Shown: piece after piece, positions 1 to 64,000 of the stretch
Position numbering within the stretch: position 1 is the stretch's first letter
Layout of the letters: every line of letters starts with the position of its first letter
Assembly: GCF_010015585.1 (NCBI RefSeq)
Contig: NW_022985094.1
Coordinates: 124,001-188,000 of the forward strand
DNA from: Eremomyces bilateralis CBS 781.70
Lineage: Eukaryota; Ascomycota; Dothideomycetes; Eremomycetales; Eremomycetaceae
DNA: 64,000 nt
Direction of reading: 5' to 3'
Made by a program: the position numbers and the translations under genes
Notes under the pieces: model-generated
The model's database searches: none
Seen by the model: only the letters and a program-made list of their open reading frames with translations
What the model was told of the DNA's origin: nothing

Positions 1-3000
1 TCAGACATGTCCGTTTGACACTAAGATCGACGTCATTGAGTCGACGATAAAGGAAATCCGTGTTTTCATCTACGAGATGATTGAAGCACACGGCCATATC
101 GGCAAGCCCGACAACCAGATTGCTTCGGACAATGGGATCCTTGCTGCGCTCTAGGATGGTCAACAGCAAGGCGAGATGCTGCTCACAGTACTCGGCGCTG
201 ACGCACATGAGCTTGGCCATGCAAAGGGCCGACTGGGATTGCAGGATGGGATCGTTGTATCGGGTGTTATTTCCACAGATTTCAGCAACCATGGGCCCGA
301 AGTTGTAGAGAAGAGACTGCGGATCGTAGAGGAGCTCTTGCTCTCGAACATGAGCAAGTGCCTCCGTGAAATCATCTTCTGTCGTACCGGCCATGAGATC
401 CAACTCGTCCTGCTCTTCCGACTGTGGTTTCTCTCCTGGCTTTCGTTTGGTGGGCGATGCGTCCCCCTTTTCACTGTTCTCGGCCACGGATAGCTTCTCA
501 TTTGCGGCCTTTCTTCGCTTGAAGTCTTGCTCGATCAGTTCCAAATGCACAATCTGTTTGATAGCGACATGTCCCACGACGAACAAGAGCTGTGATAATG
601 CCGCCGTCGTCCGTTGTTTGCCCGGACCGGTGCTCTTCTCGGATCGAGGAGAAGGCAATCCAGTACCGTCGTTTGCAACCGACCCGGAAGAAGACGCTGG
701 CCGCGAATCAGTTTGGTTAGGCCGAAACACCGATTTGGTCATTCTTCGAAGTACTTCGGTGCATAAAGTGTCCGGCAACTTGGAAAGAGCATAGATGGCC
801 CCGATCGCCTGCTCGGCAACACCGAACCATTCTTTTGAGTCCGACGCGCTTTCGACGAGATCTGCGAGTTGCACGAGCACGATATGATCGTTAGGTAATT
901 TGGCCGCGGTCGGAGACTCTCGCTTGCCAGTTTGCTTGCCTCCATCATAAATCCGACGAAGAGCGATGCACGTATATCGGGCCAATCCGAGGTCCTTGCG
1001 GCCAATCTCTCCGAGACCGATTCTTAGACACGTCTCCATGTCCCTGACGACGATTTCCGGATCTGCTAAAGCGAGCATGCCGAGGACAATAATCGCACCA
1101 CGTCGCTGCTTCTTAGAGATTTCTTTCCGTTGTACGCCATAAATCTGCCACAGCTTTTGGACGACGATAGTGCTGACCAAGTCCGTTTTCATCATCGTGC
1201 TCAAAAGCTGCTCCAGAGACGTGAGTTCCGCCGGTGTCGCTCCAAAGGTCAGGCTGATCATGTTTCGAGCCACGTAGTTCGCAGCATCGTTTGCCGTATA
1301 GTCCGGCGCGGTGAAGAAGAGACTCTTGTAGCACTCGATCAGGTGGGACTGAACGCCTTTGCCTTCGTCGCTGTTCCCTTTCGTCCAGATTAGGCGGAGC
1401 ATGCGCCTCACCCCAATTCTCGCCGTCTCAATCTCGTAGACGTGGCATGTGACGAAGAAATCCATGGCTTCGATGACTTCCGACTTGTTTCTCGATGACA
1501 ACAACTGCGTAACCACAGGGCAGGCATTGTGAATGACCTCAATGAACCGAAGCGCTTCAAGAAAGAATCGCCGAGACAATTGCAATTGATTGATCAGTTC
1601 TGCCGTCGCCGCCTCCTTTGCTGCCCTCTCCATGGCTTCGATACGCTGATCCTCTGTCATCGACTCCGGAACCGTGGGTTCCGCTTGAGTAACATCATCA
1701 AGCAACTCGGTGTCTGCTGTTTCATCCGAGATCGTCTTTTCTCGCAGCTCCGTGGGAGGTTGTAAGGCGTCAATCTTTGCATCCTCATCTTGCAAGGCCT
1801 TTGTCCAGTCTTTCTTCTGTAGCTGACCTTTGCCAAAAGCACCGAAAGGATGAGTGGAAATCAGCTTTCCAAGGAGTTTTATCGCATTGCGGCGGACGTT
1901 ACTGCTTTTGTCTTCAAGACTCCGAGTGGCAAGTTCGGCTGCCGTTTGTCTCCTCTTAGGAAATTTGACTTCCAAATCACACAATCGCAAACAGACTTGG
2001 ATGGCTCGGCATCGGCAGTAGGGATTGATATCAAGAAACCTCTCCTCGAGAACGTCAAAGAAAGCATCTACTTGTCCTTGATGGTTCTCGCCCCTTTCGC
2101 TCTCTTCTTGTCTGCTCAACATTGTGATCAGGTTTCCGCAAACTTCAATGATAGAACACCGAAGAGTGTAGGACTACAACAGTTAGATACTAATGTTATC
2201 CATACGACTTCACTCACCTCATTGTCCAGTAATTTGGCGAGCAACGTCATCTGCTTGATGACCAACCGAGGAACCAGTTCGGACACTTTCGTGACAAATG
2301 CCGAAACCGACTTCGGTCCCTTGATATCGTTGGCATTGAACTCTTTGCTGCTCAACTCCCTAGACGGTCGTTAGAATATGGACATAGAATCGGAGTTGGA
2401 CATACCTTAGAATCTCTTCGGTGAGCTGTGGATAGTCATATTGCTCCGCGAGGATTTGCAGGAATTCTGCCATTGCTTCCGAGAGATGCTCGAAGTAGGT
2501 CAAATTCTGGATGATGGAGGTTTGCGCCCCTACTTTCTGTCAGCGTGTTCTCGAAGCAACCAACCACAGAACTCTACCGAAGCCATGTCCATGATGCTTG
2601 ACGGCAATACATAGGACTTTAAATGAATACATCCGGATCGATGTATTCTTGACTCGTGTTTCGCTTTCGAGAACCAGATACACTGGTCGAGTGAAAAGGC
2701 CGACGAACGTATCACGCTCCGATGTAGTCATGAAGATTTTGGAAAGCTTCAACTTCAAAACCTTGCTCATAACATCGAGCGCAGCTTGTAACTGGGTCGA
2801 CGAATCCCAAGTTCCATCTTTCGATCCAGCCTTTCCTTTTGCGCTTTTGCCGCCTCGACCCCGTCCAGCTGTTGCAGTCGACTGCTTCTCGGCAGCTTTC
2901 GTCTCGACCACAGCAATGCACCATTGTAGTAGGAAACCATAGACTTCGAGGAGTTGTTTGTGGTGGTGCTTCAACGTTTCCTGGTCGTCGGCCTCGATGT

Positions 3001-3424
3001 CGGCATGGGCAGCGTCTGCTTCGGCGGAGAGACCGGATACAATCAAATCGAGGAGTTTGCTGAGAGCGGTTGGAGGGATTTGTGATGTGTACCTGGAGAG
3101 CGCAAATAACGCGGGCGTGTCAGGACGGCTGATAGAATGCCTTTGGTAGGGCTGAAGTTGATGATCTAAGGAAACAATGGGTGCACACTTGAGTAAAAAC
3201 TGGAGAGTATCGAAGTTGCAACTTCGCGTGATGGATTCGGGATTCTCTGCGATCGCATCGACAACCGGATTAAGAGCGCCATTGACCACGGCACTGGTCA
3301 GTGACTCGGGGTCACTCTCGCAATCCAACAGGTCTGAAGGAACTTCCGGGGTTGGGATAGTGAAGGGGTCGGACAAGTACGCCTTTATGGCTTCGTTGAT
3401 GTCAAATTGGATTCTCTCGTCCAT
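1..3424 (-). CDS. YCS4: Condensin complex subunit 1 (CAP-D2 / Ycs4), 3' part missing
   Basis: HEAT-repeat, non-SMC subunit of condensin, which compacts and segregates mitotic chromosomes in the nucleus. The ATG at 3424 (MDERIQFDINEA) was chosen because it matches the conserved family N-terminus; an upstream in-frame ORF lacks similarity. Exons read on the minus strand: 3424-3189, 3140-2578, 2529-2406, 2359-2218 and 2173 to the window edge. All junctions are GT-AG and keep frame. Residues soon after the start match the Cnd1 N-terminal domain. Later HEAT-like segments include KSSNVRRNAIKLL (near 1900) and DPIVRSNLVVGLADM (near 90-130), the conserved core of the family. The first intron is 48 nt and open in frame, so retention would insert 16 residues. 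The C-terminus lies beyond base 1. It shares a 355-bp promoter region with the divergent Cdc7 gene. Family assignment is confident; exact splice sites are inferred by eye. Confidence 0.93.
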
Positions 3425-3779
3425 GGCGAGGATTGTAACTACGCGGTGCACCCGAAAGTGCGGAAATACAGATGTCCAGACGAGTTCAAGGAGAAATGGC
3501 GGGAACTCGTGATGATATGTCAGAGACTCAAAATGTCCCACATCTGCGTCCCGCGTTTGAACGCGAGGTGGATTTGTTTTCAATTTGCCGAATTGGGCTA
3601 GCGCATAACACAGTTCCATGGCCCACCACAACGGCAACAGCCATCAATCGCGACTGCTCTTGCACCAAACGACCACCAAAGCACCTTCCAAGTTCAATGA
3701 ATCAAGATCACAGGGACGCACGAAGCTTCGATTGATATTTCTATCCGGGGCCCAGGCTTTTGCTGCCTCCCTCTTCAAC
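3425..3779. promoter_or_regulatory. Bidirectional condensin/Cdc7 promoter with ACGCG cores
   Basis: The 355 bp between two divergent start codons carries three ACGCG cores (3441-3445 and 3561-3565 on plus, 3552-3556 on minus) and an E2F/MBF-like TGGCGGGAA at 3497-3505. In yeasts, ACGCG(T) boxes bind MBF and drive G1/S genes. That they act here is inference. Confidence 0.5.
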
Positions 3780-5165
3780 ATGCCGAGAGCTAGAGTTCAA
3801 CGCGCAGCTCCAGTACCGATATCAAGAGAACCAGAAACCTCCGACTCCGACTCCACCATGGATGAAAGCCGGGATCCACAGGATGAAAGCGGCTGCACGC
3901 TTTCCGATGAAAGCGAAGAGGAGGTGGATGAGAGTGTTGCTGAGGACATGGTCCGCCTGGAGAATGATTTTCAGGGCATCGCTTCCAGATATCGATTGAT
4001 CAATCGCATTGGAGAAGGTGATGACTGCCATATCGCGAACCCATTAGTCCGAAGCTGACCTTTTCAAGGAACATTCTCGACGGTCTACAAGGCTGAGGAT
4101 CTACAGTACAATGCCTACAAGAACGGCTGGGATGCCCAACCGTTCGACAACAGCTCTCCCCAGAAGCGGCAGTCCAGAGGGCCGAAGCCTAGATTCGTGG
4201 CTATAAAAAAGATCTATGTCACCAGTAGTCCTTCGAGGATCCTAAATGAGCTTGAGCTCCTCCATGACCTTCGGGACTCGGATGCGATATGCCCCCTGAT
4301 CACCGCATTTCGCCACCAGGACCAGGTGATTGCTATCCTGCCGTTCTGCCCTCATCGCGACTTTCGAGACTACTACAAGGGGATGTCGATGAACGACGTT
4401 CGCGTCTACATGAGAAGTTTGTTTGTTGCTTTGCAAAGCGTTCATGATCACGGCATCCTTCATCGGGACGTCAAACCGACCAATTTCCTTTACTCCCCAT
4501 CACGCGGGCGTGGCCTCTTGGTGGACTTTGGCCTTGCAGAAAGAGCTGGCACGGACTATCATTTCTGCTGTTGCGAGCTTGCTCCTACTGAACGACAATC
4601 TCGCTTCCAGACGAGTACGTACAAGATCATGCCTTCTGATCGAGGCCGGTACCCGAACCAAAAGACCGACACTCGCCCTACTCGACGAGCCAATCGTGCT
4701 GGAACCCGAGGGTTTCGTGCTCCCGAGGTGCTTTTCAAATGTACCGCCCAAACCACCGCCATTGACATCTGGAGCGCTGGGGTGATGCTTCTCACTTTTC
4801 TGACCAAGCGATTCCCTTTCTTCCATAGCGCTGATGACATCGACGCCGTCCTTGAGATGGCTGCACTATTCGGGAAGAAGAAGATGCATCAAGCCGGAAT
4901 GCTGCACGGACAGATGTTCGAAACGAATATCCCAACATACCGTGAGTCCGGATACAGCTGGGAGAAGATCGTCTTGTGGGCGAGTGGAAGGGATGGATCA
5001 AAAGGTGGTCGGCTCCATCAGGACGAGAAAGATGCCATCGAGTTCATGGAACTGTGCTTCGCCATTGACCCAAAAGAGCGCATCACCGCAACGGGAGCGT
5101 TAGAGCATCCTTTCATCAACAGTTATGCACCGGATGATGCAGAGGATATGGTTGACTTGCTATGA
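3780..5165 (+). CDS. CDC7: Cdc7-type (DDK) protein kinase
   Basis: Serine/threonine kinase that, with a Dbf4-type partner, phosphorylates the MCM helicase to fire replication origins. Exons 3780-4017 and 4069-5165 give 444 residues. The 51-nt intron interrupts the glycine loop; splicing restores GEGTFSTVYK. Visible kinase motifs: VAIKK lysine, HRDVKPTNF catalytic loop, VDFGLAE, and RAPEVLF. The long insert between the DFG and APE motifs, beginning ERAGTDYHF and ending NRAGTRGFRAPE, is typical of Cdc7. The N-terminal 75 residues are acidic and serine-rich (SDESEEEVDES), a likely regulatory tail. The ATG at 3780 gives MPRARVQRAAP; an upstream in-frame ATG at 3618 exists but would put coding sequence in the shared promoter. 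Divergent from condensin subunit 1. Confidence 0.92.
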
Positions 5166-5737
5166 CGGGATGAAAGGATGAGTTACCAATCATGATCAAT
5201 GAAGGGAATATAGCGGCGGTGAACGGTGTCAGGAGTTATCAGAGCATGATGGAATGCGCATTGGTTTAGTAGTGTTTAATTCAAACCGCATTTAGATCCG
5301 GATGTATAACTACTTCATAGATGTTAATTGAATGGTATTAGACATGTGTGACTTCTACTTTATTCAATTCCTGCTAATGTTAGCGCATGAGGAAGTTTCC
5401 TTACGTTAGCCATTCTCTACACAAGACTCGGGTCGGTGACGGTCTACAGCAGCAAGGTTCCTCAAAGGAGACCACCGACTCGATGTAGCAGCATATCAGC
5501 GGATGATCACAAACAACAGAGCGAATCATGACTACGGATAGAGACCCATGCGTGAAGCAGAAGGGATTGGTTTGTTCAGGAACAGGTTTGTATTTAAGCC
5601 ACTAGGGATACAAACACCGTTCCTCAGCCACCACGCTTAAAGAGTCCGCATCGACATGCCCAATGACCCTATTGATTGTAACCCTTTTTGATCCTTGGTA
5701 TGCCCGATATAACTCCAGGGTTGGAAATGCAGGATGC
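5166..5737. other. Convergent intergenic region
   Basis: Spacer between the 3' ends of cdc7 and the uL15 gene. It is fairly AT-rich and presumably holds both 3' UTRs and poly(A) sites. No conserved coding or RNA signal was seen. Confidence 0.6.
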
Positions 5738-6338
5738 TTAAGCCACCAACTGGACAACACCACCAGCACCCTTGATCTTTCGCTCAGCCTCCTGAGAGAA
5801 GAATCGCGCGCGCACGATGATGGGGACTTCTGGAAGTACGCCCTTTCCGAGAACTTTCGAGTAACCGAGAGAAAGGAGGTCGAGAACGGGAGCGGTGTCG
5901 GACTTGGGGTTGGAGATGTATTTTTCGCGCTGCTCCTCGGGAACGAGGGACCAGAGCTAGAAGAACATGTCAGCCACCAGCTTCAGAAGGGCTTGCAAGA
6001 GTTGAGTCTCCACGTACCTTGTCGATGTTGATGGTCGGCTTCCAGAATTGATTCTGGAGCTTGTGGAAATATCTCATTCCAACCTTTCCGAAGTAACCCG
6101 GATGGTATTTGTCGATATTCGTTCGGTGATGATGCTGACCACCGGCCATACCACGACCACCGGGATGCTTTCGGTGCTTGCCGACACGACCGTTACCGGC
6201 GGAGACATGACCGCGGCTGGAGAGATGAGGGTTAGCATCTTTTCCGACGGATTTCAATTAACCGGTAGGCCATTGAGGCACGGAGGACTGGAAATGGGAT
6301 ACTCACTGCTTGCGCGTTTTGAGGAGTCTGGTAGGCAT
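5738..6338 (-). CDS. RPL28: 60S ribosomal protein uL15 (yeast L28 / human L27a)
   Basis: Large-subunit ribosomal protein. Exons on the minus strand: 6338-6307, 6216-6018 and 5956-5738, giving 149 residues, the length of yeast Rpl28. The N-terminus [18 protein letters not shown] joins across intron 1. The basic, glycine- and histidine-rich core ([19 protein letters not shown]) is the signature of the family, and the protein ends [10 protein letters not shown]. The 90-nt first intron directly after a very short first exon is typical of fungal ribosomal protein genes. It shares a 377-bp divergent promoter with FEN1. Confidence 0.96.
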
Positions 6339-6469
6339 CTTGGCGAATGATGCAGAATGAAGACTCTGGTCGATAAGTTGGAATGTGGTGATAGTGTTCT
6401 TGACGTGAGAAATGTTAGCGAGTGCTGTGGGGAAAAGTTTCTCCGGGCTCACTTTTTCCTCACGTGATC

Positions 6470-6477
6470 AGTGGGCG
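6470..6477. promoter_or_regulatory. TCACGTGA palindrome (CACGTG E-box)
   Basis: Eight-base palindrome 132 bp upstream of the uL15 start. CACGTG is bound by bHLH factors such as Cbf1. The same core recurs upstream of several other genes in the window. Function here is inferred. Confidence 0.4.
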
Positions 6478-6578
6478 AAATGGAAACCCGAACTGTCACC
6501 ACATCACCCGAACTGTTGTCACATAAATTAGATGGAATTGGCAATCATGTGGTTCGTGTCATGTGATGACGGCACTGA

Positions 6579-6584
6579 ACGCGT
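6579..6584. promoter_or_regulatory. ACGCGT MluI cell-cycle box upstream of FEN1
   Basis: Perfect palindromic ACGCGT lying 132 bp before the FEN1 ATG, with GGCGCG at 6602-6607. MCB elements control G1/S replication genes, including RAD27 in budding yeast. The motif is seen directly; its activity is inference. Confidence 0.5.
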
Positions 6585-6715
6585 CCCCCTCGCGCTCGCG
6601 TGGCGCGTCATCTTCCGTCGCCATGAATTTCGGTCCAACTGAAATGTTCGAATTCTTTGAGACCTTCCTGCTTTGAAGTTCGTTCCATCAAATTTGGACA
6701 CGTCGAACCATCACT

Positions 6716-8086
6716 ATGGGTATCAAGCGTAAGTGTCATATTATCCCCGAAACTGCACATGTACTAAGTACCAAGCAGACTTATTTCAGCTCATTGAGGA
6801 GCATAGCCCCGCGGCGATCAAGCAGGGCGAGATCAAGAATCAATTCGGCAGGAAGGTTGCCATTGTAAGTGTCCTTTTCTCTAAGTCCAATGTATCGTAC
6901 TGATTTTTGTAGGATGCGTAAGCTCTCGTTCAGCCTCTCATTGCACTCTTTCTAATGCACCTTAGGTCGATGAGCATCTACAGCTTCCTGATCGCCGTAC
7001 GAAGTGATGGCCAACAGCTGATGTCTGAGTCCGGCGAAACCACGTCGCATCTGATGGGGATGTTCTACCGAACCTTACGCATGGTCGACAATGGCATCAA
7101 ACCCCTCTTTGTATTTGATGGTGCCCCTCCCAAGCTCAAATCTGGCGAATTGGCGAAAAGATTCCAGCGCAAGTCGGAGGCTCAGGAAGCTCATGAGGAG
7201 GCGAAGGAGACGGGGACGGCAGAAGAGGTGGAAAAATTCTCGAGAAGGACCGTGAGGGTGACGAGAGAGCACAATGCGGAATGTCAGAAGCTATTGAAGC
7301 TCATGGGAATTCCTTACATCATCGCACCAACAGAAGCAGAAGCGCAATGCGCCGTACTCGCAAGAGCAGGCAAGGTCTACGCAGCTGCATCTGAGGATAT
7401 GGACACCCTCACATTTGACGCACCGATTCTTCTTAGACACCTTACATTCAGTGAGCAGCGAAAGGAACCGATTCAGGAGATTCACCTCGCTCAGGTTCTC
7501 GAAGGGTTAGAGATGGAAAGAGATCAGGTGAGTCTGCCCACAACATTTGATAGCTCACAATTAACTTCCCTAGTTCATTGATCTCTGCATTCTTCTCGGC
7601 TGCGACTATCTCGACCCAGTCAAAGGCGTTGGTCCATCCACCGCTCTCAAGTTGATTCGGGAACATAAAACTCTGGAAGGTGTCGTTGAATTTTTCGAGA
7701 AGAGCAATAAGTACACGTTACCGGAGGACTGGCCATATAAGGATGCTCGCCTGCTATTCCTCGAACCTGATGTTCGACCGGCGGACGATCCGGAATGTGA
7801 CTTCAAATGGGAAGCACCTGATGTCGAAGGCCTTGTCGAGTACCTGGTCAAGGAGAAGGCCTTCAGCGAGGATCGAGTGCGGAGCGGGGCGCAACGATTG
7901 CAAAGGAGCACCAAAACGGCTCAGCAGAGTCGACTGGAGGGTTTTTTCAAGCCGGTTCAGCGGACGCCGGAAGAGCAGGCCGCCTTGAAAAGGAAGACCG
8001 ATTCAAAGTTGGAAGAGGCTAAGAAGAAAAAGAAGCAAGCGGCGAAAGAGAAGAAGGATACAAAGGCGAAGCCAAGAGGTGCTTGA
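6716..8086 (+). CDS. RAD27: Flap endonuclease 1 (FEN1/Rad27)
   Basis: Structure-specific nuclease that removes 5' flaps during Okazaki-fragment maturation and long-patch base excision repair. Exons: 6716-6728, 6779-6864, 6913-6917, 6966-7527 and 7574-8086, giving 392 residues. The third exon is only five bases (GATGC); it is required to read VAIDASMSIYSF and supplies the metal-binding Asp34. N-terminal XPG domain starts MGIKHLFQLI; the internal domain contains [10 protein letters not shown] and [10 protein letters not shown]; then [13 protein letters not shown] forms the helix-hairpin-helix region. A PCNA-binding box, QSRLEGFF, lies near residue 345, followed by a lysine-rich tail. All introns are about 46-50 nt with clear donors and acceptors. 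Confidence 0.96.
6913..6917 (+). other. RAD27: 5-nt micro-exon of FEN1
   Basis: The bases GATGC are flanked upstream by a 48-nt intron (GTAAGT to TTTGTAG, branch-like TACTGAT) and downstream by a second 48-nt intron (GTAAGC to CACCTTAG, branch-like CTAATGC). Including it gives the invariant I-D-A-S-M-S; omitting it removes Asp34 and shifts the frame. Confidence 0.85.
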
Positions 8087-8472
8087 TTCGATATCTCTTT
8101 CTCTGGCGTTCAGTGGGTTCCATTCGTGTGGCGCGGAACAATCTGGTCAAACAGAAGCATGAGATATGATCATTGGCGTTCCGGTGAACTGAACTGAACT
8201 TATCGTAGAGTCAATAGGGTATACTGGTTGCATGGCTCTGCCTGGTATGGCTAGGCATGCGGAAGGGTGAGCATCATTGCGGCTCAAATATGGCTGCATC
8301 GTAAATATCGAAGGAATGATGAGATTTGAATGCGAATGATATTAATTCTACATTTAATAATGCTCGCCTCCAGGTAAGACCACCGTTGCTAAGCTCCTGG
8401 CGACTATTACACTATCCCGGCCACTAAAACGCCTGCTATGAACGTTGATCCACCTGTCACCACACTCGTGCT
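8087..8472. other. Convergent intergenic region
   Basis: Spacer between the 3' ends of FEN1 and the phosphohexomutase gene. It holds AT-rich patches that could be poly(A) signals near 8330-8360; nothing else was seen. Confidence 0.55.
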
Positions 8473-10221
8473 TCATGCTAGTTGTAGGCCATTTTCATCC
8501 GGTTTGAACCATTCTTCCAACAGACTTCTCAGAACTTCTTCCGCATGTGCCTTGGCGTCCGACGCCTGCTTGGCTTCTCCTTCAATGTAGAGCTTGATCT
8601 TCGGCTCCGTCCCACTCGATCGGACCGTGAATCGCACATTTCCTTCCACCGTGCAGGTGATCATTTCCGTGTCGGTCGAAACCGGCAGTGTGGGTTGATG
8701 GTCTTTCGTGGCGGAATCATACCCCTTGGTTAAGTCTCTCCAACTGAGGATCTTTCGATTGCCGATTTTCTTGGGATACGGCTGGCCAAGCCCACGGATC
8801 CGCTCGAAAATTTGCGAGGTAATGAGGATGGATGGCGAAATCAGATATGTATTCGCATCCTCAAAGTGTCCGTACTTGGTGTACAAGCGCTGCAATTTCG
8901 ACCACGGCGTCAAACCTTCATTCCGCCATCGAGCCACAGCGCTCAAGAACACAGCAGCCGATGCTATGGAGTCCTTATCACGAGCAACCGGCGAAAACAT
9001 GTATCCTAGAGCCTCTTCGTATCCATAGAGTGCATCGTATCCCTCCCCTTCGAGACGTTGCGCTTCGTTCCCGATCCATTTGAAACCGGTTAGGGTTTCG
9101 GCGTAGTGAATCTTCTCCGCTTTCGCCATCGTCGAGAGCATTTTCGAAGAGACCGTGGATGCCAGCATCGCCAACTTTTCCTTCGGCTTATCTTCCGGAT
9201 AGGTGTCGATGACGTGTGAGGCAAGCAAGACGCCGAGCTGGTTGCCGGTGAATTGTATCCATCGTCCATTGACTTTATCCGCAACGGCCAATCGATCGGC
9301 ATCTGGATCACTTGCCAGCACCAGCGATATGCCATGGGCGTCTGCCGTTCGGAAAGATAGATCCAGTGCACCCTTCTCTTCCGGATTCGGAAACGCTACG
9401 GTTGGAAAATCCGGGTCTGGTTCGGCTTGTTCTTCCACCACCACCATGTTGTCTGCCCATCCCAACTCTTGCATGACCTTGGTCATAATATTCAGTCCGG
9501 TTCCATGCATCGGAGTATACACGAACTTGGCATCACCGAGCGTCGGACCGTGTTCGTCAAGCTTTGCTATGCTGGAGACAGCCTTGACATATGCGGCCTC
9601 GACTAACCCAGAATCGGACTCGACAAGAAGGGTGTTGTCCGCTGCACCATAATCCCATGACTTGGGTTCAAGATTATGCTGTATGGACCGGGCTATGCCC
9701 CTATCCATCGGAGGAATGATCTGCGATGCGTTTTCCCAGTAGACCTTGTATCCGTTGTCTTCTTTTGGGTTATGGCTTGCGGTGATCATGATTCCTGCAG
9801 CAGCATTGAATTCCGATACCCCAAAGGGTACAAGAGGGGTGTGTATCGGCCCAGGATATATCCAAACTCTTATCCCTTGAGCCACGAATGCCGCTGTTGC
9901 CAGTTGGGCAAATGTCTCCGAGTTCCTTCTGGCATCCCTTCCAATAACCACTCCACGCTTTTTTGTATTAGGGACATTTTCCAACAGGTAGGCAGCGAGG
10001 CCTTGGGATGCCTGGATGACTGTGACACAGTTCATACGGTTGAAGCCAGCTTCCATCCGGGCTCGCAGTCCGGCGGTGCCAAAAGCGATCCTCGTCGTTA
10101 GTCGGGATGCAAGCTCCTGCTCGTTCCCTTGAGCCAGAAGTTTGTAGATTTCATCTCGCGTCTCCTCACGTTTGTCTATTCGGAGCCATTCTTTGGCAAG
10201 ATCTTCCACTTCTTTTTTCAT
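8473..10221 (-). CDS. PRM15: Phosphoglucomutase-2/phosphoribomutase family enzyme
   Basis: Alpha-D-phosphohexomutase of the PGM2/PGM3 branch (yeast Prm15/Pgm3), which interconverts ribose-1-P and ribose-5-P and, more weakly, glucose phosphates in the cytosol. Single exon, 582 residues, close to the family length. Motifs in order: FGTAGLRARMEAG near the N-terminus, the phosphoserine loop TASHNPKEDNGYKVY, the metal-binding loop DPDADRLA, the sugar loop GYEEALGY and the C-terminal phosphate-binding RSSGTEPKIKLYIE. The ATG at 10221 (MKKEVEDLAKEW) was chosen; a longer reading from 10230 would begin at TTG. The choice between phosphoribomutase and glucose-1,6-bisphosphate synthase activity cannot be made from sequence alone. 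Confidence 0.93.
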   Translation of the reverse strand: MKKEVEDLAKEWLRIDKREETRDEIYKLLAQGNEQELASRLTTRIAFGTAGLRARMEAGFNRMNCVTVIQASQGLAAYLLENVPNTKKRGVVIGRDARRNSETFAQLATAAFVAQGIRVWIYPGPIHTPLVPFGVSEFNAAAGIMITASHNPKEDNGYKVYWENASQIIPPMDRGIARSIQHNLEPKSWDYGAADNTLLVESDSGLVEAAYVKAVSSIAKLDEHGPTLGDAKFVYTPMHGTGLNIMTKVMQELGWADNMVVVEEQAEPDPDFPTVAFPNPEEKGALDLSFRTADAHGISLVLASDPDADRLAVADKVNGRWIQFTGNQLGVLLASHVIDTYPEDKPKEKLAMLASTVSSKMLSTMAKAEKIHYAETLTGFKWIGNEAQRLEGEGYDALYGYEEALGYMFSPVARDKDSIASAAVFLSAVARWRNEGLTPWSKLQRLYTKYGHFEDANTYLISPSILITSQIFERIRGLGQPYPKKIGNRKILSWRDLTKGYDSATKDHQPTLPVSTDTEMITCTVEGNVRFTVRSSGTEPKIKLYIEGEAKQASDAKAHAEEVLRSLLEEWFKPDENGLQLA

Positions 10222-10908
10222 CTTGCACAATTTGACTTAGCGGGCTGATGTCACTAGGGCTAGATAGGATGGAGGACAGGAACAACGAGGTGAAGTGCTG
10301 GGTTGAAGACGGGTTAATCAGCAGTTCCCGGCTCGAAACCAATCTAAAGTCAGGCGGTGCAGTTTTAATCACCTGTTGCTCTTTGTGAATCAGGTGTTGA
10401 ATCTTGAATCTGGAGTAGTTCACACTGTCATCAGTCATGCTGAATGTGCCCACTTTTGACCAATCAGGTGCCTTAACTGGATGAGGAAGGTGGGATTCAT
10501 TAATGGTAGCACGTGTGGACTTATCGCCTCTCAAGGCTGAAGGCTTGACACATATTCTTCTCCTTGTTGGTAATCCTACTGTATTAAGGGGATGAAGGAA
10601 CATTTCACAATACGACGATGCCCGTGATGTCTGTGATGCTTGTGATGCCCATGATATAGTATCCATAATACCAGTACGGATGTACAAAGCCGTGGATATA
10701 GTTGCCTCCGGTCAAAACAATGAGCATATCGAAGTATTGATTAGATCGCTAATCATTCCTTCTTTGCCGAATGCGAGAAATACAGGTATATGCCAAACGT
10801 CTATGAGCAATTGCGGATCCCATAACGTTACATAGAACATGAATATCGCTCCCGACCTTCCGTTGGCCCCCGAACGCCGAATTCGAAATGCAATGCGGGA
10901 AAATGGAA
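10222..10908. other. Intergenic region upstream of the phosphomutase
   Basis: Contains the phosphomutase promoter, including CACGTG at 10510-10515, a short 9-bp tandem repeat (10612-10656), and the 3' flank of scj1. An ORF of 173 codons crosses it but has no recognisable similarity and owes part of its length to the repeat. Confidence 0.55.
10612..10656. repeat. 9-bp tandem repeat (consensus cccgtgatg)
   Basis: Units cccgtgatg, tctgtgatg, cttgtgatg and cccatgata follow one another, preceded by a partial unit. About five degenerate copies. Confidence 0.7.
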
Positions 10909-12253
10909 TCAAAGCTCGTTGTGTATGGGTGCCGCTTTCGACCGACCGCTGTCATCCCATAGGTTCACCGCCAGCTTCTTCCTCCATTTCTCCCACATAT
11001 TCCAGAAATCCTTCTCCATTCCACTCGCCATGGTATCCGGTAGGATCACAACGTACTCGACATTCAGGGCACCATATTCTTCGTCGCCGCTATCGTTGCT
11101 TCGGTCGTTGTTCCATATCGGCATCCCCTCGCCAGAGATGACTTCCACCGCGTTCGGCTGCACCACTTTTCCTCGCGGTCGGCTGAGTTGAACAATGTGG
11201 CCATCCAAATGCGTGATATTCCTCTGCCAACTGCCCATCCAGGCCTCCCGTAGACTCAGCACTTCGGTCCAGAACAGGTCATTCCCTCTTCTCCGGAAGA
11301 AGGTGCCGTCCGTTTTCTCATGGTCTTCTTCACCAAGGCTTGGGTCCAGTTCTTGCACGTTCACGATGAGATCTCCAGCCACCCAATCCGGGCTTTCATC
11401 TCCTTCATTCTCAAACGTCACACGAACCCCCCGTGGCATTCCTTTCTCGATGTCGAGAGTGTGCGTTTCCGGCTCTCGTACGACGCGAGCTCCATGACAC
11501 ACCGTACACGGATTATGCACCGTCTTTCCTTTCCCGCCGCATGCATCGCATACTGACTGAACTTGCTGGAAGATGCCTGGGGCCAACATATGACGCTGTA
11601 CACGATGGCCGCGACCACTACACACGGAACATTCATCCACTACACCGTCATCCGAACCGGTGCCCTCACACGAACTACAAATCGCCTGTTTCTCAATCGT
11701 GAACTGCATCTCTTTCCCCATGTAGAAGTCTCGAAGGGGAACGTCGATTTGTGCCTCCATCGTGGGTCCCCGTCGTTCGCCTCCGTGGTGTCCGAAGTGA
11801 CCCGATCCACCGAAGAACCGTGAGAAGAGATCGAAGGGGTCGTGGTGACCTTGGTGGCCCCCGCCGCCTTGCTGATGTTGTGCGAGGCCTTCGTGGCCAT
11901 ACTGGTCGTAGATTTTGCGGGTTTGGGGCTCAATGAGGACTTCATAGGCTTCGGCGATGGACACGAACTTGGTATGCGAATCCTCATTGTTTCTATGATC
12001 ACATGAGAATGCTAAACACAAGGATGCACGGGAGAGGTTCGTACGGATTCTTGTCTGGGTGGAATTTCTTGCTTAACGTCCGATAAGCTTTCTTAATCTC
12101 GCGATCGGAAGCATCGCGGTCGAGTCCGAGGAGCTAGAAGGGTTAACAGATCCCCAAGAATCCATCTGGAGCACCCACCTTGTAGAAGTCTTCTGCACAG
12201 AGAGCGATTGAAGGGAGGATGAAAAGGACGAGGAGGGACGACCAGAAGAGCAT
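10909..12253 (-). CDS. SCJ1: ER-lumenal DnaJ co-chaperone (Scj1)
   Basis: Type I J-protein that stimulates BiP/Kar2 in folding and ER quality control. Exons on the minus strand: 12253-12179, 12133-12045 and 11992-10909, giving 415 residues. An N-terminal signal peptide ([20 protein letters not shown]) precedes the J domain, whose HPD lies in [10 protein letters not shown] glycine/phenylalanine-rich segment ([10 protein letters not shown]) is followed by four CxxCxGxG-type zinc motifs ([32 protein letters not shown]) and a C-terminal substrate-binding domain. The protein ends HNEL, an HDEL-like retrieval signal. Signal peptide plus HNEL place it in the ER lumen rather than the cytosol or mitochondrion. 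The first intron follows the signal-peptide exon. Confidence 0.94.
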
Positions 12254-12852
12254 CTTCAAGGAAACCAGTTATATCATAAGGAACTCCAAAGGAATGCTAA
12301 TGTCTACAAGTGGAGGCCAGTTTCCGAATCGACAAGGCAAAAGAGTGGACGGATTGGACACCAAGTTGAATCCAGAAGTAAGAATTTCAAGCTCAAGTTC
12401 TTGAGCTTCATGTTCCTGTCCTCAGAGAATCATGACATCTGTCCCGAATCCATGGCGGAGCTCCTTCCTTGTTGCCTGAGGCAGCAGCACCGCAAATTGG
12501 CATCACGTGATATGGACTCCTTCCCAAATCCACATCAGCAAGAGGGTCGATCATTAATTAGGGAACAAGGTGAAAGTGTACTGGAATGCTTGACTCTCAA
12601 GCTAACCTGTTGGTCTATCGATTGACAACTATGTTAGAGACAGGGTCTAAAGACTCTAAACTCCTTGGTTCAAACTCCTATGACCCATCCTAGCATCCCC
12701 AACAATTAACGCCGCCTCCATTGACAGTCATGATCGAAGACATGATTTCCGCCTTTGAACTTACACCGGGGTAGTCAGATCCAACGCCATGCTAATGCTT
12801 CGACCTGCTCATATGTTCCATAACCTGTGGAATTCTTTTAGTCTCACACCTT
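12254..12852. other. Intergenic region with scj1 promoter
   Basis: Between the scj1 start and the TAF12 stop. It contains a TCACGTGA palindrome at 12503-12510 about 250 bp upstream of scj1. No unfolded-protein-response element could be recognised with confidence, and no further gene was seen. Confidence 0.5.
12503..12510. promoter_or_regulatory. TCACGTGA palindrome
   Basis: Identical to the palindrome upstream of the uL15 gene. A bHLH (Cbf1-like) site is possible; function is inferred. Confidence 0.35.
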
Positions 12853-14645
12853 TCAGATGTCCATTTTACCACCCATAACCTTCGCAGCCTGGATAGCTTG
12901 CATCTTAGAAGTCCAACCGGGTGCAGGGATGACCTTGCGGACGGTTCGGATTTCGTCGGACGCGTAACCGGGGACGCGAATGTTGTAGTTCCGTTCAAGG
13001 ACAAGCTGAAGGTCACGAATCTCGAGAGTACTGGATTCGCGAAGCTTGGCCATGCGACAGCCGGCGCTGATGACGGAGTCGACGAACTCATCCGCCAGTT
13101 GGAGCATTGCCTTGATAGAAGTCAGTTTCGTTCGCTGAACACAACATCGTGATCTGGGTGAAAATTCCATCAACATACCTCTTCAACCTCGGGGGTGAGC
13201 CCTTCATTTCCTACGCCTTCACCACCACCAGTGACTTGTCGAACGAGCTCATCCAGTTTCTTTTTGCTCAACACCCTCTCCGCCTCGCCTTCGAGAACAA
13301 AGTTCGGCGCTCGTGAAATCACCGGGTTGGCCATGACGCCACCAGATCCATTGACAGGTCCGGCCATGGTGGGTCGAGAGGGTCCCATCGACACCGGAGC
13401 GGGCGAGGCAACGTTGAGAGTTTTAGGGATGGGCATCTTCGAGCCGCTTTTCTGCTCGAAAGTGGTTGCGGGGTGGCCGAGCCCAGCATGGGAGGGTCCG
13501 CGCATGTCTGTGGCAGGATATCCGCGGCCTTGGTGTGCTCTTTCCATTGCGTCGGCGTGGGTGAGGGATTGGGTACCGGGGCCTTGAGGATTTTGCTGTT
13601 GCTGTTGTGGCTGCTGCTGTTGTTGTTGTTGAGGTTGTTGTTGAGGTTGAACCTGGCCAGGCATTTGCCGAAGAGGGGCGCCCATCGACTGATTCACGTT
13701 CACCAACGGTCCTCCTTGTGTCATGTGACCACGAGCCATTGGATTCATATTCTGTCCCATATACTGGTTCTGTCCTGGGATCGACATCTGCGTAGGACTT
13801 GCAGCGGTTTTGGTGGCGCTGGACGGTTGTGATACTTGCGATCCCGTATTCGGAGGTTGTCCTGACATTTGGACAATGCCCTGCGGATGTCCCGAGCCTT
13901 GACTCGGCTGCGAAATCCCGGATTCGGTTTTGACCGGAACATCGGCTCCTCCCTGGCCCGTGGCGACTTTCCGATACTGATTTTGCTTCTGCTGGAACTC
14001 CTCGATATATTGTTTCGTCGTCTGATGTTGGACCATCAAAGCCTGGCGCGCATCGATTATCTGCTGCGGAGGGCCTTGTGGTTGACCTTGGAAGTGCTTG
14101 ATCTGAGTATTGTAATTCCTCACTTCCGACGATAGCTGATCCATCTTCATCAGGTAATTCATGTATACCTGACGCAGCTCTTTCAGCTTCGCCTCGGTCT
14201 CGTGTTCCGGAATCCCTGGCGGAAGGTAGATCGGGATTTTGCTGACTTGTTGGGCGATTTGCTGTTGGGAGGTCTGCGCCGGCTGGCCTTGTGGTTGCGA
14301 GGGACCCGACTGCTCTGGTTGCTGCGCAGGTTGCGTACCGGCTCCCTGCTCCTCTCCGCTCCTCTTCGCCTTCTGTTCCATCCAGTTGCGGTAGTTCTGC
14401 TTGAGCTTCGCCGTCGCTTCGGCAAGCTTGTTCATGGCGAGCTTATATTCGTTGGAATCTGGGGGTTTCGAGTGGATGATGGCCCACATTTGCCGTACGC
14501 CGGATTCGTATTTGACTTTTTGCGTGGCGTCGAGGTGCGGCATGTTTTTGATTTGCTCGGGTTTGATGAACTGCAACTGAGGATGCTGGGGATTTGTCGC
14601 ACCTCCTTGCGGAAGTTGGTTAGGTCTCTGGGTGGGTTGAGACAT
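12853..14645 (-). CDS. TAF12: TFIID/SAGA subunit TAF12
   Basis: Histone-fold subunit shared by TFIID and SAGA that pairs with TAF4/Ada1 in RNA polymerase II transcription. Exons on the minus strand: 14645-13179 and 13110-12853, giving 574 residues. The C-terminal histone fold runs from about residue 465 to 560: [14 protein letters not shown], then after the intron [29 protein letters not shown] and [15 protein letters not shown], which are diagnostic. The preceding 450 residues are low-complexity, rich in Gln, Pro and Gly, with a poly-Q tract encoded near 13590-13650, as in other filamentous-fungal TAF12s. The ATG at 14645 ([10 protein letters not shown]) is preferred over an upstream in-frame codon because it starts the low-complexity segment found in relatives. 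Confidence 0.92.
13590..13652 (-). repeat. CAG/CAA repeat encoding poly-glutamine in TAF12
   Basis: Mixed CAG and CAA codons on the minus strand encode glutamine runs separated by prolines. A likely source of length variation between strains. Confidence 0.75.
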
Positions 14646-15167
14646 GGTGAAGGAGCCTTGAGCCAGTGAGGCGATACTGCAGGTATGATACTGATTCAAG
14701 GGGAGAGGTTTTTGATCATCGTCTCATATACGTATAGAAGATCCGGAGGTGGGACTGGGGGTTTTCGTTCAATGAAAAAGATCTAGATGAAGGAGCCGTA
14801 CAAGAGATTTGGACGGAGCAAGTGAGGTTGCTCGAACATGAAGCTGCTTCAACGGTTCAACATCACCGAACCAATGCCAAGGATATTGCCTCGATCACGT
14901 GCTGCTCTTGCTTCACCATTCCACCCAACCAACCATCCCCACAGAGCGCTGATAATTCCGTAGATCGGAAGTTTAGGAAGTTTAATCACAAGTGGTGAAT
15001 GATCAATGAGGGTTATACAGTCAGTCAGTCATCTTGATCTATTGTCTTGGGACAAAAGCTGGGAATGGTTAAGGATACGTTGTTCACGTTCTCGGAGTAG
15101 TATTCTTCTCAAAATACCTGTACATTTTCATTGAAACGCTATGGTACTGTACAATTCCTTCTAATGT
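14646..15167. other. Intergenic region upstream of TAF12
   Basis: Holds the TAF12 promoter, with CACGTG at 14896-14901, and the 3' flank of the RNA polymerase I gene. Nothing else was seen. Confidence 0.5.
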
Positions 15168-18100
15168 TTAATGATTTCCATCCAAAGGTAGAGGCATCAT
15201 CACATCGAACGCCCCCGTTCCAACCCTGCTGAGCTTCCCAGCAACAATGCGGGAACTGGGGTTCTGCAAAATATCCGTATCCTCTCCTAGGACAGCCTGC
15301 GTGAGGAATTTGACCGTCGTCTCGAAACTCATCTTCATGAAAGGACTTGAACCATGAGTCATGCCCATTCGATTGAACGCCTTGAACGATCCTCCACGCG
15401 TCATGTAGTCCGCAATCAGATTCAAATGTCGGTTGTCAACACTGATTCCATGCCCACCGAACACACCATCCAGTTCTCGAACGATGGTCGCTCGAGCCGC
15501 TTCAACTCCGTAGTGCTCCAACATGGCAGCCACATCGTTCGTGAAGATTCGGTGGGGATCGATCACGTTCTGAAAGAACGAGTCTCGCATGGCAAGGAGG
15601 TTGGCCCCACGAGTGGAGATGGATTTCGCGACCTTGGATTTGTCGCCGGTCGCTTCGTCGGTTTGGTCTTCGTAATTGACATCACCAGCGATGATTCCAG
15701 GGACATCATGGATCACTGCCATCTTCAAGGCGGCCTCGACGAGGGGGAGAAGAAGAACTTTCGGGTCTTCCATCGTTTGTTCAATGGAGAACTCGCACCA
15801 TTGTCCATGTTCATCATCGAATTTGAACGATGACACTTCCCTGGTCTCTTTGCGTTCGCGCAACGTTTCCTCCCGAACTCGGGATACGTTGGCGCGTGCT
15901 TTCTCGACCTTGGATGCCAGATCAGTCGCGTCCTCATCTTCGGCTTCGCTTTCCTTTGGACTTCCCCCATAGGTTTCGTCCTCTTCCTCATGCATTACCT
16001 CCGTTGACTTCTCCTGTGCGGAGATGACATTCTCCTCCTCCTCTTCGGCATCATCATACCCAAAGTTCGTTGTCCGGCCTGCTCTCTTCGCGTCGTCTGC
16101 GTCACCATCGCCCTCCTCTTCCCCGTCGGCAACATCCTCGACGGGCCCTGGCGGACGTTCAACGATTTTCTTGCCCACTCCGATGGCATTCCTGGATCCG
16201 TGAGAGCTTCTCGATTCCTGAACTTTGCGTTTCAACTCCTTCCTCTTGCGGGAGATCAGATCCGGCAAGAAGTTCTTCTGAATGGCACGTATGATATCTT
16301 CGATCTGGATGGCGAACTCTTCCATGTATTCCTCGGCGGGGAAGAAGTCCAGGCGGACCGTGTAGTACTTCGAGTGCGTGTAACTGACGCCTTTTCCCAC
16401 ACTTTCCTTCACAGAGCATGACTCCACTACTTCCGACAGAGCCAGCCGACTAATGCTCTTGGCGAACGTCTGGGCGGTCTCATTAGGGATGTCTTCAGTG
16501 AGATGGAGCGTCATGGCCGGAGTACTGATCGAGCGACTCGCGGTCATCAGAACCTCTCGAAGGCGTGGGATACCGAGCGTCACGTTCTTCGCTGCGTGCC
16601 CTGCCAAATGGAACGTGTTGAGCGTCATCTGCGTGGACGGTTCTCCCACCGACTGACCAGCGACGATGCCAACCGCTTCGCCTGGCTCGACCAAGGATTT
16701 GAGGTACTTGATGTCAAGCATCGCTTCCAGGGGTTTTCGGGTCACAAGTCGTGCTCCAGATCCATCGCGTCGTTTCGTTTGCCCCTTCTTCTTATTCACG
16801 AGGAGCTTGTGTTCGTCTTCGTCGATGAAATCTCTCTGACGTGACAAGAACTTCTCCGAGGTGCTGCCCGCATTCATGGTTGGGGGGTAAACTGCCGTGG
16901 CCGGGTCCATTTTCCAGGCTTTCTCGGGGTTCCTCGCCTTCTTCAAAGCTTTTTTGTTGTATGACTTGGCTTCTTCACTGTACATCCGCTCATGTTCGGC
17001 TCCCGCATTCAGCGATCGATAGACGTCCGCAAAGTTCTCCGTGAGGAATTTGAAGTCGAAGAGATACTTTTGTCTCGCCACGTCCAGTCCATCCTCGCCG
17101 TAAAGGAACTGGATCATTGCGCCATCGCTGTCCCGGACCGAGCCGTCATACTCCACACGGAGGCCTTCCATGCCTTTGACCAGGCAACGCTGCAGATACC
17201 CAGACCTTGAGGTTTTCACGGCGGTGTCAATGAGACCCTCACGTCCTGCCATGGCATGGAAGTAATATTCTTGCGGCCGCACACCCGTTAAGAATCGATC
17301 GGTGATGTACCCACCGGCACGAAGGCTGGGGTCGTAGGGCGTGAAGCAAGGCAATGTCTTCCCACTGACCATGACAGGAACCCGCCGGCCTTCGAGAACC
17401 TGCTGACCGAGATTGGTCGAAATCTGATTGGCATTGACGTTCGAACCTTTCGCTCCCGTGGCCGTCATTGCCAACATCTGGTTTTTCGGGAATGGCTTGA
17501 CCACACCGGCCGGTACGCATGCCGATTGTAACTTGGTAGTCACCTCGGACCCGGCGGATCGCATGACCGTGTCCAATCCACTATGTTCGGCTGGATTCCG
17601 CAACACCTTCTCTAACCGTGCGGACAGCTCGGACGGTCTCTGGCGCGCCTCTTCCGGGTCAAGATTAACATACTTTGCGGCGGCCTCGAATCCCACATTA
17701 CTAGAGATGTCGACGGTTTCACCTCGACTGGTATCCGCGTTGTGTGTCAGGATCAGATCCTCCACGCCGCACGAAAACCCTTGCATGTGCAGCATTTTGG
17801 TGAGGAGGCGACCCAGAATACTAAGGAGCCGTCCCGCCACACGCGACCCATACACCTCGTAAATGCCGTTGATGAAACCACCACCGCTTGGTCCGATGTG
17901 GTTCTTGTCGAGGATTCCCGTTATGAGGACGCCGTTTTGAAAAATGACATCTCCTTCTTCTGAGTCAGTTCCCCACAGATTCTTTGGCGTCTGCGATCCG
18001 GCGGTGAGTGTCAGACCGTCCGTACCGATCGGACGGATGTTTTCCAGCACGGTCGAAATGATCTGCTTTCCCGTCCAGAGCTTTCTGGGTCGGAAAATGG

Positions 18101-20389
18101 CCGGAGGCAATGTGATGAGGCGATTGTGAGTGGTATGGTTATCCTCGGGTCGGAGAGCGGCATACATCAGTTGGAAGTATTCCCCTCTTGTGAAGAAGGT
18201 GTCTTTGTTCGTCAAGCGCACGCCCATCGAAATGTGATCCTGAATCAAACCACGAAGTGGCTTGCCTGCTGTGCCCGACAGGTACTGTTCGTCAGTGGCA
18301 GCAATGAGGATGGCCTCGGCGCGCCCGATCTCGTTCTGGGGCAGGTGCATGTTCATCTCATCGCCATCGAAATCCGCATTATACGTGTTGCAATTGGCGT
18401 AGTGCATGCGAATGGTTTTCTCTCCTGGAAGGACTCGGGCCCTGTGAGCCATCATGGACGGCTTATGCAATGTGGGTTGTCGATTCATGAGAACGACGTC
18501 GCCGTTGTTCAAATGTCGATAGACCTTCTTGCCCCTGCTTCCGTTGTCCGATGTACTCGATGGTGCTAGGAGTTGATTGGCCAACGCTTGTCTCTCTTCG
18601 ACGTTTTTATGTCGCAGATTGATCATTTGCCCGTTTTCGTTCTCGATCGCCACAGCACCAGGCCATTTATCCGGACCGTTGAGTACCGCTTCTTTCAGTT
18701 CGAAGTAATTGTGGTTCGTCACCGGCTCGGGGTAAGTCAGCCTTGTGGCAAAGACCGGAGGCACACCAATCTCGTTCGTTTCGATGTTGGGGTCAGGAGA
18801 GATGACACTTCTGGCGGCGTAGTTCACACGCTTGCCCATCATGTTCATTCGAAACAATCCCTCCTTTTTCTCTAGATCTTGTTTGATCCCATCCAAATTC
18901 CGTCGTGCAGCCAATCCCTGATTGGGGTTGCGGTCTTTGTCGATCAAGGAGTTGACAGCTTCCTGAAGGCGTACGCACGCCTCATTATAATCGACAAGAC
19001 TACGCTTTCGTCCTGATTCCGACGTGGCTGGGTTGAGGATCTCCGAGGAGATCTGACGAACCGTTTGGCCGCATTGGAGGATGCCCTTGTAGTGATTGTT
19101 CTTCATGTGTTCCATAACATCCCCTCGATCATTTTTTGAGTCGGGTCGATACTTGCTCGGAGGGACTAACATCGTCTTAATGAAGAACATGTCCGGAGTG
19201 ATCGGAGTCTTGGTTGACGCCGTAGCCGGTCGATATATGAGGTTGAAAAGTTCCGTCTCACGCTGGAAAAGCAGTGTGAGCGCCGCATGGATCTCCTGGG
19301 CGCTCATGTATCGTTCCCGTTTTTCCTCGACCTTGGTTGCCTGCCTCATGCCAACCTGCGCATTTTCGAGAACCAACCCACCTCCGATGTCATCATCTTC
19401 CATTTGGACATCCCCATCTTCGTCCGCTGACATTGGATCAAGATCAGCTACCGCCTCATCCACAACACCGCGGCTCTGGCGCTTTTCCGACTTGGCGATT
19501 TGGGTTCGTAATGTGATCAATGGATTCTCGTACGTGATACCACGTTCTCTTAGAACCTTCTCGTAAGTTTCGGCGAGAGTGTTTCGGTAGATCCTCACGA
19601 ATCGATCCTTTCGATATGAAGGAGAAGTGCTGCGTCCAATTAGAAGGTATAACCCAGGGCAGCGAAATCCTTACCAGTTGCAATTCGGGCATTTTCTCCT
19701 TGTCGACATATCCTTGAGGACCTCCGAAAGGACCGAGAACCTTGCTTCTCTGACCATTTCACTCTTTTCGAGATCCGCGGTAGAGCCGTTCTTCCTCTGG
19801 AATCTTTTGATTTGTTCCTTTGTATACGCCCTGATCTTGCCGATCTTCGTGTCATCGTCCTCGTCGTCGGAATCGGAATCGCCATTGGGGTTGTGAGTGG
19901 ATGGGCCAGTCGAAGGTTTCGCAATAGCATCATCCATTCCAGCCACCGCATTGACCAAGCCATGCTTTAACAGCTGGAGTTTGCAGATGGCTTCTGTTGC
20001 CCGTATTCGGGATAGTTTTGCTCGATGGCAATAGTCGCATTGCGCTCTCAAGAGTCGCAAGATCTGATCGAAGAAGAGTGGATGATACACTAACTCCGGT
20101 AGGTCAATGTGTCCACAATGACCCGGGCAGGTAAACTTGTTCAATTTGCATGTTGTGCATCTTCACGGTATTAGCTGTGGCTCATAATCCACCATCGATG
20201 TACTCACGCATTGTCTAGGAAAGTCCCTAGAGATGGATCATGGAGACCGCCGGGACAAGGATGTTTTAGGGTATCAAATGTCTCAGGATTCCGTATTTCC
20301 TTCACTGAAAGCTTGTGGATCTCATCGGGAGCGAGAAACGAGAAATCCACACCTGCAAGGTGGGATGCCACGGGAGATGCGATGTTCAT
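15168..20389 (-). CDS. RPA190: RNA polymerase I largest subunit (RPA190/A190)
   Basis: Catalytic subunit of Pol I, which transcribes 35S rRNA in the nucleolus. Exons on the minus strand: 20389-20208, 20160-19675 and 19629-15168, giving 1,709 residues, normal for A190. The clamp zinc-binding region CTTCKLNKFTCPGHCGHI spans the first intron, and a second cysteine pair (CPNCN) ends exon 2. The active-site metal motif NADFDGDEMNMH lies in exon 3, followed by the funnel and the bridge helix (VKTSRSGYLQRCLVKG). Between conserved blocks G and H there is a long acidic insertion (DDAEEEEENV, EEEDETYGG, ESEAEDEDATD), characteristic of Pol I rather than Pol II or III. There is no C-terminal heptad repeat. 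Divergent from SRP14. Confidence 0.96.
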
Positions 20390-20937
20390 GGTGGAGGCGG
20401 AGGATGGTTTGAATATCGCAGAAAGTGTTTTCCCTAATGAACAGCCGCCGGGGCGACCGCACTAGAGTCTATGAGTCTGGCTCAAAGTCTGCATTTGCTT
20501 TGGAAGGTATTTACGCTTTCATATCAGTAAGTCGGAGTCTTGATCTGAACTTGAATCTCGATATTTTCCAAATTTCGATGATCCGTGCACCTGGAGAGGG
20601 TCAAGTACTCAAGTGTGGCTGAGTGGCTGAGGATTGTGACAGGGATAAATCTTGTGCTCCCATTGGTCCATTCAGGCGGACGTCGTCACATCAGAAATCT
20701 GCTGTCGAGTGGGACTGTGGGAGAACGAATCTGTGTCCATTTCCGGATAACTGCACTGACTTGAGCAGCTAGTCATATCCTCTCATCTCCAGCGAAAGAT
20801 CGTGGATATTACATATCTGATCAAAGTTGAGCGCTCAGTTACAAACCAGGGTTTAAACCCCCGATCCCCAACATCTCGAAGCGTGATACATCAAACGACG
20901 ATATCTGATCTGTGCTTCCATCGACGGATGGTTAAAT
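20390..20937. promoter_or_regulatory. Divergent promoter of RPA190 and SRP14
   Basis: 548 bp between two divergent starts. No specific site is assigned. A short string near 20613-20632 resembles a leucine/serine tRNA A box, but no B box or cloverleaf follows. Confidence 0.4.
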
Positions 20938-21439
20938 ATGCCTGGGCCAGTGTCAAATGATCAAGTTTGTGTATTGTACTACTCTCGTGGATTTTCCTGA
21001 CTGAAACATGGCAGTTCTTCGCACGGGTGGGCGAACTTCTCGAAGAAAACAAGAAAGCAGGACATGGATCAGTATTCTTCACCCAGAAACGATGTACGAA
21101 TTGACTTGTCTACAATTTATTAGAACCACCTAACATTTGCTAGTAACTCCCTCGAATGTCCAAAATGCTGAGGACAAAGACCCCTTATGGGATGTGAACC
21201 TTCCAGGTCCTTTCGCCGTCTTAATTCGTGCTACCAATGGCAAGTCCAAGGAGAACAGAGACGACAAGATCAAAGTTTCTACGGTCGTACAGCCGGAGAG
21301 CTCAGAAGAATTCTTTAAGCAGTATGCTGATGTGTGCAAAGCGGGCATGCAAGCGTTAAAGCCAAAGGACCGAAGCAAACGAAAGAAGAAAAAGGCCAAG
21401 AAGAGGAAGGGACCTGTGGATGGAGAAAAGAAGCCATGA
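20938..21439 (+). CDS. SRP14: Signal recognition particle subunit SRP14
   Basis: Alu-domain RNA-binding protein of SRP, needed for elongation arrest during ER targeting. Exons: 20938-20964 (27 nt, MPGPVSNDQ), 21015-21093 and 21144-21439, giving 133 residues. Splicing restores the family core FFARVGELLEENKK, GHGSVFFTQKRL and, downstream, PFAVLIRATNGKSK and VVQPESSEEFFKQYADVCKA. The C-terminal tail is highly basic (KRKKKKAKKRKG), as in fungal SRP14. The first donor is GTTTGT, slightly unusual, but it is the only junction that joins the start to the conserved FF. Confidence 0.88.
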
Positions 21440-21867
21440 AAGGGCGTGCATGTGGTTTTCGAACCATCCTATCATCTTGTGCAGCAAATTGAAGAGAGAA
21501 GACTTATTCATAGGCAGTCAAAGCCACCCGCCTCGGCTGTGTTGGACTCAACAGCTATCCAGATGAAGGTATCATGGAGGCAGGGAAGCACATCAGCGAG
21601 CACCAGAACATCACATTGTGGAGAAGCGATATGAATGATGAGGGGACTTGGTTGCTAGGTATTTACACACCTTCTATGCGGTAAAAGATAATTCCTTCTA
21701 TAGGAGAGTGGCAATTACTCAAACCCTGTATCTTCAATGTGCCTTTTCTTCTGACCCTGTACACCTCTCTAGCTGATTATACAAGCTAGTATATTCTGCC
21801 GAAGTCTGCTCAAGTCTGCCCAATTCTGTGAAACCTCCATATCTCGAAGCCATCCACTAGGATCGAT
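21440..21867. other. Convergent intergenic region
   Basis: Between the SRP14 stop and the stop of the next gene. Probably 3' UTRs; nothing conserved was recognised. Confidence 0.5.
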
Positions 21868-22788
21868 TTAGCTCTTCTTCGCAATCCTTCCGCTTCGACG
21901 AAGTCCAGTCTGTTTCCGAGCCACCTGGCAAGCTAGCCAACCGAACTCGATCTCCATGCTTCTTTCAGTTATCGGCAGGAAAGGTTCACCCCCCCGAGTC
22001 ATCTTCAAGCCGATCGTGGCCTTGCTCCCAGGGCTTTTCTGCCTCGTTCTATCCGGTGCGTCGAGGCGTTCCCGCTCGAGTTGTCGTCCAAGGTGATTGT
22101 TGATAACCACCATGTCTTTGAAGAAAGTTGCATAGCGGGATTTTTCTTTCAGGCGAGAATTTGGATCTTGAGCTCGACGTATGACGCCGTTGTCGATAAC
22201 CGTGGAGTTATCCGTGCACAATGCCTGGACCAGGTCCTCCTTCAATTGTTCATCAATGGGCCCTTCTAAGATCAGGGTTCGTATTTTGTGCCGTTCTCCA
22301 AGCTGAAGAAGACTCTCGATGCATGCCTTGGGTTTGGGTTGAAGTAGAAATTGGCCGCAGAACTTTTTGCTATGGTCTGCATCTGTGATGTAGCTCCAGA
22401 GAAAGTCATGGATTTGAGACAGCTCGTCTTCTTCCTCTGAGCTCTCGTCTGTGTCCAAATCCTGGAGCGCACATTTGCCTGGGTCCCCCACAAGGAAATG
22501 GTCGCCATTGACAGGTGGTCCAACAGCGATGAAGCTCCGACGAGTGAAAAGGACGCCTGATTCGACTTTCAAGTGAATCTTCCTCCATGTATGTCCGACA
22601 CACTGCTCGAAGAGAGTTGCATACATATCGTCTTGAAAATTGCTGAATTGGTTCGCGTCTAGGATGAGTTTGACTTCCCGGAGAGCCTTAGTGCCAGTGA
22701 AGTCAGGGGTCATCAGGACTTCGAGAGCGCCATCCTCCTTGTCGAGATTTAATCGGTGAGCACCTGTACTCTGAGTAGGAGTAGTCAT
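21868..22788 (-). CDS. Uncharacterised 306-residue protein
   Basis: Not recognised. Single-exon ORF starting at the ATG at 22788 (MTTPTQSTGAHRLN); the ORF extends six codons further to a TTG. No signal peptide or membrane segment. An acidic, serine-rich stretch (TDESSEEEDELSQ) lies mid-protein. The C-terminus is basic (GLRRSGRIAKKS) and might be a nuclear signal or AT-hook-like tail. The remaining sequence looks globular (RTLILEGPIDEQLKEDLVQA). Support for a real gene is the long open frame with normal amino-acid composition. It ends convergent to SRP14 and lies 197 bp downstream of another unknown gene on the same strand. Confidence 0.65.
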   Translation of the reverse strand: MTTPTQSTGAHRLNLDKEDGALEVLMTPDFTGTKALREVKLILDANQFSNFQDDMYATLFEQCVGHTWRKIHLKVESGVLFTRRSFIAVGPPVNGDHFLVGDPGKCALQDLDTDESSEEEDELSQIHDFLWSYITDADHSKKFCGQFLLQPKPKACIESLLQLGERHKIRTLILEGPIDEQLKEDLVQALCTDNSTVIDNGVIRRAQDPNSRLKEKSRYATFFKDMVVINNHLGRQLERERLDAPDRTRQKSPGSKATIGLKMTRGGEPFLPITERSMEIEFGWLACQVARKQTGLRRSGRIAKKS

Positions 22789-22984
22789 AGTGGCTGATTG
22801 TGACAATGATCGGGAATTTAGTGAATTCGAGTATGTTGCGGTTGTGCGGATAAAGAGTGGTCGCTTTCAACACATCAACAAAACTCACATCGCATGCACC
22901 AATTCTCCCACAACAACATGCGGATACGGTTCTCCCGATCCTCCGGGATGGCACACATTGATGATTTGCAATTTGGATTCACTG

Positions 22985-24530
22985 TCAAAGTCCAAAGGAA
23001 GCGTTGTCACCGGAGACTGTATTATAGGCTCTCCACCAGACACCCATATTCGCGGCAACCAGTAAGTCCAGCATTTTTATACCTTCATCTTCAATGATCA
23101 GCTTCCCTAACTTCGCCTTCTTTCCTCCAATGCCTCCGCCTGCTTTTTCTTGTCCCAAGGCAAGGTTAAGCTCATCAGTTGGCGGACGAATGTGTTGTCC
23201 TCTATCCCTCCCAAGGCTAGGCGTGGATTTCGTCGGGAGTGAGGCTTCACTATTGCTTTCACTCTTCGTATACCGTATTGGTCCCTCCCTCGATGCCGTC
23301 GACACGGTTCCAGGGAGATTGAATCGAAGTTCGCTGACGACAGAAGGAGGACCGATTGAAGCCGAGGACCCAACTATTGGAGAATGCTTACACTACCAAG
23401 TTCAGCGCTGGATTGCTGCATCATCGAATCCAACATACCTTGAGAGACCCTGTCACTAAACTCTCAATAAACTCACACCTTCCACCCCAAGGGCTTAGGA
23501 ATGTATAGCATCTCTTCGCAGACCGTTTCCGTTCTGTTGCTGACAGTTCAAGCCGATTTTGGGAGGGGCCGAAGGAAGACGGTCTATGACCTCCCGAATC
23601 AAAAGACGGCTTGCTCTGGTGTCGGCTGCGGACCTTGAGTGCCGCAGTGAATCTGCTGGTGCTATCATGGGAATGGCTCTTCCGGTGGCCATCAGAAAAC
23701 GGACGCTCGGAGATCTGAGACCCCTCAACCCAAATTCGGCGCCAAAACACGTCACACCGCACCCGACGATCGTCCGACACCGAGAGTTGCGATTTATTGA
23801 TTCCTGTAGTTGCGGAAGCTATAAACTTGCTATACCCTGGGTTGCTGACCTCCACATACAGAGGGGTGCCACTTTTGCGGATAAAGGTTGCCTCGCTTTT
23901 GGAAGGGTGCGAAGAGACGTTTATCGGAACTGGATCGGAGATTGTTGCTACATTCCATTGGGAATCTGATGCCGGATCCCTTCGAATAAGCGTGAGCACA
24001 TCCTCGGGGGGAAATCCGTGAGAAGCTATTCCGGTCGGAGTCATCGATGTGGTTTCTGTCGATATGTCCATGCTAAGAGAAGGCGGGTGATCACTAGAGT
24101 CTGCGACTAAGCTCCTTGGACCTGGATAGGCGGATCTAGGAGAATCTGGATTCCGATTCGGGGGCTGTTTCCTAGCAATTCGAAAAGGTGACGAGGCCGG
24201 CTCGTTTCTAGGACCTTTCGGTGGCCATCCAAGTCCGTCTGCTTCTGGGATAGGAGACGACCGATTCCAAGGCTCTAAGTCTGGCAGATCCGGGAGAGGC
24301 CTAGAGTTGCTCGGTGGCAGACCATGTTCGGACACTGCAGGCAAATCCTTTCGAGGGATACGGTAGCTGGAATCCAATGGAACGGCATCCTGTGTTGGGA
24401 GTCTCTGGCTTCTTGCGGACTCAAGAAAATCCTGGTCCTCTGGTCGATCGACATGAACATAGTAAAGAGCGCTAAGCACGTCCTCTGCGCTCACCACTTT
24501 ATCTCTCGGTTTGACTGGTGTCAGGAACAT
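22985..24530 (-). CDS. Uncharacterised fungal protein, 497 residues
   Basis: No function recognised. Exons on the minus strand: 24530-23439 and 23386-22985, with a 52-nt GT-AG intron that keeps frame. The N-terminus (MFLTPVKPRDKVVSAEDVL, then ALYYVHVDRPEDQDFLE) and C-terminus (KLGKLIIEDEGIKMLDLLV, then AANMGVWWRAY) look globular and conserved in character. The 200-residue middle is proline/serine-rich and probably disordered (PLPDLPDLEPWNRSSP). A central domain includes RRVRCDVFWRRIWVEG and YTFLSPWGGRCEFIESL. No signal peptide or convincing membrane helix. Divergent from the proteasome gene. It may be a lineage-specific regulatory protein, but that is a guess. Confidence 0.72.
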
Positions 24531-25403
24531 GTCTTGGGTGGATTAGCGATGGTTGATGGCAAAACAAGTAATCACCTTACCCCGACTGCCAGGAACACGA
24601 GCGATATAAAGAACAAGTGGATCTTGTCTTTCATGAGTTGGATTGCGTGGATAATCAGGAGGATTAGCAGCAATGGTTGTAATCGTCGAAAGAGACCTCG
24701 CCTCGACGGGTGACGCCATTGAAAATGGTTTACGACTTCAACAGATCGAATTGATAGAAACAGCGGGTCGGACGTTGCTTAATAGCCTGTCTCCAAATAT
24801 TAATAGAAAAAAATATTTACTTCGATGCAAATGGACTGCTGAGGTGGCTGTGCGCAAACTGGATGCGTGTCCCCCGAAAAGCTGACGATCTGTCCACGAT
24901 CTTCTTGGTTAGTGGTAAGCATTACGGTAGTGAGGCTGATATGACCAAAGCATGGACTTATGCTGGCCAAACCATGAGTTGGAGACACTAATTACAGGAC
25001 GGTCCATTTGATCTGATGGAATTAATACGATCTGGATACCTCCGGAGTGAGAGCGGACTCCTTCCCGTTGTATCTTCACTGTGTCACGTGCCAGTGGAAA
25101 CGAGGAAAATTCTTGGCACATATACTAACCTATTTAGGTTTAGCATTGCTGATGACATAATGCTCAGCATGTGTGGTGCCTGATTTGTTAGTGCCTGTCT
25201 GCCTGACAGCCTGAAGACGCACGTTGACGCGACACCAAGTCGTGCTGCCTACAGCAAGGAGCTTTGTTGGAGCTCTACCATACCAACACTCACATCAAAC
25301 TCTCATCCACCATCTACCTTTCCTTCTGCTTCTTCATTCCTCGTTTAATCCATCTCTTCTTTCCCTTACTTAACCTTTCACTGTCGGAAGTAAACCCAGA
25401 AGG
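24531..25403. promoter_or_regulatory. Divergent promoter region before proteasome beta-5
   Basis: 873 bp between divergent genes. CACGTG occurs at 25085-25090, and the 120 bp before the proteasome ATG is pyrimidine-rich, typical of a fungal leader. No yeast-type PACE element was found. Confidence 0.45.
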
Positions 25404-26412
25404 ATGGATACCCTCGTCTCCCGATACAGCCGCCCGGCTTTCGTCGACCGCGAGTACACAGCAGAGGATCAAGAAGACGCCTATCAAGCCACTCCTTCCC
25501 TTTCACTACAATTCGCATTACCTCCGGTTTCACAGGTGAGCATTACTTGGCTTCTTGGATCAAGTTCGCATTGCTAACGACATGATTAGGCATCATCATG
25601 GCTTCGAGCCATGACCGATGACCACTCCAACCCTAGTTGTCCCATCAAGATCGCTCACGGTACTACCACGCTTGCGTTTCGATTTCAAGGAGGCATAATA
25701 GTTGCGACCGACTCTCGAGCAACGGCCGGGAACTGGATCGCAAGCCAGACGGTCAAGAAAGTCATCGAGATCAACAGCTGCTTGCTCGGAACCATGGCCG
25801 GCGGTGCCGCTGTATGTGACACCAACAACATAGAGCGTTCATCATCTGACACTACCTAGGATTGTCAATACTGGCTAGCATATCTCGGCATGCAATGTCG
25901 GCTCCATGAACTCCGACATAAGCGCCGAATTACCGTGGCGGCAGCATCCAAAATCCTGGCAAACTTGGTATATGCCTACAAAGGCATGGGACTCAGCATG
26001 GTAAGAAACCGTTCCGATACACTTGTTGATCATCGACGCTAAAATGTTTGAATAGGGTACGATGTGCGCTGGGGTCACCCCGCAAGAAGGCCCAGCCCTT
26101 TACTACATCGATAGCGACGGAACCCGACTCTCTGGCAACCTCTTCTGTGTTGGCTCCGGTCAAACCTTTGCTTACGGTGTCCTCGACGCCGAATACCGAT
26201 ACGATCTGACGGAGCAAGAAGCACTTGAACTTGGAAGCCGAAGCATTCTCGCCGCCACCCATCGAGATGCGTTCTCGGGAGGATTCATCAACCTTTATCA
26301 TGTGAAGGAGGATGGCTGGGTGAAGCATGGATTCAACGACACGAATCCCATCTTCTGGAAGACGAAATTGGAGAAGGGCGAGTTCTCGAACGTTACTGCG
26401 GAGCTGGATTAG
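25404..26412 (+). CDS. PRE2: 20S proteasome subunit beta-5 (Pre2/PSMB5)
   Basis: Chymotrypsin-like catalytic subunit of the 20S proteasome. Exons: 25404-25535, 25590-25811, 25860-26000 and 26056-26412, giving 283 residues with propeptide. The mature N-terminal threonine follows the glycine in [13 protein letters not shown]. Further conserved blocks are [34 protein letters not shown] (across intron 2) and KGMGLSMGTMCAG (across intron 3), and [14 protein letters not shown]. The roughly 75-residue propeptide before the catalytic Thr is normal for beta-5. All three introns are about 48-55 nt. Confidence 0.96.
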
Positions 26413-26898
26413 GATAGTCATTCGGAGGTCATGCAGCACTTTGGGCGTTTCCATCAGGGTCAGATCGGGTCATGGATATATCTTCGCGACGACGACTCTT
26501 TTCTCGTCGACTGTAATTTCTACATCAATGTGATACCAGATCCTGCGGAGAGCCCTTAGGTATTACTTGTGAATGCGTTTAGTGGGCGTCTAGCCTCGTC
26601 ATCCACGCAGTGAAGATCATGGTTGGGAGTTCACGTCGCCCTCCAGTTCATCATATTCTTCCCTGCGACTTATAATGAAGCTCTCTGAGATATATCACCC
26701 CATTGTGTGGAATTTTAGCGTATGGTTAAACGAAATTGTGTCCCAAGAAATGCTCAGTTATGTCTCATAGAAAAGAGTTCTAGGGGCAGTAGGCAGATCC
26801 AATATCCTTTCGGCCTTATAAACATTGTAGTACAAGCGCTTGATGTCAAGTGTCCCGCCCCATGGACGCCATTCGGGAACATGCCCATATGCAAGTCT
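26413..26898. other. Convergent intergenic region
   Basis: 3' flanks of the proteasome and transporter genes. No coding or RNA signal was seen. Confidence 0.5.
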
Positions 26899-28910
26899 TT
26901 ATTCCAAGTCTTCTGGTCTTTTAGGCGGACCCTTCCGTGCTGGGCTATCACCAACCTGATCATCCACCAGATTCAATGGCGGCGGTCCCATCAGAGAATT
27001 CCCTCTGAGGTCGCCCGTTCTCCCTTTGCTGCTCTTGCTACTCGAAGGAAGCAATGATTCGCTTTCAAATGGGATGCCGCCGTTCGGGCCGTTCGATTCG
27101 TCCTCGTCGGATGAAATATCAGGCCCGCCGAGTGCTCGATCGATACCCTCCGAGTCGGCTTCGGCTTGCATTTTCCGATACTTGATGTAATTGTATGCAG
27201 CGATGGTCGCAATGGTAAGAACCAGGCCACTGATATTAATCGGAGTAAGCTGGTCGTCAAAAACGATGCTCGCGGCTGAAATGGTGACCACCTCTTTAAA
27301 AATGCCGGCAATGGACAAGGTCACCACCGATGTCCGTTGCAATAAGGCAAATTCGCTGGCTGTCATACAAAACGCAAGACAACCCGGGAATAAGAGAGCA
27401 AGAACACCAAACACGGTCCCCTTCAAGGACATGAGGTGAGCAAGACCTCCGCCGAGAGCGAAAAGCCCTTCCACTGGCACGGCGAGGGCGAAAATGGTAA
27501 TAAACATAATGGGGGCTAGAGCGAAGATGCTGGAAAATGGATTCGATGTTGCAGGATGGCGGAGGAGAAGGATCTGTGTAAGGGACCAGCGGAAACCGGA
27601 GGAGGCGGCGGCAGACATGACCAGCGTGAACCCAAGGGGATTGAACTCGGTTTCGCCTGCGACCATCATTATGACACCGATGGTCATCGCGAGGATGATC
27701 ATAATCAGTTGCCACGATGGCTTCTCGAGTCGGAAGATGAATGCAAAGAGTAGCACGAATCCTAGGACCGAAGACTTGCACATTGCTACATCACCATTAG
27801 AATATTTGCCGACAAAGGTGGGGATGAACTTACTATAAAATGTCAAGGATATGAACCGCATGCTCATATTCCCTAGACCGATATCGAAACTGGTAGCCGC
27901 ACCACAAGGCCCGACTCTGGTCAAATAGAACCACTTGGTCATCACAGGTTTTTTCGGATCGTACATATCCTCTGGTTCATCTCCCTCCGTTCGGGTATGT
28001 GCATTAATCGAGTCGTGTCGGGGACGGAATCGTGGAAATATCCATAAGACCGTTCCGGCCAAGATGAATTGAACGACCATGTGTAGACATGTCGTAAAAA
28101 GAGGGAATGGGAAAATACGGGGATCGTCTCGTAACCGATGAGCGAGGGATTTTGTGGTCTCCTCGTCGCCATCAGCGGAGTGTCCCTTTTCTGAAAACAT
28201 CCATTTATTGTACTGGCATTGTCAGCTAGGTTTCCCATATCACGAAGGGACTTATCACGAAGGAACTTACCACGGAGATTGATATGGAAAAGATATACCT
28301 TGCCCATTGTTAGATTCGACCATTCGTTCAATCAGAAGTCCACTTACCAGAGCCCGATCAGTGTCCCATTGTACGCGATATTCCTCCAAAACGCCGCCGA
28401 CTTGATCAATTCCCTTTGATCTTCCTCTCCCGGGTCATTGTTCCATCTTCCTCCACCGGAGCCTCCAGCAACTCTCTCGTCTAATCTCGTCTTCGTCGCC
28501 TTCCTTTCCCTTCTCCGCCTCTTATCCTTTCCCGTCAACCCCGTCTCCTCATCGTCTTCCAACCGGTCGTCGTCTAGGTCGTCTATTCCATCCATCTCAA
28601 AATCCTCGCTACTCCTAGCGGTCATACCGGATGACTCGGATCCCACCGAGGCGTCAAGCCCGCCGTGCCGCCTGTTATCGGCCTCCAGATCGCCGGCGGG
28701 ACGGATTGAGCGCGGTCGATGGTGCGGACGTGAATCGGTGGTGGCTGATGAGGTTGCGGTGACGGTAGGCTCGACGGGGTACTTGCTGGTCGATCGACTC
28801 TGGCGGATATCGTCGCGCTTGTGCAGTAATGCGCTAGGTGGAGGAGACTTGGTCGGTTTGGGAGAGACAGATGATCGATTGTTGTAGTGAGAAGGGGTCG
28901 GGATGGCCAT
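26899..28910 (-). CDS. YMD8: SLC35C2/Ymd8-type nucleotide-sugar transporter (TPT/DMT family)
   Basis: Multi-pass Golgi/ER carrier of the triose-phosphate/nucleotide-sugar transporter superfamily; the closest match in character is SLC35C2 and yeast Ymd8. Exons on the minus strand: 28910-28348, 28298-28271 (28 nt), 28212-27834 and 27785-26899, giving 618 residues. A 175-residue hydrophilic N-terminus (acidic DDLDDDRLEDDEETG, then basic KDKRRRRERKA) precedes about ten membrane segments starting NIAYNGTLIGLWYIFSISIS. Family motifs include YNKWMF, ATSFDIGLGNMSMRFISL, CKSSVLGFVLLFA and LTLSIAGIFKE-like (VVTLSIAGIFKEVVTI). The C-terminal 90 residues are soluble. Substrate is unknown. Intron 2 contains a 15-bp tandem duplication. 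Confidence 0.87.
28239..28268. repeat. 15-bp tandem duplication inside an intron of the Ymd8-like gene
   Basis: Two adjacent copies of atcacgaaggRactt with one mismatch, next to the intron 2 donor. They make up 30 of the 58 intron bases. Confidence 0.8.
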
Positions 28911-29747
28911 ACCAAAAGGATGGGGTCATAGACGTCAGGCGTCAGGTGCCCGAAAGGGGTACGCTAACGGGGCGATTCAATCACGGGCACATTGAAATGA
29001 ACGGATCGAGGGTCAAACTGCAAAAGGTTCCACGAAAGCGAAATGGAAGTGTATCTTTGTTGATTAGTGTTGCTTTGAAAGTGATTCCAGAACCATGAAG
29101 ATTGAAGCCAGAACTGAGAACATGGCAAAGGTGTGTCCTCCATGCACAGAGCAACGGGGTAACTGACCAGGGAGTCTGGATAGTCGAGATCTCCGGAATA
29201 CTCCTCCGTAGTTCGTACGGTAAGTAAAGTAAGTAAGAGCTAAGGGATATTAATAATTCATACCCGATGAATCCGAGGATCGTGTCCATCCGGATTCTGG
29301 AATACTAACAATACGATGTCTTTAACTCCTTATTAAGGTATTCTAACCGAAACCTCCTTAGTGGCCATATGAAGTCATTGGGCATATGAGACTATTGCGA
29401 GTGAGATTGTGAACCAACTGCCTGAGTCCTGAGTCCTGCCTCTTCCTGTTGAGTAGCCGTATCCGTACCCGCACTGCTACAGTATTATTACGACAGGAGC
29501 CGCATAAAAATGCCCCTTCAAGAGACCCAATATTATGACTGATCACTGAATCAGCTCGGTATTACGCCCATGTTTCGCATTCCTGGTTAACCAAGACCCC
29601 GCATTTTCTACATACCGGCATACCGGCCATATGAACCGCGTCTCTTCGAGCCAGGATATTCAAGATGTATGTATCGAGGCTTGGTGACTTGGGAATTGAG
29701 CAATAATTGAACATCCCCATCTAATCTCTCAAATAATCTAATCCAGC
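28911..29747. promoter_or_regulatory. Divergent region between the transporter and CinA-like genes
   Basis: 837 bp, with an AT-rich patch at 29225-29345. Presumed to hold two promoters; no specific site was recognised. Confidence 0.4.
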
Positions 29748-30438
29748 ATGTCTACTTTCATCCCCAAAGAACTCAAAGACATCACGAGTGAAGTCGCAGC
29801 CATTCTCATCGAGCGCAAAGAGACCATTGCCGTAGCCGAGACAGTTAGCCATCGATCCCCTTGTCGTCCTTCGATTCTAACCCAATTCCAAGGCAGCGGG
29901 CGGTTTAATATCTGCGGCCCTTCTCGCGATCCCAGGTGCGAGTGGCTACTATTATGGAGGATTAACGGTGAATAGCCATGCCATGATAATCGACGAGGGC
30001 CGGTAGAAACATGAAGGCTAATGACAATCAGCTCTACACTCTGGCAGCCCGGATCGCCTACGCTGGTTGGACCCAGGAATCCGTAAAAGACTACAAAGGG
30101 CCGACTCCTGAAATTGTCGCGGGCTTGGCAGATCATACACGACGGACACTCGGGTCGACCTATGTGGTGTCGGAAAGTGGTACTGCTGGACCGACAGGTG
30201 GACAGTCGAAGAACAGGACGACGTAAGTGATATCGATGGCTTGGTTGAATGGTGCGTTCTCTTGTTGACGCCGAACAATAGAGGTTACGTTGCCTTGGCT
30301 GTGAGCTCGGAGAAGGGGACCGCTACCAAGGAACTCAACACGGGCTTGGGTGGTGATCGAGAGGCAAACATGGTCGCGTTTGCGATCGAAGCCATGAGAC
30401 TTGTCAAGGAGGTGTTGAAGGGAGAAGCCAAGTTGTAG
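29748..30438 (+). CDS. CinA C-terminal-domain protein (NMN amidohydrolase-like, PncC family)
   Basis: Stand-alone domain of the bacterial CinA/PncC family, whose members deamidate nicotinamide mononucleotide in pyridine-nucleotide recycling; activity in fungi is inferred. Exons: 29748-29843, 29893-29967, 30032-30222 and 30282-30438, giving 172 residues, the size of a single CinA-C domain. Splicing reads AVAETAAGGLISAALLAIPG, then GASGYYYGGLTLYTLAARI. The later motifs AYAGWTQESVKDYKGPTPE, SESGTAGPTGGQ and GYVALAVSSEKGT are the family signature. The first donor is GTTAGC, weak but the only one restoring the conserved AETAAGG. There is no targeting peptide. The family is bacterial in origin and scattered among filamentous fungi. 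Confidence 0.9.
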
Positions 30439-30674
30439 GCAAAGATGACGCAACACGGGTCTGGTCCAGACCAAAGGTCGAATTAACACGATGGTCCACT
30501 GAATATGTAAGAATACATCGAGTACGGGACGATCGGTGCAGAGGATTCCGGTCTTGTATTTGAATCCTGTCCCTAGATGCCTTGGGACTCCTTGTAGGTA
30601 TTTCTAAACGACTGATTGATCCAAAAGAACGAGATGACATTTCAGGAAGTGCCGAAAGTGGCCATGAGTGAGAA

Positions 30675-31246
30675 TTATACCGGAGAGTCATCGTTATTGT
30701 CGATATCTGTCTGCGGTGACACATTTGAGGAAGCCAGGGTGGAGCTACTTGGAGATGTACTTGGAGAGACGATGTATAAGTCCCGGAATTGGTCGAAAAC
30801 CAGTCTCCTCCAGTACACATCTATTGGCAGACCGACCGAAGCCAAATTGAGCTTCATGCTTGGATAATCGGCAAACTCGGCTCGTTCTTCCTCAGGAAGC
30901 AAGTCTTCACCGAGGATATCTAGATGCGAACTGCCACGTGGGATTGCTTTGCGGGAACAGCGGAGGCCGATATCTAAAGGACTTATTAGGGGATGGTCAG
31001 GGAGAAGAGGCGGAGATACTCACTTTCGTCTAACTCTTGTGCCAGACAACGGAGCGACCATACTCGGATGCCGTCTTCGTGTCGGTATTTGTAAACCACG
31101 ACCCTAGTCTTGTCTTCTTTGTCTAGGCCGTACCTCTGGCTGTTTGTCGAGGAGATCCCCGACTTGCTCAATGGTTCTGGAGTGTCAGTGGCCATGATAC
31201 TGTACTGGATCCAATCGCGAATATCGAAAAGCTGGGGCTCTTGCAT
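30675..31246 (-). CDS. Small uncharacterised protein, 173 residues
   Basis: Not recognised. Exons on the minus strand: 31246-31024 and 30973-30675. The 50-nt intron (GTGAGT to TTTAG) joins two open frames in phase, which is the main support for a real gene. It reads MQEPQLFDIRDWIQYSIMAT, then KTRVVVYKYRHEDGIRVWSL and PIDVYWRRLVFDQFRDLY, and ends with a serine-rich acidic tail. No signal peptide or membrane segment. The 5' end is uncertain: more exons could lie upstream, but none was clear. It ends convergent to the CinA-like gene. Confidence 0.5.
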
Positions 31247-32600
31247 GGCATCCGACACTAGGACAGTTGCTGCTGGTATGGTTTATGCTTCCAAATCGAT
31301 GCGGATGTTATCAAGACGAGGCTGCGTGTTTATGTCAGAGGCGTGAGTACACGAGGATGTAAGTCATGAACAGCAGCGCCTGGTCGGATACTACAAATAG
31401 GCAGATGATTGATTCAACGGAGGGCGCCACACAGACTCGCCGTGGTCAAATGTCTGATGAAGGCAGCACGGGAAAGTTCACTCCAGAAACTTAGCTGAGA
31501 ATATGGATCAGTCATGGAGAAGGACATGCATGGTATGGTACCGGTAAAGTTGAAAGAAGGATGGTGAAACAGAGGTCAGAACAGTGAACAAGTATGTAAC
31601 ATGAAGTCACGAGTGAATCTGTTTTCCAGGAGGTTTGGCAGGATAGTTCTATTCTCTTCCACTCCTGTATTGGAACCCGATCAGGATGATGCGGGAGGAC
31701 GATGTTGAACCGCTGCATTGGAATTCTGTCTTCAACCCGTTGGTTGAGATATCCTTTGTTCAGGAATCAGGAGGCGATGAGGCGTGCACTACGCAGTCGA
31801 CGATAGCCGCCCCATGTGCCAGGCTGCCGCCGCTGTGACCGCCCACAGGAGCCCAAAAAACCACTGCTGCATATCTTGTCAGGTTTCACCTTTGACCTCC
31901 TGCCCCCGCCCTCTACCAGCCCTCCTCAACGGAGTCTCGAGAGGTACAAAGCCGTGGAATACGAAAAGAAGATAATGATGATGAGTTTTTGCCGCCCTGG
32001 AAGTATGCTTCGTGACCTGGACCATTTTCTTCGAACCCGAATATACTCACGCATCTCATCCCCATGACCGCAAGGCAACGTCTCCAGCATTCCCGACTAG
32101 AAATTCTCCGATCATGAGATGTTTCATACTCAACTCCTAGACTTCCGTAGTCTCACACCAACATATCATTTCTTTATGTTGTTAACTTACAATATTCGGA
32201 GCTCTAGAGGCTCACACCTGATACACATCCGTCGGGACTCTGCATCAGAGGGTTGACGGAGTGTCCCCTTGTCCACTACATTTAGACATTTGGTTTATTC
32301 ATGCCGTATGCTCGATTTATCGCGTCTCTGTTTCTACTTGTATCTTTCGTCGCCCATTAGATAGTCGTTACAGTGTGGCTTCTCTCGGTTAATCACGTTT
32401 CTTGTCAGTTCCTTCGGTGTTCAACGGTCCTATTGCTATTGCTACCTCTTCATTATCTCACCTTAAACCTATCCTTGGACTGCCAGTATCATCGTGGAAT
32501 ACTCCTTAGTTAGCCGCTTACTGGTCCCTGCACTGACGGCCGTACGTCTAATGCGTTAAACGGCCGACCGCTTCGTTGACGAGAACTGTTTATCGCTTAG
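31247..32600. promoter_or_regulatory. Long divergent intergenic region before the patatin-like gene
   Basis: 1.35 kb with no convincing coding sequence. The part from 32120 to 32560 is AT- and pyrimidine-rich and probably contains the promoter and leader of the downstream lipase gene. Confidence 0.4.
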
Positions 32601-34244
32601 ATGCATTATCCTCTGAAAAGCCCTCATCTATCTGTGTCACCTCAACGGCCATCGAGTCTCCATACCGGTAATTCCACGCAAGAAGATGTCAGAAATGGAA
32701 AAGCATGGGCAAAGACGGTAGATGAGCCTTGGGATCCGTTCATTCTGTGCCTGGACGGTGGGGGAATTCGGGGTTATTCGAGTCTTCTCATTCTGGAAAG
32801 CCTCATGCATGAAATCGCTGTTTGGGAGGACCGGCTCGAAGCTGAAGAACACCCCGAAAATGCTAGTCAACGACGAATATTCAATAGCGCCGAGTTGCTT
32901 CCATGCCATTATTTCGATTTTATGTATGGAACGAGCACGGGAGGACTAATAGCAACGATGCTAGGAAGATTAAGAATGAGTGTCCCTCAATGCATGGAGA
33001 AATATCGCACCGTTGGAGAAGAGTTGTTTGGCCGCCACCGAAGCAGATTCCCATTGGCAACGAAATATCACCACCAACCCCTAGAAGATGCCGTCATCGA
33101 TATTGTCCGAAAGCACTGTCCGATTCATATTGAAGGTGGATGTACTGGATATGACCTTCACCCTTGGGAGATGGAAGCCAGCTTCCAAGCCATCGACATC
33201 GAAGGGACACCCCAAGAGCTGAAAAGGAGCGGCAGCTTTCAATGTCAGCCGACAGCGGATTCTAGCGACGGTTCCGAGCCAAGACACGAACATTCCTTTG
33301 ACTTGGAATCTAACGACAGACACCAGGAACGGAGAATGGACCATGGGGTTACGTGTCCGTCAATCTGTCATACAATCTGCCTCACCGCTACCCATAATCA
33401 GCGCATCGCCGAAGCATATCTCCTACGTACCTACGACCACCGCTACCAGGATGACTGCCCCAGATGGCTGACACGATATAACGAAGGAGCTGACCCTCTG
33501 TGCATCTGGCAAGTTACACGAGCTACATGCGCCGCGCCGTTTTATTTCAAAGCTCTGGAAGCCGACATCCGCGATGAGGTCAAGGTGTTTAAAGACGGTG
33601 GTATACGCGAGAACAATCCAGCTGGGGCCGCCTGGAACGAGTTTGTCAGTATCTACGGTCCATTCCGCAACCCTGGGCTTTTGTTATCGGTTGGGACTGG
33701 TCGACCAAACATGGACCAAGATGGCTTTGCTAGTACATGGCCCGGACCGCTTGGAAAGTTGAAAATGGTACGGAAAGGGACGGAGAAGTTTGCAGTTTTC
33801 AAGAACGTCCTGATCAAATACACGGAAGGCGAGGAAAAACACCGAACGATGCTGAAACAATCCAAAGGCGAAGGTGAGAATACATGGTACAAAAGACTGA
33901 ACGTTAGTGATGGTCTCCAGGGAATGAAATTGGATAATTGGAAACGAGGCTCGTGGACCGATGCCTCTGGCACGACAAAGGTCATCCCTGGTGGAGCCAC
34001 CCTTACTCGGATCAAGGCTGCCACGGACGCATACCTGCACCGGGATTTCGATGAGCGGTTCGACACTTATGCGCCACCTCATGTGATGATTGAGCAGACG
34101 GCCGAGAAAATGGTTCGCCATCGAAGGGCTAGAGAACGAACACGCCACGTTAACGAGGAACGGTGGAGTACGTTTATGGGACTGACTCTTAGGAGTATGG
34201 ATGAGAAGAGCGGAGCGAACGGCCACCTTTCCAATCCTGGATGA
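32601..34244 (+). CDS. Patatin-like phospholipase
   Basis: Serine acyl hydrolase with a Ser-Asp dyad; probably cleaves phospholipid or other acyl esters. Single exon of 547 residues; a stop codon lies directly before the ATG, fixing the start. The oxyanion loop DGGGIRGYSSL is at about residue 51, the nucleophile elbow GTSTG at about 109, and the catalytic aspartate in DGGIRENNP at about 331. After the catalytic domain comes a roughly 150-residue C-terminal region ending with a basic segment (RHRRARERTRHVNEERW). No signal peptide, so probably cytosolic or membrane-associated. It resembles the stand-alone patatin proteins common in filamentous fungi, often in multigene families that include NLR-type receptors, but no NB-ARC or repeat domain is present here. 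Convergent with the GA4-desaturase-like gene. Confidence 0.88.
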   Translation: MHYPLKSPHLSVSPQRPSSLHTGNSTQEDVRNGKAWAKTVDEPWDPFILCLDGGGIRGYSSLLILESLMHEIAVWEDRLEAEEHPENASQRRIFNSAELLPCHYFDFMYGTSTGGLIATMLGRLRMSVPQCMEKYRTVGEELFGRHRSRFPLATKYHHQPLEDAVIDIVRKHCPIHIEGGCTGYDLHPWEMEASFQAIDIEGTPQELKRSGSFQCQPTADSSDGSEPRHEHSFDLESNDRHQERRMDHGVTCPSICHTICLTATHNQRIAEAYLLRTYDHRYQDDCPRWLTRYNEGADPLCIWQVTRATCAAPFYFKALEADIRDEVKVFKDGGIRENNPAGAAWNEFVSIYGPFRNPGLLLSVGTGRPNMDQDGFASTWPGPLGKLKMVRKGTEKFAVFKNVLIKYTEGEEKHRTMLKQSKGEGENTWYKRLNVSDGLQGMKLDNWKRGSWTDASGTTKVIPGGATLTRIKAATDAYLHRDFDERFDTYAPPHVMIEQTAEKMVRHRRARERTRHVNEERWSTFMGLTLRSMDEKSGANGHLSNPG

Positions 34245-34580
34245 ACTGGAGCCCTTTCAGTAAGCGGAACTCGGATTTGGAGTAGGGAAAACCACTATCC
34301 AGAGGTGCAGACTGGAAACATGATTCACAGTCGTGTAATACAAGCCCCTGGATGATATATGGAGGGAGGTTCGGGCGCAATGGACTAAGCGATGCATATT
34401 ATTCATCTTAGCATTCATGGTTTCAGTCAACGAAAGCGTTCGATATATAGACAGAGATCACAGGCTTCGTTTTTAGGACTCAACGGAACATTATCATAGA
34501 GTTGGCTATAAAAACCTTTCACTTAGATATCGGCATAAAAACTACTGCATTGACATAGAATGTACGTGAGATATGATACT
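34245..34580. other. Convergent intergenic region
   Basis: 336 bp between the stops of the patatin-like and CmcJ-like genes; AT-rich 3' flank. Nothing else was seen. Confidence 0.5.
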
Positions 34581-35797
34581 TCAAAGATTGGACGAAACCA
34601 AAACCGACTCGTGATCAGGCCAGATCAGGATGGCTCGGATCTCAATGGATTCCCGCGCATAATTATCCTTGTGCTCTTCATCCACGAAAGCAGTGTGTGG
34701 GCATGCCCTTGCTCTCCCGTGATTGTCGTACTGCTTGAAGATCAATACGTCCTCGGGTTGCTGAGCGTACTTGTAGTACCACCTGTGAACGATCAGCCTT
34801 TCCGCCTTGTGAACTTCGCATCATTGTCTTACCGATGAGCGGGATTGTACACGACTCCCATCGACTCTCGGATCTCTTTGAACCATCGATTTTGACGGAT
34901 CACGAGATCCCGATGGGGCACGGTATTTGCGCCGGCAATCCCGAATGGATCTCTGTAGACTGGTTTGATGGGGCGCCACGCCTATGAGTGTATGTCAGAC
35001 CATCGCTCACAAGTTGGAATAGCCAGGTTGGGATCTCCATACATTTACAATCATAAAGCGTCCATGCATGATTTCCTCTGTTTCACCTTCGAAGTGGCTG
35101 TGCAATGTTTTGTTCGACTGGATGGAAGAGAAGTCCAGATGGGCGGCGCTAACCCTGGTCAGTAATCGGACTGGAAGAGATATCAGTACACGCACTAGAC
35201 GGCCGGTTGAGGCTTGACACCGCCCTCATCTTTCTTGTAGAGATTGACATGATTTTGATGGTTGTCAGTAACTCTACTACCATGATGGATGATCTTGATC
35301 TGAGGAGCGCCGGTGCTAAAATTAAGTTAGCACTGAATTCAAGGTCATCGTTGGTCGGATGAATCCAGGGAGCAAACGTACACTCGCTGGAGGAATTCTG
35401 CCATTTCCGGGTAGTACTCGGTCACGATCTTCTTCGTATCAAAAAGGTCATCTCTCGTCTTCATCACCGTCGATGACTGCTTCGCATACACGAAACCGTG
35501 CTTCTCGAGAGTAAATTCATGCTCACGGCCGCCGACGTCTTCCACTGTGACTTCAACGGATCGTTTCGGTGGGGTCGGATAGTAGCTGGAGTACCATGTT
35601 AGTAAGTGATATCAAGCCAAAGAGCCAACCTACATGTCTCCTCCCTGCCACATATCTTCCTTCCCACCCTTCGCCTCAAGCTGTTTCTTGTATTTCTCCT
35701 CATCAGCATGCCAAACGGTTGTTTTCAAGTCACGCCGCTTGTGGACGGTTGGTCCGGCTGGCTCCCCCGCGGTAGAGACGGCTGGTTGAGTTGACAT
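34581..35797 (-). CDS. GA4-desaturase / CmcJ-NvfI family protein (AsaB-like)
   Basis: Member of the fungal family annotated as 7-alpha-cephem-methoxylase P8-related or GA4 desaturase, believed to be Fe(II)/2-oxoglutarate-type or related oxidoreductases. Exons on the minus strand: 35797-35634, 35585-35382, 35315-35196, 35148-35043, 34981-34833 and 34792-34581, with five short introns and consistent phases, 318 residues in all. Conserved blocks: IKIIHHGSRV, a likely metal-ligand His in VYAAHLDFS, HGRFMIVNAWRPIKPV, and the C-terminal RWYYKYAQQPEDVLIFKQYD followed by CPHTAF. Some relatives sit in secondary-metabolite clusters, but no polyketide or peptide synthase lies nearby, so a free-standing role is more likely. 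The substrate is unknown. Confidence 0.82.
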
Positions 35798-36804
35798 GTT
35801 GACTTGATCTTCCGACTGAATGCAGACCGACTTGTTTGAGCTATTAGAGCCATCTTGGATTCATGAGGGTCTTCGTCGATGCTTTTATAGTTCCCGAAGC
35901 CAGTTATGGTTGATGGTAATGCTCTCGAATGGAATGTCGTTTAGATCCCTCGTTCGTCGTATACGACGTTCCTACCTAAACGACGAAGACATCGGCAATA
36001 TGACAAGACCAACTCGCCGATAATAAACCTTACCGTATCGAGATTGAATGCGCAGTAAAGAATTGCGGGGGCCAATAGCAGCGCATCGAACCAACTCGAA
36101 GCCAAGGCGACCGCGATATACTTCGGAAGTATGCCGAGAAAAGTAGCCGAATGGAGGTGTGACACCTAACCTCTGATCCTCAAAGCGGGCGGCCTTGACC
36201 CTTCGATTGGAGCTATGTGAACTCCCTTAGCAAGAGACCTGCCCGCCTGCTTGTGGAAGTGCGCATGATATTGGAGTAGGATCTCGTAATTCTAGCTACG
36301 ATCGTACTTGTGTCTTACGACCGTACTCTAGTCTCTAGTCGATGCTGGTACGTGAACGACAAATCGCGGGTCCTTCATTGGATGCCAAAGAAAGTGGCTC
36401 TACAGTCTACGGCGCAACGCGGGGCTGGTGGAGACGTGGAGTGGTGGGAACTGTCAACTGGCCAACTGGGAATGTAGTGGACATAATTATTACCGTATGT
36501 CGTGGCATTACCAGACCATCCAAGTCGGGGAGATTTACCACACAATCTGGACTCCGAAGTAATAATACAGGTAAATAAGTTAACATGAAGTTAGTCTGGG
36601 GAAGCTCCTAGACATGGATTTGGCACCTCTCATGGGATGTCGTCAGTAGCTCCTTGCATCACCACTGCTGACAATTGCACCTTGGAATCCGTTTGCTCTG
36701 CTTTTCATTCAATACACTGCTTTTTGCTTTCTCTACATGTTGTTTTGACCTTTGAGCCGTCGCAATTCTAGCTATCGGCCGTATATCATAACCGTTACCT
36801 GAAA
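35798..36804. promoter_or_regulatory. Divergent region between the CmcJ-like and b561 genes
   Basis: 1.0 kb with short spurious ORFs only. It presumably carries both promoters; a pyrimidine-rich leader precedes 36805. Confidence 0.4.
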
Positions 36805-37823
36805 ATGTCATCCGAAGCGCCCACAGAGTCCGGTCATGGTGAGCAGGAACCGCTGCTCGGCGTAAGTGTCTTTGGAGTCTTGGAGATTGCCCGAAAAGCG
36901 GTACCTAACGGCCTTCATATTTCTAGAGAACCGGAGATGCCTCACAAGTCGATGGCAAGCCCTTGGTACATAATCTGGTTCTCGGTATGATCCTGCCGCT
37001 CAGTGATCTGAGATCTCCAAACCTCATGGCTGACGATTTGGAAAGGAACCGCCATTGTAGGACAATTTGGCATCTGGATCGTAGGTTCTACCGAATCAAT
37101 TCATCATAGAACCCTATCCTAACTATATTTAGCAGGCTGCTATTGTTTGGTCCGCAGTGTTTTCAAACGATCTGATCTTGTTTTCCGCCCATCCGGTAAG
37201 CTCTATCATCCAGCTTCGCTGTAGAATTTGAGTCCAGCCAGCCTAACTGACCTCAAACAGCTATTGAATACTGTACGTGGATTGCCTCATTGACGGAGCG
37301 CTATGTGAAAAACGATCTAATCGTGAAATAGGCCGGCTTGGTGCTACTGACACAAGGAGCCTTGATCCTGCAGCCGACACATACCCCATCTCAGAAGAAG
37401 CGAGGAACTTACGTACATGGCTTTCTCAACAACCTGGGTGTTGATTGCCTCATTGCAGGTCTCGTCATCATTGAGGTCAACAAGTACAAGAACGGTATCC
37501 CGCATTTCGAGTCGGCCCATTCCATCTTGGGCTTCATCACATATGTCCTCATGTTTCTCCAGGCGATCGTCGGGTTCCTCCAATACTTTACTCCGACGGT
37601 ATTCGGAGGTGAGGCGAAAGCCAAGGCTGTCTACAAGTATCACCGGATATCTGGGTATCTCGTCTTCACGCTAGCTCTTGCTACTGTATGCGCGGCGACT
37701 CAGACGTCCTATAATCGGTCGGTGCTCTTTATTCCGTTGTGGACTGTGATCGTTGCATCGGTGATTACGTTGATGGGGGTCGTTCCGAGGATCAAGAAGG
37801 AGAAGCTTGGGATCTCGAGTTGA
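36805..37823 (+). CDS. Cytochrome b561-domain membrane protein
   Basis: Small transmembrane ferric-reductase/ascorbate-type electron carrier of the CYB561D1/D2 kind. Exons: 36805-36861, 36927-36984, 37046-37080, 37136-37195, 37261-37272 (12 nt) and 37332-37823, giving 237 residues. The 12-nt exon encodes LLNT and rebuilds SAHPLLNTAGLVLLTQG, the b561 core; without it the conserved helix is broken but the frame is kept. Candidate haem-ligand histidines lie in SAHP, YVHGF, ESAHSILGF and YKYHRISGY. Six hydrophobic segments follow a short polar N-terminus (MSSEAPTESGHGEQEP). It probably sits in an internal membrane or the plasma membrane. Five introns in about 1 kb make it the most intron-dense gene here. 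Confidence 0.85.
37261..37272 (+). other. 12-nt micro-exon of the b561 gene
   Basis: Bases ctattgaatact lie between a 65-nt intron (branch-like CTAACTGAC, acceptor CAAACAG) and a 59-nt intron (donor GTACGT, branch-like CTAATCG, acceptor AAATAG). They encode the conserved LLN of the b561 family. Confidence 0.8.
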
Positions 37824-38893
37824 AAGATAGGATGGTATTTGGCGATGGATGGACAGATGGTACACATGAGTGAACGAAGACGATTGCCTTAATTTCTAAC
37901 ACAGAGGAGATGGAGCCGAAGGTGATTAGGGTTTAGAGGGGAGGGTCTTGTACCTGGTCGAAAATGAAAGGATCCATGGAAGATCTGCAAGCTTCGAAAC
38001 CGGTAGCATCTCCGGTTGATACTCGAGATAGGAGGTTCTTGGCTTCTTGCGGTACCTATCACGCTATCTAGACACGACATGCGGAGGATCTGTATCTCAG
38101 ATAGAGAATGCCAGAACTAGCATCTAGACTATTATATTCATTCATTTCGTCCAACTTCCAAGCCTCCAGCCAATTCACCAACCTCTGTAGCGAGTAATCT
38201 GCACACTGGGACTGCACTTCAGAGTTTATTATTGGAAGTTTGAAAGATTGGATCATCACGCACCAGCCACGCGCCCACGCCCATTGGAATTTGGAAGGGC
38301 TGATACTTGATAGGAGCTGCTGCGAGAAGGAATCCTGGCGAAGGTGGGACGAAGTCACAAAGCCAGTAATTATATTGTGGCAACTGGCGTCTGGCAGGTA
38401 TTAAGCGGTTGGGTCTTTTGGGCCTTGAGATGCAGTAGTGATGCACAGCAACGTGCACTACGACGTGCACTGTCGTCACACTGCACCACGCTCAGGTGCC
38501 TGTTCCCGCCACCCAGAGGAAGATCCAACGGTCCTACCTCTAAGGCTCTAACTGTCCATAGTCTATTAGTCTAATCCACCACTCCACCTCTAACCTCCGT
38601 CCGTACTCCGTAGTCCCACGGTCTGACGGTCTCCCACATGCATTGGTGCACATGCTAATTACACTTACATGGACCATCCCCCCTATCGCCATTGAACCCA
38701 GCGGACATTGTGCACAGAATCGCGACGTGGTCCTGACTGTTGGCCTGACTACATACTCTTTCTTGTCCCTTCCCTCTTGTGATCGAACACCGAGATACTT
38801 TTCCATCCGAATGTCGCCATTGTCAGTTCCTCGTGGCAATTTACCTTTTGCGCTGGGTGCAAACACCACACCTGCGCACCGACATATGCCCTC
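37824..38893. promoter_or_regulatory. Intergenic region before the TBC gene
   Basis: 1.07 kb. It contains a small direct repeat (acgtgcact at 38451-38459 and 38463-38471) and many short homopurine/homopyrimidine patches. It presumably holds the b561 3' UTR and the TBC gene promoter and leader. Confidence 0.4.
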
Positions 38894-41457
38894 ATGACCG
38901 ATGCGCAGGCCATCGGAATGTCTTCTCCTCCCCTAACCACAAACGAAGAATCAATCCCGAACCCATTGTCGCCGATACCCCCTCCCTCGCGCGGAAACCA
39001 GAGTATCGCCGCCCCTCGTGCCTCGAGCGCACCCTCCTGGATCAATGCTTTGCGCCGACCGAGAACCTCTCCAGGACCGAGATCGTCCTCATTCAAATAT
39101 CAAACGCATCTTTCCGGAGATATCAGGAGGGATTCTGGGTTGGATCCCAGCTCGGCCTCCACGGGGACACACGCGGCATCAGACAATCAGAATTTGACGA
39201 AGATCCCCAGCCTCCCAACGATTGTCGTGCACGATGACGAGAGCGGCAGCGGATATCAGAGTCATGGTAGTCGTCATGTCAGTGAAGGGTCCTCATCTGC
39301 CGCCGAGCCATTCCTACGCATCACCACTCCGATTCCCACCGGAAATCTTGACGACTTCACAGCCCCAGATACCTTAGAATTTTCAAAGAGGGGAAGCATA
39401 CTTCTGTCTGGGAAACGCGTGGCGGATGGAACAAGCGTGGATAGAAGCGTGGCGGATTGTGGAAAAAGCGTGGATAGAAGCGATGCCAGCATCGGTAGTA
39501 ACCCGGTTGAGCTCGAACCAAGGATTCCAACTCCTCCTGCGCCCAAGCAAAGGCTACGGATCCCACCTATTCGAGGCCGACCATTAAGCGGAAGGGTGCT
39601 ATCAATGGATGATGCCATCCTATCGCGTAAGGTTCGGACTATGTATGACTATGGCGACGAACGAGCTGGAGACTTGGACCGCCCGTACTCGTCATTCTCC
39701 ACATCCGATCACGGGCTCGTACAGGAGAATGACGGAGAGTTGCCGGATGGGGGGTCGCTCATGATCAATCGGACCCTATCACCAAACTCCGCGCGTCCCG
39801 CATCAGCCGCCTCATCATGTCGAGGGAGTCTATTTAAGCGGGAGCCGTTCGAATTAGCTGGAGGGGTCGAGGATTGGGAAGACGTTGCGGAAGGCCAAGT
39901 GGATCGGTACGGATTTATCTTACCCAAACCCACCGGTTCTCGCAATTCTTCCACCAGCCCCTCTCCTGATGATAGTCCGGGACTGGTACGTGTTGCCACT
40001 TCGCTGCAACTAGCAGCCGAGACGCCACGGCGAAAGAGAACGATTCGACGCTCCCCATCCAGGCAATCCGCGAGGGTTACATCCGCGGACGGTCCCAAAC
40101 GTCGGGGCTCCAAAAGGTCTGCTCGATCTCCCGCCTCTGTGTACACCAACCACACTGTCACGAGCGTACGTACAACGACCAGCACGTTCCGAAATGCCAC
40201 CAACCGGTTGCCTCATAACCGTGAACGACGCATCATGGATGAAGCGGGCGACATGCTGACACTACCTCACGAACTTGCGGAGCTTGAAGGAGAGACAGAT
40301 GGAGGACGAACGGTGTCCTCGATAAACAAGAAAGAGTGGGAGCGAGAGGAGAAGTGGAGGAAGATGGCCAAGGCGAAACCGAGAAGTGGGACAGGTGGTG
40401 GCATGGATTTTGATTTCGACACGAAGGATGCGAAGCTCATCTCTCGAACGTGGAAAGGCATACCGGATAAATGGAGAGCAAAGGCATGGTATTCATTTTT
40501 GGAAGCCAGTGTCCGGAAGACTAGTGGAGCGCCTACGCATGAAGAGTTGGTGGAGCACTTCCATGAACTTCAAGATGAATCATCGGCGGATGATGTTCAG
40601 ATTGACGTGGATGTGCCAAGGACGATTGGTAGACACATTATGTTCAGGAGGAGGTATCGCGGAGGGTGGGTTGAATGTTCGCACCGTTTCAGTACCTTGG
40701 ACTGACTGGTATAGGCAACGGCTTCTTTTCCGTGTTCTTCACGCCCTCTCCCTCTATTTTCCAGAGACCGGCTACGTTCAAGGAATGGCAGCACTGGCTG
40801 CAACCTTCCTTTGCTATTATGATGAAGAGAATGCTTTCGTCATGATGGTCAGGCTGTGGCATCATCGTGGCCTTGATCACCTCTACCAGTCAGGGTTCGG
40901 AGGTCTCATGGAGTCGTTGGAAGATTTTGAGAAGAACTGGCTTGTTAAGGGGAATGTCGCTAAGAAATTAGTAAGTTTGCTCTCTTTCTGCCTTCACTAC
41001 GACTACCTACCTCGTCCCATGGGTCAAGACTGTCGAACAGTTAAAGCCGATCAGTATGGCACTACAGGACCAGGACTACACTGACATCACACAGGATGAA
41101 CTGAACGTTTCCTCCACTTCTTACGGCACGCGATGGTACTTGACCTTATTCAACTACTCGATCCCCTTTCCTGCTCAATTGCGAGTATGGGATGTGTTCA
41201 TGCTTCTAGGCGATGATCCCTCCAGCGTTACCACAGGCACCGATGCTCAACCATCATTCGGTGGAGATCTTGATGTTTTACACGCCACCTCCGCCGCACT
41301 GATCGATGCGACCCGCGAGATCTTGCTCGATTCCGACTTCGAAAACGCCATGAAAACTCTTACTTCGTTCCTCCCTATTAAGGACGAGGAGATATTAATG
41401 CGCGTTGCCAAGGCGGAATGGAAGCAGAAGCGGAAAAGGATGGGGAAAAAGGTATGA
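38894..41457 (+). CDS. TBC-domain Rab GTPase-activating protein
   Basis: GAP for Rab GTPases in membrane traffic. Exons: 38894-40665, 40715-40970 and 41095-41457, giving 796 residues. The first 500 residues are serine/arginine-rich and probably disordered. They include an internal short repeat (TSVDRSVAD / KSVDRSDAS near residues 180-195) and a basic segment (RRKRTIRRSPSRQSAR). The TBC domain begins near residue 515 with WKGIPDKWRAKAWYSFLEAS. The family finger motifs appear as IGRHIMFRRR (variant of the IxxD arginine-finger box) and YFPETGYVQGMAALA (the YxQG glutamine finger). It ends with TRWYLTLFNYSIPF and RVWDVFMLLGD. The first finger box lacks the usual aspartate, so catalytic competence should be judged carefully. 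Confidence 0.87.
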
Positions 41458-44400
41458 TCATGCTGCTGGCGACACCTCTCACCTCCACCGAGTTGCCTCT
41501 GCCGTTTTACACGAACATCTGTTGTTTTCCACAATAGAGCGAGACAATATAATCACACCCACGACATTCCCCAGCAGCCTTGGGACTAGTTCCGACGGGT
41601 TGATCGGAGTCCTTACATAAGAACGGACCACCCTGGTCTGAAAGGCATTTTACGAGCTTTTCTTTGGATGCATGTCTACTGGTTGGAAGCATTCATGGGC
41701 GTCTCTCTATGAGCTGACCGCCGCCGCTCTTACGATCAACGGCTGCTCGGAACCTTCTCATCGTTCCGGCACTTATTTTCCTTTGTTTGAAAATACCCAG
41801 GTAATCGAAGAGCGCATGGCATTATAGAGGTTGGGCCTGCACTGAATCGGACCATTGGGGCGCCTTTCAGTCCGAAGTCCGGATTGACCTTGCACTATTT
41901 CAGAAACCACCCTTTCTCGGAGAATGAGAATCTAATCTACAATAGACGTAATAATACTTACACTATAGACATAGGCTATAGCATTGATGCTAGAATGATC
42001 AGTCAATCAGTCATATCGTGGTCTTCAGCGCTTCGTTTGGAGTCACTGGAATTCGGTTCAGGCTTCCTGTGAACCATCTGATGAGTTTCCTTCCTAACAC
42101 AAACTACCAATCGATTAGTCCGTCCCATTCCCGAAAATCATATGCCACTTGCAGCGTCGAAACAAGGAGCGGGTGTCTGACTGCCAATGTCATTGATCCT
42201 TCTTCACCGGCTTCCAGTTCAATCGTCATCTCGGATGTCTCCGAGGCGGGAGCAGACCTGCGCAAGAAACACGTTTTTCTACGATCTCCGCATGCCTCAT
42301 TGGCTTCCCGTGTTGTGTGGCTTTCGCGTGCGCGATGGACTGCAGACAGGTTATGTCGATTGCATCCTGCTTGAGATATTTTGACAGTGAAGGGAACGAC
42401 TCTCCTCCGTACCGTGTACTATTCGCTCCCGAACTCTCATGAGTGGCTGGATGTATGAAGATCGTCTGCTAGGGTTGCAGAAGCTGCGGAAGCAGTCTCG
42501 CTAAGGCCTGTTTAAAATCGTCATGTCTCTTCCCTGGCGACCTCCTTGACCTCACTCTGTCAACTGTCGGTTCAATTCTCCTGTATAGGCTCTGACTCAA
42601 GGTTTCAGCTTCCAAGGCAACCGGAACACCCATTTGCGTCGGATAGACCGATGGGAGAATGCCCTCTTCCCTTCATGGATGTATTAACAGGATCTTTGCC
42701 GGCAAGGACCTGGCACAGCAGCACTGATCTCACCAATGATAGCTTCCCGGCAGAACACTGAGCATAACTCTTGAGAACGGAGTGGGCGCTGGCCTCCAAG
42801 TGCCAAGCGTATCACTGCAGCTCGGTTCCAGCTTAAGGGACTACGTTAGTGAGCAGACGATGCCGCCTTGATTTTTGGCTGCATAAGTGCATATGATCTG
42901 TCATATGACGGTTCCTCGCCATATTCGCAAGAGGTGGAGCGGCCGATGTGGATCGCGAAGCACGAATTCAGGCTCGGACACGAGGCAGTAGGACTTGAAA
43001 TGCATCTTCTCCCATGACCAGGTTACAAAGCCGGCGTCCAAGATCGGGATCTGTGTCGATTGGGTATGCGAATGCATCTCATAATGCTTTTTCGGCGAGA
43101 TTTTCCATCGATTCCTCCACAAGGTTGCGTGTCGTCCCTCAGATCCAGAATCGCGTCGGGAATCCGACATATCACTGTACTGAGTGGCATGCAACCCAGC
43201 CACTCTACCCAGTACACATGTCCAGGCCTCGGCGGGGAATAAATGGCTGCGAAACTTGATGACGAATTGACGAGATCCCCGCATCTTGACTTTCGGACTT
43301 GGCGACGATTGATGTTCAACACCGCGCCGATGATTTGGAGTCGGAGATATTGTACTCACGCAAGTCGCAGTATTCGTCAATCGATTCGGTTAAAGTGGAA
43401 TTTTTGCGATTTAGCGATTATTGACGCGTTGGACTTTCATCATTCCACTGGGACTACCAACGATCTCTAGTAGAGGGGCATACGGAGTATACAGCGTGAT
43501 CGCTTTCAAGAACGCTTCATTCCTCAAGCTCAAGGGCCAAGGCCCGCTTGATATCGCGATTTACGATCGTCTATTTATGGATGGGAATTGATGAATTGAT
43601 GGGCTTCACCAATCTTAAATCTTAATGCTGAATACTGGGATGATTCCGATTTGCGACGCTACCGAGTCCCGACGGGCGATGTCCGACATGTCAAACAGTC
43701 AAGTGTCCAACAGAACCGCGAAAGGTCCTTGTCCAACTTGAAACTGGCTCCACCTCGGGTGGACAGTTCGAATTTCGAGTACTTTATTCGGACTGGTCAA
43801 GCCGTTTCCGATCATCAGAAACGCCATTCCAGATGACTCGGAGTGATGGAGATGAAGGGACTCTAGGAGGACCAGGATTGAGGCCCGTAAAAAGTTGCAT
43901 GGTGGCGGGACAGGGCTGCGAAATGAAGGATGAGGCGAAATTGGCATCATTTCGAAATTCAAGGACGTATGAAATGTATGAAATCTCCGAAAGAAGCAAT
44001 CCGGTACGGATCAATACCCGTTCGTACTAATCGGAGAAAGAGACCAACAGCTTCAACAGTCACCTCTAGATTCCGATATCTCCTACCGCACTATGGTCAG
44101 GTTCAGCATCAACACTTCCATAGAGAGAAAAGATAGCCTAGGATAGCTCATGGTCGTGAGATGTTGGATCGATCAACACGCCAATTTCCTGATCCAGCAT
44201 AGACGGGGACGGCACGCATGTACCATGTACGATCCATCGACCATCAATCATCATAAGGGCCGACCGCCGAACACGTTGATAATGCCTGTCGACACGAGAA
44301 CGCCAGTGACCAGTAGACAGTAATATAACTGAACGGTTTCCTCATGAAGCGCTTCCGAGATTGAACCATCCTAATTAAGTGAATTGGCACATGATAATAA

Positions 44401-46565
44401 CTGTTCCGTTTCAAGTTTCAAGATGCGCCTTGCAAGGGAAGGCGAGATGAGATGAGTGAAATCGATGGAGACATGGACGGCAGACGGTAGTACTACTCCG
44501 TATTAACTATTACCTGTAACTACCTAGGAGGTTAGGACCTCTTTTATAATTAGCCACCGATTTAGAATGGATCAGAGGTTCAGCCCAGAAGCCAGAGGCC
44601 AGACCAAAATGAAAAGCCGTTGCAGTCCGTTCGTCCGTTCATCGATCCATGGCTTGGTGTCTCGCCAATCAGAAATGAATCCCATTATCAAGCACTCGGA
44701 TAATTTATTCTTCATTTTTCATGCATCCCAATTCCCCGATTCCGGCTCCATGTTCTGGATTTGGCTGCGAAACAAGCCACCTTGTCCTGCTAATAGCTAG
44801 TCTACAAGGTCGACTGCTCATCGTAATCCCTCGTACTAACTTGTTATTGGTGATCTGGACTCCCCGAGAGGTTAGGACCGTTAGGTAGATGATAGTTGAC
44901 CCTCCATGTCACTCCATCCATCTCCTAAGTCCCCATCCTTTCTCTCCGTCACTCCCATCTCGTTCTTCCTTTCAATTCGGCATTTATTCTTCATTGGTGT
45001 CGAGCGGGACCCGACTGCCTAACACCATCCAACGGTTTGGTTTGAAATTAGTCCGCTGCTTCACGAGGACATAGACCGCGTTCTTTGCTCTCCAGTCTTC
45101 AGTCTCCACGACTTGATCCCCACGGACCCCTTTCACCATTTCCTGCATCACCACATGTCTTCCAGCCTCCGGGCTTGCATAGTTGCGCCGCATCTCGGAC
45201 CTTTAGGTGTACAAGGTATAGCGCAGGAGCGCCACTTCGACACCTCTGGGCTCTGATACTCTGACAGTCTGACAGTCGCTGACACACACCACTGTTACCG
45301 CTTCTTACTGCATGGTCCCTGGAGATCCTAGCCTTGTCTGGTATTATCGGTGCCTAAATACCGCTTTGAAAGCAAGAATTACCCAGTATCCACGCCAACA
45401 CTGGGTTTGTCCGTTTTGGAGTTTGGCCTGTCCCGTCTCCGCTTCAATCTGTCGCGTGGCTTTTTGGTTCTGAATGCAGACGGGCTGAGGTGGTTTAGCG
45501 TCTGTTTGCTTACCAGTTATCTCTCCCAAGTCCAGGCCGGCAGCTTCCTACCGCTGGGATCCCAGCTCATCACTTATCGAGGACTAGCTTGGCCTACTAC
45601 GTAAAGTACCGGGCAGTCAACGCCCAACAGGGCTGGTAGACAGCCGTGGACTCTCAGAAAGGTGAAAGCCTTGTCAGGGACCCGTTTGTTTTGCCTGCAC
45701 TGGTCTGCTTGGGTTGTTGTTATTCTCCGTCAGCGTATATCAGCCGCTTGATTGCCCTGTCGCGTACTTGGAACGAGGGAACGGCTCTTCAATCATCAAG
45801 ACGGCTTATTGACTGTTGACACTGTTGGTCGCTGACGAAGTCTTTCTTTAAGGCCGCATTTTGGCGGCTGTCCACTCCTTATCCAACCACTTTTTCCTGC
45901 ATCCATTCCACCTCCGAATCAGAAACACGCCTTCCAGTCGTCACTGATCTGGAGTGATCTACAACGGTGTTCCCATTCCTGTCCAAGCAGCCTCACGACA
46001 TCTTGAATCGACGCCGCGCCTGCGGCAGAGTCTGTGGGAGTCGAGTCCGTCGATCCTCTCCCCACCACGTCCACGCAACCCCTCCTAGTCGATCTTCACT
46101 CTCCTCTACTATCCGTGGATTTAGAAACGGCACCAAAAACGGCTGCCGCAATTGAAGCGAATCATTCCCTTCCCGCCTGGTTCCTGAAACCTTGAGATCT
46201 TATTCCCAATCGTTGTTTAGATCTACTGGGTAGGGAAAGAAGAAGAAGGAAGGCGGCTTGCACCAGTCATCTGGGTCGCAACCATCCTAGTTGAGCCGAA
46301 ATAGGTGGAATTCCTCCTAAGTACTGGATCCCGTCTTTAATTTCCTGTCTACATACCCGCCACAACATTACCTCATCCCCTGCTGTTCACATCGTATAGA
46401 TCGAAGTTATCTGTATGGTTCGGAGCATTCCCTGTCTCAATTTTGTATTCTTTTCTGGACCTTTTCTACGTCTCATGTTTATCTCACTTGTCTATCCTAT
46501 TCCTCATCTACTATCTAATCAAAATTTGGTTCCGATGTTCGCGCTTTCCACCAAGATCAGCCTCC
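41458..46565. other. Longest gene-free region (about 5.1 kb)
   Basis: No ORF here has recognisable similarity or a believable spliced structure; the largest (159 codons at 42901-43380, minus) overlaps an open frame on the other strand and lacks family features. The segment 44880-46560 is pyrimidine-rich with TC-runs, consistent with a long promoter and 5' leader of the downstream gene. No tRNA, transposon ends or long repeats were seen. Non-coding transcripts or a poorly conserved gene cannot be excluded. Confidence 0.45.
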
Positions 46566-48017
46566 ATGTTGCTCACTCTCGGACCAGCACAAACAGATTT
46601 TGAATTCAAAGTTCCTCATGGTTTCGCTTCGCCACCGCCGTCTTCCAGGTCCCCTTCCCTTCTCTCCAACGGTGGCAGCTCATATCATCCCTTACCGGCG
46701 AAGAGAACCTCCGACATGAGCACGCATCGAGGGTTGCCGCCTCCGATAGGCATGGCATTGCCGGATCCAAGTCGAGGACCCCCTCCTCCTGCTCTACCAC
46801 CATCTCTTGGTCAGATGCCCGCACCGCCGTCCCAGTGGCAGGGCGCGGAAGAGTCAATGCGGAACTGGCTCACTGCAAAAGCCGAAGAAGAGCGTAGGCG
46901 GCAAGAGGAGGAAAAGACACGCCAGGAGAACCTACGACTGGAGCAACGGAAGATTGAGCATGCGATGTTGAGAGATTCGATGCAAGGGGGTGTGCCGGCT
47001 CATCTGGTTCCCATGATCTTCGCGGGTATTGGAGGCGCCAATCTTGCCAACGTCAGTTTGGATTGGTTGCAACAGTATGCTACTCAGCTTCAAGCTTCGC
47101 AGCAACAGCAACAGCAAGTAGCTGCTCAAACACAACCGATTTCTCCAGACAGTCGGAGGGAGCCCCGACTGATTAATCCTCCACCTCCACCACCGAGTTA
47201 TCCAATAGCGCCTCCGGTAGTGATTCCTCACAATCCCCAAGCTGCTCAGCCAGGATCCTTCTCTCCATACCCATCCAGCACCCTCTCTCCGAGAAGTAGA
47301 GCTCAAGTTGCGCCGACATCCGCTCCTCGCCCGCCACCTCCGCCTCAGTCCGCTCTCCCGCGGCTGACAACGGGAGATATTCAGATTCAAAATCCTCCAA
47401 CAAGCCAGCACCATGTACCTCACACCGCGCATCCTTTACAGTCCGAGCCGCCGTCTTCATCTCCATCGATCTATTTCCACCATTGGGTGCCGCCTACCAC
47501 GCAAGGTACAAGCGGAAACGTTCCCAATACCCCATCAGGTAATCTCCTAGCGCCCTCAACTGGTCTGCTTTCGAGTTGATTTTGTATCCCCTAATCAACA
47601 CCGAGTCGATAGCGCTAACTTTCTTTCGTTGAAACAGACTATTCCGCTTCGCCCAGGAAAAGGAAATCCCAAGGCCCCCATCCTCCACCTCCTCCACCTA
47701 CCTCCATACCCCAATATACTTCTCCTTCATTTTCTCATGGGTCTTCAGCTGCCTCTACGCCGGGACGCAGAGGTCACGGAAGAAATCGATCGGACGCCTC
47801 CCGTGGCGAGTTCGCCGGACGAGTGGGTACCGGGAGTCGGCCCCACACGGCTTCAAGCGTGGCCGAGAGTGGCTTCTTCGCTGAGCCCTCATCAGAATTT
47901 ACCCGAAGACGAGAAAGAAGCGAAAGTGGAAGTCAAGGGAGCCGCAGTGAAGCGGAGAAGAGACGTAAAGTGAACATTCCGACCGGTTCGGAAGAGCGGG
48001 GGAGGGGGATTGCATAG
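46566..48017 (+). CDS. Proline-rich fungal protein with charged coiled coil, function unknown
   Basis: Not assigned to a known function. Exons 46566-47538 and 47638-48017 (99-nt intron) give 450 residues. The ATG at 46566 (MLLTLGPAQ) is chosen; the frame stays open upstream to 46443 but that part is hydrophobic and falls in the likely leader, and a second candidate ATG is at 46716. Visible features: a Glu/Arg-rich probable coiled coil (AKAEEERRRQEEEKTRQENL), a globular segment (GGVPAHLVPMIFAGIGG), a glutamine run, several poly-proline tracts (INPPPPPPSYP, PRPPPPPQ), a short SIYFHHWVPP motif, and two basic clusters (SPRKRKSQG, RSEAEKRRKVNIP) that look like nuclear signals. A nuclear regulatory role is a plausible inference only. 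Confidence 0.75.
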
Positions 48018-49167
48018 CGCATTCCAGGACACTGGTTGGTTGTACTATGCCCCGGAAACGCGGAGCGTTGGCAATGATCATGCCATTGGGAATGGTCCGA
48101 AATATCATCCGGCCATATCGGATTATAACTGTCCCCTTCGAGGTTGCAGCCGGATCGGCCGGTCGGTGAACCCCTTCACTGTTTCGGGGTCACGGATTTT
48201 GCGTGCAATTCAGCTGCAGCCAATATTCTCGCCAGACTGTCTGGCTCGAAGTATCTGACTGGAAACGTAACGAAGCTGCGTTAAAGAGCACGGTCGAAGT
48301 ACCGATAACTGAAACCTTTTAGAAGGAGTCCCCTATCCCTCACGATTTCCGACCATACACACCCCTCTCTCACGACCTCGGTTCATTGGTTCTGGTTGGT
48401 ATTGCATTTGGGAGGAGTCAGAAATCACATGTTGGCGTCACTCGACCACGAAGATTTATTCTTGAATGTTTCTCATCAGGGAGATAAACTCGGGTTTTAC
48501 CACGGAGGCATCATGGAGATTTTGAAGGAATGGCTGCTAGGTCGGTTCTATCTACAAATAGGGGCGCAAAGAAGGGGATAGTGACGCCTCGAGCCATCAT
48601 CGGTCGGTAAATTTCGGTTCCGCACATTCTGGAGCGTATCTGGGCATCTTGTCGGCCGCAAGGCTTTTTCTGACTGGAGGATTCCCCCTTGCGCTTCAAT
48701 TTGAGCATTGTTTCACTTTCTGGCACCATTCGGATCCAAGATATCCCTTTCAACCACTGTATTAGCTTTGGATTTCGGCTCTTGTATCCTGTAGATATTT
48801 ATACCCTCGCCGAAAGTTGTTTTTATACTTGGAGACTGTTAGTGGACCTAGCATTCCGCTGGAAGGGTGCTGATGGCAGCAGAGACAATAGTATGGTGGG
48901 GACGAACGCGATGGGGTTGAATCAAGTCAGTCACCCTGTAGTCATATTCTGTCTAGCCTTGTAAAGGAAAATGTAGTTTATCACGAATGTCAGCCCCGCT
49001 GAGCATGAGAAGCTAAATCTTGAATGCTCCAGTCCGAGCCCAGTCCATGGACCAACACGATGAGTTTGTACATCGTTCCGTTGGCTTGAAAGTAAATAAC
49101 TCGTTTATTTCAACCGCTTGATCCTTCCTCGGACCCAAGTTGATTGTAAAATCCGGCAAGTGTCACC
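48018..49167. other. Convergent intergenic region
   Basis: 1.15 kb between the stops of the proline-rich gene and syp1. Only short chance ORFs; no RNA or repeat signal was recognised. Confidence 0.45.
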
Positions 49168-52144
49168 CTAACTTGACACATACGTCCCGCTCCTGAATCC
49201 TCGTACCGCCTCCACTGCCGTCCACCTTAGCTTCTGCTTCTTCTCCTCCGCCTCGTTCTCTTCATCCGCAAACGGATCGTGATCATCCGCACCGTCCGTT
49301 GCTCCGGCAGCTCCGATCTCCCCCAACATGCTCACTCCTAACCCGCTTCCCACGTTCGCCGCGTTCCTTCCGACGATTTCCCACCGCGCCTCGACGTTTC
49401 CGACCTTGACAACCCCGTCTCCCGTGAGGCGCATGCGCAACTTGCGCTGCGTGCCGGGCGCCAAGATTACGTCGTTGAGGCGCCAGTAGGCGAGGTTGCG
49501 CTCACGGTTGAAGTTGCCAGGTGGTTGCAACTTGCAGGAGTCGGGGCGTGCAGCGGACGTGTCGAAGTGGACGATGATCAGGACGTTGCTAAGCGTGACG
49601 GAAGGGATCGAACCGCCAGCGAAGACTGGGTTGGGCGTGCAATTGAGGATTACGTCCGTTTGAGAGGTTTCCACTCGACTAGCTGGAACAATGAGAAGGG
49701 GAGCGTAGGCCGCAAGAGAGTCCGAATCCAAATGCACTTGATACTTAAACGCGACGGAGGTCTTGATGATTTTCGCCAGGTCGACGACATAGGTACCCGG
49801 TTTGTCGGTGATCTGCTCTACGAACGTCGGGTTAGGTGCGACCTTCTCGAGGGCCGGGAAATTGTCCAGTCGGATGGTGTCGGTGCCGAAGGGAGCGTTG
49901 ATGTCGGTAGGATTGAATGCGAGGGCAAGCTCGCCTATCACGTGTGCTTTGGTCACCTCACCCTTTTCAAACCAAGCGTTGACAGTCTCGACAACTGACG
50001 TATTCAACCCTGGGCCGTGCATCTCGGGGTGTTTAATAGTGGCACTGGCGGAGCTAGCAAGCGATCGGCCAGATCGAACCGATTGCGTGTCCGACGCGGC
50101 CAGATCGTCGCCAAGTCCCTGTCGTTGACTGTGTTTAAGTGGAGATGGGTGCGAAACTTGGCTGCCCTGATCAGGCGAAAGAGGTGCTGAAGCAGGTCCT
50201 AGTTGTAAAGGTTCCGTGTTTTGTGTTTCAAGCGTTGGAGATGGAACGTAGATGGTGTTTCGGACATCGCGACGTCCACGGATGGTTCCGGTCTTCCTTG
50301 ACGGTGCTCCCTACTTGAATTAGCTATCCGATCATTCCGATTTCCACTAGAATCCAACTGTACCGCTAGTAACGCATTTTGGACACTCGAGAGGGCGGTG
50401 GCTGCATCCGCCTCTTCTTCAGGGATCGGAGCATTTCGAATCGCAAGCATGAATTGGGACCCATGGACGTCGGATGAGCTGGAAAGGTCAAGATCAGTCA
50501 TCGTCATACGGCGTTGGCGGATCAACTCACGCTGCAGCTTCCTGTTCAGCTTGGGAGATGGGATCTGCAGACGAAGGTGGAACTGAAAATCCATCCGCAT
50601 CCCGGGGCAGCTTGACAAGGTTAGTTGAAGTTCCGTAGCTTGCTTCGATCACATACCTCAGGGAGGGATATTGCTTCCGGTTGTACTGGTGCCTGGAGCG
50701 GTGAGGTGCTATCAGGTTGCGTTCCGTTAACTGTAGGACTGGTGACGTGAGGCAGATTTGGCTCTCCATTCGGCTTTTCGGACAGAACCGGGCTTGTTGT
50801 CATTTCTTGCCGAGATGGAGGGGGTTCTGGTTCGTGACTTGGTAAAGATGGTGAAGGCTCTTCCGGTATGGGTGCTTTGTCCCGATTCCTTCTGCTGAAA
50901 GGTGAGAAGCTATGGTGAAGGTTCGAGGCAGATTTTCGTTCCTGGGGCACGGTAGAAGTGTTGCTACTGTAAATCGTACTCTGTCTCTTGCGCCCGATCA
51001 CGGTCCCGAGACGCTTCAGGCCACTCATACCTTTCCTAGCGGGCATCGATTGTTCTTGAACTGCTGCAGCGGATTAGTCGACATCATTACAGAGCTACTG
51101 TGAAACGTACTGGAACCCGATCGCTGACTAGACCCATCCTCTGGACCCGCCCCATGCTGCGACCGTGGAGGTGCAAGACTCGGTTGCCCAGCTGTGGTTG
51201 ATGGCCTGCTCTTTTGTCGCTCTAGCTTTGGTTTGCCTTCCAGTGCCCTGAGACAATATGTCTTGATTTCGTCCGAAGTGTCGACGTTGAGCAAGGCATT
51301 CAAGCACCCCTCAGCAGAGATGCGACTCCGCTCCACTTGATCCACCTCGTGCGTTTGGAATTGTGTCAGGGCGTCTCGAAGGTGATTCCACCTGGTCTCA
51401 TCCAGCGCCTGCAACTTCTCGAAGACGAATGGCGCGGTCGAGTCCCATTGGCCTTGGGCCGTCTCCATGTCCGCATTTGCGCTCGCAACCTTGTCCGCTG
51501 CGACCTTTCCGCCTTTATCTTTGAGCTTCTCTGCCTTTTTGTGGGAGATGTCGACATCTTTGGCTAGCGAGGCTAAGTTGCCGCTGATGTTCGTGAAGTT
51601 TTGCATTTCCCGATTTGCGGATGAGAAGTCGCGCAACGATCGCTCCACGTCGGCCTCGATCTTCTTCGCGAGAAGGAAGTGTGATTCCGCCATCGTCTCT
51701 GTCGCGGTTATGATCTTTTGCCATGGTGTTGTGAACGTCCTTCCAAGTCATTAGCTACCTGCTAGTCGGACGCTGGCGGAGATGTTACCCTAAATCAGAG
51801 GAGTCGTCCGGTGGTTGGCGGCGCGAAAGTTTCCGTAGTCCCAGAGCGTATTGTTCTTCAACGCGACGTCGTTCCTAGACGAACTCGTGTTAGATGACTA
51901 CCTGATCAGCATGCGACAGAACGCAAGTACCTGGAGCCAATCTGCTATGTCCGCATTCAACCTGGAGACATGTTTGATGCGATCGTTGAGTAACGCAACG
52001 GCTTGCGGCGGCTGTAGGCTTTCCTACAATCCAAGAATCCATGATTAGTCTGACGTACACGACGATGCACATGCTTCGATGTAAGCGATATGCGGAAGGA
52101 ATACTTACCAGCATAGCCGGATATTCCTGGCGCGCGAGATCCAT
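49168..52144 (-). CDS. SYP1: Endocytic muniscin Syp1 (FCHo homologue)
   Basis: Early-arriving endocytic adaptor: an N-terminal F-BAR domain bends and binds plasma membrane and a C-terminal mu-homology domain binds cargo and Ede1. Eight exons on the minus strand: 52144-52109, 52023-51931, 51874-51789, 51739-51111, 51063-50657, 50610-50531, 50478-50364 and 50310-49168, giving 862 residues. The F-BAR region runs from YPAMLESLQPPQAVALLNDR through ALGLRKLSRRQPPDD and SHFLLAKKIEADVERSLRDF to about residue 280. A proline/serine-rich middle contains KGMSGLKRLGTVIGRKRQ and IRGRRDVRNTIYVPSP, both family landmarks. The mu-homology domain starts near VVETVNAWFEKGEV and ends at GFRSGTYVSS. The first exon codes only 12 residues. 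Confidence 0.93.
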
Positions 52145-52835
52145 GATGGGGGAGCAACGAGGACAAGAATTATCAAAAGCGAACACAGTCCATGTCCAAG
52201 ATATGGAGGAACAGGGAGATGTCAACTTCGAGCGGCAGGCATTGAAGAGGATCGAGTTAGATACCCAATTGTGAGCAGGATGGAGGTATGGTAGTGGTTA
52301 ATGAGATGTAAAGCACACAATAGGTAGGGTAGCTCCCAGATGCAGGTCACCAGGTGATACACGTACGCAAAGGTGTATGGATTAGGAGCGATACTGACAT
52401 GTACCTAAGGAGTAGTAAGTACAGTGCTTCGTGGGCGAATCCGGGGGAGGCCGACGGAGGAAGTCAATCGGGACTCGGGATGTACGGAATATTCCATACA
52501 AGATTAGGTAACATACGACTAGGTAGCTAGCAGACGGTAAATTACAAATTACGATACATCCACGTGCACGGCCAGTGCAAAATAGGAGAAAAAGAAGCCT
52601 CAGGCTGCAAGGCGCCAATTCTAATATACCGATGTGGACATCGATGGACAGCAATTTGGACAGCAATTTCTCCACGTCACCCCGAGTTACCGAAATCATC
52701 ACCACCCAACGCAATCTCCTTAGGTGCATTCAAACAAGCATTTCCATTGACTGCTTAGAGGATCTGTCGTGATTGCATTCTACCTATAGCTTGCCTATCA
52801 TGACATGGACTCCAGTTCCGACCCTGCCAACATCC
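52145..52835. promoter_or_regulatory. Upstream region of syp1 and 3' flank of the SURNod19-like gene
   Basis: 690 bp. No further gene seen. Presumed syp1 promoter; no strong motif was recognised. Confidence 0.4.
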
Positions 52836-54569
52836 CTATTGTCCCAACGTTTTCAGCTTTTCAATCGCTCCTTTTAACAGCGTAACTACCTTGGATAGCG
52901 AGCCTTGCGCACCTGAGGGTACCGCCGCTGGCGGGTTGGCTGTACCAGGTGATGCCGGAGCTGCCGGAGCTTCCGGAACTGGAATTGATGGCTTCGTTGC
53001 AACAGGTGATTCAGACTGAACAGGTGAAGCAGCTCCTGCTGGCTCCGCTGCGAACATGAAATTGGCCAGCGCCATTGCTTCAGCTCCCATATCATGGTTC
53101 TGTGAATCGGGTCGCCTGTTGAATTGGTTAGCTTCTCGGTCGTCCCTCATACATGGGACGCCTTACAATTTATGCTTTGTCAGGTCATACAGCGACGTCA
53201 TCGTCAGGATGTCTCCTGTCGAAACTTTGACGGCTTCCAGGCACTCGGTATATCCAGATATGGTCTCCCACGTATCAGTGCCGACCGATAGCGCCGAATC
53301 TCCCTCATCGCCGCCATAGATCGCATCGGAATGACAGACCAGTGTTCCGTTGCGGAAGACCTCGATGTTGATGGCCCCATCGTGTAGATGCGGTGCTGAA
53401 ATTTGTCAGTCCAATCCCTTGGAACTTCCGGGAATCATACTAAAGTTGATCAGATAGCCATTGGCTCCTGCAATCCATTCATTCGACGTGAATGTAATAG
53501 GACCGTCCGCCGGGGGATCTGTTCCTGTCAGACAATTTATCATGTTCACCGTCGACTAACTTACGGAAGCCAAGACCCCCTTCGCAGCCGTCGATGCTAA
53601 TCGATCCAATGCCAGAATTAAGCCAGCCGGGCTCACGAGGACCTGGAATATACTCGTAGTCCATGCTGAGGTAAATATCCTTCTCGTACGGATTATAGTT
53701 GACCGCCTCCACCATCGCCGTGAAGGTGTCATTGCTTCCAATGTAAAATCCACTCTTAACCTTCGGGTCTTTCGAGGCAAAAACTTGCGGCGACGCATCC
53801 TCACCGGTGCCAACGAGAACGGAAATCGCAGGCATTTGGAAACCCGGAGGAACCGATATACCTTCGGGAGCCATCGGCGTACCCTCCGAACCGGAATGAT
53901 CATGTTGGCGCTTGTTCTTGCGGCCATGCGAATGGCCACCAGAGGGAGCCCCAGCACCGCTCCCCCCCATCCCACCCATAGCGGCACCGCCGAGCGCACC
54001 AAGTGAGTCAAACCCTCCCCCTTTGGTTCCGTTCTTGCATCTAGCTTCGACGGGAAGTGTCACCATCGGTCGCCCGATGTCCATCATGATAATATGGTGC
54101 GTATAAACGCCAAAACCAGTATCCTGTCGAGAACCGTTCGCGAAGGCCACTTGGGCTTGCGCTCGAAGGACCATACACCCGTTACAGATCCCAGACAAGA
54201 CGACATTGAAAATGTCGCTATTCGAGTCTAGCTTGAGTCCGGCCGCTGGGTCGTGTGTGGCCTATCCTATCGTCAGCCACCTGGAATCAATGCTTATAGG
54301 AAGCAGTGGAACTCTACATTTGAGGACTGCAGCTTGAATGGGCCCCACACTTTCAATTCCCGCTTGGCAGCAGGATCGAACTCCGGCTCCAATGTAGAGA
54401 TCGTCACGCCCTCCAGTAGGTCTCCGGAAGGAGTATCAAATAAGCCTTGCCGGGGCGCTGATACCGTTAGAGATCGATCAACTCTTAACGAGACCTACTC
54501 ACCTAGTTTGCGTGGCACCGCTGCTGCCATGGCAAGGATAGGAAGCGAAAGAACTGTGAACGACTTCAT
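52836..54569 (-). CDS. Secreted SURNod19-like protein
   Basis: Best read as a fungal member of the stress-up-regulated Nod19 family, related in fold to type-II copper monooxygenases; the biochemical role is not known. Six exons on the minus strand: 54569-54503, 54457-54318, 54261-53565, 53524-53441, 53395-53167 and 53115-52836, giving 498 residues. A signal peptide MKSFTVLSLPILAMAAAVP is followed by EGVTISTLEPEFDPAAKREL, GFGVYTHHIIMMDIG (a His pair), a CEG motif and PHLHDGAINIEVFRNG, whose HxH may bind metal. A Gly/His-rich linker (GGHSHGRKNKRQHDHSG) containing a KR site separates two halves. The C-terminal 70 residues are Ala/Pro-rich and probably O-glycosylated; no GPI signal is evident. 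Family assignment is moderate. Confidence 0.7.
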
Positions 54570-55711
54570 CTTGAAAAACGAGAGCGAAAGTCCAGCCCTT
54601 CCGATTCAATCGAGTGCACTGGATCAATGTGGGATCAAACATTTTGTTCATTGGTCTCAAGCAACTTTATATGTAGTGGCTAGCCTACTCGGTTGTGATT
54701 TTTACCGTATGAGTCGTGCACATTTTTGGATGGGTGGAATAGTAGATGCACAAAGTTATGCTACCTGTCTTTATCCACGAGGACATGAATCTGAGCATAC
54801 TAGTAAGATATTGGAAGCGAAGGTAAATTGCGGGTATGCGACGGAAAGAAAGATGGATAGATGAAGTGTAGATTGCAAACGAGGAATTCATCGTGGCGAT
54901 CTTCCCCCAGGTTATTGATCGTCGTAGTAGCACTCTCTTGCGTTTGGGGAATTCCAAAATAAGGTAGTTGCAATATAAAAGGTGTTAAACCATCAAGCTA
55001 CACCAAGCTTTCAGATAGATTATTCTGTAAGTTAACAGTAGATTCACGATGAGGTTGTCTAACACTTTGCCTCAAGATTACGGGGCTTGATTATCAATGT
55101 TTCAGGGCCATTTATATCTTCAATTTCCGGGGGCTATGCTATACATTGTTCCCGTGTAAAAGTACGGTCGTTCATCTTGTGATGGTGCGACCGTAAACCG
55201 CGTCAAATTCACTCCATGTATTGCTGACGGCAGAGAGATGCTTTGTGAGACGTTTCATATCCATTTGAATCTATTAGTACAGTATGCCAGCGATCCCTGG
55301 TCTTCAACCCTGCATGATCCGCTTCGTGAAGGTGCCATAAGGTAATTGCCGTCCATTACTCAATGCACCTTATCCACCAATTTCCACGGATATCCACTTC
55401 GGCTCTCACGGTCAGAGACCAACGCCCTCCTTGAATATCGAAGGCAGAAACAAAACCGAAAACAGCCTCTTGTGTAAACGCCATTTGACTGTAGAAATCA
55501 CCCAGACATGGTCGCTCAAGTCGCGCCACGCCAGCAACGGAGCAACAGTTCCATTGTCAATATTCCTGGAATAAGCGCCACCGATGCATGCCCAGTTGGT
55601 CCGCTTGATGTGAGCTTCGGTACGAGTAACAAACAATATTAACAACTCGGACAAGTGGAGAAAAACCAACCCTCACGCGTAGGAGGAGAAGGGTGGTAGG
55701 AAAAAAAAACC
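54570..55711. other. Intergenic region
   Basis: 1.14 kb between the SURNod19-like start and the histidine-kinase stop. AT-rich around 54950-55100. It presumably contains the promoter of the secreted protein; no other gene or RNA was recognised. Confidence 0.45.
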
Positions 55712-58700
55712 CTATCTGCGGAGCTGCGTAGACTGCTTTGGTCGCATGAACGGCAAGGGTTTGGTGGGATCCGGTGGGTCAAGGAACGCCCCGAGGACAT
55801 CGGACATTTCCTTGAAATCAACCGGCTTGGTGACGTACGAGTTGAATTGAGCTTCGACGCATTGGTTGTACACATCGCCCATGACATTGGCGGACAGGGC
55901 GATGATCGGCATATGGGGATATTGATTCTTGCGTTCCCACGCACGGATTTCTTTGCAGGTTTCGAACCCATCCTTGTTGGGCATATGGAGATCGCACTGG
56001 GGGTTGTTAGGATTGATCAGTCGGGTGGAAGGGTTGACTCACAAGAATGATGGAGTAGTAATCATGATTATGGACGAAGACAGCATCGACGCACTGGACG
56101 CCATCTTGGACGAGTTCAAGATCTATGTTTGCCTTCTTCATGAATTTCACCAAAACCTGGGCTCATTAGCCGCCGCACGCAATATAATCCAAGGAAACAT
56201 ACCTGCTGATTCGTCGGGTTATCCTCGACCAACATGACTTTATACCCTTTCTTCCCAAATCTCGTCGAGAGATCTTCGAACAGCTGCTTCTGAGTCATCG
56301 CCGTCGCCTGAGCGCTGTCCATGTTGCGATCTTTGCTCATCTCATGTTCCTTCCAAGGATCAAAAATCTCCGCGACTTTGGATGGCTTGACCGGCTTGAA
56401 CAAAAAGTATAGTTTTCGGTCCGCCTGAATTCTCTCGTAGTCCAACTTCGGTCTCGCTTCCGTGATATCCTTCTTTTGATGGAGGTCGGAAATGACCACC
56501 AGGGAGGTCGCCGCATGAGCATCGGTGTTGGTGATCACATCCATAAAGGCAACGATCTCGTCCACCTCCTTGAGGTTTAAAACCACATGAGTGAATCGAA
56601 CCGGATCTTCGCCGCTTAATAAATCCTTGCAATCTGCCATGTCCTCTTTCGCAGAGATATGCTGGGCGGATGTTTTCGGGAGGCAAGATTCGATGTGCTT
56701 CACAATGGCAGTCCTCGCATGAAGGAGTGGACAGACAACCAATATCGAGTACAGCGTGAGCGGCACGGTACTGATGCTGGCTGCTGGACTTTGGCCGCCT
56801 GTGGGTCCGACGGTCTCCCCACTTGCCTCCGACCGATCTCCAGGCTTCTCGCGACTTTCAGCAGGCAACTCCAGGTCAATGGGCACTCTGCTTGATTCCG
56901 GCAAGTATGACGATGCAGACGAGCGTTCGGATTGAATGCTGCTCCTCGCCGTGCGAGACATGGAGATCGAGGATGCTCCGGACGATTGCATGGAACTTCC
57001 GGGAGACGGCGTGTAAGGAACCGGAGATGCCGAATAGCCTTTCACGGTGGATATCGGCTCCACTTTCCCATCATGGGTTTCTCTTCGAGTTGTATTCGGT
57101 GGGTGAGAGTCCGATGTGGCGACGCGAGTTGGAGGATGGTCGTCATCCGACGGAAGGCGAAAGTTCAGTGTAAAGGTGAATGTCGACCCTTTTCCTGGAA
57201 CACTCTTCGCCGTCAGTTGACCTCCGTGAAGTTCCACAAGCTGCATGGAAATGGCTAGTCCTAGTCCCGTTCCGCCATGCTGTCGGGTACTCCCCTTTTC
57301 GAGCTGGCTGAATCGTTTGAAGAGGTATTCTGCTTCTGCCTCCGTAAAACCGGACCCGGTATCGATTACGTCGAATTGAACCAGTGTTTGGAAGGGGTCC
57401 TTGCCTTTTGGTGTTTCGCAGAGCCGACAATGGACGAAAATTTCGCCTTGGTTGGTGAATTTGATCGCATTGCCGATGACATTGAGGAGAACTTGTCTGA
57501 TTCGGAACTGATCGCCTTTGAGCATCCTTGGGACATTTTCTTCCACCAAGTAGTTCAGTTCCAGTCCTTTGTTGATGGCGAGCGCTGCGGTCAAATCATT
57601 GACCTCCTCGATCAAGCCACGAACGTGAAGCCAATCCATCGAGAGTGTGATCATTCCCGCTTCCACCTTCGAGAGATCCAGGATGTCATTGATCAGATTT
57701 CGTAGGCTTTCCGTGCTCCGCCGGAGGATTTCCACATTCTCCATTTGCTCGGTGTTCAGGGCGCTCGCCATCAACAGATTGACCATGCCGATGATACCGT
57801 TCAGAGGGGTACGAATCTCGTGAGACATGTTGCTGAGAAATCGCGACTTGGCATCCATGGTCTCCTTCAGGGTCTGCTCCAGGAGCTTGTGGTCATTGAT
57901 GTCCGTGCAAGTGCCGTACCACAACTCGTCCTCATCTTCCTGGATCACTTTTTCTGCAAGCTGAACCCGCACCAGATGCCATCGATAGGTTCCGTGTTTA
58001 GATTTGAGCCGAACTTCGGTGGAGTACGAGGGCCGGCCGTCGGTATCACGAGACACCTTCAGAATACCCATGCCCGCCAGTTTCGACAGCTGCGCCTGAG
58101 GCAGCCTCGCAGGGATGGGAGATGTGGAACCAGGACTGGTGACGGTTTTGGTGGTCTCGATCGAATCATCGGATGGTGTCTGGGTCAAATCGGACACTGG
58201 TCGTCGAGGTTCCGGTGGCACGGACGTGGGCACATTCGTCGGCGCGGAACTTTCATCGTCCTCGAACGTTGGCAGCTTGCATTTCGCAATGTCCTCATGG
58301 TGCACATAGTCGGTGAAACCTAGTCCAAGAGCCTGTGACTCAATCTGGCCGGAATAGTGGAGCCACTGGGAGTTGCAGAAAGTCAACCCCTTGGATCGGG
58401 TGACCACAAAGACGATTTGAGGGCTGGAGTTCGCCAACGCTCGATATTTTGCCTCGGACGCCTCCGTCTCCTGTTGTCGGGAGGCATTTACTTCCGCCAC
58501 GTGTTGTTCATGGATGTCCATATATGTCGCGGCCCAGTGAACGATGCTTTGTCGCCGGTCTTTAAGGGGTGTGGCGCGCACAAAAAACCATCGATATTGA
58601 CCATCGAACCGTTGCAAGCGGACCTTGTGAGAGAACGGTTGCCCGGTCGCGAGAGAATGGTGCCACTGTTTCATGTAGTCGTCGCGATCTTCGGGATGGA

Positions 58701-61700
58701 CGGCCTGCCACGGCTCGTCGAGGATTTGACGTGAATCCTGTCCGCGATACACATGAAATTTGGAATTGGCCCATGTCAATGCACCGGTGAGAGGGGCAGC
58801 GATGAAGATCTGCACGGGAAGGGAGTCAACGATGATTCGCAGAAGTTTCTCGGAAGGCGGCGGCATCGGGATGCTTTCGGTTACCGAGCTTGTCCTGACC
58901 AGACCAGGAGTGCGAGTGGTGACCGTTGTGGCAGAGGGAACGGACTGGAAAGTCGAACCAAAATCCGCCCCGTAAGAGTGCAAGTACGTGTGTCGCCGGT
59001 CTCCAAAATGAGTTTGTTTGGGGACCTTTCCTGCGGACTCTGGGCCGGGGGCGTTTTCCATGCCGACTTTCTCTTCGGATTCGCGAGGCTTGGGGGTATT
59101 ATCATCGTGAGCCGTCAGGACTGGAAGTCGCTGTGCATGAGCTCGTCGGGCTTCTGGCTTCGCAGAAGTGCTGGCTGATGGGACTTGCGATCCAATTTCT
59201 GGTTCGTGAATAGGTCTTGACTTCGCGTCAAAATAGCTTTCCACCATTTCTGCACCTCCCATCGGTGCTGGCGTCCCATGAACTGAATGACGCCCAGTGG
59301 TAGAGGACATGCCAACGAAGGACGCGTCCCAACCTGGTGTTCCACTGATCGAGCCGCCAGGACTATGTCGGGAGCGACTTGAGTACTCCGATGGACTTGT
59401 TAAGCTTCCAGCACCCGATACCGTCGCTGGATCGAGATCGATGTTGAGCAAATCGTCAAGCGTTTCCGGCTCGGCAGACATGCCCGACAAACCAAGACGG
59501 TGACCGGAGCCATATCGGCGGTGAGAGCTGCGGACTGCTTGAAGGCGTGCATTGGTGAATTGTTGTGCATTGTGGAATGACGTCGCGAGATGAGGTCCAA
59601 GAAGCTGGAGGGATTTTGCAAGGCCTTGCGAATATGGAACTGTGTTGGACAACACCGATAAGATGGCAATTGGAGCTCTGCGAAAGACCAGTTGATCCAT
59701 CGGGACTTTCGATTTCTTCTCTTTAGGAGGTTCTTTTCCCTTGCCCTGTTCATCCCGTGCGGAAGTGAATGGCATCAGCTGTGAGAGAAGGGGATGAATC
59801 AGGGGGACATGGATGACGGTGCTTGCTTTGTCCACACCGATTGCTTCGATCGGACCGTATTGTGCATAGTCTTGCTGGCTAGCCGTGGGATTGAAACTTT
59901 CTTCATCCACATTTCCAGTATTGAAGAAGGGGCTTTCCTCGGTTTCCGTTTGAATGGCGGGAGAGGGTGCAGGAGACTGCGACCAAGGTGATGTTGGATG
60001 CTGTTCGTATTCCTCGTATTGACCATGTTTCTTGGAGAGGGCGAAGTAATCCGGGACCGTCGTGGGTTCCGACGATTTCCCGGAGAGCATATCCGCCTGA
60101 GATCTGGTGGCCATGCGCTTTGGCTGCGGTTGCTCACCAGAGCTCCGACTCGACGCATCGCTCAAGTTGCTTTCGCCTGGTACACCAGAAGATTTACTTG
60201 GTCCTTCGGAATGACCATCGTGAAGACTGTAGTCTCTCGTCAGGGCGACGAGCTTGCCCTGCTCAAGAACTCGGTTGACGCCGGAGCTGTCGATAAGGGG
60301 GTCAACTTCGTGATCTAGAGCGCGAAGGATCGGAAATACTCGAGCGTGCGGATCTTGTAGCACTTCCTCACCCGTTGACGAGAAGTCCATGTCACTGAAT
60401 GACAGAGAATCGTTTCGGGATTGTTGAGAAACGTCGGTGTGGGTTGAGGAGAGATACGATGCCTGGCTTGCGTTTCGCATCAAACCTTTTGGACGCGGGG
60501 CCACGCTTGCACGAGCATCATCCGGGCGTCCCGTGCGTTTGCCACGTTCATAACCAGCATATGAGTGTCGTGTCGCCAAGTTGGGTCTCTCAGGGATTTC
60601 GACGGGCCGCCATTGAAGCTGTTCGTCGGGACCATGGGAAGGATCTGATTGGGGTTTGGTCTGGGACGAATCTTGCGTATTTTGAGCATTGTGAAGACCG
60701 GATTTGTCGTAAGAGGCTTTCTGCCCCCAAGGTACATTCTCCAGTTCACCAGCATCCGCCGGAAGGGCGAGGGTTGCGCGCTGGGCGCCGTAGGAATCGT
60801 GCAGGATGTTGGTAAGATTGGACCAGAATGGGTCGAGGCCCGGATCATTGTTCAAACGAAGAACTAATTCATAAAGATTCGGCGGTGGACAAATGGAACC
60901 AGTAGAAGCCTGATCTTGCTCACCAGGCATGAAGGTAGCGGGAGACGCTATGGGCGTGCTGAATTCGGAGACTTGATATTCTCGAGGGGTGCGAGCGTGT
61001 TGATTGGTCGAGCTTGAAGGGGATAATGCGGTGAAGGGTTGGAAGGAGGAGGATCGAGGAAGTGGAGCGCCTGGAACATAAGGGAATGGATAGGCCGGAG
61101 TTCTTGTAGGAACATTGCCACGGACAGTTTTGGTGGAATCGGCCGAGTCCGTGGATGTTGTTTGTGGATTCGGGGACGTGGGGGTATTGAAGGAGGCTTC
61201 GAGTGAAGGCGATAGCGAGGTTACCGAGTCTTCTTCCTTGATAGGTGAAATTCTTCGAGCACCAAGAGCAGCAGGATTGCGAGCGGTCGTCGTTGGAGAT
61301 GGCCTCGTCCTCGCACGTTGCGAATTGAGCGAGATGCTTGCGTTGACTTCTTCTCGCAATCTCTCCATCCTCTCGACACCTGCAGGCACAGGGGCGTCCT
61401 CTCCACTTGTTCCAATTTCCATCGTGCCCGGCTCGACCGTTGCACCTCTTGAACTCATGTCTTGCCCTGAATCATCTTCAGTCGATGAGCCCTGCGATGG
61501 CGTTTCCGAGGCCGATGTCACCGTCGCGGATCCCGTCGCGGATCCTCGACGGGAATCCAAACTGACCGTTGTCCGCTGCAACGCTGGCCGCAGACGAACG
61601 GGTTCATTTGGACTCGATGATTGTTGTTCGACTCGAGGGCTGCTGGAGCCAGCTTCTTCGGGAGTGACACCGGCTGTGTCCGACAACGGATGCGGTGTGG

Positions 61701-61731
61701 ATGGTTTCATCTCGGGTTGACCACCATCCAT
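55712..61731 (-). CDS. Hybrid sensor histidine kinase with PAS repeats and receiver domain
   Basis: Fungal two-component hybrid kinase that should relay phosphate through its own receiver to an Ypd1-type phosphotransfer protein. Exons on the minus strand: 61731-56203, 56156-56043 and 55996-55712, giving 1,975 residues. The first 280 residues are Ser/Thr/Pro-rich. A GAF-like segment (NDPGLDPFWSNLTNILHDSY) follows near residue 290. Two PAS/PAC units lie at about 960-1080 (LRIIVDSLPVQIFIAAP) and 1094-1270. The H-box NMSHEIRTPLNGIIG is near 1303, the N-box NAIKFTN near 1420, DTGSGF near 1457 and GGTGLGLAIS near 1490. The receiver starts VMLVEDNPTNQQ near 1835 and has its phospho-acceptor Asp in CDLHMPNKDG, just after the last intron, with the lysine in YVTKPVD. 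No membrane helix, so it is a cytoplasmic sensor. The class was not assigned. Confidence 0.93.
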
Positions 61732-61840
61732 CCACCGTAACTACCGCGACGGGAAGAAATGAGCGACATTACAGGTTTACCAACTAAGTGATCGAGAGAT
61801 CGTCGTGAAGGTGCATATCGTAACGAACGAGTTGGTGATT

Positions 61841-61898
61841 GCTGGTGGTGTTTGTTGTTGTTGTGGGATGGTGGTGGTAGAGGTGGTAGTGGTGAGGT
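61841..61898. repeat. GTT/GGT-rich simple-sequence tract
   Basis: Mixed gtt and ggt triplets on the plus strand (CAA/CCA on the kinase sense strand), probably within the 5' leader of the histidine kinase gene. Confidence 0.65.
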
Positions 61899-62615
61899 GC
61901 AAGTGTGAAGAGGCAGGGAGTCGAAATTGGCCGATGACGTCGACGGGATGGTGGTCCAAGCAACGGTGAAAACGGTGACAAAGACGACGAAGTACGACCT
62001 GAGGTCTAACCGGAGGCACCGCAGGGAAATTGTGGCAAAAGCAATCGACTCGTCTCAAGACGAGTTGAGAAAAGACGAACAATCTGAGCTAGATTGGTGC
62101 AGGGAGCGGGTGTTGGGTGGAGAGTTGAGAGGTTGGTTGCGAAAATGGACCACGACGAAAGGGAGGGATTTGAGGAATTCAGGATTGGTATGGAGTATCG
62201 ATAGGGTAATAGAATAGAATACCTTACAGAGCTCTTACAGAATACTGGATTCTCTTGATTCTTGATCCAAGGCCCTTTCCGCTCTCACACGGCGCACCCA
62301 ATGCACCGTTTCTTCCACAACTCCACCGGGAGTCAGGGAGTTCCACACAGGATGGGAATGATCGACAGCTGTACCATACAGATCGTGGTATTTAACTGTT
62401 CTGTATTCTTTGCTCCGTACTAGCGGTAGTACCGTACACAAATTTCAATCGCCGTTCCCGCGTCAGGACCTCAGGGGGTCACCTTTCCCACGACCCTGAT
62501 CCCAACCAGGAAGAGATGATGATAATGATGTCTAATCTAAAGCCGAAAGCCAAACACAGCTGTGACGTAGGAGGTTGGGGGAGAAGCCGACGTTCCCGAG
62601 AGTCCGAGACACCAC

Positions 62616-62745
62616 ATGCAAGATGCAGTATGCACCTAAGATGCAAGTTGTAAGTTGCAAGTCTTGATGAACATAAGCACGCCTGCATGGACTGCGAATC
62701 TGCAAGCTCCAAGCTGCAAGCTCCAATTTTGAACTCCTGAACTGC
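62616..62745. repeat. Short imperfect repeats of tgcaag(c/t)t
   Basis: Two clusters (62616-62663 and 62700-62745) of the word tgcaag followed by ct or tt, spaced 6-14 bp apart. They are degenerate and of no known family. Confidence 0.5.
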
Positions 62746-62989
62746 AAAAATGATCGGATCGGAGCTGCGACGCCGATTCGTTTTTCATCCCTCGTTACAT
62801 TATTTACATAATATGGAGATCTTACCTAAACCCTGTGACCCTTACATATGGATTAACGGAGGACCCCTTCAAGGGTTCTTGCTCACGCCAAGTCCCGGAA
62901 ATGAAACTATTTCTAATTAGGATACATGTACTAATGGCTAAGTCCCACCCATTCGCGTTACCTCAGTCCTTTCTCGTATGGTCTCTCCC

Positions 62990-64000
62990 TTCCTTATAAC
63001 TACTCGTTCCCTCCTTCTAGCTCAATTATCTGTTGAATATGTCATGGAATCCGCTCAATCCAAGCCTATACCTTCTCCTCCTATTCTTTGGAGCACCTTT
63101 CCTTGTCGTCGCTCTCTTCATGTATAGCCAACATGGCTCGATAACGTTTAGATCTGGGGAATTCCCGCACCAAAGAAGTCGCTGTACTCCGTACAAATCG
63201 TATACTCGTTGCTGTGCGTGATGGGCGTGCGACGGAGCTTTATCCTCTTGAACAATCGTGTCTAGCCGATCCTTCTGATATTCCTCGACGAAAGGAAATA
63301 GCTTCGGAATTAATATCTTTGTCTAATATCGATACTAGTCGATTCCTTCTCCTTTCCGTCGAACTAGTTTCCCTGTCTTCTGCGTCTATTTCCAGATCGG
63401 CTTTCTTCTAGAGGGATTCCGGAGTCCCATCCTCCTTATACCGGTCTCAAGCTCCTATTGGTCTCGACGAATAGGTTTAAGCAAGTCGTTCATCTCTTCT
63501 AATGCCTTTTCCGCGTCGGTTTTCTCCTGTTTCGTTTCCGGCATCCAGCAATGGCAAGGGCCTTTCTTATCATACGTAAAGCAGGCCCAGAACATAAATT
63601 CTGTATATCCTTTCCAACGCTCCCGGATATAGGTCTTTGCAAGCGCCTCGTCTTTCGTCCTCTATACTCGATAACTACCTCTCCGGTGGAGTAATACGAT
63701 AGCCATCTCGTCACTCCAAATAACGATTTTCCAATCTTCCAGTGTCCAATGCTCGTGCTCTTTCGCAAACTTCAACCGTTCAGCTTTCATCTTCTTTGTC
63801 AATCTAGGCTTCCTCGTCGGCTTCGTCTTGTTGAAGCCGGCTTTCTTGAGCACTCTCCAGATGGTAGACTCGGAGACAATCTAACCGCCTCTATAAAGCT
63901 CGCCCGCGATATCAGCGCAAGTCTTCTCCCTCCTATATCGATCCTGACGCACTTTGGTAAGAACAGTATTGCGATGTCAGTATTTGGAGCCATTTCGTAA
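62990..64000 (-). mobile_element. Decayed Tc1/mariner transposon, cut by the window edge
   Basis: Relic of a fungal Tc1/mariner-superfamily transposase on the minus strand; the N-terminus and one end lie beyond 64000. From right to left are a helix-turn-helix segment (SESTIWRVLKKAGFNKTKPT), the first catalytic Asp in DWKIVIWSDEM (near 63710), the second in QEDKAPSHAHH (near 63255), and the third in GNSPDLNVIEPCW 29 residues later, then AWIERIP and IIELEGGNE near the C-terminus in another frame. About ten in-frame stops, mostly TAG where tryptophan (TGG) or glutamine (CAG) is expected, and at least one frameshift show it is inactive. These changes are C:G to T:A, as in repeat-induced point mutation. 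Terminal inverted repeats were not identified, so the left boundary is approximate. Confidence 0.85.

Follow-up and report, generated by a model that had tools for sequence, protein, structure and literature searches.

The gene predicted at 6716-8086 on the plus strand of the 64-kb window (the whole stretch of DNA that was analysed) raises the question of whether five bases, GATGC, lying between two short introns, form an exon on which its product depends. In our reading the locus is very probably an ordinary fungal FEN1 gene, present in single copy, whose 5-nt spliceosomal micro-exon is included constitutively. We infer the inclusion of GATGC in the mRNA from genomic sequence rather than from transcripts, and the evidence for it comes from translation, alignment, splice-form enumeration and Pfam analysis, each of which indicates that the reading frame and conserved residues of FEN1 need these five bases.

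The predicted gene is FEN1, a member of the XPG/Rad2 nuclease family, as a preliminary description of this DNA had already named it. A comparison of its spliced 392-aa product with the PDB set gave human FEN1 with an E value of 9.7e-133 and no gap up to residue 264, and the product contains the Pfam domains XPG_N (104.1 bits) and XPG_I (110.7 bits), both above their cut-offs. We take the acidic metal-binding residues of FEN1 to be D34, D86, E158, E160, D179, D181 and D233, and all seven are preserved in the predicted protein when it is aligned to the human enzyme (8yjh row). A search of the whole 26.6-Mb assembly revealed one FEN1 locus, recovered as three pieces, the remaining four matches being family paralogs with 28-41% identity. 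We therefore give practically no credence to a pseudogene or an assembly error, in which the exon would be an artefact of forcing a FEN1 reading on the sequence: we found no point in favour of this, and the sole FEN1 locus in the assembly has a full-length open frame in which four of four introns are GT-AG. Head to head with FEN1 lies a gene of the ribosomal protein L27A/uL15 type (5738-6338, minus strand), the two predicted coding regions being 377 bases apart.

The five coding exons of the predicted gene, of 13, 86, 5, 562 and 513 nt, are separated by introns of 50, 48, 48 and 46 nt, all on the plus strand. Coding exon 1 (6716..6728) encodes MGIK plus one base, leaves no gap against human FEN1 and agrees with the gene model described below; it is followed by intron 1 (6729..6778), which runs from GTAAGT to CAG and has a branch-like ACTAAG. 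Coding exon 2 (6779..6864), placed by both alignment and gene model, ends in phase 0 with the codon for Ile33. Beyond the micro-exon, coding exon 4 (6966..7527) is likewise placed by alignment and gene model, intron 4 (7528..7573) runs from GTGAGT to TAG, and the last coding exon (7574..8086), which includes the stop codon, is taken from the gene model.

Between exons 2 and 4 the sequence at the junction reads TAG, GATGC (6913..6917) and GTAAGC. Intron 2 (6865..6912) begins with GTAAGT, ends in TAG and has a branch-like ACTGAT; intron 3 (6918..6965) begins with GTAAGC, also ends in TAG and has a branch-like TCTAAT. Splice sites and translation thus agree with the preliminary description, which had placed two 48-nt introns at these coordinates on either side of GATGC. 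The five bases supply the Asp34 codon and begin the Ala35 codon with two bases, which the first base of exon 4 completes, and as an internal exon between two introns GATGC falls well within the limit of 15 nt for a micro-exon. Skipping it would leave a protein that runs to KVAI and then through 13 new codons to a stop, which bears out the earlier statement that skipping removes Asp34 and shifts the frame. Although 48 nt is divisible by three, each of the two introns holds an in-frame stop, so that its retention would truncate FEN1: after 12 new codons in the case of intron 2, and directly after Ala35 in the case of intron 3.

These consequences also bear on the possibility that the 101-nt stretch from 6865 to 6965 is a spliceosomal twin intron (stwintron), removed completely in two steps. 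Two adjacent introns of fungal size would suit such an arrangement, but the stretch is not removed as a whole in a message that encodes FEN1, since that message needs GATGC, and without the 101 nt the frame changes and a stop follows 13 codons on; we regard this explanation as having next to no probability. Nor does the junction have the form of a recursive-splicing exon, the next donor lying five bases past it (ATT|GATGC|GTAAGC).

We reasoned from a list of all open splice forms of the region 6779-7060, using GT or GC donors and AG acceptors and allowing either one intron of 35-200 nt (39 forms) or two introns of 35-120 nt (529 forms), with a score for each of the 568 forms from comparison with residues 1-110 of human FEN1. 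The highest of these scores, 373, belonged to the form with GATGC. The second-best form (361) has a poor donor, GTCCTT, and inserts Val-Ser before the aspartate, with GATGC still present, while the best single-intron form reached 347 and has no aspartate at position 34. DASMS occurs in six of the 568 forms, and all six contain the exon 6913-6917; AIDASMS occurs in a single form, the one with GATGC, so the claim that this motif needs the micro-exon stands. Neither DAS nor AIDASMS without GATGC was found among the 568 open forms of 6779-7060, and on this ground we rejected other splice readings of that region. Pfam gave a similar picture, with 106.5 bits for XPG_N when GATGC is included; two of the 39 single-intron forms, both in frame, were tested as well and gave 84.9 and 88.7 bits.

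We also applied a gene model that was trained with no protein comparison. Its training sequence, 264 kb from this genome, consisted of the window plus a further 120 kb of its contig and 80 kb of a second contig. The model combines codon usage, weight matrices for donor, branch and acceptor, and intron lengths, and permits exons of any length. An initial version overpredicted introns (764 in its last round) and a stricter version was used instead. At all three intron penalties the model called exactly the FEN1 exon chain including GATGC, a result to be read with the knowledge that FEN1 lies inside the training sequence, that the starting matrices were hand-typed consensus motifs and that false micro-exon calls occur. 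With one base changed at either inner splice site, the gene score was 58.3 instead of 64.1. The preliminary description had called such an exon easily missed by gene predictors. This holds to the extent that widespread misannotation of micro-exons is reported in plants (PMC8831610), but it is too strong as a general statement, since a simple self-trained model without homology found GATGC.

When the micro-exon was blocked, the model fell back on a single 69-nt intron, 6865-6933, with loss of Asp34. This suggests another reading, in which the 69-nt intron is used instead of, or in addition to, the two 48-nt introns and yields an in-frame product where 11 residues replace Asp34-Ala35, that is, a FEN1 minus one metal ligand. 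Its frame is kept and it is the model's own second choice, but the score of that choice is lower (58.3 against 64.1), XPG_N reaches 84.9 bits instead of 106.5, and the acceptor of the 69-nt intron comes later than the first AG downstream of the branch-like site of intron 2. We judge use of this intron to be very improbable and retain the form with GATGC.

Both flanking introns are ordinary for this genome. Short introns such as these, together with the FEN1 sequence, would suit a filamentous ascomycete (Pezizomycotina). Canonical splice sites (GT-AG) and branch-like signals (ACTGAT and TCTAAT) are present on the two of them, and their length of 48 nt, which most plant introns exceed, is close to the median of 52 nt for the 157 model introns (5th-95th percentile 45-102). 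From the branch-like A, itself counted, to the intron end there are 10 nt in intron 2 and 11 nt in intron 3, the model median being 12. The total of the splice signals places intron 2 at the 93rd percentile of the 157 model introns. Intron 3 is at the 27th percentile, below the genome median, and this counts against the micro-exon reading. Introns 1 (6729-6778) and 2 (6865-6912) share the opening GTAAGTGTC, and their alignment beats 98% of random intron pairs, a similarity that was one of five comparisons made and may be chance. An origin of introns 2 and 3 by tandem duplication of one intron found no support, their similarity being equalled or beaten by 10% of 5,000 random pairs.

The lower score of intron 3 also has a place in the argument that GATGC is a regulated switch, with a notable share of transcripts skipping the exon or keeping a flanking intron and so lowering FEN1, in some condition, by way of early stops and decay. 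All three simple failures tested lead to early stops, a fungal micro-exon that behaves like a switch has been published in Trichoderma Xlr2 (PMC11121469), and plant micro-exons are said to be affected more commonly by retention of the introns around them than by skipping (PMC8831610). Against a switch, the features tested gave no sequence sign of regulation; the local RNA fold around GATGC is unremarkable (z -0.57), with no sign of structure hiding or presenting the exon. FEN1 activity is required for replication in dividing cells, and this general knowledge also speaks against a switch, which we hold to be very unlikely. Somewhat less credible to us is a post-transcriptional valve on FEN1, in which intron 3 would be slow and un-spliced or mis-spliced messages, including the in-frame form without Asp34, would accumulate under some condition; if true, Okazaki-fragment and flap processing would be tuned by the splicing of one exon. 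Constitutive inclusion of GATGC remains our preferred reading.

To see how often such an exon would arise by chance, we shuffled the 101-nt region 200,000 times by dinucleotides, keeping the outer splice sites in place. The arrangement AG|GAYGC|GT with neither intron shorter than 40 nt appeared in five shuffles, and in two when positive donor and acceptor scores were demanded as well, which puts the chance of such an exon in a 101-nt gap at about 1-2.5 in 100,000. With its surroundings the exon forms a 13-base pattern, YAGGAYGCGTRNG, which has one occurrence in the 64-kb window where 0.02 are expected, and is not enriched genome-wide (17 occurrences in 26.6 Mb against 23 for the reversed control). 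The motif alone is not special; its placement in FEN1 is what counts.

How could an exon of this size be spliced? We propose that each 48-nt intron would be recognised as a unit, that is, by intron definition, and that the introns would leave one after the other because there is no room for two spliceosomes to flank a 5-nt exon simultaneously. Intron 2 would most likely be removed first since its signals are the stronger, and a 91-nt exon would then end with GATGC. Nonsense-mediated decay of messages carrying early stops is an established pathway, and mis-spliced FEN1 messages with such stops would be expected to enter it. The preliminary description had held that the splicing machinery must define a 5-nt exon; this goes too far, as intron definition would presumably suffice with introns of 48 nt. 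Published work offers parallels to the proposed route. Intron definition with sequential removal of the two introns has been argued for a 1-nt exon of Arabidopsis (PMC4674806), and a survey of plant micro-exons describes competition between the flanking introns since both complexes cannot assemble together (PMC8831610). In the potato invertase gene, as cited in PMC4674806, the second intron beside a 9-nt exon goes first, which speaks against a fixed order; intron 2 before intron 3 is the order suggested for FEN1 by its own signals.

The FEN1 micro-exon does not seem to be isolated in this genome. At the middle penalty the gene model called five internal exons of at most 15 nt in the 264 kb, and small-exon calls were judged only if present at that penalty. 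Protein comparison backs three of the five: the FEN1 exon (5 nt), a 10-nt exon in a DDX47-like DEAD-box helicase and a 12-nt exon in a cytochrome b561 gene. The helicase exon, ATATTGCAAG, lies at L013:2095-2104 (C28:72095-72104, minus strand, on the window's contig) between introns of 50 and 49 nt and would encode ILQ in FALPILQALI, as compared with FALPILNALL of human DDX47. The cytochrome b561 exon, CTATTGAATACT, lies at 37261-37272 of the window (plus strand), and the Pfam score of the gene is 77.9 bits with it and 70.1 without. Of the other two calls, a 6-nt exon in a cyclophilin gene (L018:8588-8593) was rejected, as Pfam gave 165.9 bits with it and 169.3 without and a single 124-nt intron fits better; the host gene of a 1-nt exon (L022:3048) has no Pfam match. 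The strictest penalty left the FEN1 and helicase exons alone among small-exon calls, while the loosest gave 18, one of length zero. The 264 kb, about 1% of the 26.6-Mb assembly, thus hold three protein-supported predictions of internal exons of at most 12 nt.

FEN1 paralogs were also examined. Four have XPG_I (L003, L004, L005 and L030) and are presumably, from motifs, an EXO1-like, a GEN1-like, an unassigned and an XPG/RAD2-like member, respectively. In all four genes the equivalent aspartate is uninterrupted by an intron, so within this genome a micro-exon at this aspartate is specific to FEN1. In L005 (predicted gene 1000-2805) the first predicted intron follows coding base 14 and that of FEN1 follows coding base 13; the two possibly share an old intron place. 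For FEN1 exon 4, 50 pattern matches in bacterial/archaeal collections and five in viral collections were obtained, and none was confirmed as a relative.

Exons of 1-5 nt have already been published from plants, human and Fusarium, and the FEN1 case adds another example. To place 5 nt close to the lower size limit, as had been proposed, is an overstatement, given published 1-nt exons in APC11 of Arabidopsis (PMC4674806) and CYP621A of Fusarium (PMC12940212), a 4-nt exon in human MPC1 (PMC9929638) and a 5-nt exon in rice validated by RT-PCR (PMC8831610). The Fusarium exon offers a parallel from a filamentous fungus, for it too lies in a conserved motif between short introns and restores the frame, and most model transcripts are reported as wrong at that position (PMC12940212). 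It differs in being 1 nt long, in belonging to a P450, whose function is unknown, and not to a replication nuclease, and in being backed by 20 orthologs and RNA reads, whereas the FEN1 exon was read from genomic sequence. The Fusarium study also suggests that tiny exons are perhaps favoured where introns break conserved motifs (PMC12940212), an idea that the position of GATGC in AIDASMS would fit.

Among the other systems, the small plant micro-exons (1 nt in APC11 and VPS55, 5 nt in rice) resemble the FEN1 exon in being at most 15 nt long, often in housekeeping genes, with loss that shifts the frame or drops residues, and for them cross-species conservation is documented (PMC8831610, PMC4674806), while the FEN1 exon was read in one genome. 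The exon of human MPC1 is constitutive and, like GATGC, not a multiple of three in length, but it lies between introns of more than 12 and 3 kb, in contrast to the 48-nt introns of FEN1, and is recognised by exon definition with the help of an extended signal upstream (PMC9929638). The P450 genes of Phanerochaete chrysosporium are also fungal, with frequent introns of 45-55 bp and exons down to 6 bp, but form a multigene family of a basidiomycete (PMC1184071). Inclusion of the Trichoderma Xlr2 micro-exon is described as glucose-dependent (PMC11121469); for the FEN1 exon we found no sign of regulation. In passages of two Cryptococcus papers (PMC3990503, PMC8022950) micro-exons appear only as an aligner setting. 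Searches of the open-licence literature, which omits most subscription journals, brought up no printed report of the present FEN1 exon.

With exons this small already known, the FEN1 micro-exon is a good annotation example and not a surprise. It shows clearly how a catalytic residue encoded by a replication gene could be lost to automatic annotation, and it makes a compact test case for the removal of introns of ∼50 nt beside an exon too small for two splicing complexes.
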